A DNA stretch of 64,000 nucleotides from Acidaminococcus massiliensis. GTDB taxonomy: Bacteria; Bacillota; Negativicutes; Acidaminococcales; Acidaminococcaceae. The stretch's first letter is position 1, and the number at the start of each line of letters is the position of its first letter. Under the pieces are notes generated by a model. It ran no database searches. It was not told where the DNA came from and worked only from the letters and a program-made list of their open reading frames with translations. A program made the position numbers and the translations under genes. Shown here one piece after another: positions 1 to 64,000 of the stretch. The stretch is taken from the NCBI RefSeq assembly GCF_900095825.1, contig NZ_LT608315.1:62001-126000 (forward strand), read 5' to 3'.

Positions 1-660
1 TCTTCTTTCTTCCATGCTCTGATCCTGTTTTTTGCCCTGGCCACCGTCCTGAGCACCTGGGGCTTCAACATCAGCGGCTTCATCGCCGGGCTCTCCATCG
101 GCGGGCTGGCCGTCTCCCTGGCGGCCAAGGATTCCCTGGCCAACATCTTTGCCTGTCTGGTGATCCTGATGGACCAGCCTTTCCATGTAGGAGACTGGAT
201 CATCTGCAACAATGTGGAAGGAATCGTGGAATCCATTTCCTTCCGCAGCACCAATGTACGGACCTTCACCCAGGCCCTGGTGTACATCCCCAATTCCCTG
301 ATCATCAGCACCCCCATCCAGAATTTCACCAACCGGCATATGCGCCGGCTGGAAATGACCCTAGGAGTCACCTATGACAGCACCCGGGAGCAGATGGAAG
401 AGCTGGTCCGGAAAATCACGGAATTCCTCCGGCAGGATCCGGATATCGTGAATGAAGGGATCACCGTGGCTTTTTCCAATATGGGAGCCAGCAGCCTGGA
501 TATCAGCATCGTCTGCTACTGCTGCCATACGGGTTATGACAAGTACATGAAAAGCAAGGAACGGATCAATCTGGAACTGATGCGGCTGCTGGAAGAAACC
601 GGCACCAGCGCCGCCTTTCCCAGCACCAGTGTGTATATCGAAAAAGGACCGGCCGCCTGA
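1..660 (+). CDS. MscS-family mechanosensitive channel (5' end missing)
   Basis: The reading frame is open from the first base and ends with TGA at 660, giving the last 219 residues; the start lies outside the window. The visible part begins with a hydrophobic helix and the glycine/alanine-rich pore helix of MscS channels (GLSIGGLAVSLAAKDSLANI), followed by the beta domain (PFHVGDWI, then VESISFRSTNVRTF and IPNSLI) and the alpha/beta C-terminal domain. MscS proteins sit in the inner membrane and release solutes when membrane tension rises after osmotic downshock. The family call is firm. Which subfamily it belongs to cannot be judged without the N-terminal helices. Confidence 0.9.
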   Translation, partial: SSFFHALILFFALATVLSTWGFNISGFIAGLSIGGLAVSLAAKDSLANIFACLVILMDQPFHVGDWIICNNVEGIVESISFRSTNVRTFTQALVYIPNSLIISTPIQNFTNRHMRRLEMTLGVTYDSTREQMEELVRKITEFLRQDPDIVNEGITVAFSNMGASSLDISIVCYCCHTGYDKYMKSKERINLELMRLLEETGTSAAFPSTSVYIEKGPAA

Positions 661-676
661 GCGGCTGGTCCTTTTT
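641..676. terminator. Bidirectional terminator between the MscS gene and aroK
   Basis: A 16-bp stem (641-656 with 661-676, one G-T pair) closes a 4-base loop and has A-runs on one side and T-runs on the other, so it can end transcription from both convergent genes. It overlaps the last codons of the channel gene. Confidence 0.85.
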
Positions 677-684
677 GGTCGGCC

Positions 685-1185
685 TTACAGCCCCGCCTTC
701 CTCACCAGTTCGATGATGTACTCCGTTGTCTTGTCGAAGTCTTCATCCACGGGGATGGTGTAGTCAGCGTATTTCAGATACAGGGGCATCCGCTCCCGGT
801 ACAGCTGGGTGAGCCGGTCTTCTGCAGAATTCAGCAGGGGCCGGCTTACTTTGTCCACGCAGCCGGCAATGGCTGCCAGGTCCCGGTTCAGGAAAAAGAT
901 TTTTCCCGTTGCCTGGAGAAAAGCGATATTTTCCGGCCGTTTCACCACCCCGCCTCCGCAGGAAATGATGATGCCGTCCATGGCGGAAAGGGCCTTCACC
1001 GCAGCCGTTTCCGCCTGGCGGAACACGTCTTCCCCTTCCTGGAACAAGTCCTTGATGGTGCGTCCGGTCTGTTCCACCACCTTATCATCCGCATCCAGCA
1101 CCGGCCGTCCCAGTGCCTTGCTCAGCTTCCGTCCGATGGTGGTCTTGCCAGCCCCGGGCATCCCGATGAGTACGATATTAGCCAT
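685..1185 (-). CDS. aroK: Shikimate kinase
   Basis: This 166-residue protein phosphorylates shikimate to shikimate 3-phosphate with ATP, step five of the chorismate pathway, in the cytoplasm. The P-loop is GMPGAGKTTIGRKL near residues 8-21, followed by the DADD segment that binds shikimate and Mg, and a CGGG motif near residue 76. Length and motif order are normal for AroK. It is the last gene of the aromatic operon and overlaps aroE by 8 bp, so it is probably translated by coupling. A bidirectional terminator follows. Confidence 0.95.
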   Translation of the reverse strand: MANIVLIGMPGAGKTTIGRKLSKALGRPVLDADDKVVEQTGRTIKDLFQEGEDVFRQAETAAVKALSAMDGIIISCGGGVVKRPENIAFLQATGKIFFLNRDLAAIAGCVDKVSRPLLNSAEDRLTQLYRERMPLYLKYADYTIPVDEDFDKTTEYIIELVRKAGL

Positions 1186-2011
1186 GGAAAGTTGCCTCCA
1201 GTTGTTTCATGATTTCCGGGATCAGTTCCGGATCCATTTTTTTCTGCTGCCAGATTTCTTCAGAGGCCACGGCCTGGGCCACCAGCATGTAAAGGCCGTT
1301 GCAGGTCCGGGCTCCTGTCTCCCGGGCATCGGCCAGGAAGCGGGTTTCCCCTGGATTATAGATGATATCCACAGCCGCAGCGAACCGGGCAGTGAACGCT
1401 GCCGAAACCGGGCTTTCCCCCACTTTGGGGAACATGCCCACTGGGGTGGTATTGATGATCACCTGACCGCCTCTTCCTTCCCGTTCTGCTGATCCATAAG
1501 TCTCCAGCAGGGTGTCCGGCCGCTGTGCCAAGAAACGGGCCAATGCGTCCTCCGCCTTCGCCCGGTCCCGGACCAGGATCCGGATGGAAGCCGCCCTGCG
1601 GTCCGCCAGTACCTGAAGGACCGCTTTGGCTGCCCCGCCGTTGCCCAGGACGGTCACTGCTGCCCCCTCCAGGGAGATCCCAGCCGCCTGGAGCATCCGA
1701 TCAAACCCCAGATAATCCGTATTGTACCCCTTCACTCCCTGGGGAGTAAAAGACAGGGTATTCACCGCTCCGATCTTTGCGGCTTCCGGCGCAATGGCCG
1801 CCAGATACGGCAGCACCGTTTCTTTGTAAGGGATGGTCACATTGCTGCCCCGGAGCCCCTCTGGATTTTCCTGGACAAAAGAAGCGACCTCTTCCGGTTC
1901 CCGTTCCAGGAGCTCATAGGTATCCTCCGTGCCCAGGGCCCGAAAGAGCGCCTGATGGATCTGGGGCGACAGGCTGTGCCCCAGTACCCTTCCCAACAAT
2001 CCAAATTTCAT
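1178..2011 (-). CDS. aroE: Shikimate dehydrogenase
   Basis: A 277-residue NADPH-dependent enzyme that reduces 3-dehydroshikimate to shikimate. The N-terminal substrate domain shows SLSPQIHQAL (about residue 13) and NVTIPYKE (about residue 58); the Rossmann domain shows GNGGAAKAVL near residue 126, and NTTPVGM follows later. The longer open frame upstream is not used: an ATG at 2011 overlaps the pheA stop as ATGA and gives the usual MKFGLLG start. The tight overlap with pheA and aroK supports translational coupling. Confidence 0.95.
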   Translation of the reverse strand: MKFGLLGRVLGHSLSPQIHQALFRALGTEDTYELLEREPEEVASFVQENPEGLRGSNVTIPYKETVLPYLAAIAPEAAKIGAVNTLSFTPQGVKGYNTDYLGFDRMLQAAGISLEGAAVTVLGNGGAAKAVLQVLADRRAASIRILVRDRAKAEDALARFLAQRPDTLLETYGSAEREGRGGQVIINTTPVGMFPKVGESPVSAAFTARFAAAVDIIYNPGETRFLADARETGARTCNGLYMLVAQAVASEEIWQQKKMDPELIPEIMKQLEATFHG

Positions 2012-2862
2012 GATTCTTTTTCTTCCTTTCCGTGATCCGCCGGATAATTCCCCAGGATCTTGCATTCCGTGGTGTCTTCCGGCAGATCTCCCAAGGCTTT
2101 CTGCACCGCTGGATCCGTCAGATGGCCGGTGATATCGATGTGGAAATAATATTCCCAAGGCCTTCCTGGTATGGGCCGGGATTCGATGTTGGTCATATTG
2201 ATCCGATACCGGGCAAAATGGGACAAGACCCGATACAAGGACCCGGGCTGATGCTTCAGGCTGACGATCAGGGTGATCTTGTCTGCTTCCGGCACCAGTT
2301 CCCGCTGCCGGCTGAGGATGATGAACCGGGTATAATTGCTCTGGTTGGTATTGATGCCCCGGGCCAGGATGGCCAGTCCATACTGTTCCGCCGCTTGGGC
2401 GCCGGCTACCGCCGCCATATGGGGATCTTTTTTCTGGGCCACCAATTCTGCCGCTTTGGCCGTATTGAAATAATTGAATTGCCGCATAGCAGGGTGTTCT
2501 TTGAAGAATACCTGGCACTGGGAAAACCCTTGGGGATGGGAATAGACTTCGGTGATCCCTTCCAATTTGGCTCCTGGACAGGCCAGGAGGCAGTGCTCCA
2601 CTTTGACGATTTTTTCCCCCACGATGGAAGCGCCATACCGCCGGACCAAGTCGTACACATCGGTGATCCCTCCCGTGGAAGAATTCTCGATGGGCAGCAC
2701 GCCATACCGTACCTTCCCTTCCATCACAGCCTGGATCACGTCCTCGAACAGCATGAAGTTCCTGGCGTCCACCGGTTTTCCGGCAAAATAAGTCTGGAGG
2801 GCCAGATGGCTGTACGCCCCGGGCACCCCTTGATAGCCTACAGGAATGGTTTCTTCTGCCAT
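2008..2862 (-). CDS. pheA: Prephenate dehydratase
   Basis: A 284-residue enzyme that converts prephenate to phenylpyruvate, the committed step to phenylalanine. The catalytic domain fills about residues 6-185 and contains the NYTRF motif with its catalytic Thr. An ACT regulatory domain follows, with GSLYRVLSHF and the ESRP motif, the usual site of phenylalanine feedback inhibition. There is no chorismate mutase domain. The ATG has GGAGGT five bases upstream. It sits between aroC (3-bp gap) and aroE (4-bp overlap). Confidence 0.95.
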   Translation of the reverse strand: MAEETIPVGYQGVPGAYSHLALQTYFAGKPVDARNFMLFEDVIQAVMEGKVRYGVLPIENSSTGGITDVYDLVRRYGASIVGEKIVKVEHCLLACPGAKLEGITEVYSHPQGFSQCQVFFKEHPAMRQFNYFNTAKAAELVAQKKDPHMAAVAGAQAAEQYGLAILARGINTNQSNYTRFIILSRQRELVPEADKITLIVSLKHQPGSLYRVLSHFARYRINMTNIESRPIPGRPWEYYFHIDITGHLTDPAVQKALGDLPEDTTECKILGNYPADHGKEEKES

Positions 2863-2865
2863 GGT

Positions 2866-3954
2866 TTACCTCCGTTCTGCCAGCAGGGACAGATCCAGCA
2901 GTGTCCAAGCCGTGACGGCTTCGATCACCGGGACAGCCCGGGGCAGGATGCAGGGATCGTGGCGTCCGGTGACTTCCAGGGTGGTGTTTTCTCCTGTAAC
3001 CACATTCACTGTATGCTGGGTCTTGCCGATGGAAGGGGTTGGTTTGACGGCCACCGTGAACAACAGCGGCATCCCATTGGTGATTCCCCCGGTGACGCCT
3101 CCATTGTGGTTGGTGGTACAGACCACTTTTCCATCCTGATAGGTCATGGGATCATTGGCCTCGCTGCCCCGCATTTCTGCCAGGCCGAAACCGTCTCCGA
3201 AAGCAATGCCCTTCACTGCCGGAACAGAGAACAGGGCATGGCTCAGCCGGCTTTCCACGGAATCGAAATAGGGTTCTCCCAGCCCCACCGGCAGACCGAT
3301 GGCCATACATTCGATGGTACCCCCTACGGAATCTTTTTCTTTCTGGGCTTCCGTGATCCGGACCGCCATGGCTTCCCGGACAGAAGGATCCAGCACCGGC
3401 AGGGTCTCATCTCCCCTAGCCAGGAGGGTCTCCGCCGTTTCTCCCAGAGGATCGAATTTCCGGTCCCGGACTCCCGCCAGGGTGGCCACATGGGCGCCTA
3501 CCGTGATCCCTCTGACCGCCAGCAGCTGTTTGGCCACGGCACCGGCAAAGACCAGAGGGGCTGTGAGCCTGCCGGAAAAACTGCCCCCGCCCCGATAGTC
3601 ATTGCAGCCGTGGAACTTCACATAGCCCGGATAATCCCCATGGCCCGGCCGCATGATTTCTTTCATCTTACTGTAATCTTTGGAATGGGCATTGCTGTTG
3701 GGGATCCGGGCACAGAGGGCCATGCCCGTAGTCCGGCCGTTGAAAAAGCCGCTTTCGATGCTGACACTGTCGCTTTCCTTCCGGGGCGTAGCCAGTTTGC
3801 TGTTGCCGGGGGCCCGCCGTTTCATTTCCCGGACAATGGCTTCCTGGTCCAATTCGATGCCTGCCGGCAGCCCGTCGATCACCACCCCGATGGAAGGTCC
3901 ATGGGATTCTCCAAAAATGGTCAGCTTGATCTGCTCACCCATCACACTGCTCAT
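2866..3954 (-). CDS. aroC: Chorismate synthase
   Basis: A 362-residue FMN-dependent enzyme that turns EPSP into chorismate, the last common step of the pathway. It shows the three family signatures: GESHGPSIGVVIDG at the N-terminus, a RGGGSFSGRLTAPLV segment around residue 120, and GRHDPCILPRAVPV near the C-terminus. An AGGAGG site lies five bases before the ATG. The start overlaps the end of aroA by 20 bp. Confidence 0.96.
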   Translation of the reverse strand: MSSVMGEQIKLTIFGESHGPSIGVVIDGLPAGIELDQEAIVREMKRRAPGNSKLATPRKESDSVSIESGFFNGRTTGMALCARIPNSNAHSKDYSKMKEIMRPGHGDYPGYVKFHGCNDYRGGGSFSGRLTAPLVFAGAVAKQLLAVRGITVGAHVATLAGVRDRKFDPLGETAETLLARGDETLPVLDPSVREAMAVRITEAQKEKDSVGGTIECMAIGLPVGLGEPYFDSVESRLSHALFSVPAVKGIAFGDGFGLAEMRGSEANDPMTYQDGKVVCTTNHNGGVTGGITNGMPLLFTVAVKPTPSIGKTQHTVNVVTGENTTLEVTGRHDPCILPRAVPVIEAVTAWTLLDLSLLAERR

Positions 3955-5227
3955 AATGTCCTCCTAACGCTGCAAAATCCTCCCAGAAATCCGGATAGGA
4001 TTTGGCCACACACTCGGCTCCCACCAAGGTCAGCGGTTCCCGGCACAGGATGCTGGCCACGGCCAGGCTCATGGCGATCCGATGGTCGTTCCAGCATTCC
4101 ACGGTGCCTCCGCCCAGTTCCACCACCCCATCGATGGACAGGCCATCCGGCCGTTCAGTGATCTTGGCACCCAGCTTGTTCAATTCCGTGGTCATGGCCT
4201 GCAGCCGGTCACATTCTTTCAGCCGCAGCCGTTCGGCGTGGATGATTTCCGTATGGCCCTGGCTGAGGGCAGCTGCCACCGTCAATACCGGGATGATATC
4301 CGGACAGTCCCCCCCGTCGATGGTAGTACCCAAAGGCACCGCCGGCCGGCTCACCAGTTTTTCTCCTTCAAAGACCACCTGTCCCCCCATCCGCTGGAGG
4401 ATGGGGATGATGGCCCTGTCCCCCTGGAGAGAGTCAGGATCCATCCCCAATAAGTTGATGGTCCGCCCCAGCATCCCAGCGGTGAGCCAGAAGGCCGCCT
4501 GGGAATAATCCCCTTCCACAGCGCCCTGCCGAGGCTGGTACTGCTGGTTCCCAAGGATCCGGTACCATCGATAGTTTTCGTGTTCGATCCGGATGCCGTA
4601 CTTTTGCAAAGCGGAAAGGGTCAAAGCGATGTAGCTCTGGCTTTCCAGCTTCCCGGTGATTTCCAGGGTGGAATCCCCGTCCAGCAAGGGCAGGGCAAAG
4701 AGCAGCCCGCTGATGAACTGGCTGCTCACATCGCCGGGCAGGGTAAATTTCCCCGGACGGAGAGGGCCCCGGACTTTCAGAGGGAAATTGTCCGTATCGC
4801 TCCCTTTTTGGAACAACAGTCCCTGTTCCCGGAAAATGGCTTCATAGGGGTCCAAAGGCCGGCTGCCCAGCTTCCCAGAGCCGATGAACGTGAAGGTTTC
4901 CCCGGAGACCGCTGCCAGGGGGATCAGGAAACGAAGGGTGGACCCGGATTCCCCGCAGTCCAGGACTGTTCCCGCCTGATGGGGACGGCATCCCTCCACG
5001 GCAAAACCAGTACGGCCATCGGTTTCCTCCTGAGAAGAAATCTCCGCCCCCAGCTGCCGGAGGCAGTCACAGGTGGCCAAAATATCTTTGCTGAGGCTCA
5101 CTTCTTCTACCTGGCTCTTTCCCTGGGCCAGGGCCGCACAGATCAGGGCCCTGTGGCCCATGCTTTTGGAAGAAGGTACCCGGAGCGTTCCGGAGAGAGA
5201 GCCCGGCTCAATGCGCAACGTGGTCAT
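3935..5227 (-). CDS. aroA: 3-phosphoshikimate 1-carboxyvinyltransferase (EPSP synthase)
   Basis: A 430-residue enzyme that joins phosphoenolpyruvate to shikimate 3-phosphate. The N-terminal SSKSMGHRALI segment with its conserved Lys, the DCGESGSTLRF motif near residue 90, and the late NDHRIAMSLA motif identify the family. The second motif carries the stretch that decides glyphosate class, but I do not assign a class by eye. It overlaps both aroB and aroC by 20 bp, the same length on each side. Confidence 0.96.
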   Translation of the reverse strand: MTTLRIEPGSLSGTLRVPSSKSMGHRALICAALAQGKSQVEEVSLSKDILATCDCLRQLGAEISSQEETDGRTGFAVEGCRPHQAGTVLDCGESGSTLRFLIPLAAVSGETFTFIGSGKLGSRPLDPYEAIFREQGLLFQKGSDTDNFPLKVRGPLRPGKFTLPGDVSSQFISGLLFALPLLDGDSTLEITGKLESQSYIALTLSALQKYGIRIEHENYRWYRILGNQQYQPRQGAVEGDYSQAAFWLTAGMLGRTINLLGMDPDSLQGDRAIIPILQRMGGQVVFEGEKLVSRPAVPLGTTIDGGDCPDIIPVLTVAAALSQGHTEIIHAERLRLKECDRLQAMTTELNKLGAKITERPDGLSIDGVVELGGGTVECWNDHRIAMSLAVASILCREPLTLVGAECVAKSYPDFWEDFAALGGHYEQCDG

Positions 5228-6296
5228 GATTCCATCCTTTCACATAGGGTTCCAGATCTGCAAAGGCCACTTTTTTCAGCAGGTGCTTCCCGATTTCCGG
5301 GACAATGATCAAGGTAATCTGGTTCCCCCGTTTCTTCTTGTCCATAGCAATCCCCGCCAGTACGTCCTGGTCACTGATGGAGTCTTCCGTAGGGATCTGG
5401 TATCTTTCCAGCAAATGCTGGATCCGGTCCGCCGTGCCCGGTTGGGTCAGCCCCATCTTTTCCGTGTTCCGGGTCAGCCGCACCATGCCGATGGCCACTC
5501 CTTCCCCATGGGTGTATTTCTCATAATGGTAGTACCGTTCCACTGCATGGCCGATGGTATGGCCGAAATTCAGCACCATCCGAGCCCCCACATCCCATTC
5601 GTCTTCTTCCACCACCTTCACTTTCAATCGGCAGCAGGCCGCGCTGATCTCGGCTGCATGAGCCAAGATGTCTTCGTCTCCCTGGAACTGCTCCAGCCGG
5701 GCAAACAGATCCGGATCGCCGAAAGCGGCACATTTGATCACTTCCGCCAGCCCGTCGTGGAGATACCGCCGGTCCAGGCTCCGGAGAAGTTCTGGATCCA
5801 TCAGGACCCCTTTGGGCTGATAGAAGGCGCCTACCAGGTTTTTCCCTTCCGGCAGGTCCACAGCCACCTTGCCCCCTACACTGCTATCGATCTGAGCCAG
5901 GAGGGTAGTCGGGATCTGGATGAAATCCACTCCCCGGAGGAAGCTGGCCGCCACAAAGCCTCCCAGATCCCCGGGGACGCCGCCCCCCAGGGTAATCACC
6001 AAGTCGCTGCGGGTCATACCGAAATCGGCACAGGCCCGGACCATGCGGCCGAAGGTTTCCAGGTTCTTATGGTCTTCCCCGGCTTCCATCACCAGCCGGC
6101 GGACGGCAAACCCCTGTTCCCGGAGCTGCTGTTCCAGGCTGTTTCCATAGAGCCCGTCAACGGTCCGGTCTGTAAGGATGGCCGCCTTGTCCGCCTTAGA
6201 CAGGGCACGGACCTTTTCCCCCATGGCAGCCCAGGAATGGGCGGCAATTTCAATGGTATAGGATTTTTCTCCCAGATCAACGAAGATTTTTTCCAT
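5208..6296 (-). CDS. aroB: 3-dehydroquinate synthase
   Basis: A 362-residue NAD- and metal-dependent enzyme that cyclises DAHP to 3-dehydroquinate. The GGGVPGDLGGFVAA nucleotide-binding motif lies near residue 100, and metal ligands are visible in NFGHTIGHAVE near residue 250. Length is normal. The next enzyme of the pathway, 3-dehydroquinate dehydratase (aroD/aroQ), is absent from this operon and from the window. Confidence 0.96.
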   Translation of the reverse strand: MEKIFVDLGEKSYTIEIAAHSWAAMGEKVRALSKADKAAILTDRTVDGLYGNSLEQQLREQGFAVRRLVMEAGEDHKNLETFGRMVRACADFGMTRSDLVITLGGGVPGDLGGFVAASFLRGVDFIQIPTTLLAQIDSSVGGKVAVDLPEGKNLVGAFYQPKGVLMDPELLRSLDRRYLHDGLAEVIKCAAFGDPDLFARLEQFQGDEDILAHAAEISAACCRLKVKVVEEDEWDVGARMVLNFGHTIGHAVERYYHYEKYTHGEGVAIGMVRLTRNTEKMGLTQPGTADRIQHLLERYQIPTEDSISDQDVLAGIAMDKKKRGNQITLIIVPEIGKHLLKKVAFADLEPYVKGWNHDHVAH

Positions 6297-7149
6297 AGAA
6301 CATGTCCCTTCTTTTCTTTTTGGCCTGCTCCATCATCTGTTCCAGTTCTTCTCGGTCATCCTGCTGGAGGGCACTCTTCCAGTGCTCCAGCTGCAGCTCC
6401 AATTTGTTGATTTCCCGGAGCACCGGTCCTTTGTTCAGGAGGAAAAGATCGCTCCACAGGGCCGCATTGATGTCCGCCACCCGGGTGGCATCCCGGAAGG
6501 AGCCGGCCACGAAGTACTTGGTATTTTCCTGCATGGAATCGCTGTTGATCAAGGATACCGCCATCACATGGGGCAGATCACTGGTATAGGCAATGATGCT
6601 GTCATGCTCTTCCACGGTCAGTTCCACCACCCGGGCACAGCCCAGCTCATAGGCCATATTCCGCAGCCAGGCTTCATGGTCCGGCAGGTTGTTTGCCCGG
6701 CGGATCAAGATGAAATTGGCCCCCTGGAAAATCTGGGAAGTGCTCTGGCTGTAGCCCTTGCCCTCCCGGCCCGCCATGGGATGGGTAGGGACAAAATCCA
6801 TAGACCGCCCCAGGAGTGCGTCCACTTGGTCGGGGATGCTCCCCTTGATCCCCATCACATCGGTGAGGAGCACATCCGGCTTGAAATACTGGACATGTTC
6901 CCGGACAAAGGGGACAAAGGCGCTTGGATACATGCAGCAGATGATCACATCCGCTTCCCGGAGGAGTTCCGGGTTCCCGTCCGCCAGTTCCGTCACATAG
7001 CCTTCATCCTTGGCCATGAGAGAGACGATATGGTTCCGGTCCATCCCGATGATCCGTTTTACCTTCTGGCTCTTCAGGGCCTTGGCGTAAGACCCGCCGA
7101 TCAGCCCCAGCCCTACAATTGCAACTACCGTGTCCTGCAGTTTCTTCAT
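6277..7149 (-). CDS. tyrA: Prephenate dehydrogenase
   Basis: A roughly 290-residue NAD-dependent enzyme that converts prephenate to 4-hydroxyphenylpyruvate for tyrosine. It has a Rossmann GLGLIGGSYAKALK motif at the N-terminus, the THPMAGREGKG substrate motif near residue 140, and a helical dimerisation domain. I prefer the ATG at 7149 because the AGGAAGG site is 8 bases away; the alternative ATG at 7155 lies only two bases from that site. It lacks a C-terminal ACT domain, so feedback control by tyrosine is not evident in the protein itself. Confidence 0.92.
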   Translation of the reverse strand: MKKLQDTVVAIVGLGLIGGSYAKALKSQKVKRIIGMDRNHIVSLMAKDEGYVTELADGNPELLREADVIICCMYPSAFVPFVREHVQYFKPDVLLTDVMGIKGSIPDQVDALLGRSMDFVPTHPMAGREGKGYSQSTSQIFQGANFILIRRANNLPDHEAWLRNMAYELGCARVVELTVEEHDSIIAYTSDLPHVMAVSLINSDSMQENTKYFVAGSFRDATRVADINAALWSDLFLLNKGPVLREINKLELQLEHWKSALQQDDREELEQMMEQAKKKRRDMFYGKNLR

Positions 7150-7174
7150 TGCCATTTCCTTCCTGTTTCCGTCC

Positions 7175-8188
7175 TTACAGTTCCCGTCCCACAGCCGGGG
7201 CCAGGATCCGCAGGTCCTGCATCAGTTTGTCAAAATCCGGCAGGGAAAGGCTCTGGGCCCCGTCACACCAGGCGTGTTGGGGATCGTTGTGGGTCTCGAT
7301 GATCAGACCGTCCGCTCCTGCTGCAATGGCCGCTTTGGACATAGTGGGCACCATCCAGGCCTTTCCGGTAGCATGGCTGGGATCCACGATCACCGGCAGA
7401 TGGCTCAGCCGCTTCACCGCCTGTACGGCAGAAAGATCCAGGGTGTTCCGGGTATAAGTTTCAAAGGTCCGGATGCCCCGTTCACAGAGGATGACGTTCT
7501 CATTGCCTTCCGACATGATGTATTCCGCGCTCATGAGCCATTCTTCGATGGTAGCGGACAGTCCCCGCTTCAGGAGGATGGGTTTCTTCAGTTTTCCCAG
7601 TTCTTTCAGCAGGGTGAAGTTCTGCATATTCCGGGCCCCTACCTGGATCAAGTCCACTTTTTCCACAAATTCATCGATCTTGTCCGCAGCCATGATCTCC
7701 GTCACAATGGGCAGATGGTTGGCATTCCCTGCCTGGCGGATCATGTCCAGACCCTTGTCGCCCAACCCCTGGAAGGAGTAAGGAGAAGTACGGGGTTTGA
7801 ACGCCCCGCCCCGGAGCATGGCTGCTCCGCTCTGTTTCACAGAGGCGGCAATGGTGTCCATCTGCTGCTGGCCTTCCACCGAACAGGGACCGGCAATGAC
7901 CACCAGCTTTTTGCCGCCCACTTTCACCCCGCTGACGTCGATGATGGAATCATCCGGATGGAACATCCGGTTGGCCCGTTTGAAAGGTTCCTGGACCCGC
8001 ATGGCCTTGTCCACCCATTCATTCACCATGAAATCTTCCGGATCCAATATGCTGGTATCCCCTACGATGCCCAGGACTTCCTGGTTCTCCCCGATGCTGT
8101 CATGGATGGTGAAGCCTCTCTGTTCCAGGCTCTTTCTCAGTTTTTCAGATGCTTCCTTGGGTGCACCTTTCTTCATTACGATGATCAT
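7175..8188 (-). CDS. aroF: 3-deoxy-7-phosphoheptulonate synthase (type I-beta)
   Basis: A 337-residue DAHP synthase that condenses phosphoenolpyruvate and erythrose 4-phosphate, the entry step to aromatic biosynthesis. Residues 1-80 form the ferredoxin-like domain that in related type I-beta enzymes carries Tyr/Phe feedback control. The TIM barrel follows with AGPCSVEG, a GGAFKPRTSPYSFQG loop, CERGIRTFE and DPSHATGK. An AGGAGG site precedes the ATG by seven bases. It is the first enzyme gene of the operon and lies directly behind the attenuator at 8246-8436. Confidence 0.95.
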   Translation of the reverse strand: MIIVMKKGAPKEASEKLRKSLEQRGFTIHDSIGENQEVLGIVGDTSILDPEDFMVNEWVDKAMRVQEPFKRANRMFHPDDSIIDVSGVKVGGKKLVVIAGPCSVEGQQQMDTIAASVKQSGAAMLRGGAFKPRTSPYSFQGLGDKGLDMIRQAGNANHLPIVTEIMAADKIDEFVEKVDLIQVGARNMQNFTLLKELGKLKKPILLKRGLSATIEEWLMSAEYIMSEGNENVILCERGIRTFETYTRNTLDLSAVQAVKRLSHLPVIVDPSHATGKAWMVPTMSKAAIAAGADGLIIETHNDPQHAWCDGAQSLSLPDFDKLMQDLRILAPAVGREL

Positions 8189-8245
8189 GTTGTTTCCTCC
8201 TGTTCTTCTTTCCTACCATTCTACTTTTACCAACACCCTCTGCAC

Positions 8246-8275
8246 AAAAAAAGCAGACTCGCAAGGAGTCTGCTT
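8246..8275 (-). terminator. Attenuator terminator in the aro operon leader
   Basis: On the minus strand a perfect 10-bp stem (8266-8275 with 8251-8260) with a 5-base loop is followed by a run of seven T. It lies between the leader-peptide stop at 8311 and the aroF start at 8188, so it would stop transcription before the first enzyme gene. A second small hairpin (CTCCGG/CCGGAG, 8293-8308) sits between the stop codon and the terminator. Confidence 0.85.
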
Positions 8276-8310
8276 TACGGTTCAATGGGAACCTCCGGGG
8301 ATCCGGAGCA

Positions 8311-8436
8311 TCAGTCTCTCTTCACGGTGGGATAAACATGCAGTTCATGGCAGCCAAAATAACCAAAGCCAAAATAATAGCTCTGGGTAAAATAGAAGCC
8401 ATATGCAGTTCCCCAGTTCATTGTGGAAAGAGTCAT
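8311..8436 (-). CDS. Aromatic-rich leader peptide of the aro operon
   Basis: This 41-codon frame is too short for ordinary gene calling. It encodes 1 Trp, 6 Tyr and 5 Phe; 11 of these 12 aromatic residues fall in residues 8-27, for example the segment YGFYFTQSYYFGFGYF. The ATG at 8436 has AAGGCGG seven bases upstream and begins about 26 bases after the predicted transcription start. It ends with TGA just before the terminator hairpin. This is the textbook layout of peptide-leader attenuation: ribosome stalling on Tyr/Phe (perhaps Trp) codons when charged tRNA is scarce would permit read-through into aroF. An internal ATG at 8421 is an alternative start. Family knowledge supports the mechanism; expression has not been shown. 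Confidence 0.85.
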   Translation of the reverse strand: MTLSTMNWGTAYGFYFTQSYYFGFGYFGCHELHVYPTVKRD

Positions 8437-8469
8437 ATTCAAACCGCCTTTATACATTGGAATGCGTAT

Positions 8470-8498
8470 ATAATACTCCTGTTTACAAAATCCGTCAA
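8470..8498 (-). promoter_or_regulatory. Promoter of the aro operon
   Basis: On the minus strand TTGACG (8493-8498) and TATTAT (8470-8475) are separated by exactly 17 bases. Predicted transcription begins near 8462, giving a short leader before the leader-peptide ATG. Confidence 0.8.
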
Positions 8499-8558
8499 TG
8501 GAGAAATGATTTTCCTGTCATTGAAACGAAAATATGTATCGATAGTTACAGGGTCGTG

Positions 8559-9161
8559 CTATCTATCCAACACTACATCCAAATCTTCCAGGGCATGGCC
8601 CGTGGTATCAGCAAAACGCACCCGGAGGTTTCCGAAACGGGGCAGCTTCTTTTCTGGGATGGTCACTACATGTTCTTCGCTGAGGGCTTCGCTGCCGTCA
8701 TCCTGGACCCCGGAAGGATCCTGGATCGCCACGGTCACATTCAGCAGACGGCCGAACAGTTCTGCCTTGGTGATGGCCATTTTCCCGTTCTGTCCATTGG
8801 TATCCATGGCCGCATAGAGCACCAGTTTGTTGGCATAGGATGCACCGGAATACCGGCGCCGGGCCTGGAGGACTTTTTCCTGCTGGGTGGTCAGCTTCTT
8901 GATGCTGGCAAGTTCCGGGGCATCCTGTCCTGCTTTGGGAGGGATGAATGCGGTGCAGACCAGGCCGGGGACCGCCTTTTCACTGTCATGTTCCCAATCG
9001 GTATGGGCATCGGCGGCCTGATAAATGACTTTGCCGTCCTTCACCACCCGTTCTGAGACAAAAAGTTCTCCGTCAGCCAGCTTCGGCCGTTCCGCCGCAT
9101 AGCCCGGCACGGCACAAAGGGCAGCCAAAAGGGCCACTGCTGCTGTTTTTTTCCACTTCAT
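8559..9161 (-). CDS. Secreted protein of unknown function
   Basis: I do not recognise this 200-residue protein. It starts with a clear signal peptide (MKWKK, then a hydrophobic stretch ending GYAAE), so it is exported, probably to the periplasm. The rest is soluble and charged with no motif I can name. An open GTG lies at 9170, but AAGGAG overlaps it and is 8 bases from the ATG at 9161, so I chose the latter. A TATAAT (9211-9216) upstream suggests its own transcript. Its stop lies 60 bp ahead of the aro promoter on the same strand, and I see no terminator in between. Confidence 0.75.
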   Translation of the reverse strand: MKWKKTAAVALLAALCAVPGYAAERPKLADGELFVSERVVKDGKVIYQAADAHTDWEHDSEKAVPGLVCTAFIPPKAGQDAPELASIKKLTTQQEKVLQARRRYSGASYANKLVLYAAMDTNGQNGKMAITKAELFGRLLNVTVAIQDPSGVQDDGSEALSEEHVVTIPEKKLPRFGNLRVRFADTTGHALEDLDVVLDR

Positions 9162-9210
9162 ATCCTTCACTCCTTATGGGTACCGAGGCACCCGGATTTT
9201 TCTCTTTCTT

Positions 9211-9216
9211 ATTATA
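9211..9216 (-). promoter_or_regulatory. -10 element for the secreted-protein gene
   Basis: TATAAT on the minus strand about 50 bases before the start codon. No convincing -35 hexamer sits at 16-18 bases. Confidence 0.45.
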
Positions 9217-9277
9217 CACTGTTTTTGACTTGCAAGTCAGTGGAAGTTTGAAAAGAAAGAGTGACGAAGTGGGTAAA

Positions 9278-9414
9278 GACGTCAGACCGGCCCTTCGGGC
9301 CTTTCAGAAGTCAGCTATCAGCTTACCCCGCGCCAAGCAGATTGGACCTGCATCTAAATCGAACAAAGCTGACGTCTGACATCTCAAGGCCCGTCAGGGC
9401 CGTTTCTGACTTCT
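9278..9414. repeat. Dispersed imperfect palindromic repeat, copy 1
   Basis: The two ends are imperfect inverted copies of about 48 bp (left GACGTCAGACCGGCCC, right GGGCCGTTTCTGACTTC), with an unrelated middle of about 40 bp. Near-identical ends recur at 45808-45951 and a shortened form at 50931-51043. It has no coding frame of note and sits between divergent promoters. It resembles a miniature, non-autonomous mobile element or a REP-like hairpin. Confidence 0.8.
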
Positions 9415-9432
9415 TACGATAATGTAACCCGA

Positions 9433-9461
9433 TTGCATCCAGTTGGATTTTTTCCTATAAT
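9433..9461 (+). promoter_or_regulatory. Promoter of the Mrp ATPase gene
   Basis: TTGCAT (9433-9438), a 17-base spacer and TATAAT (9456-9461), 43 bases before the start codon. Confidence 0.8.
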
Positions 9462-9504
9462 AGGGAAAGGTTGATATCTGTTTACCTTGAGGGAGGTTTT
9501 TTCA

Positions 9505-10353
9505 ATGAGCGAATGTGATCACTGCGATCATTCCCACTGCTCCGGCTGCGAATCCAATCCGAAGCAGAATCCGCAGGATGCGGCCATTGCCGATTTCCTG
9601 CAGCATGTCAAACATAAGATCGTCGTCATGAGTGGCAAAGGCGGTGTAGGCAAGAGCACGGTTTCCGTGGATCTGGCCCTGCTCCTCAGTGAACGGGGCT
9701 ATCAGGTAGGCCTGATGGATGTGGACCTCCACGGCCCCAGTGTGGCCGGTATGCTGGGCTATATGGACAAGCATGTCCAGGTGGAAGGAGAAAAGCTGGT
9801 CCCCTTCCGTTACAGCGACCATCTGGAATTTTTGTCCGCCCAGGGTTTCCTGGCCCAGCAGGACGACGCCCTGATCTGGCGGGGACCCCTGAAAGTGGGT
9901 GCCATCCGGCAGTTCATGAGCGATACCAAATGGGACCCCCTGGACTACCTGATCATCGACTGTCCTCCGGGCACTGGAGATGAACCTCTGACCGTAGTCC
10001 AGACCATCAAAGATGCGGAAGCCATCATCGTGACCACTCCCCAGAAAGTAGCCCTGGCCGATGTGCGGAAATCCCTGAGTTTCTGCCAGCTTGGCCATAT
10101 CCCGGTCCGGGGCATCATCGAGAACATGAGCGGGTTCGTCTGCCCCCACTGCGGCCAGGAAGTGGATATCTTCAAAGCCGGCGGCGGCAAAGCCCTGGCA
10201 GAAGAAAAGGGGCTGCCCTTCCTGGGCCGGATCCCCATCGATCCCCAAGTGGTGGCTGCCGAAGATGCAGGGAATCCCCTGGAAAACATCAGTGAAGCCA
10301 GCCGCAAAGCTTTGAACAGCATTGTGGACAAGGTGGTTGAACAGGATCAGTAA
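9505..10353 (+). CDS. Mrp/NBP35-family iron-sulfur carrier ATPase
   Basis: A 282-residue cytoplasmic P-loop ATPase of the Mrp/ApbC/NBP35 family, which carries and hands over Fe-S clusters. The deviant Walker A is SGKGGVGKST (residues 43-52); DVDLHGPS and DCPPGTGDE follow; the cluster-binding CPHC pair is near residue 215. The N-terminus has several Cys and His residues (CDHCDHSHCSGC) that could bind another metal or cluster. GAGGGAGG precedes the ATG at 9505 by 8 bases; the upstream TTG at 9487 lacks a site. It is a single-gene unit with its own promoter and terminator. Confidence 0.92.
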   Translation: MSECDHCDHSHCSGCESNPKQNPQDAAIADFLQHVKHKIVVMSGKGGVGKSTVSVDLALLLSERGYQVGLMDVDLHGPSVAGMLGYMDKHVQVEGEKLVPFRYSDHLEFLSAQGFLAQQDDALIWRGPLKVGAIRQFMSDTKWDPLDYLIIDCPPGTGDEPLTVVQTIKDAEAIIVTTPQKVALADVRKSLSFCQLGHIPVRGIIENMSGFVCPHCGQEVDIFKAGGGKALAEEKGLPFLGRIPIDPQVVAAEDAGNPLENISEASRKALNSIVDKVVEQDQ

Positions 10354-10396
10354 AAATAAAGAGGTTGTTGCAAGCGCAACAACCTCTTTATTTTTT
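10354..10396. terminator. Bidirectional terminator after the Mrp gene
   Basis: A long near-perfect stem (AAATAAAGAGGTTGTTGC with its complement) around a 4-base loop, flanked by A- and T-runs. It serves the convergent Mrp and chromate-transporter genes and overlaps the last codons of the latter. Confidence 0.9.
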
Positions 10397-10924
10397 CAGT
10401 CCTAATTTCCCCCACAGCCCTACCATACCGGCAAAAATGACCAGTATCACAGGAGAAACATCGGTGAACAGGTTGATGCCCAGGACCACCAGGAATACTC
10501 CGATGGTCAGCCAATCCACGATGGCGCTCCGAGCCAGTTTGGAAACAGCATTGAAGATCAGGATGCACACGCACACCCGGATCCCGGCAAAAGCATCTTT
10601 CACCGCTGGATAATCTGCCAGATTGGCCAGCCCTGCCGCCAGGATCGAAATGATCACCAGAGAAGGGAACACCACACCCAGGGTGGCCACGATGCCTCCG
10701 ATGATTCCCCTTTCCTTGTATCCGATGAAGGTGGCCACGTTGACCGCAATGATGCCAGGGGTGCACTGCCCCACCGCATAATAATCCGTCAATTCTTCTT
10801 CCGTGGCCCAATGGTACCGTTCCACGATATCCGACTGCAGAATGGGCAGCATGGCCATCCCTCCCCCAAAGGTCACACCCCCGATCCGGGCAAAAACCAC
10901 GAACAACTTCCATAATGATGGCAT
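10388..10924 (-). CDS. Half-size chromate transporter (CHR) family protein
   Basis: A 178-residue membrane protein with one CHR domain: FARIGGVTFGGGMAMLPIL near the N-terminus, then a GQCTPGIIAVNVATFIGY segment, then four to five hydrophobic helices. Short CHR proteins usually come as neighbouring pairs that form one transporter; here no second half is present. The substrate may be chromate or another oxyanion; the name reflects the family only. The ATG at 10924 has GGGGAGG seven bases upstream; the earlier in-frame GTG overlaps that site. Confidence 0.88.
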   Translation of the reverse strand: MPSLWKLFVVFARIGGVTFGGGMAMLPILQSDIVERYHWATEEELTDYYAVGQCTPGIIAVNVATFIGYKERGIIGGIVATLGVVFPSLVIISILAAGLANLADYPAVKDAFAGIRVCVCILIFNAVSKLARSAIVDWLTIGVFLVVLGINLFTDVSPVILVIFAGMVGLWGKLGLKK

Positions 10925-11374
10925 TCTTCCCACCTCCCCTGTTTTTTATTGTAGCGCATTTTCTCCAGAAAATTAAGTTCTTTTACTCCGACTTTGGACT
11001 TGGTATACTGTATTTTATATTCTTCAGAATTCTTTTAATTTTTTTGGTATTTTCCCAGCAAAAAATGTATGGATTTTCAAGATTTATGCACATGCTTTCT
11101 TTTACAAGGTGAAAGATAATAGACTTTACACGTTTTTCGTGCTGTTTTTCGTCCTATTTTTACCGAATTTTACTTATGATTTTCTTTCCTATAGTTCGTA
11201 TATAGTTTTATTTTTATTATTTTTTTACAATTTATTCATATAAATCCATTGACTTTACGTATTAAATAAATTAATCCCGTACATTATTGCATTCTCTTCG
11301 ATTTTTCGGTATATTGATTCTGGAAGTTGCATACAACCTGTATACTAGAAACATGTCAAGGGAGGGAAAAATCC
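10925..11374. other. AT-rich intergenic region before the aconitase X operon
   Basis: About 450 bp, very AT-rich, without a credible gene. The part near 11250-11345 should hold the promoter of the plus-strand operon: TTGACT (about 11250) with a weak -10 17 bases on, and TATACT at 11341-11346. An inverted repeat at 11329-11345 is listed separately. Confidence 0.6.
11329..11345. promoter_or_regulatory. Candidate GntR/FCD operator before the aconitase X operon
   Basis: GCATACAACCTGTATAC contains ATAC-N5-GTAT and overlaps the TATACT -10-like element. FadR-type GntR regulators bind short palindromes of the GTATAC kind, and such a regulator is encoded at the end of this operon (16894-17595). This is inference from layout. 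Confidence 0.5.
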
Positions 11375-12580
11375 ATGGAATTAACGCAGGATCAAAAAGA
11401 TCTGTTGGAGGGCAAGTATGGACAGGGAGCCCAGCTGGCTATGAAAGTCCAAGTTGCCATCGGGGAATCTTTCGGTGCCAAACGGATGGTCCCCATCACC
11501 CGGTCCCATGTGGCCCTGAGCAACCAGGATGCGGATCTGTGGCTGGCAGAGAAAATGGTCGGCCTAGGTGCCAAATGCCGAGTCCGTCCTACGGTCAATC
11601 CCGGCTTCTGCCTCAGCTACTTCAAAGCCCTGGGAACCGTCACTGACGATGACTACGCCATGATGGAGCGGACCGACAAGGCCTATCGGGCCCTGGGGGC
11701 GGAATTGAGCTACAACTGCACCCCCTACATCGATACCAACGTCCCCCTGTTCGGAGAAATCTGCGCTTTCTCTGAATCCAGTGCTACCCCCTTCGTCAAC
11801 GCCATCTGGGGCGCCCGTTCCAACCGGGAAGGTGCCAACTCCGCCCTATTTGCTTCCATTACCGGTTATGTACCAGAATATGGCCTGCTCCTGGACGAAA
11901 ACCGCTACGGGAACATCCTGGTCAATGTGGAAGCCGATATGACCTGTGATGCAGACTACCACATCCTGGGCATGTGCGGAAAAAAGATCGGCCACGGGAT
12001 CCCTGTCTTCACCGGCCTCCCCAAGAACATTACCAAGGAAGCCCTGCGGAACCTGGGTGCCGAACTGAATACCTCCGGTTGCTATGACATGTATCACATC
12101 CCCGGGTTCACTCCCGAAGCTCCTGATGTAAAGACGGCTTTTGGCGGTAAGGATCCGGAACGGGTGGTGACCATCACCAATGAAGACATGGCGGAAGTCC
12201 TGGAAGAAATCTCTGTGGATACACCTCGTCCCATCGATTTTGCCATGTTCGGCTGTCCCCATTTCACCCTGAACGAATGCCAGTATATCGCCAAAAAGAT
12301 CGACGGACGGAAGCTGGCAGTGCCTATGTGGATCCTGACGGGAGAACATGTGCTGGCCATGGCCAAACGCACCGGCATTTACGATCAGCTGGAACCTTAT
12401 GGAGCCCATATCGTACCGGATACCTGCCCGGATCAGCCCTGCTGGCATTTCCTGAAAGGAAAGATCGGCATCACCGAATCTCCGAAATGTGCCTACTACC
12501 CACAGCGGCGGGGCATCCATTTCGTCATCCGCAATCTCGATACCTGCATTGAAGCAGCCCTGACCGGGGAGGTGAAATAA
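11375..12580 (+). CDS. Aconitase X, catalytic large subunit
   Basis: A 401-residue protein of the AcnX (DUF521) catalytic family, distant relatives of aconitase. Characterised members are cis-3-hydroxy-L-proline dehydratases and archaeal mevalonate-5-phosphate dehydratases. Family motifs are visible: SNREGANSALFASITGYVP near residue 150, a GCPHFTLNE motif near residue 290, CPDQPCW and SPKCAYY near the C-terminus; the cysteines are likely Fe-S ligands. AAGGGAGGG lies before the ATG at 11375. The small subunit is the next gene, with no gap. The partner TRAP transporter and dehydrogenase suggest catabolism of an imported hydroxy acid. Confidence 0.88.
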   Translation: MELTQDQKDLLEGKYGQGAQLAMKVQVAIGESFGAKRMVPITRSHVALSNQDADLWLAEKMVGLGAKCRVRPTVNPGFCLSYFKALGTVTDDDYAMMERTDKAYRALGAELSYNCTPYIDTNVPLFGEICAFSESSATPFVNAIWGARSNREGANSALFASITGYVPEYGLLLDENRYGNILVNVEADMTCDADYHILGMCGKKIGHGIPVFTGLPKNITKEALRNLGAELNTSGCYDMYHIPGFTPEAPDVKTAFGGKDPERVVTITNEDMAEVLEEISVDTPRPIDFAMFGCPHFTLNECQYIAKKIDGRKLAVPMWILTGEHVLAMAKRTGIYDQLEPYGAHIVPDTCPDQPCWHFLKGKIGITESPKCAYYPQRRGIHFVIRNLDTCIEAALTGEVK

Positions 12581-12982
12581 ATGAAGACGTTTACCTGTCA
12601 TAAAATTTCTGAAGGCAAGGCAGAAGGTCCGGCCATCGTTTCCACCGATGATGTGATGTTCTATCTGATCGATCCGAAAACAGGGACCGTCATCGAAAAA
12701 GAACACAGCCTGGAAGGAAAGAGCATCGCCGGGAAGATCATGATCTTCCCCAGCGGGAAAGGCAGCAGCGTGGTCCAGGCTGATGGGCTCTTCCAGCTGA
12801 TGAAGCAGCACAACCAGCCCAAAGGGATGATCGTCCAGCGGCCGGATACGGTACTGGTCACCAGTGCCATCCTCTTTGAGATTCCCATGGTGGATCAGGT
12901 AGATCCAGCCTTTTATCAGGAAGTGAAGGAAAACGATACCATCGAGATCGATGCAGATGCAGGTCTGGTAAAGATCCTGTAG
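12581..12982 (+). CDS. Aconitase X, small (swivel) subunit
   Basis: A 133-residue DUF126 protein, the swivelling domain that closes the active site of the large subunit. Recognisable pieces are the GKSIAGKIMIFPSGKGSSV motif near residue 46 and a C-terminal GLVKIL beta strand. The start codon follows the large-subunit stop directly, so the two are translationally coupled and form a heterodimer; in many species they are fused. Confidence 0.87.
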   Translation: MKTFTCHKISEGKAEGPAIVSTDDVMFYLIDPKTGTVIEKEHSLEGKSIAGKIMIFPSGKGSSVVQADGLFQLMKQHNQPKGMIVQRPDTVLVTSAILFEIPMVDQVDPAFYQEVKENDTIEIDADAGLVKIL

Positions 12983-13021
12983 GAAACGCCGATTCTCCAG
13001 TTCATTAAAGGAGGCTTTACG

Positions 13022-14047
13022 ATGAAAAAATCCAAACTGTTTGTCCTGGCGATGACAGCAATGATTTCCATTGGAGCACTGACCGGCTGCGGCGGTGGAA
13101 GCGATAAGGGAGGCGGTAGCAAAGGTTCCGCTGTGACCCTGAAGATCGGCCACGTAGAACCGGAAGACCGCTCCACCCATAAAGCTCTGCTGAACTTCAA
13201 AAAGAACGTGGAAGAAAAATCCAAAGGCCGTCTGAAGATTGAGATCTATCCCAACGGTGCCCTGGGCGGAGACGTCCAGCTGATGGAAGCCGTCGCCACC
13301 GGTTCCCTGGATATGGCCCTCCCTTCTACCTCGGTCCTGACCACCTACAGCGATGAATTCGGTATCCTGGATATGCCCTACCTGTTCAAGGATGCAAAGT
13401 CCGCCTTTGCCGCCATGGACGGAGATGTGGGCAAACAGCTCTCTGAAAAGATCAAATCCAAGGGCATCGATATCCTGGGATACACCTACAATGGTCCTCG
13501 GAGCACCACCAGCAAAGTGAAACCCATCGAAAAGCCGGAAGACCTAAAAGGTTTGAAGATGAGAGTCATGGAAAGCCCGATTTTCATCGACTACTACAAG
13601 ACCCTGGGAGCCAACCCCACTCCCATGAGCTTCACAGAACTGTACACCGGCCTGCAGCAGGGAACAGTGGAAGCCCAGGAAAACCCGCCTTCCCTGACTT
13701 TCGCCAACAAGTTCTATGAAGTCCAGAAATATTCCAGCATCGACGAACACGTCCACAACTTCCTGGCCTTCATGATCAACGATGCCAAGTTCAAATCCCT
13801 GAGTGCAGATGACCAGAAGCTCCTCCAGGAAGAAGCCAAGAAATACGTGGGTGAACAGCGGAAGATGGAACTGAAGGACAACGAAAAGGCCATCAAAGAT
13901 CTGGAAACCATCGGCAAACTCCAGACCAACGTCCTGACGGCAGACCAAAAGGCAGCCATGCGGAAGGCCCTGCAGCCCATGTATGATAAGTATGAAGCCA
14001 AATTCGGCAAAGCCATGTTCGACCTCTGCGAAAAATACAACAAATAA
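13022..14047 (+). CDS. TRAP transporter substrate-binding lipoprotein (DctP family)
   Basis: A 341-residue periplasmic binding protein. It starts with a lipoprotein signal (lipobox GALTGCGG, Cys about 22) and a glycine/serine linker, so it is probably tethered to the membrane. Family traits: VTLKIGHVEPEDRSTHKALL, IEIYPNGALGGD, and the substrate-carboxylate-binding segment GLKMRVMESPIF with its conserved Arg near residue 180. TRAP binding proteins mostly take organic acids. It belongs to the aconitase X operon, which suggests it brings in the substrate of that enzyme. Confidence 0.93.
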   Translation: MKKSKLFVLAMTAMISIGALTGCGGGSDKGGGSKGSAVTLKIGHVEPEDRSTHKALLNFKKNVEEKSKGRLKIEIYPNGALGGDVQLMEAVATGSLDMALPSTSVLTTYSDEFGILDMPYLFKDAKSAFAAMDGDVGKQLSEKIKSKGIDILGYTYNGPRSTTSKVKPIEKPEDLKGLKMRVMESPIFIDYYKTLGANPTPMSFTELYTGLQQGTVEAQENPPSLTFANKFYEVQKYSSIDEHVHNFLAFMINDAKFKSLSADDQKLLQEEAKKYVGEQRKMELKDNEKAIKDLETIGKLQTNVLTADQKAAMRKALQPMYDKYEAKFGKAMFDLCEKYNK

Positions 14048-14064
14048 GAAAGTCTGAGGATACA

Positions 14065-14095
14065 GGGGGAAAACACATCTTTCCCCCTTTCCCCT
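14065..14095 (+). terminator. Intercistronic hairpin between dctP and dctQ
   Basis: An 8-bp GGGGGAAA/TTTCCCCC stem with a 7-base loop and a T/C-rich tail. It is weak as a terminator and more likely sets a higher level of the binding protein relative to the permeases by partial termination or RNA stabilisation. Confidence 0.5.
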
Positions 14096-14117
14096 TTTCT
14101 GCAAGAAAGGAGTGACT

Positions 14118-14612
14118 ATGGATAAGTTCCTGGAAAAATGGACCTTTCTGGAAGAACGCCTGCTCATCTTCAGCCTGGTTTTCAACACCCTGCTGATCTT
14201 CACCCAGATCATCATGCGGGGTGCCTTCAACTCTTCCCTTTCCTGGTCCGAAGAATTGTCCCGCTATGTATTCATCTGGCAAATCTGGCTGGGCGCCGAT
14301 CTGGCCTATGCCTATCATGAGCACATCCGGGTAGAGATGATCTACCACTGGCTGCCTGGACCTAAGGCCTGCCGGATCCTGGATATCCTGGTGGATGTCA
14401 TGTGGCTGGCCTTCAACATTTTCCTGACCTACAAAGGTTTCGATCTGTGCCAGTCCATGGCCTCCCGCCATACCCTTTCCTCCGGGATGCGCCTGCCTCT
14501 GACCTATGTGTATGCGGCCCTGCCCGTAGCTTCGTTTTTTTTAAGCCTGCGCCTGGTATACAGCCTGTATACCAAGCTCCGTGGCGGCAGCCAGGATCCC
14601 AAGGAGGTGTAA
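14118..14612 (+). CDS. TRAP transporter small permease (DctQ family)
   Basis: A 164-residue membrane protein with four hydrophobic helices and the typical SWSEELSRYVFIWQIWLG segment near residue 45. It forms the complex with the large permease encoded directly downstream. AAAGGAG lies five bases before the ATG at 14118; the in-frame GTG at 14112 overlaps this site and was not chosen. Confidence 0.92.
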   Translation: MDKFLEKWTFLEERLLIFSLVFNTLLIFTQIIMRGAFNSSLSWSEELSRYVFIWQIWLGADLAYAYHEHIRVEMIYHWLPGPKACRILDILVDVMWLAFNIFLTYKGFDLCQSMASRHTLSSGMRLPLTYVYAALPVASFFLSLRLVYSLYTKLRGGSQDPKEV

Positions 14613-14618
14613 CAGACC

Positions 14619-15890
14619 ATGGAAGCGATTTTTCTCTTTGGACTTTTCCTGATCCTTCTCATGCTCAGCGTCCCCATCGGATATGCCATCGGCATGGTCA
14701 CCCTGGTCACCATGCTGGAATTCACCTCCATGCCTACTCTGATGATTGCCCAGAACAGCATTGCTGGGGTGGATTCCTTCCCGCTTTTGGCCATTCCTTT
14801 CTTTATGCTGGCCGGAAACTTGATGAGCGGCGGCGGGATCGCCAAACGCCTGGTGAATTTCTTTGAATGTTTCATCGGCCACATCACCGGCGGCCTGGGC
14901 ATGGTCACCATCGTGGTCTGCATGTTCTTCGCCGCCATTTCCGGTTCGGCCGTAGCCACGGTTTCTGCCGTCGGTGCCTTCATGATCCCCCAGATGGTGG
15001 AACATGGCTACAGCAAACCCTTTTCTGCTGCTTTGACCGCAGCGGCCGGTACCATCGGGGTCATCATCCCTCCTTCTGTCCCCTTCGTTATTTACGGGGT
15101 GGTCTCCGGGGCTTCCATCACCAATCTGTTCACAGCCGGTTTCCTGCCCGGTGTCCTGATGGGGATTGCCCTGATGATTGTCTGCTACATCGTCTCGAAA
15201 AAAAGAGGCTACCGGGGAAGCACGGAAAAGGCTTCCTTCGAAAAGATTGTCTGCACGTTCAAAGATGCCATTTGGGCCATCCTGTCCCCGGTGATCATCC
15301 TAGGCGGGATCTATTCCGGCAAATTCACCCCGACGGAAGCCGCTGTGGTCTCGGTGGTCTATTCCTATATCGTAGGCCGGTTCGTCTACAAGGAACTGGA
15401 TGCTTCCACCACCTATAAATCCCTGAAAGATGCTATCGTCATCAACGGCGCCACCACCTTCATGGTAGGCCTTTCCACGGCTTTTGCAGCCCTGCTGACC
15501 ATGGAACAGATCCCGCTGAAGATTGCAGCCTTCATCACCGGGATCAGCAACAATGGTGTGATCATCCTGCTGATGGTGAACTTGTTCCTGCTGATCGTAG
15601 GCATGTTCATCGACAACATCCCCGCCACCATCATCCTCACCCCCATCCTGCTCCCCATCTGCAAGAAGTTCGGGATGAGTCCCATCACCTTCGGGATCAT
15701 GCTGACCATGAACTTGGCCATCGGCTTCTGCACCCCGCCCTATGGGATCAACCTGTTTGTGGCAACGGCCATTTCCAAAGTGAAGATGGAAGCCCTGTCC
15801 AAAGAACTGATCCTATTGATCGGCGCGCTGCTGGTCGTACTGGCTTCCGTAACCTATATCCCGGCTGTCACCACCATATTCCTGAAATAA
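14619..15890 (+). CDS. TRAP transporter large permease (DctM family)
   Basis: A 423-residue membrane protein with about twelve hydrophobic helices that forms the ion-coupled transport path. Family segments: PLLAIPFFMLAGNLM, AISGSAVATVSAVGAFMIP, IPPSVPFVIYGVVSG, and TPPYGINLFVATAIS near the C-terminus. It is preceded by AAGGAGGTG, and the gap to dctQ is 6 bp. Confidence 0.94.
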   Translation: MEAIFLFGLFLILLMLSVPIGYAIGMVTLVTMLEFTSMPTLMIAQNSIAGVDSFPLLAIPFFMLAGNLMSGGGIAKRLVNFFECFIGHITGGLGMVTIVVCMFFAAISGSAVATVSAVGAFMIPQMVEHGYSKPFSAALTAAAGTIGVIIPPSVPFVIYGVVSGASITNLFTAGFLPGVLMGIALMIVCYIVSKKRGYRGSTEKASFEKIVCTFKDAIWAILSPVIILGGIYSGKFTPTEAAVVSVVYSYIVGRFVYKELDASTTYKSLKDAIVINGATTFMVGLSTAFAALLTMEQIPLKIAAFITGISNNGVIILLMVNLFLLIVGMFIDNIPATIILTPILLPICKKFGMSPITFGIMLTMNLAIGFCTPPYGINLFVATAISKVKMEALSKELILLIGALLVVLASVTYIPAVTTIFLK

Positions 15891-15906
15891 GAAGGAGGGT
15901 TCACTT

Positions 15907-16878
15907 ATGCTGATCTGGATCATCGACGAAGAATGGAAAGACTATGACATGGAAAAGGAACGTCTGGAAGCCCGCTATCCTGGGGTGGAGATCAGATGTT
16001 CCACCTATGATTATGAAAAGGATCTGAAAGAATTCGGCTATAAGGCGGACGGCATCCTGGCCCAAGTCTACGCGGCCCTGCCGGCTTCCACCATCGATCA
16101 GCTGCAGAACTGCAAGGGGATCGCCGTCTACGGAGGCGGCTATGACCGGATCGACGTGCAGGCGGCTCGAGCCAAGGGGATCTCTGTCACCAACATCAGC
16201 GGCTACTGTGCGGAAGACCTGGCAGATTATGTGGTAGCCGCTATGTATTTCGCCAACAAACGGATTGCCCAGTACAGTGCCTCCGTCGTAGAGGACAGCC
16301 GCAGCAATCGATGGGGCGCCATGGCCGTCCCCTTCATCGTCAATCGGATCAGCACCCAGACCCTCTGCATCGCCGGCCTGGGTGTCATCGGAAAGACGGT
16401 AGCAGCCCGTGCCCAGAGCCTGGGGATCAAGGTCATTGCCTGCGACGATTTCGTATCCAAGGAAGAGATGGCAGCTCTCCAAGTGGAAAAAGTGGACTGG
16501 GAGGAAGGTTTCCGCCGGGCGGATTACGTCAGCATCAATCTGAAAGGCTGTGACGAAAACCAGGACAAGATCAGCACACCCCTGCTTTCTCTGATGAAGC
16601 CCACTGCCTGGCTGATCAATACCTCCCGGGGCAAAGTGGTGGATGAAGCAGCCTTGATCGCTGCCGTGAAAGAGAAAAAAATCGCCGGTGCCATCCTGGA
16701 CGTGATCAAGACGGAACCGCCCACTGGAGAAGAACCCATCCTCCACTGCCCGGGCATCTATGTGACTCCCCATGTATCCTATATTTCCGTAGAATCGTTC
16801 CGGGCTCTGAAAGAGCGGGCCCTGGAAAATCTGGAAAATATGCTGGAAGGAAAGCCACCCCGCGATTTGGTCAATTGA
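15907..16878 (+). CDS. D-isomer-specific 2-hydroxyacid dehydrogenase
   Basis: A 323-residue cytoplasmic NAD(P)-dependent oxidoreductase that interconverts 2-oxo acids and D-2-hydroxy acids. The Rossmann motif is GLGVIGKTVAARAQSLG around residue 157; NTSRGKVVDEAAL near residue 238 and the catalytic His in TPHVSY near residue 288 fit the family. The substrate is not fixed by sequence. The setting, with TRAP transporter and aconitase X, implies a role in using an imported hydroxy acid or its dehydration product. Confidence 0.92.
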   Translation: MLIWIIDEEWKDYDMEKERLEARYPGVEIRCSTYDYEKDLKEFGYKADGILAQVYAALPASTIDQLQNCKGIAVYGGGYDRIDVQAARAKGISVTNISGYCAEDLADYVVAAMYFANKRIAQYSASVVEDSRSNRWGAMAVPFIVNRISTQTLCIAGLGVIGKTVAARAQSLGIKVIACDDFVSKEEMAALQVEKVDWEEGFRRADYVSINLKGCDENQDKISTPLLSLMKPTAWLINTSRGKVVDEAALIAAVKEKKIAGAILDVIKTEPPTGEEPILHCPGIYVTPHVSYISVESFRALKERALENLENMLEGKPPRDLVN

Positions 16879-16893
16879 GAAAAGGACGGACCC

Positions 16894-17595
16894 ATGACAA
16901 CAATCCCATATCGTCTCGGAAAAATCAAACACCGCTCTCTGGCCGATGAAGCCTACTGCTATCTGAAAGAGCAGATCCTGTCCGGCCATATCCGTCAGGG
17001 AGATGTCATCACAGAACAGACGGTAGCGGATATCCTGCATATCAGCCGCACTCCGGTCAAGAATGCCCTGAGCCGGTTGGAAAGCGAGAATTTCGTAACG
17101 ACCCTCAGCGGCCGCGGTACCCTGGTCAATGTATTGTCCATCGCGGATATGCGGGATATCTATAACGTCCGCATCGTGCTGGAACTGCTGGCTCTGGATA
17201 CGGCCATCAATCATTTCTCTGCCAGAGATCTGGAAGAAATCCGCCGGGTTTTCGTCGATGCCTACAACGATTACAAAAAGGACAAGTCTTCTCTTCCGGC
17301 AGAAGATATGTATCACCTGGACAACATGTTCCACAACCTGTTCATCGAGCATACGTCCAATCATTACATCCGCAAGCTGATGCCCAGCATTTCAGAACGG
17401 ATCCAGCTGGGCCAGCTCCAGGCCTACATCATGACGGACACCTTCGAAACGAGTACCCTCCAGCATCTGGAGATCATCGATGCCCTGGAGGCCAAAGACC
17501 TGCCGGAAGCCAAACGTCTCCTCCAGGCCCATTTGGAGTGGTCCTACAATGTCATGTTCGAAGCCATGATCAAGAGCGGGAAAAAGAAGGTATAA
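16894..17595 (+). CDS. GntR-family regulator with FCD domain
   Basis: A 233-residue DNA-binding protein: a winged helix (residues 13-80, with ITEQTVADILHISRTPVKNALSRLE) followed by an all-helical FCD effector domain whose metal-binding His residues can be seen in HLDNMFHNLFIEH and LQHLEIIDAL. FadR-type regulators sense small carboxylates. As the last gene of the operon it most likely controls it, possibly through the inverted repeat at 11329-11345. A strong terminator follows. Confidence 0.92.
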   Translation: MTTIPYRLGKIKHRSLADEAYCYLKEQILSGHIRQGDVITEQTVADILHISRTPVKNALSRLESENFVTTLSGRGTLVNVLSIADMRDIYNVRIVLELLALDTAINHFSARDLEEIRRVFVDAYNDYKKDKSSLPAEDMYHLDNMFHNLFIEHTSNHYIRKLMPSISERIQLGQLQAYIMTDTFETSTLQHLEIIDALEAKDLPEAKRLLQAHLEWSYNVMFEAMIKSGKKKV

Positions 17596-17600
17596 AAGCA

Positions 17601-17635
17601 AAGGGGCTGTTGCACGGTGCAACAGCCCCTTTTTC
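17601..17635. terminator. Bidirectional terminator after the GntR gene
   Basis: A perfect GGGGCTGTTGCA/TGCAACAGCCCC stem with a 3-base loop and flanking A- and T-runs. Almost the same stem occurs at 40261-40296. It ends the aconitase X operon and the convergent DUF401 gene. Confidence 0.9.
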
Positions 17636-18839
17636 ACATCATCCCCCGCAGCAGCAGGTAATAGGCCAGGATGAAGGTACAGAACAGCAAAGAATTGGGC
17701 AGTGTCTTCTTCACCAGCTGCCCCAAAGTGACATGATAGTAATCGGAGGCCACCACCAGGCATACATGGGTGGGCGAAACCTGGCTGGCCGCATGGGCCA
17801 TCCCCATAAGCAGGACTAGGGTCGGAATTCCTCCTTGGAGAGAGGCCATGGCTAGGGGCGTCCCCAGGGCAATGATCCCCTGGGCCCCACTGATGATCCC
17901 CCCGAGGAAAAACAGGATGGCAAAAGTCAAAAAAGGCGGGATGGGCAGCTGGCTGATCACCTGGGGCAGGAGCAACAGGACCCCTGTGAATTGGATGAAT
18001 TCCTTCAGGACCAAGACCAGGAAGGTATTCAGGATCAGCTTCTTTTCAAAGGCACTGACCACCATCCGTTTGACTTCCTGGAAAGAGAACCGGTATACGA
18101 ACAGGCACAGCAGGATGCTGAGCAGGACGGCTGTCACCACGGAGACTTTGAAGATCAGGATGACTGCGATGATCAGGAGCAGGGACCAAAGGTGCTGGAA
18201 CAGATGGACGGCATCCGCTTTTTTGTCGGTACTGACCGGTGTCCCCGGATCTTTGGGCAGACGGCGGAGATACTGGAAATAGCCAATGGCCATCAGGGCG
18301 CACACGGGCCCCAGCATGGCCAGCATAAAGGGAGGCAGCTGGGCATCGGCCAGGTTCATCAGCAGAAGGACACTGGCATAGGTGGGCAGGGAACTTTCCG
18401 GGATATGACGGAACCAGCTGGTGACGAAAGCCTGCTCCTCCGGTTCCAGATAGCCGTCCGTGGCTTCCTTCACAATATCCCCGCACAGGATCATGGCCGC
18501 AGCCGAAGGCAGAAGGCCGATGAACATAGGAGCGATCCCCGCATTCACCCGCCGGTTGTGGAACAGTCCATTCAGATCCTGCTGGGCCAGCTTGATCTGC
18601 TCCCGAGCTTCCAGCATCCGCTGGAGGTAGGTAATGAGATACAGGGACAATAGGACCGACAGCGACCCCCAGTGGGTAAAAACATTGCCCACCAAATGCA
18701 GGATTTCCCCAGGTCCGATCCGATACAGCACCGCCGTCAGGCAGAGCCCTCCCAAGATAGCTTGATAAAGGGGCCGTCCCACGGCCAGAAGGATGACAAT
18801 GGCAAGGAAAACCAGCAGCAGATAGAATAACGATGTCAT
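17634..18839 (-). CDS. DUF401-family membrane transporter
   Basis: A 401-residue membrane protein with about eleven hydrophobic helices, including the pairs GLLPSAAAMILCGDIV and FLGGIISGAQGIIALGTPL that resemble the re-entrant regions of ion-coupled anion transporters. DUF401 proteins have no agreed substrate. Start chosen at 18839 because GGAGGG stands just upstream on the minus strand; the longer frame to 18905 lacks a site. It is convergent with the GntR gene and appears to be a single-gene unit. Confidence 0.78.
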   Translation of the reverse strand: MTSLFYLLLVFLAIVILLAVGRPLYQAILGGLCLTAVLYRIGPGEILHLVGNVFTHWGSLSVLLSLYLITYLQRMLEAREQIKLAQQDLNGLFHNRRVNAGIAPMFIGLLPSAAAMILCGDIVKEATDGYLEPEEQAFVTSWFRHIPESSLPTYASVLLLMNLADAQLPPFMLAMLGPVCALMAIGYFQYLRRLPKDPGTPVSTDKKADAVHLFQHLWSLLLIIAVILIFKVSVVTAVLLSILLCLFVYRFSFQEVKRMVVSAFEKKLILNTFLVLVLKEFIQFTGVLLLLPQVISQLPIPPFLTFAILFFLGGIISGAQGIIALGTPLAMASLQGGIPTLVLLMGMAHAASQVSPTHVCLVVASDYYHVTLGQLVKKTLPNSLLFCTFILAYYLLLRGMM

Positions 18840-19058
18840 GGGAACCCTCCTACTCTTTTGTTGCAGACTGCCACAGGTTTCGCTTTCCATCAGCAGAAAA
18901 GACAAAAGAAAAAACAGCAGTCTTTCTCTTTATTGTATCGAAAAAAGCTTCCTTTTAAAAGAGATAGAAAAAGTCAAGTATGTGTCAACAAGTTCTCTGT
19001 AAAACCTTCATAATTATTCAAAAATAGAGGGACAAAATTCTCTATACCCATACTGACC
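18840..19058. other. Intergenic region upstream of the DUF401 gene
   Basis: AT-rich non-coding sequence. It should include the DUF401 promoter, but I see no hexamer pair worth naming. It passes abruptly into the GC-rich block at 19059. Confidence 0.4.
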
Positions 19059-19275
19059 TGCACCCCACCCTTCCGCTGGGAGGACAGACCCGTTCGTCCC
19101 TGGCGGGAGGCTCACAGCCTATCGCCTTGCCCTGACGGTCAAAGGCTGCGGCTACGGACCAGGAAGCCGGATGGTCTCGCCCGCGTGCTCCACTCCAGGA
19201 GCGACTACTGCCGATGTTATCCCGCCGACTCCTCCTGGGCCTGCCCTCCCGGCTCCAGGGGTATCCGCGTATACA
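19059..19275. other. GC-rich block of unknown nature (possible structured RNA or gene remnant)
   Basis: About 215 bp of very GC-rich sequence with sharp edges inside AT-rich DNA. Self-complementary arms are visible, for example AGGCT/AGCCT near 19109-19120 and CCAGGAG/CTCCTGG near 19195-19238. On the minus strand a 97-codon frame (19042-19335) covers it, Arg-, Gly- and Ser-rich with no known motif; several frames are open because the DNA is GC-rich. It matches no tRNA, tmRNA, SRP, RNase P or riboswitch consensus that I can recognise. Confidence 0.4.
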
Positions 19276-19449
19276 TAAAGTTTTAGCATTCATTCCTGTT
19301 CTCCCAGACAGATATGGAGAATAGAATCCTCTCATTCATGTTGAAAATTATTCCGGCAGAGAAATTTCTGAAAAAAGTGGTTCAATAAATTCTTGTACTT
19401 AGATAATAGATTTATTCTATTTTATAATATTGAACCCTTATACAATAAA

Positions 19450-19503
19450 AAGGCTGTGAAAGTTATCGGTCAGCTAACCTCACGATAGCGATTTCACAGC
19501 CTT
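19450..19503 (-). terminator. Terminator after the SLC13 gene
   Basis: A 12-bp AAGGCTGTGAAA/TTTCACAGCCTT stem with a further TATCG/CGATA pairing inside the loop; on the minus strand it is followed by TTTTTATT. It ends the gltS-amidohydrolase-SLC13 operon. Confidence 0.85.
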
Positions 19504-19533
19504 CTTGATTATTTTTGATTAAAAATCAGATTG

Positions 19534-20823
19534 TTAAAATTTTAAAGGATAGAAAACAGCAATATACACCAAAGAAATTGCAATGCAGATAATTGTCAAG
19601 GGGAGCCCTGGCTTTACATAATCCATAAAATTATATCCACCAGGTTCCACTGCCATAGAGTTTGCTGGCATAGCAACAGGAGTAGCAACAGCAATAGAAG
19701 CAGCAAAACGGACCGCAATCAAGATGGCTTTGGGTGCGATTCCCAGGGTGTTAGCAATGACAAGGGCAATCGGTGTAAAGAGAATAATGGTCGCTGCGTT
19801 GGACATAAAATTAGTAATTGGTGTAATGATTGCAAAAATCAACAGGAGAATCAGCATAGGACTGGTCATTCCACCCATAGCATTCATGGTAGCATCCGCA
19901 ATCAGTTTGGCTGCGCCAGAATTTTTCATGGCTGCAGCCACTGGAACCATCGCCGCATAAATGATGATTCCACTAATCGGTACAGACTTAGCAGCTGTAC
20001 TCATAGAGATGCAGCGGAATGCCACTACAATCATAGCGCCGATGATTGCAATGAAGTGTAAAGGAATCCCTATTTCTTTGGAAAAGATCATTCCTAATAA
20101 AGCGCCTAACATAACACCAAGACTAATCACTCTTTTCCAAGCTGGCACCTGAGAATAATCTTTTACTTGCAAACTTTCAGAAGAAAATTCACCTTCGTTG
20201 CGGGGCTTATCCGGCAACAGTTTGTATCCGATGGTCGCCATATAAAGTGCCGCGACAACCAGCAAAATCAGGGACAATGGGGCAAACTCAAAAAAGGTCA
20301 TGGTTTCTCCAATATTCAATTTGTCCAGAGTTTCTTTTAAGAAAGGCCCAGAAGTTGTCCCTACAATGGTGATTCCCCCACCAAAGCAGCATCCTACGAT
20401 TACAGGATAGCAGAGTTTTGACCGCTGCATCCCGGTAGAAGCGCACATCCCCAAGATTAACGCCAGCAGCAGTGCAGCTGCGCCCGTATTTGATAAGAAA
20501 CCAGACATCAATCCTGACAACAGTACAATGGCAAACATAAAATGCCGTTCGTCTTTTGAGACCTTTGTTAAAAGGGTCCCAATCTTAGCAGCTCCTCCTG
20601 TTTCAAAGACAGATTGTCCAATAACTGCCATAGAAGCAATGATCATCGTCGTACCGCTTGCGAAAGATTTGAGAGCCGTATTGGCATCAATAGCTCCGAT
20701 GAGATAAAAACTGACAGCCACAGACATTGCCGTAACGGGAAGCGGGACAATTTCCGTCATGAACAGGACCAATGCAATAAGAATAATAAGAATGACCAGC
20801 ACCGCCGTGCTTAACCCAAACAT
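19534..20823 (-). CDS. SLC13/DASS-family di- or tricarboxylate transporter
   Basis: A 429-residue membrane protein with about eleven helices. It shows the paired Ser-Asn-Thr/Ala motifs of the divalent-anion:sodium symporters (SNTGAAALLLALI near residue 110 and MSNAATIILFTPIAL near residue 350) plus GTTSGPF. These symporters import dicarboxylates, citrate or sulfate; the exact substrate is unknown. AAAGGAGGA lies six bases before the ATG. It is the last gene of an AT-rich minus-strand operon with gltS and an amidohydrolase. Confidence 0.85.
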   Translation of the reverse strand: MFGLSTAVLVILIILIALVLFMTEIVPLPVTAMSVAVSFYLIGAIDANTALKSFASGTTMIIASMAVIGQSVFETGGAAKIGTLLTKVSKDERHFMFAIVLLSGLMSGFLSNTGAAALLLALILGMCASTGMQRSKLCYPVIVGCCFGGGITIVGTTSGPFLKETLDKLNIGETMTFFEFAPLSLILLVVAALYMATIGYKLLPDKPRNEGEFSSESLQVKDYSQVPAWKRVISLGVMLGALLGMIFSKEIGIPLHFIAIIGAMIVVAFRCISMSTAAKSVPISGIIIYAAMVPVAAAMKNSGAAKLIADATMNAMGGMTSPMLILLLIFAIITPITNFMSNAATIILFTPIALVIANTLGIAPKAILIAVRFAASIAVATPVAMPANSMAVEPGGYNFMDYVKPGLPLTIICIAISLVYIAVFYPLKF

Positions 20824-20882
20824 TTTTATTCCTCCTTTAGGTCTTCTCTTTAGAAAGGAACCCGGTAAATTGCTTTGCTGAT

Positions 20883-21761
20883 TTATTCAAATCTAAATAA
20901 TTTTGCCGGATTATTGACCAACGTCTTATAAAAAATATTTTCATCCCCTACTTGATCCATTAGTTCATCCAACATCAGACTGTCATCAGGAACAGGTACA
21001 CAATTCGTATAGCATCGTGGATGCGGCCAATCAGTTCCCCACAGCAACTGATTAGGATTACTTTGTGCATATTCTTTGCCAATTAGCAAAGTATCCGAAT
21101 AATCATCCTTTTGACTTCCAAAATAATATCCTGATAATTTGACCCAGGCTTTCCCAATATCCATCCAATGACAGATAAGGGAAAATGCTGGATGGTTCAT
21201 CCCTATGCCGGCAGGTAAATTTCCTCTATGATCCAACACCAATGGAGCAGGTAATGCTTCAAAAAAGTTCTTTTTTTCAACAAGGAGGTCGGGATCTATC
21301 CATAGACATACACACCATCCTAACGGCGCAATCCGTTCTACTAATAAACGAATATCATCCCAACTATTTTTATAGCCACAAGTCATATTTAACCGGATAC
21401 CTTTGACTCCCATCAAATCCATCTTCTGAAGGTCCGAATCAGAAATATCATTGTTAATTACAACAATCGCCCTGGCAACTTTTTTCCCCAACTGTGTAAG
21501 CGCATCCAAGGTACAGCGGTTATCCAATCCATAGGCAGATGGCTGAACAATGACACTGCGTGTGATTCCTAATTTCCGTTTAAGAAGATTGTAACAATCA
21601 ACGGTTGCCGGAGGCTGATTCCGTAAATCTGTGTCAATATAAGAGAATCGGACTGGATCATAAATATGATGATGACAGTCACATGCATTGAAAGGAATTT
21701 TCTGTTTTGGAAAATTTCTACCCTTACAATAAGGAACCTGATTTCGAATTTCTATTATCAT
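20883..21761 (-). CDS. Amidohydrolase-family (2-pyrone-4,6-dicarboxylate lactonase-like) hydrolase
   Basis: A 292-residue TIM-barrel metal-dependent hydrolase. The N-terminal ACDCHHHIY carries the metal-binding His pair, VLDHRGNLPAG holds another conserved His, and LLWGTDWPHP contains the catalytic Asp. This arrangement is shared with 2-pyrone-4,6-dicarboxylate and related lactonases that open cyclic carboxylates. It lies between two carboxylate carriers, with gaps of 32 and 59 bp, so it probably hydrolyses an imported carboxylate or its lactone. The substrate is not predictable from sequence alone. Confidence 0.82.
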   Translation of the reverse strand: MIIEIRNQVPYCKGRNFPKQKIPFNACDCHHHIYDPVRFSYIDTDLRNQPPATVDCYNLLKRKLGITRSVIVQPSAYGLDNRCTLDALTQLGKKVARAIVVINNDISDSDLQKMDLMGVKGIRLNMTCGYKNSWDDIRLLVERIAPLGWCVCLWIDPDLLVEKKNFFEALPAPLVLDHRGNLPAGIGMNHPAFSLICHWMDIGKAWVKLSGYYFGSQKDDYSDTLLIGKEYAQSNPNQLLWGTDWPHPRCYTNCVPVPDDSLMLDELMDQVGDENIFYKTLVNNPAKLFRFE

Positions 21762-21793
21762 TATCTTCTCCTTTGACTTTTATAGATTCTCTA

Positions 21794-22990
21794 CTAAAGA
21801 TTTGCTACAAATTTCTCAATCAAAGTTACAAATAATGGGTTATAGATATTTCCTGCTAAAACCGCCATTCCAGGAAATAATATCCAAGCAATATGAGCAT
21901 AACCGAACTCGTCAATTACAGCTTTTTCATTTGCAACTGCGTTTGGAGTAGCACCTAATCCAGTACCAATTAACCCAGCTACCATAACAGCAGCATTATA
22001 AGATTTACCATAAACAGGATAAGCAACAATTACGGCCAACAATACTGTTACAATTACTTCCCCAATCAGAATCATCGACATAGCACCGGCTACAGAAAAT
22101 AGTTTTGTTAAATCCAAAGTCATAATAGTAATTGCAATAAACAAATAGAGAATTAAGTGGCTCAGTACATTCATTTCTTCTACATAACAATCTTTATGTA
22201 GACTTTCCATAGTATTACGAACAATTACACCAGCAATTAGGCATCCTAAAAAATAGGGAACCTCAATATCCGGGATATGCTTCAAAAGCATATAAATAGG
22301 TCCTCCAATTCCTCCTGTCATCAAAAGCAAGAAAAATGCATTGGACATTCTTTTTACATTTAAGGGATGTACCGTTTTTTTATCCTTATTATCAGCTGGG
22401 GCAGCATCTTCAGGACCAGGCTTCAAGCTATCTCTACGAATAAGAAAACGTGCAGCAGGTCCACCACAAAGAGAAGCCACAACCATTCCAAATGTTCCGG
22501 CCGCTACACCAATAGCAGTTGCTCCATCACATCCAAGTTTTTCAAAAATAGGACCAAAAGCAGCTGCTGTTCCCACACCACCATACATAGACAAAGAACC
22601 ACAAGATAATCCAATCAATGGATGAACGCCTGCAATCTTAGCTAAAAATACACCAACTATATCCTGCAATGTAATTAGGATAACTGTAATAATACTGATT
22701 TTGGCGCATAACTTTCCGCCTTTCTTTATCAAATCTGCAGTAAATCCAAATCCTACAGCTGTCAAGAATAGATTCATTGACCATCCGCCAAGGGTAGCTG
22801 TCCACTTTACAGACAAAATATGATTTACCTTTAAAATACATAATATAATACTGACGAGCAGACCAGAAACTACAGGAGCCGGAATACAAAAATCTCTAAA
22901 CACTTTGACGCGATCCACAATAAAATTACCCAATAAAACCACTAACGCTGCGATTCCCGTTGTTATAACTAAATCAATCGTAATGTTCAT
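21794..22990 (-). CDS. gltS: Sodium/glutamate symporter
   Basis: A 398-residue inner-membrane protein with ten or more helices in two repeated halves. It carries the GltS signatures GGVGTAAAFGPIFE near residue 136 and GLIGTGLGATPNAVANE near residue 335, and a cytoplasmic loop around residue 200. GltS imports glutamate with sodium, fitting an amino-acid fermenter, although family members may take other dicarboxylates. It is the first gene of the minus-strand operon and is divergent from the MmgE/PrpD gene across a palindrome-bearing region. Confidence 0.9.
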   Translation of the reverse strand: MNITIDLVITTGIAALVVLLGNFIVDRVKVFRDFCIPAPVVSGLLVSIILCILKVNHILSVKWTATLGGWSMNLFLTAVGFGFTADLIKKGGKLCAKISIITVILITLQDIVGVFLAKIAGVHPLIGLSCGSLSMYGGVGTAAAFGPIFEKLGCDGATAIGVAAGTFGMVVASLCGGPAARFLIRRDSLKPGPEDAAPADNKDKKTVHPLNVKRMSNAFFLLLMTGGIGGPIYMLLKHIPDIEVPYFLGCLIAGVIVRNTMESLHKDCYVEEMNVLSHLILYLFIAITIMTLDLTKLFSVAGAMSMILIGEVIVTVLLAVIVAYPVYGKSYNAAVMVAGLIGTGLGATPNAVANEKAVIDEFGYAHIAWILFPGMAVLAGNIYNPLFVTLIEKFVANL

Positions 22991-23161
22991 AGTGTCCCTC
23001 TCTTTCTAAATTGTTTTTTCAATAATGGGAAAACATGTAATTATCAGTTTTTACTATGCACATAGTTACAAAACAGCTCGGTCTTACTACAAATACTGTT
23101 TTGTTTTTATTCATGTAAATCGTACAACGAAACAGTCATAATCACCAATCATAAAAAGTTG

Positions 23162-23208
23162 TATGTCTCATAACCTTTCGGTAATTAACCAAAGGGTTAT
23201 GAGACATA
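23162..23208. promoter_or_regulatory. Large palindromic operator candidate between gltS and the MmgE/PrpD gene
   Basis: TATGTCTCATAACC (23162-23175) is repeated perfectly inverted at 23195-23208, and the match continues imperfectly inward, giving arms near 21 bp. It is central in a 320-bp divergent promoter region, so a regulator such as the nearby LysR protein could control both directions. No T-run follows, so a terminator is unlikely. Confidence 0.6.
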
Positions 23209-23311
23209 GAATTATTAAGCATTGGGCAAGGGAAAAATCCAAATCTATAATAAAGCCAAAAAGAATCAAAGTTTTCACTCTTTATTGATTTGATTTAAAG
23301 GAGGAATTCAC

Positions 23312-24703
23312 ATGAACGAATTATTGGCTTTGGCAAAATTCATTGCAGCGTTTTCCCTGGATGAATGCCCCCCAGAAGTAGTCTCAGCTGCAAAGGACTG
23401 TGTCCTAGATACAGTAGGGATTTCCATCGGAGCCGTTACCCAAACAATGCAGAGAAACATCCGTCAGATCTATTTAAAATATGATAATTACAATCCCATC
23501 AAAGAGCAAAACGATGCACTGTTGGCCACAGTTTGGGGCAGCCATGAAAAAGTAAATCTCAGAACTGCCGTATTTTTCAATGCCATGCAGGGGCATACTT
23601 TGGAAATGGATGATGTCCATACTCGTTCCAAGACTCACATCGGTACTGTTGTCATTCCTGCGGCTTGGGGCCTAAGTGAAGTATTGAGCGCCACAGGGAA
23701 AGACTTTCTGGAAGCCGTAATCTGCGGTTATGAAACAATGTCTCGGATTGGAATGGGATTCGGCGTATCCAGCCACAGAAACAAAGGATGGCATGTAACC
23801 AGTACAGCAGGGACCTTTGGAGCAGCTGCCGCCTGCGCCAAACTGCTTCATTTTGTACCTGAACAAATCATGGGGGCCTTTGGTATGGCTGGTACTCAAT
23901 CTTGCGGTACCTGGGCATTTCTGGCTGATGGAGCCACCAATAAGGTACTACATCCTGCCAGAGCCGCCGTAAGCGGATTGGAGGCCTGTCTCCTCGTACA
24001 AGGAGGCATGAAAGGTTCATCCTATATCTTGGATGCAAAAGATGGAGGTATTTTTCCCATGATGTCCGATGAATATGACTATTCTCTTGTCAGTCAGAAT
24101 CTTGGTAAAATCTTTGAACTCCTTCAAGTCGATAAAAAACCTTATCCCTGCTGCCGCAGCACCCACTGTGCCATTGATGCAGCTTTATTTTTAAAAGAGA
24201 ATGAAAAAATTGATATCCAAAACATTCGGAAAGTAACCGTCAAAACCTATCTGGTAGGACTCAAGCAATGTGGACTTTCTGAAACCAGCAAAATCCCCGA
24301 GCTGCCTACGCAGGCCAAATTCTCCACGCCTTATGTCGTAGCCTGTGCCTTGACTGACGGGAAAGTCGCTCTACAGCATTTTGACCAAGCAGAAATCCAA
24401 AGAAAGGATCTGCAAAATCTGCTGCGTAAAATATCCGTCGTCGAAGATCCTGCTTTTACAGCCCAATATCCGAATCATTGGGGATGTAAAATGGAAATTG
24501 AACTGCAAGACGGCACATGTTATACAAAGACCATCCCAGATGCCTCCGGCAGTGTGAAAAGTCCTCTGACACAGGCTCAATTGCAGAAGAAGCTGGAATC
24601 TTGCTGTACTGGATTCAACAAATCCTGGCTGGAAGGAATCAGGCAGCAAATCTTAAGATTGGATACTGCTGAACTGCTTCCTCTTTTAAAGTACGATTTA
24701 TGA
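23312..24703 (+). CDS. MmgE/PrpD-family protein
   Basis: A 463-residue protein of the fold that includes 2-methylcitrate dehydratase (PrpD), cis-aconitate decarboxylase and iminodisuccinate-related enzymes. Typical segments: the N-terminal all-helical domain with DCVLDTVGISIGA, NAMQGHTLEMDDVH with the conserved Asp-His region near residue 95, and KPYPCCRSTHCAIDA with the active-site Lys/His near residue 277. All characterised relatives act on tricarboxylates or similar acids. AAAGGAGGA precedes the ATG. Its LysR partner follows after 44 bp. Confidence 0.88.
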   Translation: MNELLALAKFIAAFSLDECPPEVVSAAKDCVLDTVGISIGAVTQTMQRNIRQIYLKYDNYNPIKEQNDALLATVWGSHEKVNLRTAVFFNAMQGHTLEMDDVHTRSKTHIGTVVIPAAWGLSEVLSATGKDFLEAVICGYETMSRIGMGFGVSSHRNKGWHVTSTAGTFGAAAACAKLLHFVPEQIMGAFGMAGTQSCGTWAFLADGATNKVLHPARAAVSGLEACLLVQGGMKGSSYILDAKDGGIFPMMSDEYDYSLVSQNLGKIFELLQVDKKPYPCCRSTHCAIDAALFLKENEKIDIQNIRKVTVKTYLVGLKQCGLSETSKIPELPTQAKFSTPYVVACALTDGKVALQHFDQAEIQRKDLQNLLRKISVVEDPAFTAQYPNHWGCKMEIELQDGTCYTKTIPDASGSVKSPLTQAQLQKKLESCCTGFNKSWLEGIRQQILRLDTAELLPLLKYDL

Positions 24704-24747
24704 TACAATAATCGTCAGAAAGTCTCCAGGAGAAAGAAGGGGTTGTG

Positions 24748-25689
24748 ATGACAGAAAATGATCTGGAAAAGATTATTGCCATCTTTGAAGAAGGCAGTAT
24801 GGCCAAAGCTGCCCAAAAGCTTTTCATCACACAGCCTGCACTGAGCAAAAGTTTGGCCAAGGTTGAAAAAGAATTGGGGGAAGTCCTTTTTATCCGAAGC
24901 AATAATGGCCTGATTCCGACTTATGCAGGAAAATATTTCGTAGAAAAAGCCTACCAAATCATGAAACTGTACGAAGATGTGCGGGTTGAATTCTGTGAAC
25001 TGAATCACATGCGCAAGGGTACATTGAAACTGGGTTCTGCCGAAAGGATTGGTGCCTTGCTGCTTCCTGAACTCCTAAAAAAGTTCAGTGCCCGGTATCC
25101 CAATATCCAAATTGATATTGTGGAAGAAAACAGCCACACCCTTGAAGAAAAACTGCTTATGGGCGCCATCGATCTGGCCATTATCTGTCTTCCTCTCCGC
25201 AATGCCAATATCAGTTATAAAGTATTTTACCGTGGGCCGATTTACCTAGGCATTCCCAAAGATTCTCCCTTAAATGACCGCTCTTATACCAAAACAGGAG
25301 AAAAAATGAAATACATGGATCTGCAGGATGTCCTCCAGGAAAAATTCATCCTGACAAAGCCAATTAAAAAGACGCGGATGGCTGCTGACCGTATCCTCAA
25401 AAAAGCAGGGCAAAAATATACCGTCAGTATCGAATCTCGAAATATAGAAACAACCATGCGTCTTGTAGCTGGAGGTATGGGAATTTCCCTCATACCGGAT
25501 ATCTATACCAGATGTTATGATACAGGCAACGAAATCAGTTATTATCGTTTGGAAGAAAAATATGACCCTTACTGGAAATGGGCTGTAATCTACAATGGAG
25601 ATATCGAACACCTCACCCGCCCTTCCCGTGAACTTTACAACATCATTTGTCAGGAAGGCTGTAAATTCCCCACTTATCTTTGTACCTGA
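24748..25689 (+). CDS. LysR-family regulator (of the carboxylate module)
   Basis: A 313-residue transcription factor: winged helix-turn-helix in residues 1-60 (EEGSMAKAAQKLFITQPALSK region) and a two-lobed effector domain. The ATG at 24748 is preceded by AGAAGGGG; a GTG one codon earlier is possible. It probably governs the MmgE/PrpD gene and the divergent gltS operon through the palindrome at 23162-23208. Its codons are AT-rich like its neighbours'. Confidence 0.88.
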   Translation: MTENDLEKIIAIFEEGSMAKAAQKLFITQPALSKSLAKVEKELGEVLFIRSNNGLIPTYAGKYFVEKAYQIMKLYEDVRVEFCELNHMRKGTLKLGSAERIGALLLPELLKKFSARYPNIQIDIVEENSHTLEEKLLMGAIDLAIICLPLRNANISYKVFYRGPIYLGIPKDSPLNDRSYTKTGEKMKYMDLQDVLQEKFILTKPIKKTRMAADRILKKAGQKYTVSIESRNIETTMRLVAGGMGISLIPDIYTRCYDTGNEISYYRLEEKYDPYWKWAVIYNGDIEHLTRPSRELYNIICQEGCKFPTYLCT

Positions 25690-25713
25690 AACTGCTGCTT
25701 AATCGGACAATCG

Positions 25714-25767
25714 GACAAAAGGATGCTTTGCATGTGTGAATATACACGTGCAAAGCATCCTTTTGTC
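25714..25767 (+). terminator. Terminator after the LysR gene
   Basis: A 24-base arm (25714-25737) pairs almost fully with 25744-25767 around a short loop; the T-run is inside the 3' arm (TTTTG). It closes the plus-strand MmgE/PrpD-LysR unit. Confidence 0.75.
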
Positions 25768-25894
25768 ATAGTTTAGACATTATATGCTTGATGCAACGAC
25801 GGATGGGCGAAAAGTCCTTTTCTGGGAGCCTAAGGCCATGCTTCCTTCCCCTCAGCCCTTTGGCCAGGAACTGCACCATACAGAAAACCTGTTT

Positions 25895-26842
25895 TCACCT
25901 ATTTATGGCAAAATTGGCAAGCTCCATAAAAGCCCGAGCTGCTTTAGACAGATAAGACCCTTTTTTAACAGCCCAGTTGATTTCCCGCACGGCCAGAGGA
26001 TGTCCCAATTTGTAAAAATATAGATTATCAGACTGGGACAAACATTGTACAATATCCGCTCGGATGAACAGTGCTCCCATCCCTGCAGAAGCAATATTCA
26101 GCGATGTCATAACCTGATCCACATAGATTTTTACTTTCATGGCGAAACCAGCATCCAAGCAAATCTGTGTAGAACGGCCAAACATGTCATTGCCGGGTTT
26201 CATCTTGACAAAAGGAGTATCCCGAAACAATTCCAAAGGTACCGCTGGTACAGAAAGCCCCAAGAAGGCCTGGCTGTTAATACTTTCCCGGAGGATTTGG
26301 TATTTTTCCAGTCCTGCATTCACGCTATAGTTTTTGGGAACTGCTAGGATAATCCTTTCCGTTCGATAATAGATATTTTTAATATCACGATCTTCCTGAA
26401 GACCTGTTTCCAATACCAGATCAAATCGTCCGTCCAGCAGCCCTTTTCGCAGTTCCTGCACGTTTCCCTCGGTCAAATCACACTGGATGCCTGGGTAAAG
26501 ATCATTAAAACGGCTGATTAGATCTGGAAATACAAAAGAGCAAAAATAGGATGATCCGCCTAAAGACAGCGTTCCCGTCTTTAATTCTTTCAAATCTTTA
26601 AAATACCTCAGCACATTATTTTCTATTTGATAGATGGCTTTTATGGCTTCTATATATTTTTTCCCTTCGGGCGTTAAAGTAATGGGAATAGTACTTCTGT
26701 CAAAAATAGGGACGCCGATATCCTGTTCTGCCTTTCGAATCATTTTACTGAGGGCCGGCTGACTGATAAACATTTTTTTCGCTGCTTTTGAAAAACTTCT
26801 TTCCTGGTAGACAGCGTAAACATACTCAATTTTTTCAAGCAT
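25895..26842 (-). CDS. LysR-family regulator
   Basis: A 315-residue transcription factor with an N-terminal helix-turn-helix (RSFSKAAKKMFISQPALSKM) and an effector-binding domain. The frame is open to 26929, but the ATG at 26842 has AAGGGG upstream and gives the standard MLEKIEYVYAV start. It is transcribed away from the first carboxylate module and lies downstream of the DAACS/M29-like pair on the same strand, which makes that pair its most likely target. No effector can be named. Confidence 0.87.
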   Translation of the reverse strand: MLEKIEYVYAVYQERSFSKAAKKMFISQPALSKMIRKAEQDIGVPIFDRSTIPITLTPEGKKYIEAIKAIYQIENNVLRYFKDLKELKTGTLSLGGSSYFCSFVFPDLISRFNDLYPGIQCDLTEGNVQELRKGLLDGRFDLVLETGLQEDRDIKNIYYRTERIILAVPKNYSVNAGLEKYQILRESINSQAFLGLSVPAVPLELFRDTPFVKMKPGNDMFGRSTQICLDAGFAMKVKIYVDQVMTSLNIASAGMGALFIRADIVQCLSQSDNLYFYKLGHPLAVREINWAVKKGSYLSKAARAFMELANFAINR

Positions 26843-27002
26843 TTTGTTTCCCCTTATCTCATGAAAAACAGTTCGCCGTCTTTGGGCAGAAAGAAAATAT
26901 CTGTCCAGTTTTTCCCTCCTTTCTATCATTTTACTCTTTTCTTACATTGTTGTGTTTCCTATGAAATGTGAAATATTAGCTACAAATCTTGGAATCACTA
27001 TA

Positions 27003-27091
27003 AAAAATCCACCTATAGGCCGATATTCCAAAGCAAAGGAAAGAATATTTTCCATTCCAAGCAGTGGTAAGTAACCCATAGATGGATTTTT
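27003..27091 (-). terminator. Long-loop terminator after the M29/NicX-like gene
   Basis: AAAAATCCATCTATGGG and its near-complement are 55 bases apart, with an internal smaller hairpin; on the minus strand the distal arm ends in six T. It would separate the DAACS operon from the LysR gene at 25895-26842. Confidence 0.6.
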
Positions 27092-27115
27092 ACGATATAC
27101 GGTTCTTCGAAAGAG

Positions 27116-28132
27116 TTATTTATCGCCCAGACAGACGACTTTACCATCTTTTACAATCAGTGTTTCTGTAGAAGTCCCTTCATCGAACACAATCGTGGGA
27201 TTATACTGGACCATGTCAATATGGACCGTACTTCTTGCAGGCTGTCCATAATAGAATCCGTTCCCCATTGCAATATGGCAGGTTCCCCGTGCCTTTTTCT
27301 CTTCTTCAAAATCTCCGTTGTAGAGGCATACCGGATTGAGTCCGATTCCAATTTCAGCAATGTTGTCACTGTCTTTGATTTCAGCAATTTGCCGACGGAT
27401 TTCTTTGCAGATTTTTTGATCTCCGCCTGCCACTTCTACAATCCGTCCACCTTCAATCCGCAGTTCCACAGGAATTGTTGGGCAGCCATAATAGCAGATG
27501 GGGCCATCAATGACCAATGTACCATGGGTAGTGCCGATTACTGGGCCCAAGGATACTTCCCCATCGGACCAAGCCATGGCATCCCCAGGATTCCGAGCAA
27601 TCCCACACTCAATAATCGGTTCCATCTGGTTCATCTCCATGTACAGGTCAGTACCTGCTGGAGTGGTAATATGAGCGGTCTTCTTCCCTCTCCAGATGGC
27701 CTGCAGCCGCTGGCCATCCTGATAAACTTTCTCATAGTCTGCCAGCGCTCCTCCTCTTGTGAAATTATCAATATCCCTCAGACAAATGGATACTTCCCGA
27801 AGTTTTTTTTGAGTAATCAATTCCTTCAGATGATTATTATAGATGGCCGCTCCTGATGCCGTGGTCATCCCTACAAATACATCACAGGCATCCATTCCAA
27901 GTTCCAAAGATTTCGGAAAGATGGTGGCCTTGTCTTTTCCCCGGATTGGCATCATATAAACACCATATTCCGCTCCACAGTTCAGGGCCGCAGCTGCCAT
28001 AGCCTGTGTTATCCGCTCGTCAGTCTGAGGATCTACCACGATCAGCACTTCTTCCCCAGGCTTTACTGCCATCAGAGTTCCCAAAATATACTGCGCCCGT
28101 TCCATACATTCAATGATTCTGTTGTCTGCCAT
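27116..28132 (-). CDS. M29 aminopeptidase / 2,5-dihydroxypyridine dioxygenase-like metalloprotein
   Basis: A 338-residue protein of the M29 metallopeptidase fold, which also includes the pyridine-ring dioxygenase NicX. Candidate metal ligands lie in the C-terminal half: EIGIGLNP, GTCHIAMGNG and STVHIDMVQYNPTI, a pattern shared by the family. In an anaerobe a dioxygenase is unlikely, so a hydrolase or peptidase is the better guess. It is preceded by AAAGGAG and lies 100 bp after the DAACS symporter gene, suggesting co-transcription and action on a transported compound. Confidence 0.72.
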   Translation of the reverse strand: MADNRIIECMERAQYILGTLMAVKPGEEVLIVVDPQTDERITQAMAAAALNCGAEYGVYMMPIRGKDKATIFPKSLELGMDACDVFVGMTTASGAAIYNNHLKELITQKKLREVSICLRDIDNFTRGGALADYEKVYQDGQRLQAIWRGKKTAHITTPAGTDLYMEMNQMEPIIECGIARNPGDAMAWSDGEVSLGPVIGTTHGTLVIDGPICYYGCPTIPVELRIEGGRIVEVAGGDQKICKEIRRQIAEIKDSDNIAEIGIGLNPVCLYNGDFEEEKKARGTCHIAMGNGFYYGQPARSTVHIDMVQYNPTIVFDEGTSTETLIVKDGKVVCLGDK

Positions 28133-28232
28133 TTTTCTTGCACTCCTTTCCTTGATACCATTGGTTCTTTTCTTTCGTCTTTGTCATTAGCATATTACCT
28201 GCCATATGCCCGCAGTCATTTTTCAAAAAGTC

Positions 28233-29543
28233 TCATGAAGCCCCATCCTTCTGGTCAAGTAAGGTTAGGTCATCAAATTTCTCATGGTCCAATTCATTCT
28301 GCAGATTGGAAATACAGACCGTTGCAACCAAATCTCCTACGGAATTGGTTGCCGTATGGATCTGATCCACAATTCGGTAGATTCCTGCCACCAAAGAATA
28401 GCCATCCAGAGGCAAACCCATCTGTGTCATCAGTGTCAAGCTGATAACTAACCCAATCTGTGGAGTGGCTGCACATCCTACACTGAGAAAAGTAGCTTGT
28501 ACGCAAAGGAGAATCTGTTGCGGCAGACTCAGTTCAACTCCGTAGAGCTGTGCCGCAAAAAGGATGACCACAGCAAAATAAGCACAGGTCCCGTTCATCT
28601 GGGCCGTACAGCCCAAGGGAAGGATAAAACTGGAAATATCTTTAGGTGCCCCCATTTTATTAGGTGCAATATCCATGGCCACCGGCAGCGCCGCACTGGA
28701 TGTACAAGTACTGAATGCAACCAGCCAGCTGGCAAAAGCTTTTTTCCAAAAGGTAAACACGTTGACACGGCCTATGAAAATCAATAGCAGAGTATAGATA
28801 CCAAAAGTGGTTGACAGACAGGCTAGGTAGTCAGTCAGAATGAATTTCAGTACCGGGCCGAAAATGGCCGTACCATATTTGGTCATGGTAGTAGACATCA
28901 GTCCAAAAACACCAACTGGAATGATGGCAATCACATAATCTACAATCTTAAACATAACCATAGACAGCATGCTGAAGATTTTGCCCAAAGGTTCCGCCTT
29001 CTCTCCCAGAGAAATGATGGCAAATCCAATGAACAAAGAGAATACAATGATTTGCATCATGGATCCGGATGTAAGAGATTCAAAAGGATTGGCCGGAATG
29101 AAATCAAGGATTGTCTGATACATCCCTGGCAGTGCTTTTGTTTTCACTCCACTTCCTACAGTTCCCAGCTGCAGTCCTTTTCCCGGTTGGATCAAGTTAA
29201 CCCAGAAGAGTCCGATCATGGCTGAAATCATCCCGGTTGCCAAGAACCAGATTATGGTAGTCACACCTACACTTTTCAGTTTGTTGATGTCCCCCAGTGA
29301 CAGTGCTGCATCCACGATACAGAAAAAGACTAAGGGAACCACCACCATTTTGATCAGTTTAATAAAAAAATCTCCGAGGAACTGTAGAAAAGGCAAGATG
29401 TGATTGTTAATCACCGGCTGATGGGTTCCCCCTATGGCATTGAGGATATAGCCAAAAGCAATTCCCACACCCAGAGCGATAAAGATCCGACCATACAATG
29501 GCATGGATTTTTTAGGCTGCGCCCGTTGTTTCCTTTCCGCCAT
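28233..29543 (-). CDS. Dicarboxylate/amino acid:cation symporter (DAACS family)
   Basis: A 436-residue membrane protein of the GltP/DctA/SstT fold. It has the serine-rich hairpin tip (FSTCTSSAALPVAM near residue 283), the substrate segment QMNGTCAYF, and the second hairpin SVGCAATPQIGL. The usual DRxRT and N..GD region reads IVDQIHTATNSVGD, so one conserved Arg in the substrate site is not obvious and the substrate may differ from aspartate/glutamate. AAGGAGG lies seven bases before the ATG. It heads a two-gene unit with the M29-like gene. Confidence 0.88.
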   Translation of the reverse strand: MAERKQRAQPKKSMPLYGRIFIALGVGIAFGYILNAIGGTHQPVINNHILPFLQFLGDFFIKLIKMVVVPLVFFCIVDAALSLGDINKLKSVGVTTIIWFLATGMISAMIGLFWVNLIQPGKGLQLGTVGSGVKTKALPGMYQTILDFIPANPFESLTSGSMMQIIVFSLFIGFAIISLGEKAEPLGKIFSMLSMVMFKIVDYVIAIIPVGVFGLMSTTMTKYGTAIFGPVLKFILTDYLACLSTTFGIYTLLLIFIGRVNVFTFWKKAFASWLVAFSTCTSSAALPVAMDIAPNKMGAPKDISSFILPLGCTAQMNGTCAYFAVVILFAAQLYGVELSLPQQILLCVQATFLSVGCAATPQIGLVISLTLMTQMGLPLDGYSLVAGIYRIVDQIHTATNSVGDLVATVCISNLQNELDHEKFDDLTLLDQKDGAS

Positions 29544-29644
29544 TTTGATACCTCCTTCTCATTTTCCGTTCCTCATGAGGTCTGATTCCATAGTACAAAA
29601 ATTGGACAGGAATCTCAAAAGTTATGTAAAATCGATATAGACCA

Positions 29645-29665
29645 TAACTTATTGGATATAAGTTA
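29645..29665. promoter_or_regulatory. Inverted repeat upstream of the DAACS gene
   Basis: TAACTTAT and ATAAGTTA are separated by five bases, about 100 bp upstream of the start codon. A second, looser pair (AGTTATG/CATAACT) overlaps it. The size and spacing fit a LysR-type binding site. Confidence 0.5.
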
Positions 29666-29868
29666 ACATAGACTGAGAATATAAGAACCTGTCATAGATA
29701 ATCCAAATAATAACTTTTCTGTATCAGCCTTTTGGGGAACAATCCGTCAGCGGTTTTATCTTTGGGGCCCAAAGATCCACTCTCTGCTATTACCAAAGGA
29801 ATACGATCTGCCCATAGCCAGGCGAAGGACCTCTGAACAACCCTTAAAGGGAGCCGAGTGGAATATAG

Positions 29869-29916
29869 ACAAAGAGACATCGAAAAATGACGAACCATTT
29901 TTCGATGTCTCTTTGT
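29869..29916. repeat. Perfect 21-bp inverted repeat in an intergenic region
   Basis: A 21-bp arm pairs perfectly with its partner around a 6-base loop. Neither side carries a T-run after the stem, so it is not an ordinary terminator. The surrounding 29544-30050 has no gene I can support; the 90-codon frame on the minus strand looks like chance. Confidence 0.6.
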
Positions 29917-29940
29917 AGTCCATAATGACAGTATACGGAT

Positions 29941-29993
29941 AAAAGGGGTTTCAGAGGGTCTCATAGACCATCAACGTGCAGCGGCCCCTTTTT
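29941..29993 (-). terminator. Terminator after the MATE gene
   Basis: AAAAAGGGG and CCCCTTTT arms enclose about 36 bases with an inner GGTCT/AGACC pair. On the minus strand the distal arm ends in TTTTAT. Confidence 0.5.
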
Positions 29994-30050
29994 GTTGCAT
30001 CTCCATGCAACTATTCCTCAAGAAAGATGCTCTATCAGACTGTGCCCCTT

Positions 30051-31451
30051 TTACCGGGTCAGTTTCCGGATCCACCGGTAGCTCCTGTACCAACAGAACG
30101 CCGGGATGACTTTGAAGATTTGATCCGACTGGAGGAGCATGACCACCTGGACCACCGGCAGCTTCCAAACAAAAGCCCCCAGAAAGGAGAGGGGCATGAC
30201 GATTCCCCAAGTACTGATCAAGTTGGTCACAAAACCGTACCGGGGATCACCGCCGCCCCGGATGATCCCGGAGCTGACCGGCATCTGGTAGGACATGCCC
30301 ACCATCACCACGCTCATGACGGCCATCAGCTGGTCAGCCAGCTCCATGGCTTGAGGGTTCAATTCGTAAAAGGACAAGAGGGGCAGCCGCAGCAGGTAGA
30401 GACCTGCCCCTAAGACAAGCCCTACCAGCACGAAGATCACAGATAAGGTCCGGCCGGCTTCCCGGACCTGGCACAAATCCCCCCTGCCTACGATGCGGCC
30501 GATGGTCACGGCGGTAGCTGAGCACATGGCCTGGACAATCACTTTCAAGTATTGATAAAAAGTGGTTGCTACGGAATTAGCCGCAATGGCATCTGCCGAC
30601 AAATGTCCCAGGATGGCTGTCTGGATGGGGGTGGTCAGGGCCCACAGCAGCTGGGCGCCCAAAATGGGCGTGGTCACCCGGAAATAGTCTTTTTCCAGTT
30701 GAGGATCCCGGGCAAATAGCTTTTGAGAAAACAGCCGGAGCCGGGATTCTCTGGCCAGATACAGGAGCACAATGGCCAATTCAGCGATCCGGGCGATGAC
30801 CGTCCCTACGGCAGCTCCTTGGATGCCCATTTCCGGACAGCCAAAATTCCCATAAATGAAAAGATAATTACAGACCACATTGATACCCAGGGAAAGGACC
30901 GAATTGCAGAAAGCAATCTTCACACTGCCTACGGAACGCAGTCCGGCATAAAGAATGGTGGAAAGGATGAAAACAGGAAATGTGAACTGCAGGATCTGGA
31001 GGTATTTCTGTGCTTCCAGCAAGATCAGCGGATCCGAAGTAAACAGGCTGAGAAAGCCCCGGGGCCACAGGAAGCACAAGGCCAGGACGGCACTTCCAGC
31101 CAGTGCGCCCAGCCGCAGGGCAATGCCGATGCAGCGCCGGATGGGCGGAAGATCCTTTTTGCCCCAATACTGGGAACCCAGGACCACGATTCCTTCCCCC
31201 AGTGCATTGGCCAGGAACTGCACCACAAAAAAGATCTGGTTGACGATGGCCGCCCCTGACAGAGCGGACTGGCTGTAGCTCCCCAGCATCACATTGTCTG
31301 CCATATTCACACTGTAGGCCACCAAATTCTGGGAAGCAATCAGAGCCATCAGAGAAGCCCAGCCATAAAAAAAGCCTTTTTCTTTGATAAAGAAAGTTTC
31401 TCCCGGTTGGAGCTGGTTTCCATAAGCTATAATAAAGACCGCCTTTCTCAA
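30051..31451 (-). CDS. MATE-family efflux transporter (start uncertain)
   Basis: An inner-membrane antiporter with twelve predicted helices in two similar halves, exporting cationic drugs or metabolites with Na+ or H+. Typical segments: SVNMADNVMLGSYSQSALSGA, LGSQYWGKKD, GIQGAAVGTVIARI and SGIIRGGGDPRYG. The frame runs back only to a TTG at 31451, which has no ribosome site. In another frame an ATG at 31423 gives a more natural polar N-terminus (METSSNREKL) that would join the main frame by a -1 shift at a run of seven T (31367-31373). Either a frameshift, a phase-variable tract or a non-standard start is involved. Family membership is firm. Confidence 0.85.
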   Translation of the reverse strand: MRKAVFIIAYGNQLQPGETFFIKEKGFFYGWASLMALIASQNLVAYSVNMADNVMLGSYSQSALSGAAIVNQIFFVVQFLANALGEGIVVLGSQYWGKKDLPPIRRCIGIALRLGALAGSAVLALCFLWPRGFLSLFTSDPLILLEAQKYLQILQFTFPVFILSTILYAGLRSVGSVKIAFCNSVLSLGINVVCNYLFIYGNFGCPEMGIQGAAVGTVIARIAELAIVLLYLARESRLRLFSQKLFARDPQLEKDYFRVTTPILGAQLLWALTTPIQTAILGHLSADAIAANSVATTFYQYLKVIVQAMCSATAVTIGRIVGRGDLCQVREAGRTLSVIFVLVGLVLGAGLYLLRLPLLSFYELNPQAMELADQLMAVMSVVMVGMSYQMPVSSGIIRGGGDPRYGFVTNLISTWGIVMPLSFLGAFVWKLPVVQVVMLLQSDQIFKVIPAFCWYRSYRWIRKLTR

Positions 31452-31473
31452 TAGCGATATAGGCTTATTATAT

Positions 31474-31510
31474 CAAAAAACGGGCTGCTGCTCATGCAGC
31501 AACCCGTTTT
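31474..31510 (-). terminator. Terminator after citXG
   Basis: An AACGGGTTGCTGC/GCAGCAGCCCGTT stem (one mismatch) with a TCAT-type loop and six T on the minus strand. It directly follows the citXG stop codon. Confidence 0.88.
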
Positions 31511-32890
31511 TCATTCCATCAACCCTTCCATCTTCTCCAGGAAGATGGCCAAAATCAGAAGATCGGCACAGCCTCCTGGGCTGATGTTCTTTTCCACGAA
31601 GCGTTTGTTCAGTTCCCACACGGCTTCCATGCCTTCCTTTGTGAAAGCGCCCCCTTTGGCCAGCACCTCCTGGGCTGCAGCTTGGGCCTCTGCCAGGGTG
31701 GCCTGATTGGACCGGCTGAGGATGTTGGTGTCTTCCACCTGGCTCAAAAGGAGCAGCAAGGTCTGGATATAGGCCTCGTTGTCCGCTCTGCCTTCCTTCC
31801 GGAACTGCCGCAGGGCCGGCAGGGCAATCTGAGCCACCGCCGGGAATCCGTCCATAGCTTCTCCCCGGATGCCCCGGCAGCCCTGTTCCACATACAGCAC
31901 TTCTCCGTGGGTATGGGGATGGTACCGGTCAATCTTGGCAAAATCCCTTTCCAGGAGAGGCGTCACGGCTTCTCCGATTTCCCCCAGCACCGCTTCGCTT
32001 TCCACTTTGCCGGTCCGGGCCAGATGGTGCAGGGTAAAGCTGGTCACAAGGCCCAGGGAAAAGATGATGCCCTTATGGGTATTCACATTTTCCGTAGCCC
32101 GGAACATGGCTTTTTCCGCAGCCGCTCCCATGGGCCGCAGAGCCGCGAACAGGGCTTCCTCCGTTCCCTCCCAGTCCCAGCCTTTTTCCGCCATCTGCCG
32201 GAGATGAGGCACGATGGCTTCAGTGCTCCTGGCAAAAGTGTGCCAGTCCATGTCCCGATGGGCTCCAGGATTGTCCTTATCCACCAGCCCTGGCTTGGGA
32301 GTGGCGTCCACTTCTCCCTGAAGTCCCTGCCGCAGGGCTGCTTCCACCCAGTCCAGCAGGAAATCTTCCAACACCCGGTGGACGTTCCGCACCAGGACCG
32401 GCACGCTGTGCTTCCGGCTCCGGGCGCAGGCTTGGGCAGGCTGGGAACAGACCAGGCACAGGCGGCCTGGCAGCCCGATATCCGTCCGGGAAATCTTGTA
32501 TCCATCTTCCGCCAGCACATCCATATCATAGAGTCGTCCCAGCCGGTCCTGCCCCTCTATGGCACAGGCGATTTTTTTGATGGCCAAGGCATCCCCATCC
32601 AGCACATAGTATTTTTCATACCCTGTTTTCCAGTCGATGACCTTCTGGAACAGGATGGGGATCCCCGCTTCCCGAAGGGCCTTTTCCAGGCGACGGATCC
32701 CTTCCAGGAACCCTAGATGGATCAAGGCAGAAGTCTTCACCGGGCCTGGGATATTCTGGGTAAAGAACAGCAGGGGACGGCGGTACCGTTCCAACAGCTT
32801 TTTCTGGGCAGCCGCCCTGCCGTCCCGGGCCAGGAGCATGTCCGGCACTTCCACCTGAGGGCCTGCCAGACGGATGACAGTTTCTTTCAT
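31511..32890 (-). CDS. citXG: CitX-CitG fusion: prosthetic-group synthesis and transfer for citrate lyase
   Basis: A 459-residue two-domain protein. Residues 1-165 are CitX, which attaches the phosphoribosyl-dephospho-CoA group to apo-CitD (GLPGRLCLVCSQPAQACAR and the following His). Residues 180-459 are CitG, which makes that group from dephospho-CoA and ATP (VDATPKPGLVDKDNPGAH, ENVNTHKGIIFSLGL, HPHTHGE). The fused form is known in some bacteria. It is 7 bp behind the LysR gene on the same strand and divergent from citDEF. The ligase CitC, which acetylates the lyase, is not found in the window. Confidence 0.93.
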   Translation of the reverse strand: MKETVIRLAGPQVEVPDMLLARDGRAAAQKKLLERYRRPLLFFTQNIPGPVKTSALIHLGFLEGIRRLEKALREAGIPILFQKVIDWKTGYEKYYVLDGDALAIKKIACAIEGQDRLGRLYDMDVLAEDGYKISRTDIGLPGRLCLVCSQPAQACARSRKHSVPVLVRNVHRVLEDFLLDWVEAALRQGLQGEVDATPKPGLVDKDNPGAHRDMDWHTFARSTEAIVPHLRQMAEKGWDWEGTEEALFAALRPMGAAAEKAMFRATENVNTHKGIIFSLGLVTSFTLHHLARTGKVESEAVLGEIGEAVTPLLERDFAKIDRYHPHTHGEVLYVEQGCRGIRGEAMDGFPAVAQIALPALRQFRKEGRADNEAYIQTLLLLLSQVEDTNILSRSNQATLAEAQAAAQEVLAKGGAFTKEGMEAVWELNKRFVEKNISPGGCADLLILAIFLEKMEGLME

Positions 32891-32897
32891 GATTGCG

Positions 32898-33809
32898 TTA
32901 TTCCTTCCTTTTCTTGCCCAAGGTCCGGATCAATTCAATAAAGGCCCGGGCGTATGGGCTGAGATAGGCGTCCTTGCGGCAGCATACATAGCAGTACCGT
33001 TTGTTGGCCACACCCAATAAAGGATACAACACACACTTGTCCTGTGACAAGAAGTATTCGTCCAAATACACATCGGGACAGATGAAGACGGCTTCCATGG
33101 CAGAAACCAGCCGCTTCCCCACTTCGATGCTGGAAGTTTCCAGGATCACATTGGGTTTGATTTCATAGACGCTGAACAGGGTATCCTGGACCCGGCGCAC
33201 ATTGTGGCCTTCGGTGATGGAAACGAATTCTTCGTTCCGGGCCTCTGTGATGTGGATGGGGGTCCCGGCTTTCACCCGCTGGGCCAGGGTGGTCATTTTG
33301 TTGGCAATCAGCACCACATCCTCGGTTTCCACCAGTTCATATTTCAGTTCATCATTGGTGGGCGTGGTGGTAAGGATGGCCAGATCCACCCCGCCGTTGA
33401 GGACTTCATTTTCTGTGATGTTGCTGCCGGCTTCATGGATCTGGAGCTTGATGTGGGGATAGCGCTGACGGAACACTGGCATCACCGCCGGCAGCATCTG
33501 CATGGCCCGCTGGACCGGGATGCCCAGCCGCAGGGTCCCGTAGCCTTCATACTGGATATCCGCCACCTCGTGGAGCAGGTTGGAGCTGATGGTGATGACC
33601 TGTTTCACCGCTGCAATATATTTTTTCCCCGCCTCCGTCAGGACGATGGGATTGGTGTTCCGCAAAAAAATCGGCGCCCCCAGATATTTTTCCACCGCTT
33701 TGATGGTCTGGCTCAGCGCCGGCTGGGAGACATGCATGGTCTTGGAAGCGTTGGTGATGCTTCCTTCCTTGATGATCTCCATGATATACTGCGCATGTTT
33801 CAGGTTCAT
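32898..33809 (-). CDS. LysR-family regulator of citrate fermentation
   Basis: A 303-residue transcription factor: helix-turn-helix with SITNASKTMHVSQPALSQTI near residues 17-37, then an effector domain. GGAGGGG lies five bases before the ATG at 33809, better than the upstream frame to 33851. It is co-transcribed with citXG and divergent from citD. The shared operator ATAAG-N6-CTTAT before citD and both citrate carriers, centred near -65, is where a LysR activator would bind; citrate or a derivative is the expected effector. The link to those sites is inference. Confidence 0.88.
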   Translation of the reverse strand: MNLKHAQYIMEIIKEGSITNASKTMHVSQPALSQTIKAVEKYLGAPIFLRNTNPIVLTEAGKKYIAAVKQVITISSNLLHEVADIQYEGYGTLRLGIPVQRAMQMLPAVMPVFRQRYPHIKLQIHEAGSNITENEVLNGGVDLAILTTTPTNDELKYELVETEDVVLIANKMTTLAQRVKAGTPIHITEARNEEFVSITEGHNVRRVQDTLFSVYEIKPNVILETSSIEVGKRLVSAMEAVFICPDVYLDEYFLSQDKCVLYPLLGVANKRYCYVCCRKDAYLSPYARAFIELIRTLGKKRKE

Positions 33810-33900
33810 ATGCCCCTCCGTTTCTTTTCCCCTAAAATCCATTATTTCCAAAGAAATTTTAATTTCTTATAATTTGACATAATTCCCGAAATTCCTGAAC

Positions 33901-33998
33901 CCCGCATCCTATGAGGAGTTGCGGGATTTGATAAGGAATGTCTTATACAGATTATATCATTATTTATATTCGATTTCCAATTTTTCCTGTGTTACTAT
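33901..33998 (+). promoter_or_regulatory. citD promoter with citrate-regulon operator
   Basis: In order: CCCGCAT (33901-33907), ATAAG-gaatgt-CTTAT (33931-33946), and an extended -10 TGTTACTAT with TACTAT at 33993-33998. The operator centre is 57 bp from the -10 centre. The same three elements occur before both citrate transporters. CCCGCA also pairs with TGCGGG at about 33920, so the left part can form a hairpin. Confidence 0.8.
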
Positions 33999-34050
33999 CA
34001 AAGTGCACCATAATGTACATTGTACAACTGTTTAGAAGGAGTGATTTTAC

Positions 34051-34350
34051 ATGGAATTGAAGAAGGCAGCCATGGCTGGCACTGTTGAGTCTTCCGATGC
34101 CCAAATCACCGTAGAACCCGGTTCCAACGGCATTGAGCTCACTGTTGAAAGCAGCGTCATCCATCAATATGGACGGCAGATCAAGGCTGTTGTCCTGGAT
34201 ACCCTGAAGAAACTGGACGTAACCAACGCAAAGGTTTCTGTTGTGGACAAGGGCGCTCTGGACTGCACTTTAAAAGCACGCGTGGAAGGCGCAGTATTCC
34301 GTTCTGTCAACGAGGATCCTGATACGCCGAATCCCTGGGAGGTGCTGTAA
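34051..34350 (+). CDS. citD: Citrate lyase acyl carrier protein (gamma subunit)
   Basis: A 99-residue protein that carries the phosphoribosyl-dephospho-CoA arm to which acetyl and citryl groups are bound. The attachment site is Ser14 in AGTVESSD, the same position as in known CitD proteins; DKGALDCTLKARVEGA is the other conserved block. AGAAGGAG lies upstream of the ATG. It is the first gene of citDEF, transcribed from the promoter at 33901-33998. Confidence 0.96.
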   Translation: MELKKAAMAGTVESSDAQITVEPGSNGIELTVESSVIHQYGRQIKAVVLDTLKKLDVTNAKVSVVDKGALDCTLKARVEGAVFRSVNEDPDTPNPWEVL

Positions 34351-34351
34351 T

Positions 34352-35263
34352 ATGGTTATCAATACGAATCCGAATTTCAAGCGTCTGAGAAGATCCATGA
34401 TGTTCCTGAACGCTCAGAAACCGAGCCTGGTCAAAGACCCGTATGTATATAAACCCGATTCCATCATGCTGGACCTGGAAGATGCCGTTGCAGAAAACCA
34501 GAAGGATGCTGCCCGGTACTCCCTGTTCCATGCCCTGAAAGAAATCGACTACCATGGCTGTGAAAGAGTGGTCCGGATCAACGGTCTGGAAACTCCTCAC
34601 TGGAAAGAAGATATCCGCGTTTCCGTCGCCGGCGGCTGCGATGCCATCCGTCTGGCCAAGACTGAATCCGGCAAAGACATCAAGACTGTGGAAGAACACA
34701 TCCTGGCTGCAGAAAAGGAATTCCACCGTCCCATCGGCAGCACCCTGATCATGGCGGCCATCGAATCCACCAAAGGGATGCTGAACCTGTATGACATCTG
34801 CACTTCTTCCGACCGTCTGTTCGGGATTGCTCTGTCCGGCGGGGACTACACCCGTGACCTGCAGACCAGCATTTCCAAGAGCGGTGTGGAACTGATGGGC
34901 GCCCGTCAGCAGATGGTGATCACCGCCCGTGCCACCGGCCGTATGTGCTTCGATACAGTTTACACCGACCTGGATGACATGGAAGGGTTCCGCAAAGACG
35001 TGGAAATGATCAAACAAATGGGCTTTGATGGGAAATCCATCATCAACCCCCGTCAGATCCCCGTCTGCCATGACGTATTCACCCCGACTGAAAAACAGAT
35101 CCGCTGGGCAGAAGCCGTTGTCCGGGAAATCGATACCAAGAAAGCCATGGGTATCGGCGTATTCCAGCTGAACGGCAAGATGCTGGATATTGCCTTCTAT
35201 GATGGCGCCAAGAGAACCATTTCTATGGCCAAGGCTGCCGGTGTCTATAAGGGGGATTTATAA
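34352..35263 (+). CDS. citE: Citrate lyase beta subunit (citryl-ACP lyase)
   Basis: A 303-residue TIM-barrel enzyme that splits citryl-ACP into oxaloacetate and acetyl-ACP. Clear family blocks are RRSMMFLNAQKPSL, DSIMLDLEDAV with Mg-binding acids, ERVVRINGLETP, and GGDYTRDLQ. It starts 1 bp after citD and ends 1 bp before citF, so the three subunits are made together in the cytoplasm. Confidence 0.96.
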   Translation: MVINTNPNFKRLRRSMMFLNAQKPSLVKDPYVYKPDSIMLDLEDAVAENQKDAARYSLFHALKEIDYHGCERVVRINGLETPHWKEDIRVSVAGGCDAIRLAKTESGKDIKTVEEHILAAEKEFHRPIGSTLIMAAIESTKGMLNLYDICTSSDRLFGIALSGGDYTRDLQTSISKSGVELMGARQQMVITARATGRMCFDTVYTDLDDMEGFRKDVEMIKQMGFDGKSIINPRQIPVCHDVFTPTEKQIRWAEAVVREIDTKKAMGIGVFQLNGKMLDIAFYDGAKRTISMAKAAGVYKGDL

Positions 35264-35264
35264 G

Positions 35265-36827
35265 ATGAAGAACGCAGTAGGTAGAGAGATTCCTGAAGAA
35301 ATCCTGAAGCAGACCGGGAAAGACGTTTTCAAGGGAAGCTTCGTGAAGCATCTGGCTGAATACAAGGCTGCCACCCATACGGTAGCTCCTGTCATGGATC
35401 CCAGCTACAGCAAAGTTGTGGACTCCATTGAAGAAGTCCTGAAAAAATGCGGCATCAGAGACGGCATGACCCTGTCCTTCCATCACCATTTCCGGGAAGG
35501 GGATTATGTGGTCAACATGGTCATGGAAGCCATCCACAAGATGGGCATCAAAGACCTGACCATCTGTGCCTCCTCTCTGGGGAAAGCCCAGAACCCCATC
35601 GTTCCCATGATCGAAGACGGGACCATCACCAACATCCAGTCTTCCGGTGTCCGGGGCAAGATCGGGGAAGCCATCTCCAATGGCAAACTGAAAGGCCTGG
35701 CTATCATGCGGGGCCACGGTGGCCGTGTCCGTGCCATTGAAACCGGCGAAACCCATATCGATATCGCTTTCATCGGCGCTCCCAGTGCTGATGATATGGG
35801 CAACTGCCGTGCCATCGGCAGCCAGAACGGCGCTGACTGCGGTGTATTGGGCTATGCAGCTGTTGATGCCCAGTATGCAGATAAAGTGGTCGTGGTGACT
35901 GATACCCTGGTCCCCTTCCCCAACGTGCCTGCTTCCATCGATATGACCAATGTGGACTATGTGGTCAAAGTGGACGCCATCGGCGACCCCACCAAGATTG
36001 CCACTGGCGCTGCCAAACCCACCACCGACCAGAGAAAGCTCCTGATGGCCAAGTATGCTGCTGATTTCATGGTGCATACGCCTTGGTATAAAGACGGGTT
36101 CATCTATCAGACCGGTGTAGGCGGTGCTTCCATCGCTTCCACCAAATATCTGGCTGAACACCTGCGGAAAGATAACATCCACATCGGGGTTGCCATGGGC
36201 GGCATTGCCCAGGCCATCTGCGAACTGCAGCATGAAGGCCTGATCGACAAGATTGCCGATACCCAGGATTTCGATATGGCTTCCATCGAAGACATCAAGA
36301 CCAACCCCAACCATTACGAAATCACCACCTCCCAGTATGCTGACCCCTTCAACAAGGGTGCTTATGTGAATAAGCTGGATTATGTCATCCTGGGCGCACT
36401 GGAAGTAGATACCCACTTCAACGTCAACGTGGTCGTGGGCTCTGACGGCGTAATCACCGGGGCTCAGGGCGGCCATCCGGATACCGCTGCCGGTGCCAAA
36501 TGCACCATCGTCATCGCTCCTTTGCTCCAGGGCCGTATCCCGGCGATCTGCACCGAATGCACCACAGTCACCACTCCGGGTGAAACCATTGACGTGGTTG
36601 TCACTGACTACGGCATTGCCATCAACCCCCGCCGGCAGGACATCATCGATGCTGTAAAAGACACCGATCTGCCCATCTGCACCATCGAAGAACTGCGGGA
36701 TACCGCTTACAAGATGGTGGGCACGCCTGACCCTGTACAGTTCGGCGACCGGGTCGTGGGCATCATCGAAGCCCGTGACGGTTCCATCATGGACGTTGTA
36801 CGTCAAGTGAAGAAAGCCGAAATCTAA
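35265..36827 (+). CDS. citF: Citrate lyase alpha subunit (citrate:ACP transferase)
   Basis: A 520-residue CoA-transferase-like subunit that exchanges acetate for citrate on the acyl carrier protein. Conserved blocks include LSFHHHFREGDYVVN near residue 70, the GQ-rich middle, VVVGSDGVITGAQGGHPDTAAGAK and CTECTTVTTPGE near the end. The start is set at 35265, where AAGGGGG lies nine bases upstream; the open frame further upstream overlaps citE and is not used. Confidence 0.96.
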   Translation: MKNAVGREIPEEILKQTGKDVFKGSFVKHLAEYKAATHTVAPVMDPSYSKVVDSIEEVLKKCGIRDGMTLSFHHHFREGDYVVNMVMEAIHKMGIKDLTICASSLGKAQNPIVPMIEDGTITNIQSSGVRGKIGEAISNGKLKGLAIMRGHGGRVRAIETGETHIDIAFIGAPSADDMGNCRAIGSQNGADCGVLGYAAVDAQYADKVVVVTDTLVPFPNVPASIDMTNVDYVVKVDAIGDPTKIATGAAKPTTDQRKLLMAKYAADFMVHTPWYKDGFIYQTGVGGASIASTKYLAEHLRKDNIHIGVAMGGIAQAICELQHEGLIDKIADTQDFDMASIEDIKTNPNHYEITTSQYADPFNKGAYVNKLDYVILGALEVDTHFNVNVVVGSDGVITGAQGGHPDTAAGAKCTIVIAPLLQGRIPAICTECTTVTTPGETIDVVVTDYGIAINPRRQDIIDAVKDTDLPICTIEELRDTAYKMVGTPDPVQFGDRVVGIIEARDGSIMDVVRQVKKAEI

Positions 36828-36838
36828 TCGTTTGAGGC

Positions 36839-36870
36839 AAAAAGCCATCCCTTCGGGGGTGGCTTTTTTT
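36839..36870 (+). terminator. Terminator after citDEF
   Basis: AAAGCCATCCC and GGGGTGGCTTT pair around a TTCG-type loop, followed by T-runs. Its closing TTCG-GGGGTGG part matches the terminator at 38597-38629. Confidence 0.9.
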
Positions 36871-37062
36871 CAGCTACCAATGGTCACCGGCCAAAAGCTC
36901 TATACATTCAAAAATTTGCCAGCAAATTGATCATTCGACTCAAATCTTTATCCACTGAATCACATCTCCATCTAACCACTTGCTCCTTCCCCTGATTTTT
37001 AAAATATTCTTAAATTATTTTTATTTATGTTCAAATGAAACAATTTTGCTTTTCTTTGAAAA
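36871..37062. other. AT-rich spacer between citF terminator and first citrate carrier promoter
   Basis: About 190 bp without a coding frame or recognisable element before the CCCGCAT box. Confidence 0.5.
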
Positions 37063-37161
37063 CCCGCATCACCACTGGCTTTATAGGCATTCTATAAGTA
37101 TATACTTATGTGTTTTATACCGTTTTTTATATTCGTTTTCAGAATGTTCCTATGGTACTAT
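37063..37161 (+). promoter_or_regulatory. Promoter and operator of the first citrate transporter
   Basis: CCCGCAT (37063-37069), ATAAG-tatata-CTTAT (37094-37109) and extended -10 TGGTACTAT with TACTAT at 37156-37161. The operator-to--10 distance is 57 bp, the same as at citD. A further TTATAG/CTATAA repeat overlaps the operator's left side. Confidence 0.8.
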
Positions 37162-37254
37162 GTAGTGGTGTTTAATGCACTCTATTTTTCCGGTTTCCGA
37201 GGCCAGCCCGTCTCGGAGACACCCCATTTTATTTCCAAAGGAGGAAATTGCACT

Positions 37255-38589
37255 ATGTTTTTGGGCGTTGTTGGTTTCTTGATGGTTGTCATCATCGTGG
37301 CAGCTCTGATCCGTGGTAAATCCAACCCGGTACCTCTGTTCGTGATGGTTCCCGTCATCGCTGCTCTGATCTGCGGGTTCACTCCTGCTCAGATTTTCGA
37401 CTTCGTGAAGGCCGGGGTTGCTAAGACCTGGTCCACCGCTGTACTGTTCATCTTCTCCATCGTTTACTTCTCCATGATGGGTGATATGGGTCTGTTCGAT
37501 CCTATGGTAAACTGGCTGGTGAAAAAAGCCGGTTCCAACATCGTGATGGTTACCATCGCTACTGCCTGCATCGCTGTTATCTCCCACCTGGACGGTGCTC
37601 TGGCTTCCACCCTGCTGATCACCATCCCCGCCATGCTGCCTATCTACAAGAAGCTGCATATGCGTCCTGTGGTGCTGGTCTGCATCATCGGTGCCGCCAT
37701 GTCCATCATGAACCTGCTGCCCTGGGGCGGCCCTGTGGCCCGTACCGGCGTTGTGCTGAACGCTGACGTGAACGCTCTGTGGCAGGAACTGCTGCCTCTG
37801 CAGGGTGTCGGCCTGGTGATCCTGCTGGTCTTCGCCGCTTACATGGGCGTGATGGAAAAACGCCGTGGAGCTGGCCTGGTTGCTACCGGCAAAGCTGCTG
37901 AACTGGATGAAGATTCCGATGAACAGTCTGCTGACGATGATCTGTCCGCTGAAGATGCAGCCTTCATGCGTCGGCCTAAGATGATCTGGTTCAACGGCAT
38001 CCTGACCCTGTTCGTCATCGGCCTGCTGTGCTTCACCAAGATTCCTCTGTACGGTGCTTTCATGTTCGGTCTGGCTGTGGCTCTGGTTGCCAACTTCCAT
38101 TCCGCCAAAGACCAGGCTCGTGCCATTAAGATGCACGCTGCCACCGCTCTGACCATGCCCATGATCCTGCTGGCTTCCGGCGTATTCCTGGGTGTGCTGT
38201 CCAAGACCGGTATGATGAAGGCCATGGCCCAGATGCTGATTTCCATCGTCCCGGCCGCTCTGGGGCCCCATCTGCAGGATGTATTCGGGTTCTTCGCAGT
38301 GCCTATCGGCATGATGCTGGGTACCGACTCCTACTTCTTCGGCCTGCTGCCTCTGGCCATCGGTGTTGGCCAGCAGTTCGGCGTTGATCCTCACAACATG
38401 GCTATGGCTATGCTGATCGGGAAGAACTACGGCGTCATGGTCACTCCTCACGCTGCCACCACCTTCCTGGCCTGCGGCCTGGCTGGCATCTCCATCAAAG
38501 AACTGCTCACCTTCTGCGCACCGCGCCTGTGGGTCCTGTCCTGGATCTCCCTGGCCTGCGGCCTGATGCTGGGTCTGTTCCATCTGTAA
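37255..38589 (+). CDS. CitMHS-family citrate transporter, copy 1
   Basis: A 444-residue inner-membrane protein with about twelve helices of the CitMHS family, which imports citrate as a metal complex with protons. It shows ISHLDGALASTLLITIPAMLP near residue 115, NLLPWGGPVARTGV, and LGTDSYFFGLLPLA near residue 355. A strongly acidic loop (DEDSDEQSADDD) lies around residue 225. The ATG at 37255 follows AAAGGAGG; the frame further upstream is part of the leader. A second copy with about 19 differences follows at 38918. Confidence 0.93.
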   Translation: MFLGVVGFLMVVIIVAALIRGKSNPVPLFVMVPVIAALICGFTPAQIFDFVKAGVAKTWSTAVLFIFSIVYFSMMGDMGLFDPMVNWLVKKAGSNIVMVTIATACIAVISHLDGALASTLLITIPAMLPIYKKLHMRPVVLVCIIGAAMSIMNLLPWGGPVARTGVVLNADVNALWQELLPLQGVGLVILLVFAAYMGVMEKRRGAGLVATGKAAELDEDSDEQSADDDLSAEDAAFMRRPKMIWFNGILTLFVIGLLCFTKIPLYGAFMFGLAVALVANFHSAKDQARAIKMHAATALTMPMILLASGVFLGVLSKTGMMKAMAQMLISIVPAALGPHLQDVFGFFAVPIGMMLGTDSYFFGLLPLAIGVGQQFGVDPHNMAMAMLIGKNYGVMVTPHAATTFLACGLAGISIKELLTFCAPRLWVLSWISLACGLMLGLFHL

Positions 38590-38596
38590 GAGTTAG

Positions 38597-38629
38597 AAAA
38601 AAAGCCACCCCTTCGGGGGTGGTTTTTTT
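38597..38629 (+). terminator. Terminator after the first citrate transporter
   Basis: CCACCCC/GGGGTGG stem with a TTCG tetraloop, A7 before and T7 after. Confidence 0.92.
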
Positions 38630-38723
38630 GTCACAGATCAGCAGTCTAGTAAACAGCGATTGTTCTTTTCCAAAGAAGTTTTTATTGCTGTAAAAGTCAG
38701 AAAATCATATCCATTCCCCGGGG

Positions 38724-38822
38724 CCCGCATGTGTCCTGGCTTTGCGTTCATTTTATAAGAATTTTCTTATATCTTACATACTCATATTTATATTAGTTTT
38801 CAGAAAGTTCATATGCTACCAT
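38724..38822 (+). promoter_or_regulatory. Promoter and operator of the second citrate transporter
   Basis: CCCGCAT (38724-38730), ATAAG-aatttt-CTTAT (38755-38770) and extended -10 TGCTACCAT with TACCAT at 38817-38822. The operator-to--10 distance is again 57 bp. The less perfect -10 may make this promoter weaker or more regulator-dependent than copy 1. Confidence 0.8.
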
Positions 38823-38917
38823 GGATTCGTAAGCAAAAGGATTCATCTTTCATCCCGTTTCCGGTGGCTTGCCCGTCCCGGAAACACCAAATCCAATCTC
38901 AAAGGAGGAAATGCATT

Positions 38918-40252
38918 ATGTTCTTGGGCGTTGTTGGTTTTCTGATGGTTGTGATCATCGTGGTCGCTCTGATCCGCGGTAAATCCAACCCGGTGCCTCT
39001 GTTCGTGATGGTACCTGTCATTGCAGCTCTGATTTGCGGATTTACCCCTGCACAGATCTTCGATTTCGTGAAAGCCGGAGTTGGCAAGACCTGGTCCACC
39101 GCTGTCCTGTTCATCTTCTCCATCGTTTACTTCTCCATGATGGGTGATATGGGCCTGTTCGATCCTATGGTGAACTGGTTGGTGAAAAAAGCTGGTTCCA
39201 ATATCGTCATGGTCACTGTAGCCACTGCCTGCATCGCTGTCATTTCCCACCTGGACGGCGCTCTGGCTTCCACCCTGCTGATCACCATCCCCGCCATGCT
39301 CCCCATCTACAAGAAGCTGCATATGCGTCCTGTGGTGCTGGTGTGCATCATCGGCGCGGCCATGTCCATCATGAACCTGCTGCCCTGGGGCGGCCCTGTG
39401 GCTCGTACTGGCGTGGTACTGAACGCTGACGTGAACGCCCTATGGCAGGAACTGATTCCCCTCCAGGGTGTGGGCCTGGTAATCCTGATGATCTTCGCTG
39501 CCTACATGGGCATGATGGAAAAACGCCGTGGGGCTGGCCTGGTTCCCACTGGCAAAACTGCCCAACTCTCTGACGACGACGAAGACAAATCCGCTGACGA
39601 TGATCTGTCCGCTGAAGATGCAGCCTTCATGCGCCGTCCTAAGATGATCTGGTTCAACGGCCTCCTGACCCTGTTCGTCATCGGCCTCCTGTGCTTCACC
39701 AAGATTCCTCTGTACGGAGCCTTCATGTTCGGCCTGGCTGTAGCCCTGGTTGCCAACTTCCATTCTGCCAAAGACCAGGCCCGTGCCATCAAGATGCACG
39801 CTGCCACTGCCTTGACCATGCCCATGATCCTGCTGGCTTCCGGCGTATTCCTGGGCGTCCTGTCCAAGACCGGTATGATGAAGGCCATGGCCCAGATGCT
39901 GATCAACATCGTTCCTGCCGCTCTGGGACCCCATCTGCAGGATGTGTTCGGGTTCTTCGCAGTGCCCATCGGCATGATGCTGGGGACCGACTCCTACTTC
40001 TTCGGCCTGCTGCCTCTGGCCATCGGTGTTGGCCAGCAGTTCGGCGTCGATCCACACAACATGGCTATGGCCATGCTGATCGGGAAGAACTACGGCGTCA
40101 TGGTCACTCCTCACGCTGCCACCACCTTCCTGGCCTGCGGTCTGGCTGGCATCTCCATCAAAGAACTGCTCACCTTCTGCGCACCGCGCCTGTGGGTCCT
40201 GTCCTGGATCTCCCTGGCCTGCGGCCTGGTACTGGGTCTGTTCCATCTGTAA
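38918..40252 (+). CDS. CitMHS-family citrate transporter, copy 2
   Basis: A 444-residue paralogue of the preceding gene, the same length and about 96 % identical by eye. Nearly half of the changes fall in the central acidic loop (QLSDDDEDKSADDD here) and the rest are mostly conservative changes in helices. AAAGGAGG precedes the ATG at 38918. It has its own promoter and terminator, so the two carriers can be expressed separately although they share the operator motif. A tandem duplication kept similar by selection or gene conversion is the simplest origin. Confidence 0.93.
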   Translation: MFLGVVGFLMVVIIVVALIRGKSNPVPLFVMVPVIAALICGFTPAQIFDFVKAGVGKTWSTAVLFIFSIVYFSMMGDMGLFDPMVNWLVKKAGSNIVMVTVATACIAVISHLDGALASTLLITIPAMLPIYKKLHMRPVVLVCIIGAAMSIMNLLPWGGPVARTGVVLNADVNALWQELIPLQGVGLVILMIFAAYMGMMEKRRGAGLVPTGKTAQLSDDDEDKSADDDLSAEDAAFMRRPKMIWFNGLLTLFVIGLLCFTKIPLYGAFMFGLAVALVANFHSAKDQARAIKMHAATALTMPMILLASGVFLGVLSKTGMMKAMAQMLINIVPAALGPHLQDVFGFFAVPIGMMLGTDSYFFGLLPLAIGVGQQFGVDPHNMAMAMLIGKNYGVMVTPHAATTFLACGLAGISIKELLTFCAPRLWVLSWISLACGLVLGLFHL

Positions 40253-40260
40253 GAGTTATA

Positions 40261-40296
40261 AAAAAGGGGCTGTTGCATAAGCAACAGCCCCTTTTT
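40261..40296. terminator. Bidirectional terminator after the second citrate transporter
   Basis: AAAAAGGGGCTGTTGC/GCAACAGCCCCTTTTT perfect stem with an ATAA loop, almost the same as the one at 17601-17635. It serves the convergent ligase gene too. Confidence 0.93.
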
Positions 40297-40298
40297 CG

Positions 40299-41555
40299 TT
40301 ATATCCTCTTCTTCCGTTCCCGGCTCAGTTGGTCTACAATCAGCAGGATTGCATTCCCAGCCCAGAACAGCATGCCCAACTGGCTATTGAACAAGGTATG
40401 GTCCGTAAGTCCGCTGATGAAGATACCCACCAGAGACGCCATATAGCCGCAGGCCACCCCGCGGATCCAGGGACGAGCCCGCCGCCGGTGACGGATTTCC
40501 CTGGCCAACCGGAACAGCTGGAACATCACATACAGGAACAGGACCAAGCCCAGGATCCCCAGTTCCGCCGTTACATTCAGCAGCAGATTGTGGCTGTGGT
40601 ACATGAAAACATCTTCTGCAATGAAGAAGTTGTAATCGGGAAAGGCATAACCGTAGCCATACCAGCCCACTCCGAAGGGATGGTCCCGGATCATGTCCAG
40701 GGAACTTTCCAGATAAAAGAACCGGAGTTCTGCCGAGGTGTCATGGACGGAAAAGATCGACATGAGCCGTTCCGCCAGCTGGTTCCAGAACACATACAGT
40801 ACGCCCAGCCCTCCGCCGATGAAGGGCAGGAATGCTTTGTGGTAGAAGGCCCCGGCGAAGACAAAGAGCACCCAGAAATAAGCCACCCAGTTCCCCCGGG
40901 AAAAGGTCAGGATCAGGCAGGCCGTAGCCAGGAGAAAGATCCCTGCCAGAGCCCAGCGGGTCTTTCCCCCTTTGAGCGGGGCAAAGAGCCCTTCACAGTA
41001 GGCCACCGTGGATACCAGGAAGGTCCCCAGGATGTTGGGGTTCACCAGGGTGGAAATGGCCCGCCGGGACAGGTGCTTGAAAGCCTGGTGGTCGATCCAT
41101 TCCATATTCTGGAGACTGCTGCCGAAGAAATACTGCCAGATGCCGAAAGCCGCCACCACCCCGGCCGAGATCATGAAAATCTTGGTCAGGAACAGGGTAC
41201 GGCGGCTGGTACTGGCATACCGGAGCACCAGATAGAACAGGCCGGCTTCCTGGCCCACCACCCACAGCCAGTTGAAGGCACAGGCGGCTGGGTTTTCCGA
41301 CCACAAGGTGCTGACCCCACTGAGGAGGAACAGGGCCCACAAGGGCCGGCTGATGTTCCGGGGAATCTGGATGGCCGGCCAGAACTGCCCGGTCTGCCAG
41401 ATGTTCACCAGGTTCAGCAGGAAACAGAGCCCAAAGACAAGGCCAGCGGCCAGCTGGTTCAGGGGAAGGATGAAAAACAGGACACAGAGGACGGCGAAGG
41501 TAACCTGGTTCAGGTTCCAGGATGCAGGAAGGCCCCAGCCTCGTGGTCGTTCCAT
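40299..41555 (-). CDS. O-antigen ligase/polymerase-like membrane protein
   Basis: A 418-residue protein with about twelve helices and a large periplasmic loop near residues 265-320. The LTFSRGNWVAYF segment and HSHNLLLNVTAELGILGL motif are typical of the Wzy_C/WaaL family, which transfers or polymerises cell-surface sugars; the loop His is thought to be functional in relatives. This agrees with an outer membrane bearing lipopolysaccharide. It starts 4 bp after folC ends and is probably the last gene of the valS operon. Confidence 0.85.
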   Translation of the reverse strand: MERPRGWGLPASWNLNQVTFAVLCVLFFILPLNQLAAGLVFGLCFLLNLVNIWQTGQFWPAIQIPRNISRPLWALFLLSGVSTLWSENPAACAFNWLWVVGQEAGLFYLVLRYASTSRRTLFLTKIFMISAGVVAAFGIWQYFFGSSLQNMEWIDHQAFKHLSRRAISTLVNPNILGTFLVSTVAYCEGLFAPLKGGKTRWALAGIFLLATACLILTFSRGNWVAYFWVLFVFAGAFYHKAFLPFIGGGLGVLYVFWNQLAERLMSIFSVHDTSAELRFFYLESSLDMIRDHPFGVGWYGYGYAFPDYNFFIAEDVFMYHSHNLLLNVTAELGILGLVLFLYVMFQLFRLAREIRHRRRARPWIRGVACGYMASLVGIFISGLTDHTLFNSQLGMLFWAGNAILLIVDQLSRERKKRI

Positions 41556-41559
41556 GCCA

Positions 41560-42840
41560 TCACCGATCCAATCCCAGTTCCTTGAAGGTCCCGATAAGAT
41601 ACAGGGAGCCGCAGACGATCACTACGTCCTCAGGACCGGCTTCCCCCACCGCCCGGCGGTAGGCAGCCGTCAGGTCCTCCATGGGCACCGCGTTCTTGTG
41701 GAGCCGCTGGGCCAATTTTTCCGGTTTCTCCGACCGTTCTCCCTCATGGGCCAATACCGTATAGATGGTGTCCTCCGGCCGGAACAGGATATCCGAGACT
41801 TGGCTCACATCCTTGTCCGCCATCATGCCGAACACGAAGAGCCGCCGTGCCTGTGGATAATATGCATCCAACGCCTTCCGGAGCACCGTCACCCCAGAAG
41901 GATTGTGGGCCCCGTCCAGGATGATATCCGGAGCCCGGTGGATCCGCTCCAGCCGTCCCGGCCACCGTGCCGCTGCCATCCCCCGGAGCATGGCAGCTTC
42001 ATCAGGCACCCCATGCTTGTCCCGGAGGATTTCTGCTGCTGTCAGGGCCGCTGCTCCATTGAGGATCTGATGTTCCCCGGGCAGGTGGATGACCGCTTCC
42101 ATTTCCTTCTCACCCAGCCGGTACAGGAAAGTCTGGGCCTCCATGGAACTGGTCAGCTTTTCTGCGGTAAAATCTTCTCCATAGACATAAAGGGGCGCGT
42201 GATTGGCTTCTGCCGCGGCCCGGATCACCGTGAGGGCCTTTCCTTCCGCTTCCGTCACCACCGGCACCCCCGGCTTGATGATCCCGGCCTTCTGGGCGGC
42301 AATGGCTTCGATGGTCTTCCCCAGCCGGTCCGTATGTTCCAAAGTCACATTGGTGATCACCGAAACTTCTGGAGTGATGATGTTGGTAGAATCCCACAGG
42401 CCTCCCATCCCCACTTCGATTACAGCACAATCCACCTGTTTTTCCGCGAAATACAGGAATCCCATAGCAGTGATGAATTCGAACTGGGTGGGCTGTTCAC
42501 CCCCTGCAGCCAAGTACTTTTCCAGGGCATCTTTGGTCCGTTCCGTAACGGCAGCAAAATCTCCATTGGAGATTTCCTGCCCGTCCAGGCAGATCCGTTC
42601 GTTGTAGCGGACGAAGTGGGGAGAGGTGTAGCTCCCCACCCGGAGCCCCGCCTGCTGGAGCATATTGGCCAGGAAAGTGGTGACACTGCCCTTGCCGTTG
42701 GTCCCGGTCACATGGATGGTCCGGATTTTCCGTTCCGGATGATCCAACTGGGCCGCCAGGCCCTGGATCCGTTCCATGCCCAGATGGATGCCGAACTTGC
42801 CCAGGCTTTCTACATATGCTACTGCGGCCGAATAATCCAT
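41560..42840 (-). CDS. folC: Folylpolyglutamate synthase / dihydrofolate synthase
   Basis: A 426-residue Mur-ligase-fold enzyme that adds glutamate to folates. The ATP-binding motif VTGTNGKGSV is at residues 44-53; the FVRYNERICLDG loop and the ILDGAHNPSGV motif of the C-terminal domain are both present. The gap from valS is 19 bp, an arrangement (valS-folC) common in Firmicutes, so it is controlled by the same T-box leader. Confidence 0.95.
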   Translation of the reverse strand: MDYSAAVAYVESLGKFGIHLGMERIQGLAAQLDHPERKIRTIHVTGTNGKGSVTTFLANMLQQAGLRVGSYTSPHFVRYNERICLDGQEISNGDFAAVTERTKDALEKYLAAGGEQPTQFEFITAMGFLYFAEKQVDCAVIEVGMGGLWDSTNIITPEVSVITNVTLEHTDRLGKTIEAIAAQKAGIIKPGVPVVTEAEGKALTVIRAAAEANHAPLYVYGEDFTAEKLTSSMEAQTFLYRLGEKEMEAVIHLPGEHQILNGAAALTAAEILRDKHGVPDEAAMLRGMAAARWPGRLERIHRAPDIILDGAHNPSGVTVLRKALDAYYPQARRLFVFGMMADKDVSQVSDILFRPEDTIYTVLAHEGERSEKPEKLAQRLHKNAVPMEDLTAAYRRAVGEAGPEDVVIVCGSLYLIGTFKELGLDR

Positions 42841-42859
42841 AGGTCTGCTCCTTTCCCTT

Positions 42860-45514
42860 TTACAGGCTGCGCAGGGTTGCGATCCGTTCTTTCAGGCCGT
42901 CGATCCGCGCCAGGATCTCCGTTTGCTTGGTCTTTTCCTTTTCCACCACTTCCGCAGGTGCCTTAGCCAGGAAGTTCTGGTTGTTCAGTTTTCCGGCCGT
43001 CCGTTTGGCTTCCTTTTCGGCGCCGTCCAGTTCCTTCTGGAGACGGGCCAATTCCTTTTCCACATCGATGAGCCCTTTGAGAGGCAGGTACACCTTGGCC
43101 CCGTTGACCACGGCCGCCATGGCATTTTCCGGAGCCGTATCTTCCATGCCTCCCAGAGTCAGGGTATCTACCGTGCCCAGCTGCCGGATGTAATCCCCGT
43201 TGGCCGCAAAGACAGCTTTCAGGTCTTCGTCCACCAGCACCGTCGCCGGAGCCTTGTGGCCGGGAGCTGCATTCACTTCCGCCCGCATGTTCCGGATGGC
43301 TTTGATCACGTCCATGACGGCAGTCATCTGTTTTTCCACCGTATCATCCATCAGATTGTCGTCCGCCACCGGCCAAGGAGCAATCATGATGCTCTGGCCT
43401 TCATGAGGCAGATGCTGCCAGATTTCTTCCGTAATGAAAGGCATGTAGGGATGGAGCAGCTTCATGGCATCGCCCAGCACCCGGCACAGAACCGTCTGGG
43501 CCGTAGCCCGTGCTGCCGCGTTTTCCCGGTCGTAGAGACGGGGTTTGGCCAGTTCGATGTACCAGTCGCACACTTCGCCCCAGATGAAGTCGTAGATCAG
43601 CCGGCCGGCTTCTCCCAGTTCGAATTTTTCCATATAGTTGGATACATCCCGGATGGTATGCTGGAGCCGGGACAGGATCCATTTGTCCGCCAGTGTCAGC
43701 GGTGCTTTTTCTGCATCCTTGTCATAACCGTCTAAGTTCATGAGAGCGAACCGGGATGCGTTCCAGATCTTGTTGGCAAAGTTCCGAGTGCTTTCGATCC
43801 GGTTCCAGTAGAAACGCATGTCGTTCCCCGGAGTATTGCCGGTGATCAGCATGAACCGCAGGGTATCCGCCCCATACTTATCCACCACTTCCACCGGGTC
43901 GATGCCGTTGCCCAGGGATTTGCTCATCTTCCGGCCCTGTTCATCTCGGACCAGGCCATGGATGAATACATGCTTGAAAGGTTCTTTCCCCATGAATTCT
44001 TCACCCATGGTGATCATCCGGGCTACCCAGAAGAAGATGATGTCGTAGCCAGTGACCAGCACACTGGTGGGATACCAGTGTTCCAATTCTTCCGTCTTAT
44101 CCGGCCAGCCGAACGTGGAGAACGGCCACAGGCCGGAGCTGAACCAGGTGTCCAGGCAGTCTTCTTCCTGATGGATGTGGGTGCTACCGCATTTGGGGCA
44201 TACTGTCAGATCCGTCCGGGAAGCAGCCACTTCTCCGCAGTCGTCGCAGTACCAGACCGGAATCCGGTGGCCCCACCAGATCTGCCGGGAAATGCACCAG
44301 TCATGGATGTTTTCCATCCACTGGAGATAGGTATTGGTGAATCGACTGGGGACGAATTCCGTATGGCCTTCGGTGACACATTTGATGGCAGCTTCTGCCA
44401 GAGGTTTCATCTTTACGAACCACTGGGTGGATACCATGGGTTCCACCACATGGTGGCAGCGCTGGCAGTGGCCTACAGAGTGGGGGGCATCTTCGATCTT
44501 CACCAGAAGTCCCATGTCCTTCAGATCCTGGACGATGTGCTTCCGGCATTCGTACCGGTCTTCCCCTTCATATTTGCCGGCTTCCTTGGTCATCTTCCCG
44601 TCCAGGCCGATGACTACGATCTGTTCCAGGTTGTGCCGCTGTCCTACTTCATAGTCGTTGGGGTCATGAGCCGGAGTGATCTTCACAGCACCGGTACCGA
44701 ATTCCAGGTCCACATATTCATCGGCGATGATGGGGATTTCCCGGTCCGTGGTGGGCAATGCGATTTTCTTCCCGACCAGGCTGCCATACCGTTCATCCTT
44801 GGGATTCACGGCTACGGCCGTATCCCCGGGGATGGTTTCCGGACGGCTGGTAGCGATAGTCAGGTACTGGTCTTTTTCCCCCACGATGGGATATTTGATG
44901 TACCACAGAGCACCGGGATCATCCTGGTGTTCCACTTCCACATCGGAAAGGGCCGTGCGGCAGTTGACGCACCAGTTGATCATCCGGGTGCCTTTGTAGA
45001 TCAGGCCCTTTTCATAAAGGCTCACGAAAGCTTCCCGGACCGCCCGGCTCAGGCCCTCGTCCATGGTGAACCGCTGCCGGTCCCAGTCGCAGGAAATCCC
45101 CAGGCTTTTCAGCTGGCTGACGATTTCATCTCCGTAAGCTTCCTTCCACTTCCAAACCCGTTTCACGAATTCCTCCCGGCCCAGGTCGTACCGGGTCAGG
45201 CCTTCTTTCTTCTTCAGTTCTTCTTCCACCTTGATCTGGGTGGCCAAACCCGCATGGTCATAGCCCGGCAGCCAGCAGGTGTTGTCCCCCAGCATCCGAT
45301 GCCAGCGCACCAGGATGTCCTGGAGGGTATTGTCCAGGGCATGGCCCATGTGGAGCTTGCCGGTGATGTTGGGAGGCGGGATCACCACACTGAAGGGTTT
45401 CCGGCTCTTGTCCACCGGCTGATGGAAAAACCCGTGTTCGATCCAATATGCATACCATTTTTTCTCCACCGCAGCCGGATCATAGACTTTGGGGATGTTG
45501 TTTTCTTCTGCCAT
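42860..45514 (-). CDS. valS: Valyl-tRNA synthetase
   Basis: An 884-residue class I enzyme that charges tRNA-Val. The HIGH motif reads HMGH (residues 55-58) and the KMSKS motif is intact (GRKMSKSLGNGIDP, near residue 530). The editing domain lies between them, and the C-terminal coiled coil (DVEKELARLQKELDGAEKE) binds tRNA. AAGGAGG lies before the ATG. It is preceded by a T-box leader whose apparent specifier codon is GTC (valine). Confidence 0.97.
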   Translation of the reverse strand: MAEENNIPKVYDPAAVEKKWYAYWIEHGFFHQPVDKSRKPFSVVIPPPNITGKLHMGHALDNTLQDILVRWHRMLGDNTCWLPGYDHAGLATQIKVEEELKKKEGLTRYDLGREEFVKRVWKWKEAYGDEIVSQLKSLGISCDWDRQRFTMDEGLSRAVREAFVSLYEKGLIYKGTRMINWCVNCRTALSDVEVEHQDDPGALWYIKYPIVGEKDQYLTIATSRPETIPGDTAVAVNPKDERYGSLVGKKIALPTTDREIPIIADEYVDLEFGTGAVKITPAHDPNDYEVGQRHNLEQIVVIGLDGKMTKEAGKYEGEDRYECRKHIVQDLKDMGLLVKIEDAPHSVGHCQRCHHVVEPMVSTQWFVKMKPLAEAAIKCVTEGHTEFVPSRFTNTYLQWMENIHDWCISRQIWWGHRIPVWYCDDCGEVAASRTDLTVCPKCGSTHIHQEEDCLDTWFSSGLWPFSTFGWPDKTEELEHWYPTSVLVTGYDIIFFWVARMITMGEEFMGKEPFKHVFIHGLVRDEQGRKMSKSLGNGIDPVEVVDKYGADTLRFMLITGNTPGNDMRFYWNRIESTRNFANKIWNASRFALMNLDGYDKDAEKAPLTLADKWILSRLQHTIRDVSNYMEKFELGEAGRLIYDFIWGEVCDWYIELAKPRLYDRENAAARATAQTVLCRVLGDAMKLLHPYMPFITEEIWQHLPHEGQSIMIAPWPVADDNLMDDTVEKQMTAVMDVIKAIRNMRAEVNAAPGHKAPATVLVDEDLKAVFAANGDYIRQLGTVDTLTLGGMEDTAPENAMAAVVNGAKVYLPLKGLIDVEKELARLQKELDGAEKEAKRTAGKLNNQNFLAKAPAEVVEKEKTKQTEILARIDGLKERIATLRSL

Positions 45515-45529
45515 AAATCTGCCTCCTTA

Positions 45530-45765
45530 AAAAAATAAACCCGTCCTGCTGTATAGGACGAGTTGTTCGCGGTACCACCTACATTCTCAATTGCTTGAGC
45601 ACCTCTGTGGCGTAACGTGCCAAAACGGGTACGGCTCACCACCGTACCGGCTCCCGGATGACTTCCAGCGCATTGCCCGGATGCTTCCACCACCCGCATC
45701 CTCTCTGTCAGTGCAAGAGGCGCTGTACTCCTTCCCTTCATGGCCATTGACTGTATGGTCGTATG
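45530..45765 (-). promoter_or_regulatory. T-box riboswitch of the valS-folC operon
   Basis: On the minus strand the leader contains the conserved antiterminator sequence AGGTGGTACCGCG (45568-45580), the terminator stem CGTCCT/AGGACG with T-rich tail (45530-45560), and a stem I with AGAGAG and a GAA-GTC-ATC context. The candidate specifier GTC is at 45660-45662. Uncharged tRNA-Val would bind and allow read-through into valS. Confidence 0.93.
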
Positions 45766-45770
45766 GAGTC

Positions 45771-45799
45771 ATTGTAACAAGGGAGGATTTTTTTGTCAA
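45771..45799 (-). promoter_or_regulatory. Promoter of the valS operon
   Basis: TTGACA (45794-45799), 17-base spacer, TACAAT (45771-45776) on the minus strand. Confidence 0.85.
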
Positions 45800-45807
45800 T
45801 GGGAAAT

Positions 45808-45951
45808 GAAGAGGTCAGACCGGCCCTTTGGGCCTTTCAGAAGTCAGCCTTCAGCTTGCCTGCCATAATAAGCAGCACGGTCTTCTTGTTATACCGGCCA
45901 AAGCTGACATCTGATGTCTCAAGGTCCCTCGGGGCCGTATCTGGCATCTTT
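45808..45951. repeat. Dispersed imperfect palindromic repeat, copy 2
   Basis: Its ends closely match copy 1 at 9278-9414 (GGTCAGACCGGCCCTTTGGG and CAAAGCTGACATCTGATGTC), while the middle 45 bp differ. It fills the gap between the valS promoter and the stop codon of the VWA gene, and its right end coincides with that stop. Confidence 0.8.
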
Positions 45952-47674
45952 ACAAACTCTCGATCTGCCGGCACAGCATCTTGCCCACGCTGTCGGCCAT
46001 TTTGTCCAAATCCCGGACTTCCACACAGTCTTCCCCGAAGATTTTCCGGGCATCTTTCATGATGTGCTGATTCTCCCCGTTGATGAGCCCGATGATCCGG
46101 ATCCCTTCCCGGCGGAGGCTGGCGGCTTCATCGGCCGTGTTGGCCACGGCTTTTTCGTCCCGGTATTCCGAAGAACTGAACAGGCCGTCCCCCACTAGAG
46201 GCTTGTCGTCGTTGGGTTCCGCATCGGTGAGCATGATCAGGATCTTCCGAGTCTGGGTAAAGTCCCCCATCAGCTGCCGGGCGCCCCGGAGAGCCAAGCC
46301 GTCCCGGTTCCAGCCGGTGGCTACATAGTTGAAGATATTGGTGCACCGCTTCTTGTCGGCATAATCTTTGAATAGGGTGAGCACCGTGTAGTTCCGCAGG
46401 GTACAGAAGGAATACACCTGATAAGGGATCCCGCACTGTCGCAGGCTTTCGGCAATCACATAGGCCTGGGAAGCGATCACCTGCTGGTATTCCCCCCGGG
46501 AAGCGGAAGCATCCAGCATCAGGTCTACGGTGAAATCCGGGCTGGAGACCGTTTCCCGTTCAAAGAACACCCGGCTGTCATTCACCTTCAGAGCCCGCCA
46601 TACCAGTCCCGGCACCAGTTCTCCTTCTTTGGCCGGCACCGGCAGCCGGGTCTGGGCCATGCGCATGACGCTCCGGAGCTGATGGGTGAGCCGGGCTATG
46701 CTCTTCCGACACTGTTCCCCATGATCCTTATAATAGGACAGATTCTTCACTCGCTGGGCATGGGCCCCCTGGAGCCAGCGGGAAGCTTCCCCAGTGGCTC
46801 CTTTGCTGCCTAGACGGCCCCGGGTAAAGTGCAGATGGCAGCCCCGATGGGGCCCGTTGCACCAGGCCTGGTCGATGTCCAGCATTTTCCGGGGCGGATA
46901 GATGCTGGCCCCGAAACAGTCGATGATGTAGTTGTAGTTTTCCGAGGCCGTCTGGCCGGTGATGATGGCCATCAGTCCGTTGTGAGCGTTTTTCCCGGCC
47001 AGGATGTCCATGGCCTGTTTCTTGGAATAGAGGAAATTGAACACGCTTTCCTGTTTCCGGAACACATGGGGCAGCAGCCAGTCGATGAAATCTCCCAGCC
47101 CTTTGCTGATGATGACCTTTTCCAGGCTTTCCCGGACCAGGAAATGGGAGACGAAGTACTTTTTGGTGATTTTCCGGAAGTGGTCGCACAGCTGCTGGGT
47201 ATCCCAGGAAGGATCGAAGCACAGGTTGGCATAGAGCCCTTTGGCCCAGGGGTCATGGAGATCCAGCCCTTCTCCCAGCACTTCATGCCACCGGGCCGCC
47301 TGCATCTCGTGGGCCACTCCGGTCTTGTCCAGTTTGGTGCCATCGAAATAGGCCCGGGCATGCTGCTTCCGGAGGTAGGGCAGCACCGGCCGCACCGGCG
47401 CCTCCTTGGCATAGGTGGCATATTCCAGCCCCAACCAAAATAAGTCCGTAAACGTATCCCGGAGGGCGCTGTCTTCCATCTCTTCGAACATCTGATGGAT
47501 CAGTTTCACATCATAATACTTTCGGGTAAAGCCCACCACCGCATTCAGGTACAGATCCGGCGTGCCACTTTCCGTATAGGCCAGGAAATCCGGATCGAAA
47601 TGGTAGTCCCAGGATACATCCCATACGATATTCAAAGCACGGCGGCGTTTGGCATCGTACTTCAGCTTCGCCAT
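45950..47674 (-). CDS. VWA-domain protein partner of a MoxR ATPase
   Basis: A 574-residue cytoplasmic protein (no signal or membrane segment). The C-terminal third is a von Willebrand A domain with an intact metal-ion site (DLMLDASASRGEYQ near residue 390, and MLTDAEPNDDKP near residue 500). The N-terminal two thirds are helical and unfamiliar. It lies 6 bp behind a MoxR-type ATPase gene; such pairs act as metal-insertion or enzyme-activation chaperones (NorQD, CbbQO and CoxDE are examples), but no client enzyme is encoded nearby. Confidence 0.82.
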   Translation of the reverse strand: MAKLKYDAKRRRALNIVWDVSWDYHFDPDFLAYTESGTPDLYLNAVVGFTRKYYDVKLIHQMFEEMEDSALRDTFTDLFWLGLEYATYAKEAPVRPVLPYLRKQHARAYFDGTKLDKTGVAHEMQAARWHEVLGEGLDLHDPWAKGLYANLCFDPSWDTQQLCDHFRKITKKYFVSHFLVRESLEKVIISKGLGDFIDWLLPHVFRKQESVFNFLYSKKQAMDILAGKNAHNGLMAIITGQTASENYNYIIDCFGASIYPPRKMLDIDQAWCNGPHRGCHLHFTRGRLGSKGATGEASRWLQGAHAQRVKNLSYYKDHGEQCRKSIARLTHQLRSVMRMAQTRLPVPAKEGELVPGLVWRALKVNDSRVFFERETVSSPDFTVDLMLDASASRGEYQQVIASQAYVIAESLRQCGIPYQVYSFCTLRNYTVLTLFKDYADKKRCTNIFNYVATGWNRDGLALRGARQLMGDFTQTRKILIMLTDAEPNDDKPLVGDGLFSSSEYRDEKAVANTADEAASLRREGIRIIGLINGENQHIMKDARKIFGEDCVEVRDLDKMADSVGKMLCRQIESL

Positions 47675-47680
47675 GATCCA

Positions 47681-48595
47681 TCATCCCTCGAAGATTTCTT
47701 CTTTGGTGTAATTGCCGGGGATATGGAGATTGATCACGTCCCGGATCAGCCCCGGTTCATATTCATCGAAGGATTTATTGACGATTCCCAGATCCAGGGC
47801 CTTGTGGGCTTCCAGCCCGGCTTCCATCAGATGGATGGCGTCCAGCATCCCCCGCAGATCCAGAGCTTTTTCCGAAATTTCGCTTTCCTGGCATTTCTTT
47901 TCCAAGTCTTTGAAGATCTGACAGAAGGCCTTCCGGGCCTCACTCCGGAGAGCAGGGAATTCGTCCTTCAGCAGCCGTTCCAAGGATTCCATGGAAATGG
48001 TGGGCAGCTGGATCACAGCGAACCGGGAAGCCAAGGCTTCGTTCAATTCTCGGGTACCGGAATAGCCGTAATTCATGGTAGCGATGAACCGACAGGCAGG
48101 GTCCGCATGAAGCAGATCATAGCCCGGGATATCCACCGTATGGCGGAAATCCAGCAGGGAATGGAGCACGGCCATAGCTTCATTCCGGGCCATGTTGATC
48201 TCATCGAATACCCCGAAGCCCCCTTTCACCGCACACTGGTACACCGGTCCCGGCCGGAATTCCACTTCTCCGTTTTTGAAGGTGTCTGTGCCCAGCATCC
48301 CGGTGGCATCCATGTTGATGTGGAAGGAAACGTTCCACATAGGCCGTCCGAATACGGCAGCCAGGTTCTCTGCCAGCACGTTCTTCCCAGTAGCTTTAGG
48401 ACCTGCCAGCAGCAGGTTCTGTCCGCACAACAGGGCCGCAATAGCCTCTTCCCACACATCTTTCCCGTAATAATGGAAATGAGGGACAGGGATACGGGGC
48501 TGGAGTTCCGGCGGTGCCGGAAACTCTTTCCGATAATTTTCCACGCCCTGGATCAGATCCGGGCTGATTTTCTCTTCTTTTAAAAAGCTCAGCAT
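47681..48595 (-). CDS. MoxR-family AAA+ ATPase
   Basis: A 304-residue AAA+ protein: Walker A GPKATGKN at residues 65-72, Walker B GVFDEIN near residue 130, sensor motif ATMNYGY near residue 194, and the Arg finger region LASRFAVIQL. The MoxR group remodels a partner to load cofactors, working with a VWA protein. Its VWA partner follows by 6 bp. A TATAAT (48639-48644) upstream marks its promoter. Confidence 0.88.
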   Translation of the reverse strand: MLSFLKEEKISPDLIQGVENYRKEFPAPPELQPRIPVPHFHYYGKDVWEEAIAALLCGQNLLLAGPKATGKNVLAENLAAVFGRPMWNVSFHINMDATGMLGTDTFKNGEVEFRPGPVYQCAVKGGFGVFDEINMARNEAMAVLHSLLDFRHTVDIPGYDLLHADPACRFIATMNYGYSGTRELNEALASRFAVIQLPTISMESLERLLKDEFPALRSEARKAFCQIFKDLEKKCQESEISEKALDLRGMLDAIHLMEAGLEAHKALDLGIVNKSFDEYEPGLIRDVINLHIPGNYTKEEIFEG

Positions 48596-48638
48596 GACAG
48601 CGGCTCCCCTCGATTAACAATTCCTTGAATCATCCCTT

Positions 48639-48644
48639 ATTATA
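48639..48644 (-). promoter_or_regulatory. -10 element of the MoxR-VWA unit
   Basis: TATAAT on the minus strand about 45 bases before the MoxR start. The upstream -35 region is occupied by the terminator of the preceding gene. Confidence 0.5.
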
Positions 48645-48648
48645 GCAC

Positions 48649-48690
48649 AAAAGGGGTGTGCTGCACGTTCTGTGCAACACACCCCTTTTC
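48649..48690 (-). terminator. Terminator after the DUF805 gene
   Basis: An AAAAGGGGTGTG/CACACCCCTTTT stem with an inner TTGCAC/GTGCAG pairing. It lies directly upstream of the MoxR promoter. Confidence 0.82.
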
Positions 48691-48725
48691 GGGAAGTCTG
48701 GAGCCGCTGTGTGCTTCCCGCTCCT

Positions 48726-49196
48726 TCACTCCGGCACCGCTCCGAACCGGTTGGCCCCGTTTGTCCCTTTTTTGATCAACAGATAAATATACGTGGCCAG
48801 ATTCAGGATGGGGACCAGGATCAGCAGCACCCACCAGCCGCTCTTGTCCATATCGTGGAACCGGCGGGCCAGCAGGGAAAGACCGCAGAGGAACATGACA
48901 AAATAGGCCAAAAGCCACAGGCCCATCAGGGCAATGGCCCCCACTCCGCTCTCAAACAGGGTAAAGATGAAAACACACCCCATCAGGAAAAAAGTCAGGC
49001 AGCTGGTCCCACCAAGGAGCAGGGCCCCCCGCAGAGCCAGTTCCACCCGTCCCAGACGGCCGTGGAAATTCAGATACAGATCCAGCAGCGAAGTCCAGTC
49101 CCGAGGGATCTGACGGGCAAAAAAGTGCCGTTCCATCCACTGGTAGGGAGAAATTTTATGATCATTTACCTCTGGTGTTCCAACATACAAGTCCAT
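48726..49196 (-). CDS. DUF805-family membrane protein
   Basis: A 156-residue protein with four hydrophobic helices. Family hallmarks are the FHGRLGRVE motif (GR..R) before the first helix and ARRFHDMDKSGWWVLLILVP before the last, with GANRFG at the end. Function of the family is unknown. AAGGAGG stands four bases before the ATG. It appears to be a single-gene unit. Confidence 0.85.
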   Translation of the reverse strand: MDLYVGTPEVNDHKISPYQWMERHFFARQIPRDWTSLLDLYLNFHGRLGRVELALRGALLLGGTSCLTFFLMGCVFIFTLFESGVGAIALMGLWLLAYFVMFLCGLSLLARRFHDMDKSGWWVLLILVPILNLATYIYLLIKKGTNGANRFGAVPE

Positions 49197-49282
49197 ACAG
49201 CCTCCTTACCCTCAGCTTTTCCTATATTTTCAGTCGAAAGATATTATATCCATTTTTGCCGAGAAAAGAAAGAGGCCAGGAC

Positions 49283-49331
49283 ACAAAAAATACGCATTTT
49301 ATTGGCAAAAAGAGCATCGCTCATAAAATGC
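49283..49331 (-). terminator. Terminator after the NiaR-like gene
   Basis: GCATTTTAT and ATAAAATGC arms with a 20-base loop and TTTTTT after the stem on the minus strand. Confidence 0.65.
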
Positions 49332-49340
49332 GCATCATTT

Positions 49341-49877
49341 CTATTTTCCGTTGGGAGCCGGTTCTTCAGAAATCAAGATTCCTGCATCTTGCAGATTCTG
49401 CCGGATGGCTTCCAATTCTTCCTGGGAATCAGCTGCCACCGTCAGGGTATGGATCCCTTTGGAAAGGGTAGCGATCAGAGGGATGTTGTAGGCCCGGAAA
49501 TTTTCCAGATACTGTTTTACATCCCGACGGTTCTTCAGATTCAGGAACGCCTGGATCGGTCCGCAGAAATCCGGCAGCAAAGTAATGCTGGCAATCATGC
49601 CCCCATTGTCCACCACGATGTTCATCTCTTCCATGGCTCCATCCGTATCCATGGCTTTGTACCGGCATTCAAAATCCATGGTCAGGCTCCGGCCGTTGAT
49701 CTGGTAGCCTCTCCGGGTGGAAACAATGGCCGTCCCGGCACTCCGCAGGAGAGCCATATCCAGCACAATGACCTGGCGGGAAACATCCAGATCCTTGGCC
49801 AGCTGATCCCCCGTCACCGGGCTGCTGCTGTTCCGCAGGATTTCCAGTATTTTCTTTCTTCGTTCTTGATTCTTCAT
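49341..49877 (-). CDS. NiaR-like transcription repressor with a degenerate 3H domain
   Basis: A 178-residue protein with an HTH_11 domain (residues 1-60, PVTGDQLAKDLDVSRQVIVLDM) and a C-terminal 3H domain. NiaR represses NAD-precursor genes when nicotinate binds with a metal held by His residues. Here the usual first His is lost (FECRYK), the His-Pro of the middle motif reads LLPDFCG, and the GIHLHT motif reads GIHTLT, so only one of the family's histidines remains. It may sense something else. GGGAGGGG precedes the ATG. No NAD-salvage gene is close by. Confidence 0.8.
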   Translation of the reverse strand: MKNQERRKKILEILRNSSSPVTGDQLAKDLDVSRQVIVLDMALLRSAGTAIVSTRRGYQINGRSLTMDFECRYKAMDTDGAMEEMNIVVDNGGMIASITLLPDFCGPIQAFLNLKNRRDVKQYLENFRAYNIPLIATLSKGIHTLTVAADSQEELEAIRQNLQDAGILISEEPAPNGK

Positions 49878-50253
49878 GATACCCCTCCCATACAGATTCT
49901 GCTTTTGGATTCCCTGTATCCATCTTTTTCCATCCTTGGCAGGGCAGTATAGTCCAAAGTTTTGCAGTTGTATTTTATCATATTTGGTTATGAATGTCTA
50001 AATTAAATTCATTGTGAATTGTGCTGTATAACTGCTGCCGATGAAATATCAATTCAAGAGTATACTGCCAAATTATGAAGATTCCATGAAGAAGCAGGAA
50101 AAGTTATCCCCGTCCCTGCAAAGTTGCGGCCTAGAGCACCATCTAGGCCTGATTCTCTTCTGTACGGGATTAAAAGATCAATAAAAATATTTTATATTAT
50201 TTTTCTTGGCATCTTCTTGACAAAATGCCATGCGCTCTGAAAAAGGACAAATG
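49878..50253. other. AT-rich intergenic region upstream of the NiaR-like gene
   Basis: About 375 bp without a gene. It holds a TATACT (minus strand, about 49950) that could be the NiaR-like promoter and a perfect 8-bp GGCCTAGA/TCTAGGCC hairpin at 50128-50149 with no T-run. Nothing else recognisable. Confidence 0.5.
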
Positions 50254-50280
50254 AAAAGCCTTCCCGAACCCGGGAAGGCT
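50254..50280 (-). terminator. Terminator of the tRNA operon
   Basis: AGCCTTCCCG/CGGGAAGGCT stem with a 4-base loop, followed by TTTTC on the minus strand, 11 bases after the last tRNA gene. Confidence 0.9.
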
Positions 50281-50290
50281 GATATTTCCT

Positions 50291-50367
50291 TGGTGACCCT
50301 GGAGTGATTCGAACACTCGACACACGGCTTAGAAGGCCGTTGCTCTATCCAGCTGAGCTACAGGGCC
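50291..50367 (-). tRNA. tRNA-Arg(TCT)
   Basis: 77 nt including an encoded CCA. The anticodon loop CTTCTAA gives anticodon TCT (AGA codons); T-loop GTTCGAATC and D-loop are normal. Last gene of the operon. Confidence 0.95.
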
Positions 50368-50375
50368 AAATAAAA

Positions 50376-50450
50376 TGGAGCGGGTGATGGGAATCGAACC
50401 CACGTAACTAGCTTGGAAGGCTAGGGCTCTACCATTGAGCTACACCCGCA
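50376..50450 (-). tRNA. tRNA-Gly(TCC)
   Basis: 75 nt with encoded CCA. Anticodon loop CTTCCAA gives TCC (GGA codons); acceptor GCGGGTG pairs with its 3' strand. Confidence 0.95.
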
Positions 50451-50457
50451 TTTCTAT

Positions 50458-50534
50458 TGGTCGGAGCGACAGGATTTGAACCTACGACCCCCTGCTCCCA
50501 AGGCAGGTGCTCTACCAAACTGAGCTACGCCCCG
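50458..50534 (-). tRNA. tRNA-Pro(TGG)
   Basis: 77 nt with encoded CCA. Anticodon loop CTTGGGA gives TGG (CCA codons); the acceptor CGGGGCG is complete. Confidence 0.95.
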
Positions 50535-50577
50535 TCGCAATACGATATCATCCATATGTAAAATTTCGCAACAATAG

Positions 50578-50653
50578 TGGTGGGCGCTAACAGGATCGAA
50601 CTGCTGACATTCTGCTTGTAAGGCAGACGCTCTCCCAGCTGAGCTAAGCGCCC
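50578..50653 (-). tRNA. tRNA-Val(TAC)
   Basis: 76 nt with encoded CCA. Anticodon loop CTTACAA gives TAC (GTA codons and, by wobble, others). It is the type of tRNA sensed by the valS T-box, although the leader's GTC specifier would pair best with a GAC anticodon. Confidence 0.95.
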
Positions 50654-50663
50654 GAAAAAAATG

Positions 50664-50738
50664 TGGTGACCGGAGGGGGAATCGAACCCCCGATACCGCC
50701 GTGAAAGGGCGGTGTCTTAACCGCTTGACCATCCGGCC
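50664..50738 (-). tRNA. tRNA-Glu(TTC)
   Basis: 75 nt with encoded CCA. Anticodon loop CTTTCAC gives TTC (GAA codons). Acceptor GGCCGGA pairs with TCCGGTC, including one G-T. Confidence 0.94.
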
Positions 50739-50741
50739 ACA

Positions 50742-50816
50742 TGGCTCCCCGAGTAAGACTCGAACTTACAACAACTCGATTAACAGTCGAGTGCTCTACC
50801 ATTGAGCTATCGGGGA
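50742..50816 (-). tRNA. tRNA-Asn(GTT)
   Basis: 75 nt with encoded CCA. Anticodon loop CTGTTAA gives GTT (AAC/AAT codons). First gene of the operon, only 3 bp from tRNA-Glu. Confidence 0.95.
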
Positions 50817-50844
50817 ATTTAGACGCTTATGCGTTGCGAGGATT

Positions 50845-50873
50845 ATTATATTAAATATGGTACAAAATGTCAA
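50845..50873 (-). promoter_or_regulatory. Consensus promoter of the tRNA operon
   Basis: TTGACA (50868-50873), 17-base spacer and TATAAT (50845-50850) on the minus strand: a perfect sigma-70-type promoter 28 bases ahead of tRNA-Asn. Confidence 0.93.
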
Positions 50874-50930
50874 CAGCATTTCTCGATTTTTTTCAAGAAA
50901 ATTTAAGCAGCCCCGCCTCACGCTAAAAAA

Positions 50931-51043
50931 AGATATCAGACACGGCCTTTCAGAAGGCAGACGTCAGCTTGTTTGCGAAAAAAGACTTCATCTAATCTGA
51001 ACAAGGCTGATATCTGCTATCTCAAGGCCTGACTTTTTCCAGG
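50931..51043. repeat. Dispersed imperfect palindromic repeat, copy 3 (shortened)
   Basis: It keeps the ends shared with copies 1 and 2 (ATCAGACACGGCCTTTCAGA and CAAGGCTGATATCTGCTATC) but lacks the inner GGCCC-GGGCC hairpin of the left arm. The middle differs again. Confidence 0.7.
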
Positions 51044-51044
51044 C

Positions 51045-51242
51045 ACACGAGATGGGTCCAGATGCGCGAAAGCGGGGATTTTCGAATGCGGCATAGTACT
51101 CTCTCCAATCTCTTCCAGGTGCGGAAGATGTGCCCAGATACGCGAAAGCGGGAAATTTGGTCCGTGGCATAGTACATATTGGTACATGCCGCGAACCAAA
51201 TTTCTCGCTGACAAAGTAGATGGGTGCATATTCCGCACCTGG
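51045..51242. repeat. Second-type palindromic repeat with a tandem left arm
   Basis: 51115-51242 is an imperfect inverted repeat with arms near 60 bp and perfect 11-bp ends (CCAGGTGCGGA/TCCGCACCTGG). The left arm is preceded by a diverged direct copy at about 51045-51100 (shared AGATGCGCGAAAGCGGG-like and GGCATAGTAC blocks). It lies 14 bp behind the HutW-like gene and may serve as its terminator, but no T-run is present. Confidence 0.75.
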
Positions 51243-51256
51243 GTTATGCGGCAGCG

Positions 51257-52660
51257 CTAGCCCTGCTCCGCCACCCTCGCCTCCGCCACTTTCCCTTTTT
51301 CCGCGCCTTCCAGGAGCAGTTCCACACACTCCAGGACGGTCTGGGTCATGTTCACTTCCCAGAACTGGCCAGCTTCGGTAAGGTGATACAGATATCCGTT
51401 ATGCTTCCAGAGGCCGTATTCTTCCCATAGGTCTCCCAGCCACTGGAGGCCGGAAAGACGGCTGTCCATCCGGGCCAGGTCTTCCAGATCCAGACGGCAT
51501 TGGTTCAGCTGGGCCTGGATCCGGTCAGCGATCCGGGCATAAGGAGATTCCTGCTGGAGGAACATAAGGGGTTTCTGGCCGGCGGATACCATCCGTTCAT
51601 ACATGGGCAGAGCCCGGTGGAGCATGGTGGATACACCGTCCACATGGCCTCCGGCCCCGCAGCCGAAGGGGAACAGCTGGACTCCGCTCCGGGCCAAGGT
51701 GTTGTACAGGCTCCGTTCCCGGTTATTCCGGGCCCAATGGCAGAAGCTGAGCCGCTTCCAGCCCTGGGCATCCAGGTAGCCTTTCCCCCAGGCAAAGAGA
51801 GCCGTCTGCTGCCGGGTGGTAGCCGCCGGAGACAGTCGGCCCTTTTGGATGGAAAGGGCCAAGTCGCTTTTATCGAATACATCCAACTGGTACAGATCCG
51901 CGCCATCCACTCCGGACTGGACCAGCAGTTCCACATCTTTTTTCCAGACTTCCAGAGTCTGATCCGGGAGCCCGTACATCAGGTCGATGACCACGGCACA
52001 CTGGTTCCAGGCCGAAAGAGCCCGGAGTTTTTCCAAAACGGCATCCTGATCATCGATCCGTCCCACCTGCTGGCGGACTTTGGTATCAAAGGACTGGACT
52101 CCCAGGGACATCCGATTGACCCCTTCCGCGAACCACACTTCCATCTTTTCCGGTATCAAATCGTGGATCCGGCCTTCTAGGGTCAATTCACAGTCATTGG
52201 ACAAGGGCAGGCATCGATGGATGGCAGAAAGGAGCTTCCGGGCATTTTTCGGTGCCAGGGAAGTAGGCGTCCCCCCGCCGATGAACACGGCCTGGATGGG
52301 AGCCGCCTGGAGCCGGGGCTGGCCCGCATCCTGTTCCAATTCCCGGACCAGGAGATCCACATAGCGGTCTTCTGCCTCCTGGCTGGTTCCGTTCTGGAAG
52401 AATCCGCAGTACAGGCATTTGGTCTTGCAGAAGGGAATGTGGAAATAGGCCATTTGGGTAGGCCGGCCCTGGGGGGCTCCTTGGAGGGTCTCTTGCCACA
52501 CCCCCTGGGCCAGGGGCGGCGGGATCATTTTCCCCTTCATCCCCGCATGGACCACCCTCTTCCGGTCAAAAGCCAAGGCCAGGGGGTCCGGGCTTTTCCG
52601 TCCGAACTGGAGCACCTGTTCTTCCGGAGACAGCTGTGAGAAATATGCTTCCAGATCCAT
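51257..52660 (-). CDS. Radical-SAM haem-degradation protein (HutW/ChuW/HmuW type, anaerobilin synthase-like)
   Basis: A 467-residue HemN-like radical SAM protein. The Fe-S motif is CKTKCLYC (Cys 78, 82, 85) followed by GFFQN, which is more like ChuW/HutW than like coproporphyrinogen oxidase HemN or HemW. FIGGGTPTSL and the ELTLEGR segment complete the core. ChuW-type enzymes open haem by a methyl transfer without oxygen and release iron. Context agrees: it is the last gene of a haem-import operon and lies 4 bp behind a flavodoxin, the usual electron donor. A HemW role cannot be excluded by sequence alone. Confidence 0.82.
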   Translation of the reverse strand: MDLEAYFSQLSPEEQVLQFGRKSPDPLALAFDRKRVVHAGMKGKMIPPPLAQGVWQETLQGAPQGRPTQMAYFHIPFCKTKCLYCGFFQNGTSQEAEDRYVDLLVRELEQDAGQPRLQAAPIQAVFIGGGTPTSLAPKNARKLLSAIHRCLPLSNDCELTLEGRIHDLIPEKMEVWFAEGVNRMSLGVQSFDTKVRQQVGRIDDQDAVLEKLRALSAWNQCAVVIDLMYGLPDQTLEVWKKDVELLVQSGVDGADLYQLDVFDKSDLALSIQKGRLSPAATTRQQTALFAWGKGYLDAQGWKRLSFCHWARNNRERSLYNTLARSGVQLFPFGCGAGGHVDGVSTMLHRALPMYERMVSAGQKPLMFLQQESPYARIADRIQAQLNQCRLDLEDLARMDSRLSGLQWLGDLWEEYGLWKHNGYLYHLTEAGQFWEVNMTQTVLECVELLLEGAEKGKVAEARVAEQG

Positions 52661-52663
52661 GGT

Positions 52664-53191
52664 TCACCCTTTCCCTTCCAGCTGCCTCAGCACGGCTCTG
52701 GCAAACGCAGCGGCGGCTTCTAAGTCCTGGGCATCGGGATGGGTGGAAGCAGCCTTGTGCCGGGCTTCGCTTTGGGGATTGCGCCCATGGAGGCTTTCCG
52801 GCGGAAAACGCTTGTACATGGCTTCGATGAGCTTAGGGTCCACCTTTCCCTGGCAGATGAAGGAGTCCACTGGCTCCACTCCTTCCGGCAGCAGAGCGGC
52901 CCCTTTTTCCAGCGATCCTCTGGCATGATCGCTGTGGGGATCGGCTCCTAAAGTAGCAAAGAGGGCCACATGGGGGTTGTGGAGCCGAGGAAGGACTTTC
53001 TGGGAGGCCGCATCAGCGGTGCCTTTGTCCACCCAGTACCCCAGGAATACACAGTCATAGGCGTCCAAATCTTCCGGAAGCGGCTGGGTCAGATCCAGGC
53101 AGGGTGTCCCTGCCGGCAGTGCCGAAGCGATGGCTTCCGCTACTTTGCGGGTATTGCCGGTCCGGCTGGAATACAGTACGATGGTTTTCAT
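52664..53191 (-). CDS. Flavodoxin-like protein (HmuF-type partner)
   Basis: A 175-residue FMN-binding protein. The phosphate-binding loop is YSSRTGNTRKVAEAI at residues 6-20, and FLGYWVDKGTAD and FATLGADPHSDH supply the flavin loops. In Fusobacterium the comparable HmuF reduces or helps turn over the product of the radical-SAM enzyme HmuW. Start set at 53191, where AAGGAGG overlaps the receptor gene's stop; the frame to 53215 is longer but unsupported. It is coupled to the HutW-like gene (TGA, 3 bases, ATG). Confidence 0.87.
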   Translation of the reverse strand: MKTIVLYSSRTGNTRKVAEAIASALPAGTPCLDLTQPLPEDLDAYDCVFLGYWVDKGTADAASQKVLPRLHNPHVALFATLGADPHSDHARGSLEKGAALLPEGVEPVDSFICQGKVDPKLIEAMYKRFPPESLHGRNPQSEARHKAASTHPDAQDLEAAAAFARAVLRQLEGKG

Positions 53192-53202
53192 GGGCTTCCT
53201 CC

Positions 53203-55188
53203 TTAGAATTTCCATTCAGCGCCCGCTCTCCAGACACGGCCGTCGGTCCAGATGCTGTCGCTGCTGTCGAATTTCTTGTTGAACAAGTTGTCAATGCCGG
53301 CATACAGGGACATTTTTCCGATGTCCTTGGTAACTACGAAATTGGTCAGGCTGTAGGAATAGGATTTGTTATTGGCGCTGGTGAGATAGTTCTGGTACCA
53401 CTGGTTATAGAGAGTGGCCGTCCAGGGATCCTTCTTGGCATCGGTCCAAGACAGTTCCACAGTGCCGGTATTGAGAGCCCGGCCGGTAAGCCGCTTGTTG
53501 GTGTTCCCATCCCGGGCATCCAGATAGGTATAGTTGGCCCGGGCGCTCCAGTGTTTGTCGAATTTGTATTTGGTTTCCGCTTCCACCCCATCAAAGGTGG
53601 CCTTGTCCACATTCCGGTACTTGTACAGGAAGGTCCGGGTTCCGCCGCTGAAGCTTCGGGACACACTTTCCGCATCGATCAGGTTGGAGATCTTATTGTG
53701 GAAGTAGGTAAGTTTCCCAGTGGCCTTGCCCTTCTCCCCTTCCAGGCTGATGTCGAAGTTGGTGGATTTCTCCGGTTGCAGGTCCGGATCCCCTTCCACG
53801 ATTACCCGCATGGAGGCAATGGGAGAATGGATCATCTGGGAATACAGTTCGAAGATGGTGGGAGCCCGGAAAGCTTTGCCGTAATTGATCTTCAGACGGC
53901 TGGCCTTGCTGAAACTGTAGGTGAACCCGGCCCGGGGGGACCATTCACTGCCGAAGCTGTTGTGATGGTCGAACCGGATGGAGGGAATGAATAGCAGCTT
54001 GTCCCCCAGCTTCATCTCATCTTCCAGATAGAAAGCATAAGAAGTCTGGCTGGCTGAGCCATAGGGACTGGTCATACCCAGATAGCTTTCGATCCGGGTG
54101 CCCCCGCCTGGGTTGGCAAACCGGGTACCTCCGGCCTTCTGGTTCTTCACTTCCATGCCGTAGGTCAGGGTGTTGTTCTTGTCCATCTTGTAGGTGTTCT
54201 TGGCTTCGTTGACCCAGGTGGAATACCGGGCATGGTTGAAGTCATTCCAGGCGGCAGCGGTCCGGGTGCGGCCCACTTTCCCCAGCCGGCTGTAGTAGGA
54301 TTGGATTTCCCAGTCGTTTTTCTGATCGAACCCATAATACTTCACATGGTAGTCGGACCGGTTGTTGTCGTAGTAGCTGGTCGTGGTGCCGGCAGTGGTA
54401 CTGGCTGACAGGCTGGTGAGCTGTTCTTTCATGAAGCTGGCTCCGAAGTCCAGGCCGCTGTGGTCATTGAACCGGTAATTGCCGTTCACGGAAAGATTCC
54501 GTCGGGGGCCGTACATGTTGGTGCTGCCGTTGTTGTCTTCCTTCCGGACCTTGGTCAGGTTAAAATCGAAGTTCAGATTCAGCTTGCCCATGTCCCCGGT
54601 GGAAAAACCTCCGTAAACAGAAGATTCCAGGCTTCCGGTGCGGGTCCCCGCATAGCCTCCCTGGGGTTTGTTCTTCTTGGTGATGATATTGATGACCCCG
54701 CCGGTGGCATCACTGCCCCAGACAGCAGAACCGGAACCCCGGAGGATCTCGATCCGGTCGATCTGATTCACGTTGATCCGGTCCAGTTCATAGGCATTCA
54801 TGGTGCTGGCGGAATCTTCCCCGGCAATCCGGCGGCCGTCCACCAGGATCAGGGTTTCCGTGGTCCCCATGCCCCGGACGCTTACGTTGTTCCCCACCAT
54901 GGAGGTGCCATTCCGGGACACGTCGATGCCCGTAGCATTCTTGATGGCATCCCGGACATTATAAGCCCCTTTCTTTTTCATTTCTTCTGCCTTGATCACC
55001 TGGACGGCCATGGGGACTTGTTTTTCCTCCAATTTGGTCCGGGTGGCGGTAACCACCGTCTCTCCCAATTCCAGGCTGTCCATTGTATTGTCAGACGCAG
55101 CATCGGCACTGCAAAGCTGGGCACCGCCCAGTACGGCTGCCAGACTGATTGCCAGCAGTATCCTTCTCTTCAACCATGCTTGATCCAT
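53203..55188 (-). CDS. TonB-dependent outer-membrane receptor (haem/siderophore type)
   Basis: A 661-residue precursor. A signal peptide ends near CSADAA (about residue 31). The TonB box region is ETVVTATRTK, the plug domain follows (VRDAIKNATGIDVSRN, VDGRRIAGEDSAS, IEILRGSGSAVWGSDATGGVINI), then a 22-strand barrel that ends in AEWKF with the C-terminal Phe typical of outer-membrane proteins. Substrate cannot be read from sequence; haem is inferred from the neighbouring HutW-like and flavodoxin genes. Length is typical of haem and small siderophore receptors. Confidence 0.92.
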   Translation of the reverse strand: MDQAWLKRRILLAISLAAVLGGAQLCSADAASDNTMDSLELGETVVTATRTKLEEKQVPMAVQVIKAEEMKKKGAYNVRDAIKNATGIDVSRNGTSMVGNNVSVRGMGTTETLILVDGRRIAGEDSASTMNAYELDRINVNQIDRIEILRGSGSAVWGSDATGGVINIITKKNKPQGGYAGTRTGSLESSVYGGFSTGDMGKLNLNFDFNLTKVRKEDNNGSTNMYGPRRNLSVNGNYRFNDHSGLDFGASFMKEQLTSLSASTTAGTTTSYYDNNRSDYHVKYYGFDQKNDWEIQSYYSRLGKVGRTRTAAAWNDFNHARYSTWVNEAKNTYKMDKNNTLTYGMEVKNQKAGGTRFANPGGGTRIESYLGMTSPYGSASQTSYAFYLEDEMKLGDKLLFIPSIRFDHHNSFGSEWSPRAGFTYSFSKASRLKINYGKAFRAPTIFELYSQMIHSPIASMRVIVEGDPDLQPEKSTNFDISLEGEKGKATGKLTYFHNKISNLIDAESVSRSFSGGTRTFLYKYRNVDKATFDGVEAETKYKFDKHWSARANYTYLDARDGNTNKRLTGRALNTGTVELSWTDAKKDPWTATLYNQWYQNYLTSANNKSYSYSLTNFVVTKDIGKMSLYAGIDNLFNKKFDSSDSIWTDGRVWRAGAEWKF

Positions 55189-55293
55189 CGTAACGCTCCT
55201 TTACACTATATTTTGCAAGTCATTCCTTTCCGCATTCCACAGATTTCCCCTGGGAAACCGGTCCGCCCAAAGGCCGCGGCCAGTCTCCCTGTT

Positions 55294-56079
55294 TCAGTTC
55301 AGCCGGAAGGTAAACGTTTTCGTCGCATAGCACCGGACCGGGTACCCTTCCTTATACGCTGGTTCGAACTGATATCCATAAGCCGCATCCAGAGCCGCCT
55401 GATCCATCTGGCCATAGCCGGATCCAGAAATCACCGAAGTACTTTCCACGGTGCCGTCCTTGCCTACAATCATCCGGACCCGGACGGAGCCCTGGATGCC
55501 GTGATTCTGCAGGGCTGAAGGATATTCCGGATCCGGTCCCCCTAGGAAACTAGCGGATACGTCGGACTGGACCGCTTCCGTATCAAAGCCAGGCCCGTCA
55601 CCCCCTGCCGGTCCCGGAGGTTCTCCCGGACTTCCTGCCGGATTGCCCCCATTGGGAACTCCGTCCGGGCTCCCCCCCTCCGGATCCCCCTGGGCAGCCG
55701 TTCCGGGCCGGGCTGCCGCTCCAGCGGCTGCCGAGCTGACAGAGGAGGCTGCTGCCGTCGGACGGTCCTCTGCCACCTGTCCATCGGGGATCACATCCTG
55801 AGGGGCTGGCTGCATCACCGGTGCGGGAGCACTTTCCTGGGGGGCCGCCTGCTGCTGGGCTGCTGCAGGTGCCGGGGGATTCCCGTTCCCCAGATGGGCT
55901 CCCGGCACGTCCCCATAGCCGTGATAGGGACTGCCGGAAACGATTTCCACCGTGTAGATCGGATCCTGGGCCTGCTGCTTCTGGTAAGCCTGGTAGCCGG
56001 CAGCTCCCACCAGCAGGAAGAAAATCAAATGGGCTCCCAGGGACACCAGCAGTCCTTTGCTGCTGTCACAGATTTCCAT
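55294..56079 (-). CDS. tonB: TonB energy-transducing protein
   Basis: A 261-residue inner-membrane-anchored protein: one N-terminal helix (LLVSLGAHLIFFLLVGAAGY), a long Pro/Ala/Gln/Gly-rich periplasmic linker (about residues 60-175), and the TonB C-terminal domain (PEYPSALQNHGIQGSVRVRM, then YGYQFEPAYKEGYPV). It passes proton-motive energy from ExbBD to the outer-membrane receptor. I chose the ATG at 56079, 6 bases from AAGGCGG; the ATG at 56085 abuts this site. It overlaps exbD. Confidence 0.92.
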   Translation of the reverse strand: MEICDSSKGLLVSLGAHLIFFLLVGAAGYQAYQKQQAQDPIYTVEIVSGSPYHGYGDVPGAHLGNGNPPAPAAAQQQAAPQESAPAPVMQPAPQDVIPDGQVAEDRPTAAASSVSSAAAGAAARPGTAAQGDPEGGSPDGVPNGGNPAGSPGEPPGPAGGDGPGFDTEAVQSDVSASFLGGPDPEYPSALQNHGIQGSVRVRMIVGKDGTVESTSVISGSGYGQMDQAALDAAYGYQFEPAYKEGYPVRCYATKTFTFRLN

Positions 56080-56488
56080 GGGCATCCGCCTTCTCTGCCG
56101 CCAGCCCCACCCGGACGATCCCGGCTGCTTTGCAGTCGTCCAGCAGGCTCAGGATGGTCTGATAGGCAGCTCTGCCATCCCCATAGATGACCAGAGAAAA
56201 CTGAGGATCTTTGGCAGCCGCCTGTTTGGCCTGGGCCAGCAGCGCCTCCCGGGTAATGGGCTTCGTCCCCAGGTACAGGCTTCCATCTTCCCGGACTGCC
56301 ACATTGAACCGGCTTTCCTGTTGGGTCTGCGCCTGAGTGGCAGCCGGCAGCTGCACTGGAACGGTCTGTACTTCGCTCATGTTCATGGTGGTGACAATGA
56401 AGAACACCAGCAGCAGGAAGCTCATATCGATCATGGGGCTGATCATGATCCCGATTTCATTCTTTTTCCGGTTCTTCAGCTTGATCAT
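56066..56488 (-). CDS. exbD: ExbD/TolR-family proton-channel subunit
   Basis: A 140-residue protein with one N-terminal membrane helix preceded by a basic stretch. NEIGIMISPMIDMSFLLLVFFI contains the Asp needed for proton use by the ExbB-ExbD motor. A periplasmic domain follows. The ATG at 56488 overlaps the exbB stop as ATGA and has GGAGGCGG upstream; the longer open frame is not used. Confidence 0.92.
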   Translation of the reverse strand: MIKLKNRKKNEIGIMISPMIDMSFLLLVFFIVTTMNMSEVQTVPVQLPAATQAQTQQESRFNVAVREDGSLYLGTKPITREALLAQAKQAAAKDPQFSLVIYGDGRAAYQTILSLLDDCKAAGIVRVGLAAEKADAHGNL

Positions 56489-57129
56489 GCCCGCCTCCGT
56501 TCCGGATGGCAGCACACGCTGCAGGTTTCCTTTTTCCGTACGGCTTCCAAGAGGGTATTGCCCATTTCTTCGATGTTCAAGGTGATGAGCTTCATCCGCC
56601 GCTCAAAGTAGCCGTGGAAGACCACTGCCACGATGGAAATACACAAACCGAACACAGTGGTGATCAAGGCTTCGGCCAACCCTGATGTGACCCCCATGGG
56701 GTTGGTCATCCGCTGGGTGATGTGGTTGAATGCCCCCATCATCCCGGTCACCGTCCCCAAAAGCCCCAGGACCGGTGCCAAAGTGACGATGATATTCAGA
56801 TAGGGCAGGTGGTTCTCGAATTTGTCCAGGGCCCGTTCTGCCCGATAGCTGATGAAGTTCTCCAGATATTCATAGTTGTCATGGCGTTCCATGACGATGG
56901 TGGCCAGCTTGGCGATTTCTCCCTGGGTCCGGTCCGCCAGTTCCTTGGCCTGGTTCCAGTCGTTGTTTTCCACACACTGGCAGAACTGTTTGGTAAAATG
57001 CCGTCCGCTGTCCGCCTTCCGGAAGAACAGCATCCGTTCCACCCCAATGGCCAGGGCAGCAATGGAACAGACAAGGAGAGGCCACATGACCCATCCTCCT
57101 TTGATGAAATAATCCACGCCTGCAGTCAT
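56485..57129 (-). CDS. exbB: ExbB/TolQ-family proton-channel subunit
   Basis: A 214-residue protein with three membrane helices: one near the N-terminus (GGWVMWPLLVCSIAALAIGVERM) and two in the second half (LNIIVTLAPVLGLLGTVTGM and a helix after GLAEALITTVFGL). It forms the pentameric motor around ExbD. The start is set at 57129 by the ATGA overlap with the ABC exporter gene and by the AGGGAAGG before it. Confidence 0.93.
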   Translation of the reverse strand: MTAGVDYFIKGGWVMWPLLVCSIAALAIGVERMLFFRKADSGRHFTKQFCQCVENNDWNQAKELADRTQGEIAKLATIVMERHDNYEYLENFISYRAERALDKFENHLPYLNIIVTLAPVLGLLGTVTGMMGAFNHITQRMTNPMGVTSGLAEALITTVFGLCISIVAVVFHGYFERRMKLITLNIEEMGNTLLEAVRKKETCSVCCHPERRRA

Positions 57130-58859
57130 CCTTCCCTCTTTCCAGCCGTTGGTATCCCGGCTTCTTTTTTCCATAATGCATAATAAAGGCCCTGCCGCTG
57201 CAGCAGTTCTGCTGGAGGGCCTTTTTCCACGATCCGTCCCTGGTCCAGGACCAGGATGGTATCGGCCTGGCTCACTGTGCTGAGCCGATGGGCCACCATC
57301 AAGGTAGTCCTGCCCCGGGCCAGTTTTTCCAGTTCCCCTTGGATCTGCCGTTCGGTGATATTGTCCAAGGCGGAAGTGGCTTCATCCAGTACCACAATGG
57401 GAGCATCCTTCAGGAAAGCCCGGGCCAGAGCCAGACGCTGACGCTGGCCTCCCGAAAGCCGCACACCCCGTTCCCCGATTTCCGTGGCAAAGGCAGCAGG
57501 GAGCTCTTGGATGAAATCCAGGGCCCGGGCCGCTTCTGCCGCTTCCCCAATGGCCTCTGCCGGTTTGCTGAAATCACCGTAAGCGATGTTGTGCCGGATA
57601 GAATCGGAAAACAGGAACACGTCCTGGGAAACCAGTCCAATCTGCTTTCTCAGGCTTTCCCGGCTGTACTGGCGGATATCCAATCCGTCCACCAGGATGC
57701 AGCCTTCCGTAGGTTCATAGAACCGGAGGAGCAGGCTCACCAGAGTGGTCTTGCCGGCACCGGTGGCCCCTACAAAAGCTGCCTTCGTCCCCGGTTCCAG
57801 GATGAAGGAGATGTGCCGGAGGATGGGACTTCCTCCCGGGTATTGGAAGGACACATCCCGGAACTCGATCCGGCCCCGGAGGGGCGGCAGCCCAGGAAGA
57901 TTCCCCCCGCTTTCCTCTGGTTCTTCCAGGAGCCCATAAAACCGCCGGAACCCAGCCATGCTTTTCTGGTAGGTTTCCACGAACAGGGTCAGTTTCATCA
58001 CTGGTTTCAGGAACACCCCCACATAGAGGAAAAAAGCCACCAGGTCCCCCAGATCCATGGCTCCCTGACGGATGCGCCAGGCCCCTAGGAGAAGGATCAG
58101 CAGGTTGATGGAATTGGTGAAGAGATTGATGCTGGCATTGAAATAAGCCCGGATCTGGAAAGATTTCCGTCTGGCCTGGAAGTATTTTCCTGCAGCCCAG
58201 GCAAAAGAACGCCGGTTGTGGGTTTCCGCCGTGAAGGCCTTCACCATCCGGATGCCGTTGAGGTTTTCTTCTCCCAGAGCGGAAAGCCGTCCATACTCTT
58301 GCCGCACCGCCTGGAAACTGTCCCGGAGCTTCAGGTTGATCCAAGCAGTATGGATGGCCTTGGCGCCCATCAGAAGGACAACAGCGCTTCCCAGGTAAGT
58401 GTCCAAGGTCACTAGTAGGAAAGCCGTCCCCGTCAGGCTGAAGCAGCAGACCAGCAGATCATTGGGGATCCGAGACGCCAGTTCCCCTGCTTCCGCCACA
58501 TCCCCAGTGAGGGTGGCCAGCAGCTGTCCGGTATGGGCATGGTCGAAAAAAGCAAAAGGCAGCTTCTGGAGATGGGCAAAAAGATCTTTCCGCATATCAT
58601 TCTCCATACCTGCGCTCAGGATCCCACTGCCCCAAGAAACGGCGAAGAGCAATAGGAAATTCAGGCAGTAAGCCATGCCCAGCCAAAAGCACCAGCGGAG
58701 GATCCGGTTCCATTCCCCACTGGGCAGTTCCGTCTGCAGGATATGCCGCACGCCCCAGGGAAACAGCAGTTCCAGCAGAGCTCCCAGGATGGCTCCCAAG
58801 GCGAGCAGCCCTGTCAGCATCCGATATCTGCGGTAATACGACAAAAAACAGCGAAGCAT
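57126..58859 (-). CDS. ABC exporter (fused membrane and ATPase domains) inside the haem operon
   Basis: A 577-residue half-transporter that would work as a homodimer in the inner membrane. Residues 1-300 hold six helices; the ATPase domain has Walker A GATGAGKT, signature LSGGQRQRLALARA, and Walker B IVVLDEATSALD. It is MsbA/McjD-like in build. Its place between the haem ATPase and exbB, with overlapping start and stop codons on both sides, means it is made with the haem system. It may export a haem-related compound or a siderophore, or act in an unknown way; no exported substrate gene is near. Confidence 0.88.
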   Translation of the reverse strand: MLRCFLSYYRRYRMLTGLLALGAILGALLELLFPWGVRHILQTELPSGEWNRILRWCFWLGMAYCLNFLLLFAVSWGSGILSAGMENDMRKDLFAHLQKLPFAFFDHAHTGQLLATLTGDVAEAGELASRIPNDLLVCCFSLTGTAFLLVTLDTYLGSAVVLLMGAKAIHTAWINLKLRDSFQAVRQEYGRLSALGEENLNGIRMVKAFTAETHNRRSFAWAAGKYFQARRKSFQIRAYFNASINLFTNSINLLILLLGAWRIRQGAMDLGDLVAFFLYVGVFLKPVMKLTLFVETYQKSMAGFRRFYGLLEEPEESGGNLPGLPPLRGRIEFRDVSFQYPGGSPILRHISFILEPGTKAAFVGATGAGKTTLVSLLLRFYEPTEGCILVDGLDIRQYSRESLRKQIGLVSQDVFLFSDSIRHNIAYGDFSKPAEAIGEAAEAARALDFIQELPAAFATEIGERGVRLSGGQRQRLALARAFLKDAPIVVLDEATSALDNITERQIQGELEKLARGRTTLMVAHRLSTVSQADTILVLDQGRIVEKGPPAELLQRQGLYYALWKKEAGIPTAGKREG

Positions 58860-59638
58860 CAGCTAATCTCCCGATAGGCCAGGATGGGCCGTTTCCGGCC
58901 CGGCAGCCGGACCACATCACAGTCCACCTGGTAGACTTCCCGGAGCATCCGGGAGGTGATCACTGCTTCCGGCGGTCCCTCGGCATATTTCTTCCCGTCT
59001 TTGATCACTACCACCCGATCGCTGACTTCCAGAGCCTGCCCCAAATCATGGAGAACCATGATGATGCCCAGTCCATTTTCCCGGTTCAGTTTCTTCACCA
59101 GCTGCATCACTTCGTATTGATAGGAAATATCCAGAAAGGTTGTAGGTTCATCCAGGAACAGGAGATCCGGCTGCTGGGCCAGTACCGCTGCGATCCATAC
59201 CCGCTGGGCCTCGCCCCCGGAGCAGTCGCAGATCCGTTTGTCCCGGAGTTTCTTCACTCCGGTGGCTTCCATGGCCCATTCCACCACTGCATCATCTTCC
59301 GGTGAATTTCCGCTGTGCCAGTCTTGATAGGGGACCCGGCCAAAGCTGACCAGCTGCCGTACGGAAAAATCCGGGGGTGCCAGATGCTGTTGAGGCAGGA
59401 TCCCCACTTTCTGGGCAAAAGCCCGGGAAGCGATCTGGGGGAGGGGCGTCCCATTGCAGAGTACCGTCCCCTGCCGGCAGGGCAAGAGCCGGGTCAGTGT
59501 CTTGAGCACCGTGGATTTCCCCGATCCGTTGGGTCCCACAAAGGTGGTGATTTCCCCCTGGCGGATCTCAATGTCAAAATCTTGCAGGACCATCCGTCCT
59601 TCATATCCCAGACCCAGTTTCACACCTTTAATTTCCAC
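58859..59638 (-). CDS. Haem/iron-complex ABC importer ATPase (FecE/HmuV family)
   Basis: A 259-residue cytoplasmic ATPase: Walker A GPNGSGKST near residue 35, signature CSGGEAQRVWIAAVLAQ near residue 139, Walker B LLFLDEPTTFLD, and the switch His in VLHDLGQALE. It energises the FecCD permease encoded next to it (11-bp overlap). Its stop codon shares a base with the exporter start (TGATG). Confidence 0.93.
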   Translation of the reverse strand: MEIKGVKLGLGYEGRMVLQDFDIEIRQGEITTFVGPNGSGKSTVLKTLTRLLPCRQGTVLCNGTPLPQIASRAFAQKVGILPQQHLAPPDFSVRQLVSFGRVPYQDWHSGNSPEDDAVVEWAMEATGVKKLRDKRICDCSGGEAQRVWIAAVLAQQPDLLFLDEPTTFLDISYQYEVMQLVKKLNRENGLGIIMVLHDLGQALEVSDRVVVIKDGKKYAEGPPEAVITSRMLREVYQVDCDVVRLPGRKRPILAYREIS

Positions 59639-60629
59639 GGACTTTGCCTCCTTTTCGCAGCATATATAGGAAAAAAGGTCCTCCTGTCATAGCCATGATG
59701 ACCCCCACTGGGATTTCCATCCCTGGAATCAGGATCCGCCCCATGGTATCTGCTGCCAACAGGATGACACCGCCTAGCAGAGCGGAAATCGGCAGCAGGG
59801 ACCGGTAATCCGCACCGCCCAGGATCCGGGCCATATGGGGGACCACAAGTCCCACAAAGCCGATCATCCCAGCCACGGCCACTGTAGCCGCCGCCAGGAA
59901 GGCCCCCACAGCAGAAATAACGATTCGCAGGAAGTCCACATTGACCCCCAGGCTGGAAGCCATTTCGTCCCCCAGCTGGAGGATATTGGCACTTTTGATG
60001 CAGCCGGCGGCTAAGAGTAATCCAACCCCAGCATAAAGAGCCACAGTGGCCACATGTTCCCAACCCCGGCCGGAAAGGCTCCCGTTGAGGAACCCCAGCA
60101 CATTGGACAGATTGTCCGCATTGAGCAGTTGCAGGAAGGAGGTATAAGCTCCCAGGACGGTGTTGATAGCCACCCCAGAAAGGACGATCCGCACTGGATC
60201 CACCCCGTTCTTCCAAGCCATGGCATAGATCAGCACACAGGCCACTAGAGCGCCCCCGAAAGCAAAGAGGGGGACGGAAGAAAGCAGAGTGGGAGCCAGC
60301 AGCATGACGGAAGTGGCCGCCGTAGCAGCTCCGGCAGAAACTCCGATGATACCTGGGTCTGCCAGGGGGTTCCGCATGACGGCCTGGAGCAGGGCCCCCG
60401 ACACTGAAAGAGAGGCCCCTACCAGGATGGCCATAAGGATCCGGGGCAGCCGCAGATTCAGGATCACCACCTGGATGGTCCGATCCTGTTCCCACAATCC
60501 CGTAAGGATCCGGGCCGGAGCGAACCAGGCACTGCCCAGCCCCAAGGCGAATAAAGCCAAGATTCCCAGGAAGCAAAATAGCAGGAGACAGATCCCTGCG
60601 GTCCGGGAACCGCGAAATGCCCGGTTCAT
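59628..60629 (-). CDS. Haem/iron-complex ABC importer permease (FecCD family)
   Basis: A 333-residue inner-membrane protein with about ten helices. Typical blocks are LPRILMAILVGASLSVSGALLQ, NPLADPGIIGVSAGAA and the late IGFVGLVVPHMARILGG motif that contacts the ATPase. It overlaps the binding-protein gene as ATGA and the ATPase gene by 11 bp. Confidence 0.94.
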   Translation of the reverse strand: MNRAFRGSRTAGICLLLFCFLGILALFALGLGSAWFAPARILTGLWEQDRTIQVVILNLRLPRILMAILVGASLSVSGALLQAVMRNPLADPGIIGVSAGAATAATSVMLLAPTLLSSVPLFAFGGALVACVLIYAMAWKNGVDPVRIVLSGVAINTVLGAYTSFLQLLNADNLSNVLGFLNGSLSGRGWEHVATVALYAGVGLLLAAGCIKSANILQLGDEMASSLGVNVDFLRIVISAVGAFLAAATVAVAGMIGFVGLVVPHMARILGGADYRSLLPISALLGGVILLAADTMGRILIPGMEIPVGVIMAMTGGPFFLYMLRKGGKVRGN

Positions 60630-61615
60630 ACCTTGCCTTCTTTCAGGCTGTCCAGCCGGCGGATCAAATCCTGGATCTGGTCCAATTCATCCAGGCCCCC
60701 GGACACTGCGAACCACTTGGGCAGATAAATGACCTGGCCTTCCCGGATGGCAGCAAAATGATCCCAATAGGAGGCATGATCCCGGAATTCCTGTTCCATG
60801 GCTTCCCGCTGCTCATTTTCCCCCGCCATGGCCGAAACACAGACCACCAGATCAGGCTGATAGGAAAGTGCCTTTTCCTGATCCATGGGGACCATGGAGC
60901 CCCCCATTTCCGGAGCCACGTTGGTAAAGCCCAGCAGCTGGAGCATGGATCCCACAGTGCCATTTTTGTTCTGGAGATAGAAACGGGGCGGCGCAGCCTG
61001 GAGGACCATGACTCTCTTTCCCTGGTTCTGCTGCCGGGCATTTTCCATTTCTTTTTCCACCTGCTGGAACCGTTCCTTGATTTTCATCCCTGCCTCTGAC
61101 TCTTTTCCGAAAGCATCTACCAGGATCAGTGTCAGTTCTTTGATGGAATCATAGGAAACCGTCGGACCTGCATCCACGTAATAGACCGGGATCTTTTCCC
61201 GTTCCAGGATCTTGCCGTAGGTGTCTCGAGCATGGTAGCCCACGATCACCAGATCCGGCTGGAGCGCGATGACTCCTTCCAGATCGATATTGGAGCGCAT
61301 CCCGGTCTGGAATTCCTTTGCATGCTGCTTCAGATCTTCCGGCCACTGGACGATCTTGGTGGCGGGGATCCCCACCAGGTTCACTCCCAGGGCATGGAGG
61401 GTCAGCACCGGTGTATTGGTCAGGGCCACCACCCGTTCCGGTTTTTTGGCCAGGGTTACGCTGCCGGTGATGCCGTATTTTTCCAGGGCTTTGGGATAGG
61501 GCAGAGTCACCGCTGTTTTTTCTTTAGGAGCGGTTTCCTGGGCTTGGGGAACGCAGCCGGCCAAAGCCAGCAGCAGGAAACAGGAAAGCATCAGTAGGAT
61601 CCATCTTTTCACCAT
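60626..61615 (-). CDS. Haem/iron-complex periplasmic binding lipoprotein
   Basis: A 329-residue class III binding protein. A lipoprotein signal (LLLALAGC, Cys about 21) anchors it; the fold shows ERVVALTNTPVLTLHALGV, then LQPDLVIVGY, a long backbone helix, and KNGTVGSMLQLLGF. It hands the ligand to the FecCD permease. The ATG at 61615 has AGGAGA ten bases upstream; the frame to 61666 is longer without a site. First gene of the ten-gene operon, behind the palindrome at 61685-61700. Confidence 0.92.
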   Translation of the reverse strand: MVKRWILLMLSCFLLLALAGCVPQAQETAPKEKTAVTLPYPKALEKYGITGSVTLAKKPERVVALTNTPVLTLHALGVNLVGIPATKIVQWPEDLKQHAKEFQTGMRSNIDLEGVIALQPDLVIVGYHARDTYGKILEREKIPVYYVDAGPTVSYDSIKELTLILVDAFGKESEAGMKIKERFQQVEKEMENARQQNQGKRVMVLQAAPPRFYLQNKNGTVGSMLQLLGFTNVAPEMGGSMVPMDQEKALSYQPDLVVCVSAMAGENEQREAMEQEFRDHASYWDHFAAIREGQVIYLPKWFAVSGGLDELDQIQDLIRRLDSLKEGKV

Positions 61616-61684
61616 GTTATTAGTTTCTCCTAACTTAATTTTGCTGTTTTTCCATGATTTTTTCACGTTATATTCATGTTTAGT

Positions 61685-61700
61685 TAGTTATATATAACTA
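61685..61700. promoter_or_regulatory. Palindromic operator candidate of the haem operon
   Basis: TAGTTATATATAACTA is a perfect 16-bp palindrome about 70 bp before the first start codon. On the minus strand a TATAAC follows 17 bases after a TTATAT that lies inside it, so a repressor bound here would cover the -35. It is not a classical Fur box. Confidence 0.6.
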
Positions 61701-61741
61701 GTTTCGTAAAAAAGATAGCATGCTGAAGAAAAATTGTCAAC

Positions 61742-61780
61742 AAAAAACCTGCAACATCTTTGCCACAGATGTTGCAGGTT
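61742..61780 (-). terminator. Terminator, distal of two after the YhcH gene
   Basis: AACCTGCAACATCT/AGATGTTGCAGGTT perfect 14-bp stem with a 7-base loop, ending in six T on the minus strand. Confidence 0.88.
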
Positions 61781-61786
61781 TGTCAT

Positions 61787-61814
61787 AAAAAAGGCTGCCG
61801 CGTAGGCAGCAGCC
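61787..61814 (-). terminator. Terminator, proximal of two after the YhcH gene
   Basis: GGCTGC/GCAGCC stem (minus strand) followed by TTTTTT, just after the stop codon at 61824. Two terminators in a row insulate the haem operon promoter from upstream transcription. Confidence 0.8.
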
Positions 61815-61823
61815 CACTGCCTA

Positions 61824-63169
<1,346 letters not shown>

Positions 63170-63183
<14 letters not shown>

Positions 63184-64000
63184 TCGGATTCCCCTCTTCT
63201 CGTAAAAATATCCATAAAGGTTCCTGCCTCCTGGTTTCGGGCAGGAACTTCTGCAGCTCTTTTTTCTGGTCTTCCCACAGATTCAGCAGGCTCTGGAGTA
63301 CCCCCTGTTCGAAGCGCACCCGGGTGCTTCCGGCAGCAACTGCATGGATGCCTCCGGTCCGGAGGCCCACCACTTCCTGTCCTAACTGGATGGACCATTT
63401 ATCTGTCTGTCCCACCCTCTGCCGTTCCACCTGAGCCACTACCAAGGTATCAGCTCCGGCCTGCCGGGCTTTCTGCCGCAGTTCTTCCTGGGGCCAGAGG
63501 CCTTCCCGACCAGCCGTATGCCGGTAATCCAGCACCACATACCGGGGCAGCAGGCTCCTGTATTCATCCAGGAGGAACTGGCCCAGATCCGGGGAATAGC
63601 GGGTATCAGCCCCGTTGTCCCTGCACAGGAGCACCAAAGCCGTCAGAGGGCCTGTCCCTTCCTGCTGTTCCAAGGGAGCTGCCGGCCAGATCCCATTCTT
63701 TACGGCTGCCTGTCTTTCTCGATAATAGTCCCGTACCGCTAGATCCAGATAATAAGAAATGGGATGCTGGTAGTCGGTATATTTTCCAGAAAGGGCATAT
63801 TCCTTTTTTTCTCCAAACTGTCGGTATCCGGACCGTGTCACCGTCTGGAGGGCTCCCGGCACTGGATCCAAGGAAGTCACCACCCGGAGGAGATGGATCT
63901 TCGGGCCATACTGTTCGGCAAAAGCCCGGTTTCCCACGGCCGGTGCCCCAAAGGTGATCACCGGGATCTGGTCTGGAGCTACGCCCCGACCTACCAGTTC
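63170..64000 (-). CDS. Class-3 lipase-like protein (5' end missing)
   Basis: The frame is open to the window edge. The visible C-terminal 276 residues begin ELVGRGVAPDQIPVITFGAP, and the motif VITFGAPAVGN is typical of the alpha/beta-hydrolase strand just after the GxSxG nucleophile, which lies outside the window. DPVPGALQT contains the catalytic Asp region and YQHPISYYL a candidate His. The far C-terminal part (from about 63600 down) is not recognised. A GTG at 63961 could mimic a start but falls inside the domain, so the gene is longer. Confidence 0.75.

Follow-up and report, generated by a model that had tools for sequence, protein, structure and literature searches.

The 64,000-nucleotide stretch of Acidaminococcus massiliensis DNA analysed here ("the window") carries eight aromatic genes on its reverse strand, in the order aroF to aroK, in which neighbours overlap or lie at most 20 nt apart. 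They are named from their best NCBIfam matches (Table 1). The frame assigned as aroE is part of a longer frame, and its start position is provisional. A preliminary description, made from the DNA letters alone, had proposed that a leader in front of aroF controls a whole aromatic operon, and the close packing of the eight genes fits a single transcription unit of that kind.

Table 1 The aroF leader and the genes downstream of it, with positions in the window
Feature	Position	Strand	Basis
Promoter-like site TTGACG-17 nt-TATTAT	8470..8498	-	consensus scan only, 10 of 12 matches
Probable ribosome site AAAGGCGG	8444..8451	-	upstream of leader start
Leader peptide frame, ATG to TGA, 41 codons plus TGA	8311..8436	-	sequence read
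Segment 1, CTCTTTCCAC, inside leader codons 2-5	8423..8432	-	predicted partner of the box on ribosome-free RNA
Tyr/Phe run, codons 12-27 (control codons)	8356..8403	-	sequence read
H1 hairpin, CCAGAGCTATTATTTTGGCTTTGG, within the Tyr/Phe run	8363..8386	-	terminator-like scan and folding
Segment 2 (the box), CGTGAAGAGAG; partner is segment 1 or the terminator 5' arm and loop	8316..8326	-	
Segments 3 and 4, intrinsic terminator hairpin, loop CTTGC (core TTGCG, 8260-8264)	8250..8276	-	
U tract, seven T in a row	8246..8252	-	sequence read
aroF, DAHP synthase	7175..8188	-	best NCBIfam match
tyrA, prephenate dehydrogenase	6277..7155	-	best NCBIfam matches, below curated cut-offs
aroB, 3-dehydroquinate synthase	5208..6296	-	best NCBIfam match
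aroA, EPSP synthase	3935..5227	-	best NCBIfam match
aroC, chorismate synthase	2866..3954	-	best NCBIfam match
pheA, prephenate dehydratase	2008..2862	-	best NCBIfam match
aroE, shikimate dehydrogenase	1178..2008	-	best NCBIfam match, just below curated cut-off
aroK, shikimate kinase	685..1185	-	best NCBIfam match, below curated cut-off

The predicted leader peptide is MTLSTMNWGTAYGFYFTQSYYFGFGYFGCHELHVYPTVKRD. It contains 12 aromatic residues (6 Tyr, 5 Phe and 1 Trp), 11 of which fall within residues 8-27, and it follows a probable ribosome site that is short of the full AGGAGG. Among the 818 frames of 20-100 codons in all six reading frames of the window, a density of 11 aromatic residues per 20 codons is reached in one, and of 10 in one. 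The promoter-like site, the 41-codon frame and its aromatic residues are all present as the preliminary description had them, as is the terminator with its seven T before aroF, which has 11 pairs and a 5-nt loop where a perfect 10-bp stem had been claimed. Between 8150 and 8600 there are two promoter-like matches, against 0.8 expected from shuffled sequences, and two terminator-like matches, against 0.4 expected, the second of these being H1. On folding, the leader RNA (8462-8240) is more stable than its shuffles, with a z of -6.1, and the longer RNA 8462-8188 gives -3.4.

A search of 8180-8520 against Rfam 15 matched no family at E values up to 1, and the T-box covariance model (RF00230) gave no match within the same region. 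The only T-box of the window at gathering score lies at 45551-45750 on the reverse strand, before a frame (42860-45514) that by eye resembles a valyl-tRNA synthetase, and T-boxes are thus used elsewhere in the source genome. A profile of the Tyr/Phe run, searched at E up to 10 for a second copy of the leader in the source genome, matched only the leader itself, and a DNA search gave weak short matches only. The idea that TTRCG is simply the ordinary terminator loop of this genome was rejected: a script located 23 terminator-like hairpins in the window, of which two contain these letters, and by eye they stand at the loop only in the aroF leader terminator.

The leader is conserved throughout the family. 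AroF was found in 54 of 59 Acidaminococcaceae genomes at E up to 1e-60, and 52 upstream regions could be read, 51 from these genomes and one (G003) from a genome below the threshold; the three left out have less than 50 nt upstream (G053, G072) or only a gene fragment (G060). All 52 regions, taken before the first aroF, contain a frame with a Tyr/Phe run, the box and a terminator-like hairpin, the hairpin being interrupted in G055 and its loop deviating in G052. The check that the preliminary description had set, whether relatives keep the aromatic run and the terminator, thus came out in its favour. Leader starts, boxes and terminators were placed by script and in some cases corrected by hand; the leaders of G004 and G051 were read by eye, and that of G051 reaches the contig end and is hence absent from the counts on 51 leaders given below. 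The profile of the Tyr/Phe run matched 53 of the 59 genomes, once in each.

Both residues occur in all of the 51 leaders counted, with 3-8 Tyr, 1-7 Phe and 7-13 aromatic residues in total. The run is shortened in some genomes, and it mostly ends with a Tyr codon followed by a Phe codon. The peptide core around G-Y-F is alike across families and before different genes, while the C-terminus and the stop codon drift. Several Acidaminococcaceae genomes have tandem aroF copies (L010, L012, L018, L026), with the leader before the first copy. In G003 (L007, L025) the aroF match is in two pieces, residues 1-121 and 296-338, and the leader is present.

Downstream of the run, all 51 leaders have a box with the sequence CGURAANAG or a variant of it. 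It lies about 29 nt past the last aromatic codon, the distance being 26-30 nt in 46 of the 51. The values of 17-20 nt for G020, G067 and G070 arise because the script placed the end of the run too late, and G014 and G041 have 34-35 nt. The position of the stop codon is far less regular, its end falling anywhere between 14 nt ahead of the box start and 37 nt beyond it. In 19 leaders the box begins past the stop codon, with sequence and spacing kept, which marks it out as an RNA element and not as part of the peptide. The box codes for V-K-R or V-N-R in many leaders, and a peptide motif V-K/N-R near the leader end was considered and rejected, since equal bases follow the stop codon in these 19.

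The box has two alternative partners. In the pairing 1:2 it pairs with segment 1, located around the start codon and within the first dozen codons of the leader. Over 16 genera, this pairing has a predicted energy of about -13.3 kcal/mol with a genus's own box and about -9.3 kcal/mol with the box of another genus, and in each of five draws 20,000 permutations of the partners yielded no set equal to the native one. Examples are AUCUGUUU with AAACAGAU in G010, and AUCUAU with AUAGAU in G018. In the pairing 2:3 the box pairs with the 5' arm and loop of the terminator, CGUAA with UUACG plus further pairs. Among the Acidaminococcaceae genera partner swaps give p values of 0.04 to 0.17 for 2:3; there is no clear coevolution here because both sides are near-invariant. 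Across families it is clear, with about -11.4 kcal/mol for native partners and -8.9 kcal/mol on swapping (p 0.00005 to 0.00075 in five draws), while a control region gave p values of 0.74 to 0.98. Each draw had 17 representatives, 14 from other families, with one row per family, and three from Acidaminococcaceae. G026 was left out of this test, as the script found no terminator there; the run end of G091 is misplaced, and G119A duplicates G119. Pairs that have changed together include AUUAAUGAGU with ACUCAUUAAU in G027 and GAUGAGUC with GACUCAUC in G245, and in G251 CGGAAUC faces GACUCCG with one mismatch.

The terminator stem also coevolves among genera, as expected. Segment 1 shows no such relation to the terminator arms in the swap test among genera (p 0.69 to 0.88 for the 5' arm, 0.06 to 0.45 for the 3' arm). 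The box against the 3' arm gives p values of 0.03 to 0.15, a signal that we read as the likeness of the box and the 3' arm, each being complementary to the 5' arm. A further candidate, in which the box would pair with the codons that directly follow the run (UUUUGCG), was dropped on inspection by eye, as many lineages are without it. The two remaining checks named in the preliminary description, a competing antiterminator and covarying stems, therefore gave what it had anticipated: a box that is complementary to the loop and 5' arm of the terminator and coevolves with them across families, and covariation of 1:2 and of the terminator among genera.

The run itself contains the hairpin H1, formed by CCAGAGC...GCUUUGG in the window and by CCGGU...ACCGG in G018. 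Random synonymous recodings served as the reference for its folding in 30 leaders, the first listed of each Acidaminococcaceae genus and a single one from each other family; H1 beats their mean in 29 of the 30, the exception being G041 (z +0.6). The mean z is -1.7 for the 16 Acidaminococcaceae genera and -2.4 for the 14 other families; that of the window's own H1, -1.4 (p 0.077), is not significant by itself. The arms of H1 encode much of the peptide core, and RNA pairing therefore accounts for part of the conservation of the core.

We conclude that the leader is very likely a ribosome-mediated transcription attenuator, which would sense charged tRNA-Tyr and tRNA-Phe and set transcription of the whole aromatic operon. 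This is the reading of the preliminary description, and it is supported by the conserved run and terminator, the competing antiterminator and the covarying stems. Those features of an attenuator that can be read from sequence are all present: a frame with clustered codons, a terminator, a candidate 2:3 antiterminator and a candidate 1:2 protector. The conservation of the leader frame suggests that it is translated. With no ribosome on the leader, the first leader codons would pair with the box, enclosing H1; the box would be hidden and the terminator would form. When Tyr and Phe are both ample, a ribosome would pass the aromatic codons and cover the box, and again the terminator would form. 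When either amino acid is short, the ribosome would stall in the run, some 29 nt or more before the box. This would break 1:2 and leave the box free to pair with the emerging 5' arm and loop of the terminator, allowing read-through into aroF.

The proposed switch was modelled by folding the RNA up to the terminator loop in 51 genomes with a ribosome at different positions, and calculating P(2:3), the probability that the box is paired with the terminator 5' arm and loop. If only the RNA ahead of the ribosome can fold, the median P(2:3) is 0.05 without a ribosome, 0.62 as a mean over the Tyr/Phe codons and 0.00 with the ribosome at the stop codon. If the RNA on both sides of the stalled ribosome is free to pair, sampling every second Tyr/Phe codon near the box, the median is 0.09, and the value exceeds the ribosome-free one in 11 of the 51 genomes. 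A second ribosome over the start region brings the stalled value in this two-sided folding to 0.60, above ribosome-free in 40 of the 51. Folding thus speaks for a switch by stalling only if the upstream RNA cannot pair across the ribosome. The switch is plausible on these models, with the breaking of 1:2 by stalling as its weakest step.

Some genomes depart from the predicted pattern. In nine (G014, G023, G041, G055, G056, G058, G065, G068, G073) the stop codon lies 8-14 nt before the box, and a ribosome at the stop is predicted to leave the box largely free (0.44-0.89); with folding on both sides the box is still free in four of the nine, and G017 gives 0.46. In 14 of the 51 genomes the ribosome-free P(2:3) is above 0.3, so that the switch is not predicted to be off without a ribosome. 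In the window, the box is predicted to be freed by nearly any stall before codon 34, whether at a Tyr/Phe codon or not, so the specificity must come from which tRNA is short.

The leader extends beyond the family. A leader profile built from several families was run against 300 Negativicutes genomes at E up to 0.5 and matched 88, namely 46 Acidaminococcaceae and 42 of the 241 genomes sampled outside this family, leaving 199 of the 241 with no match. In at least 28 of the 42, from 13 families, inspection by eye placed the leader on the strand of AroF and 123-256 nt ahead of it. The matches of G030 and G136, and of G053 in Acidaminococcaceae, are located in long frames, while those of G100 and G158 precede AroF-like frames. 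Seven AroF upstream regions without a profile match were fetched (G219, G251, G211, G102, G185, G221, G155); all seven hold an aromatic leader frame, and the profile thus misses real cases. Further copies of the leader stand before other genes of the pathway: aroK in G121 and G113, aroA in G040 and G119, aroE in G170 and tyrA in G199, where the names are those of the best NCBIfam matches, with aroK and tyrA below the curated cut-offs. A copy in G101 stands, by eye, before the start of an aroA-like frame.

In some other Negativicutes aroF is preceded by a T-box instead. A T-box senses tRNA directly and works without a leader peptide. Among 30 AroF loci from 18 genomes outside Acidaminococcaceae, nine have the leader, 11 have a T-box directly upstream and ten have neither, the T-box search having taken in 19 of the 30. 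One of the ten has only 27 nt upstream, and another belongs to G025, from the sister family in the same order. By eye, and with the specifier taken at its usual position, the T-boxes read UAC (Tyr) in nine of the 11 and UUC (Phe) in two, which supports Tyr and Phe as relevant signals for aroF in Negativicutes. Two genomes, G033 (L151, L173) and G026 (L155, L176), have two aroF paralogues, one with the leader and one with a UAC T-box; the script located no terminator at the G026 leader. In G027 (L216) both aroF copies have a Tyr/Phe leader, and about 1.8 kb ahead of the second copy the profile matches once more.

How many amino acids the attenuator senses is less secure than that it is an attenuator. 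It may respond to one only, for example Phe, with the other codons acting as filler that is kept by H1. The leader of Corynebacterium glutamicum aroF has Phe-Tyr-Phe and reportedly responds to Phe but not Tyr (PMC11802643), and H1 does constrain part of the run at the RNA level. This is nevertheless rather unlikely, as every leader counted has at least three Tyr and at least one Phe, the run mostly has Tyr followed by Phe as its last pair of aromatic codons, and the T-boxes before aroF in related bacteria include both specifiers, with Tyr the commoner. Joint sensing of Tyr and Phe thus agrees with the composition of all 51 leaders, yet C. glutamicum provides a counterexample.

Two other explanations dispense with uncharged tRNA as the signal. 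The peptide could be a nascent-chain arrest peptide, which binds free Tyr, Phe or another ligand inside the ribosome, so that the arrest controls the switch. TnaC is an arrest peptide that acts with tryptophan, and the persistence of the G-Y-F core across families and before different genes would be expected of such a peptide. The arms of H1, however, encode much of that core, and H1 is more stable than the average of its recodings in all but one of the leaders sampled. The run can also shorten, and it is the distance from run to box that is kept while the stop codon drifts; we regard arrest as improbable. It is harder still to credit that the leader RNA binds a protein or a metabolite, with the aromatic frame there by chance. 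The strong structure of the leader would suit this explanation, but the frame and run recur in every readable upstream region of the family and also in other families, the Rfam search returned nothing, and the pairing parts change in sequence while complementarity is kept. Attenuation by a ribosome that stalls for want of charged tRNA accounts for these observations best.

Leader-peptide attenuation is textbook knowledge in proteobacteria, and the Acidaminococcus leader resembles those of E. coli trp and pheA in having a short frame rich in codons for the end product, the 1:2, 2:3 and 3:4 pairings, a terminator and a biosynthetic operon. In the trp attenuator segment 1 lies among the control codons. 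In Acidaminococcus it falls within the opening codons, ahead of the control codons, which is a point against the attenuator reading, and the control codons carry a hairpin of their own. In addition, the antiterminator strand takes in both the loop and the 5' arm of the terminator, and in 19 of the 51 leaders it begins past the stop codon; two amino acids are combined in one run, and the host belongs to the Negativicutes.

The preliminary description had presented such a leader as a novelty in a Firmicute. This goes too far, as related systems have been described elsewhere. Ribosome-type leaders with histidine codons precede his or hisS genes in Firmicutes (PMC9413887), his attenuators being described in the Bacillus cereus group, some Eubacteriales and Erysipelotrichales (PMC9413887; PMC2965389), and branched-chain leaders in Listeria and Staphylococcus are the subject of two further papers (PMC5864092, PMC5794164). 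The his genes of Acidaminococcus are assigned to HisR (PMC9413887). A further likeness is aroR of C. glutamicum, a leader that encodes Phe and Tyr and is followed by a DAHP synthase operon, for which a ribosome stalling model has been proposed (Neshat et al., 2014; PMC11802643, PMC4046766); by its published description, it has Phe-Tyr-Phe where the present leaders have 7-13 aromatic residues, and it comes from a different phylum. The predicted motif uORFC-13-1 also combines a short frame, with one or more Phe codons, and a terminator before aroF (PMC8632094). The motif comprises 24 sequences, from Acholeplasma and environmental samples only, and its description mentions one or more Phe residues plus another base-paired part, but no such arrangement of the box (PMC8632094). 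A description of the present element was not found in a literature search whose coverage left most subscription journals outside.

The proposed attenuator stands before the shared aromatic pathway in many lineages of Negativicutes, if not in all, and the genes that are under the leader here are under Tyr or Phe T-boxes in others, which provides a natural series of one type of sensor replacing another. It also allows a direct test of whether one ribosome can sense two amino acids together. A wider hypothesis can be framed tentatively, and we would put it at somewhat less than an even chance, its probability being lowered by the patchy distribution of the leader outside Acidaminococcaceae. A single leader module, consisting of the run with H1, a spacer of about 29 nt and a box that reads the terminator loop, may have arisen early in Negativicutes and come to control aroF, aroA, aroK, aroE and tyrA, integrating Tyr and Phe in a single run and exchanging places with Tyr or Phe T-boxes. 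The spacer would act as a ruler for the leading edge of the ribosome, and H1 would cause a pause during which the ribosome catches up with RNA polymerase.

Short Phe-rich frames with a terminator-like hairpin were also seen before aroF at five loci of Clostridia MAGs (L117, L119, L120, L121, L126), that of L119 reading FAFAFFYFFTLAFYFTYF. They may represent attenuators of this type in a class other than Negativicutes.
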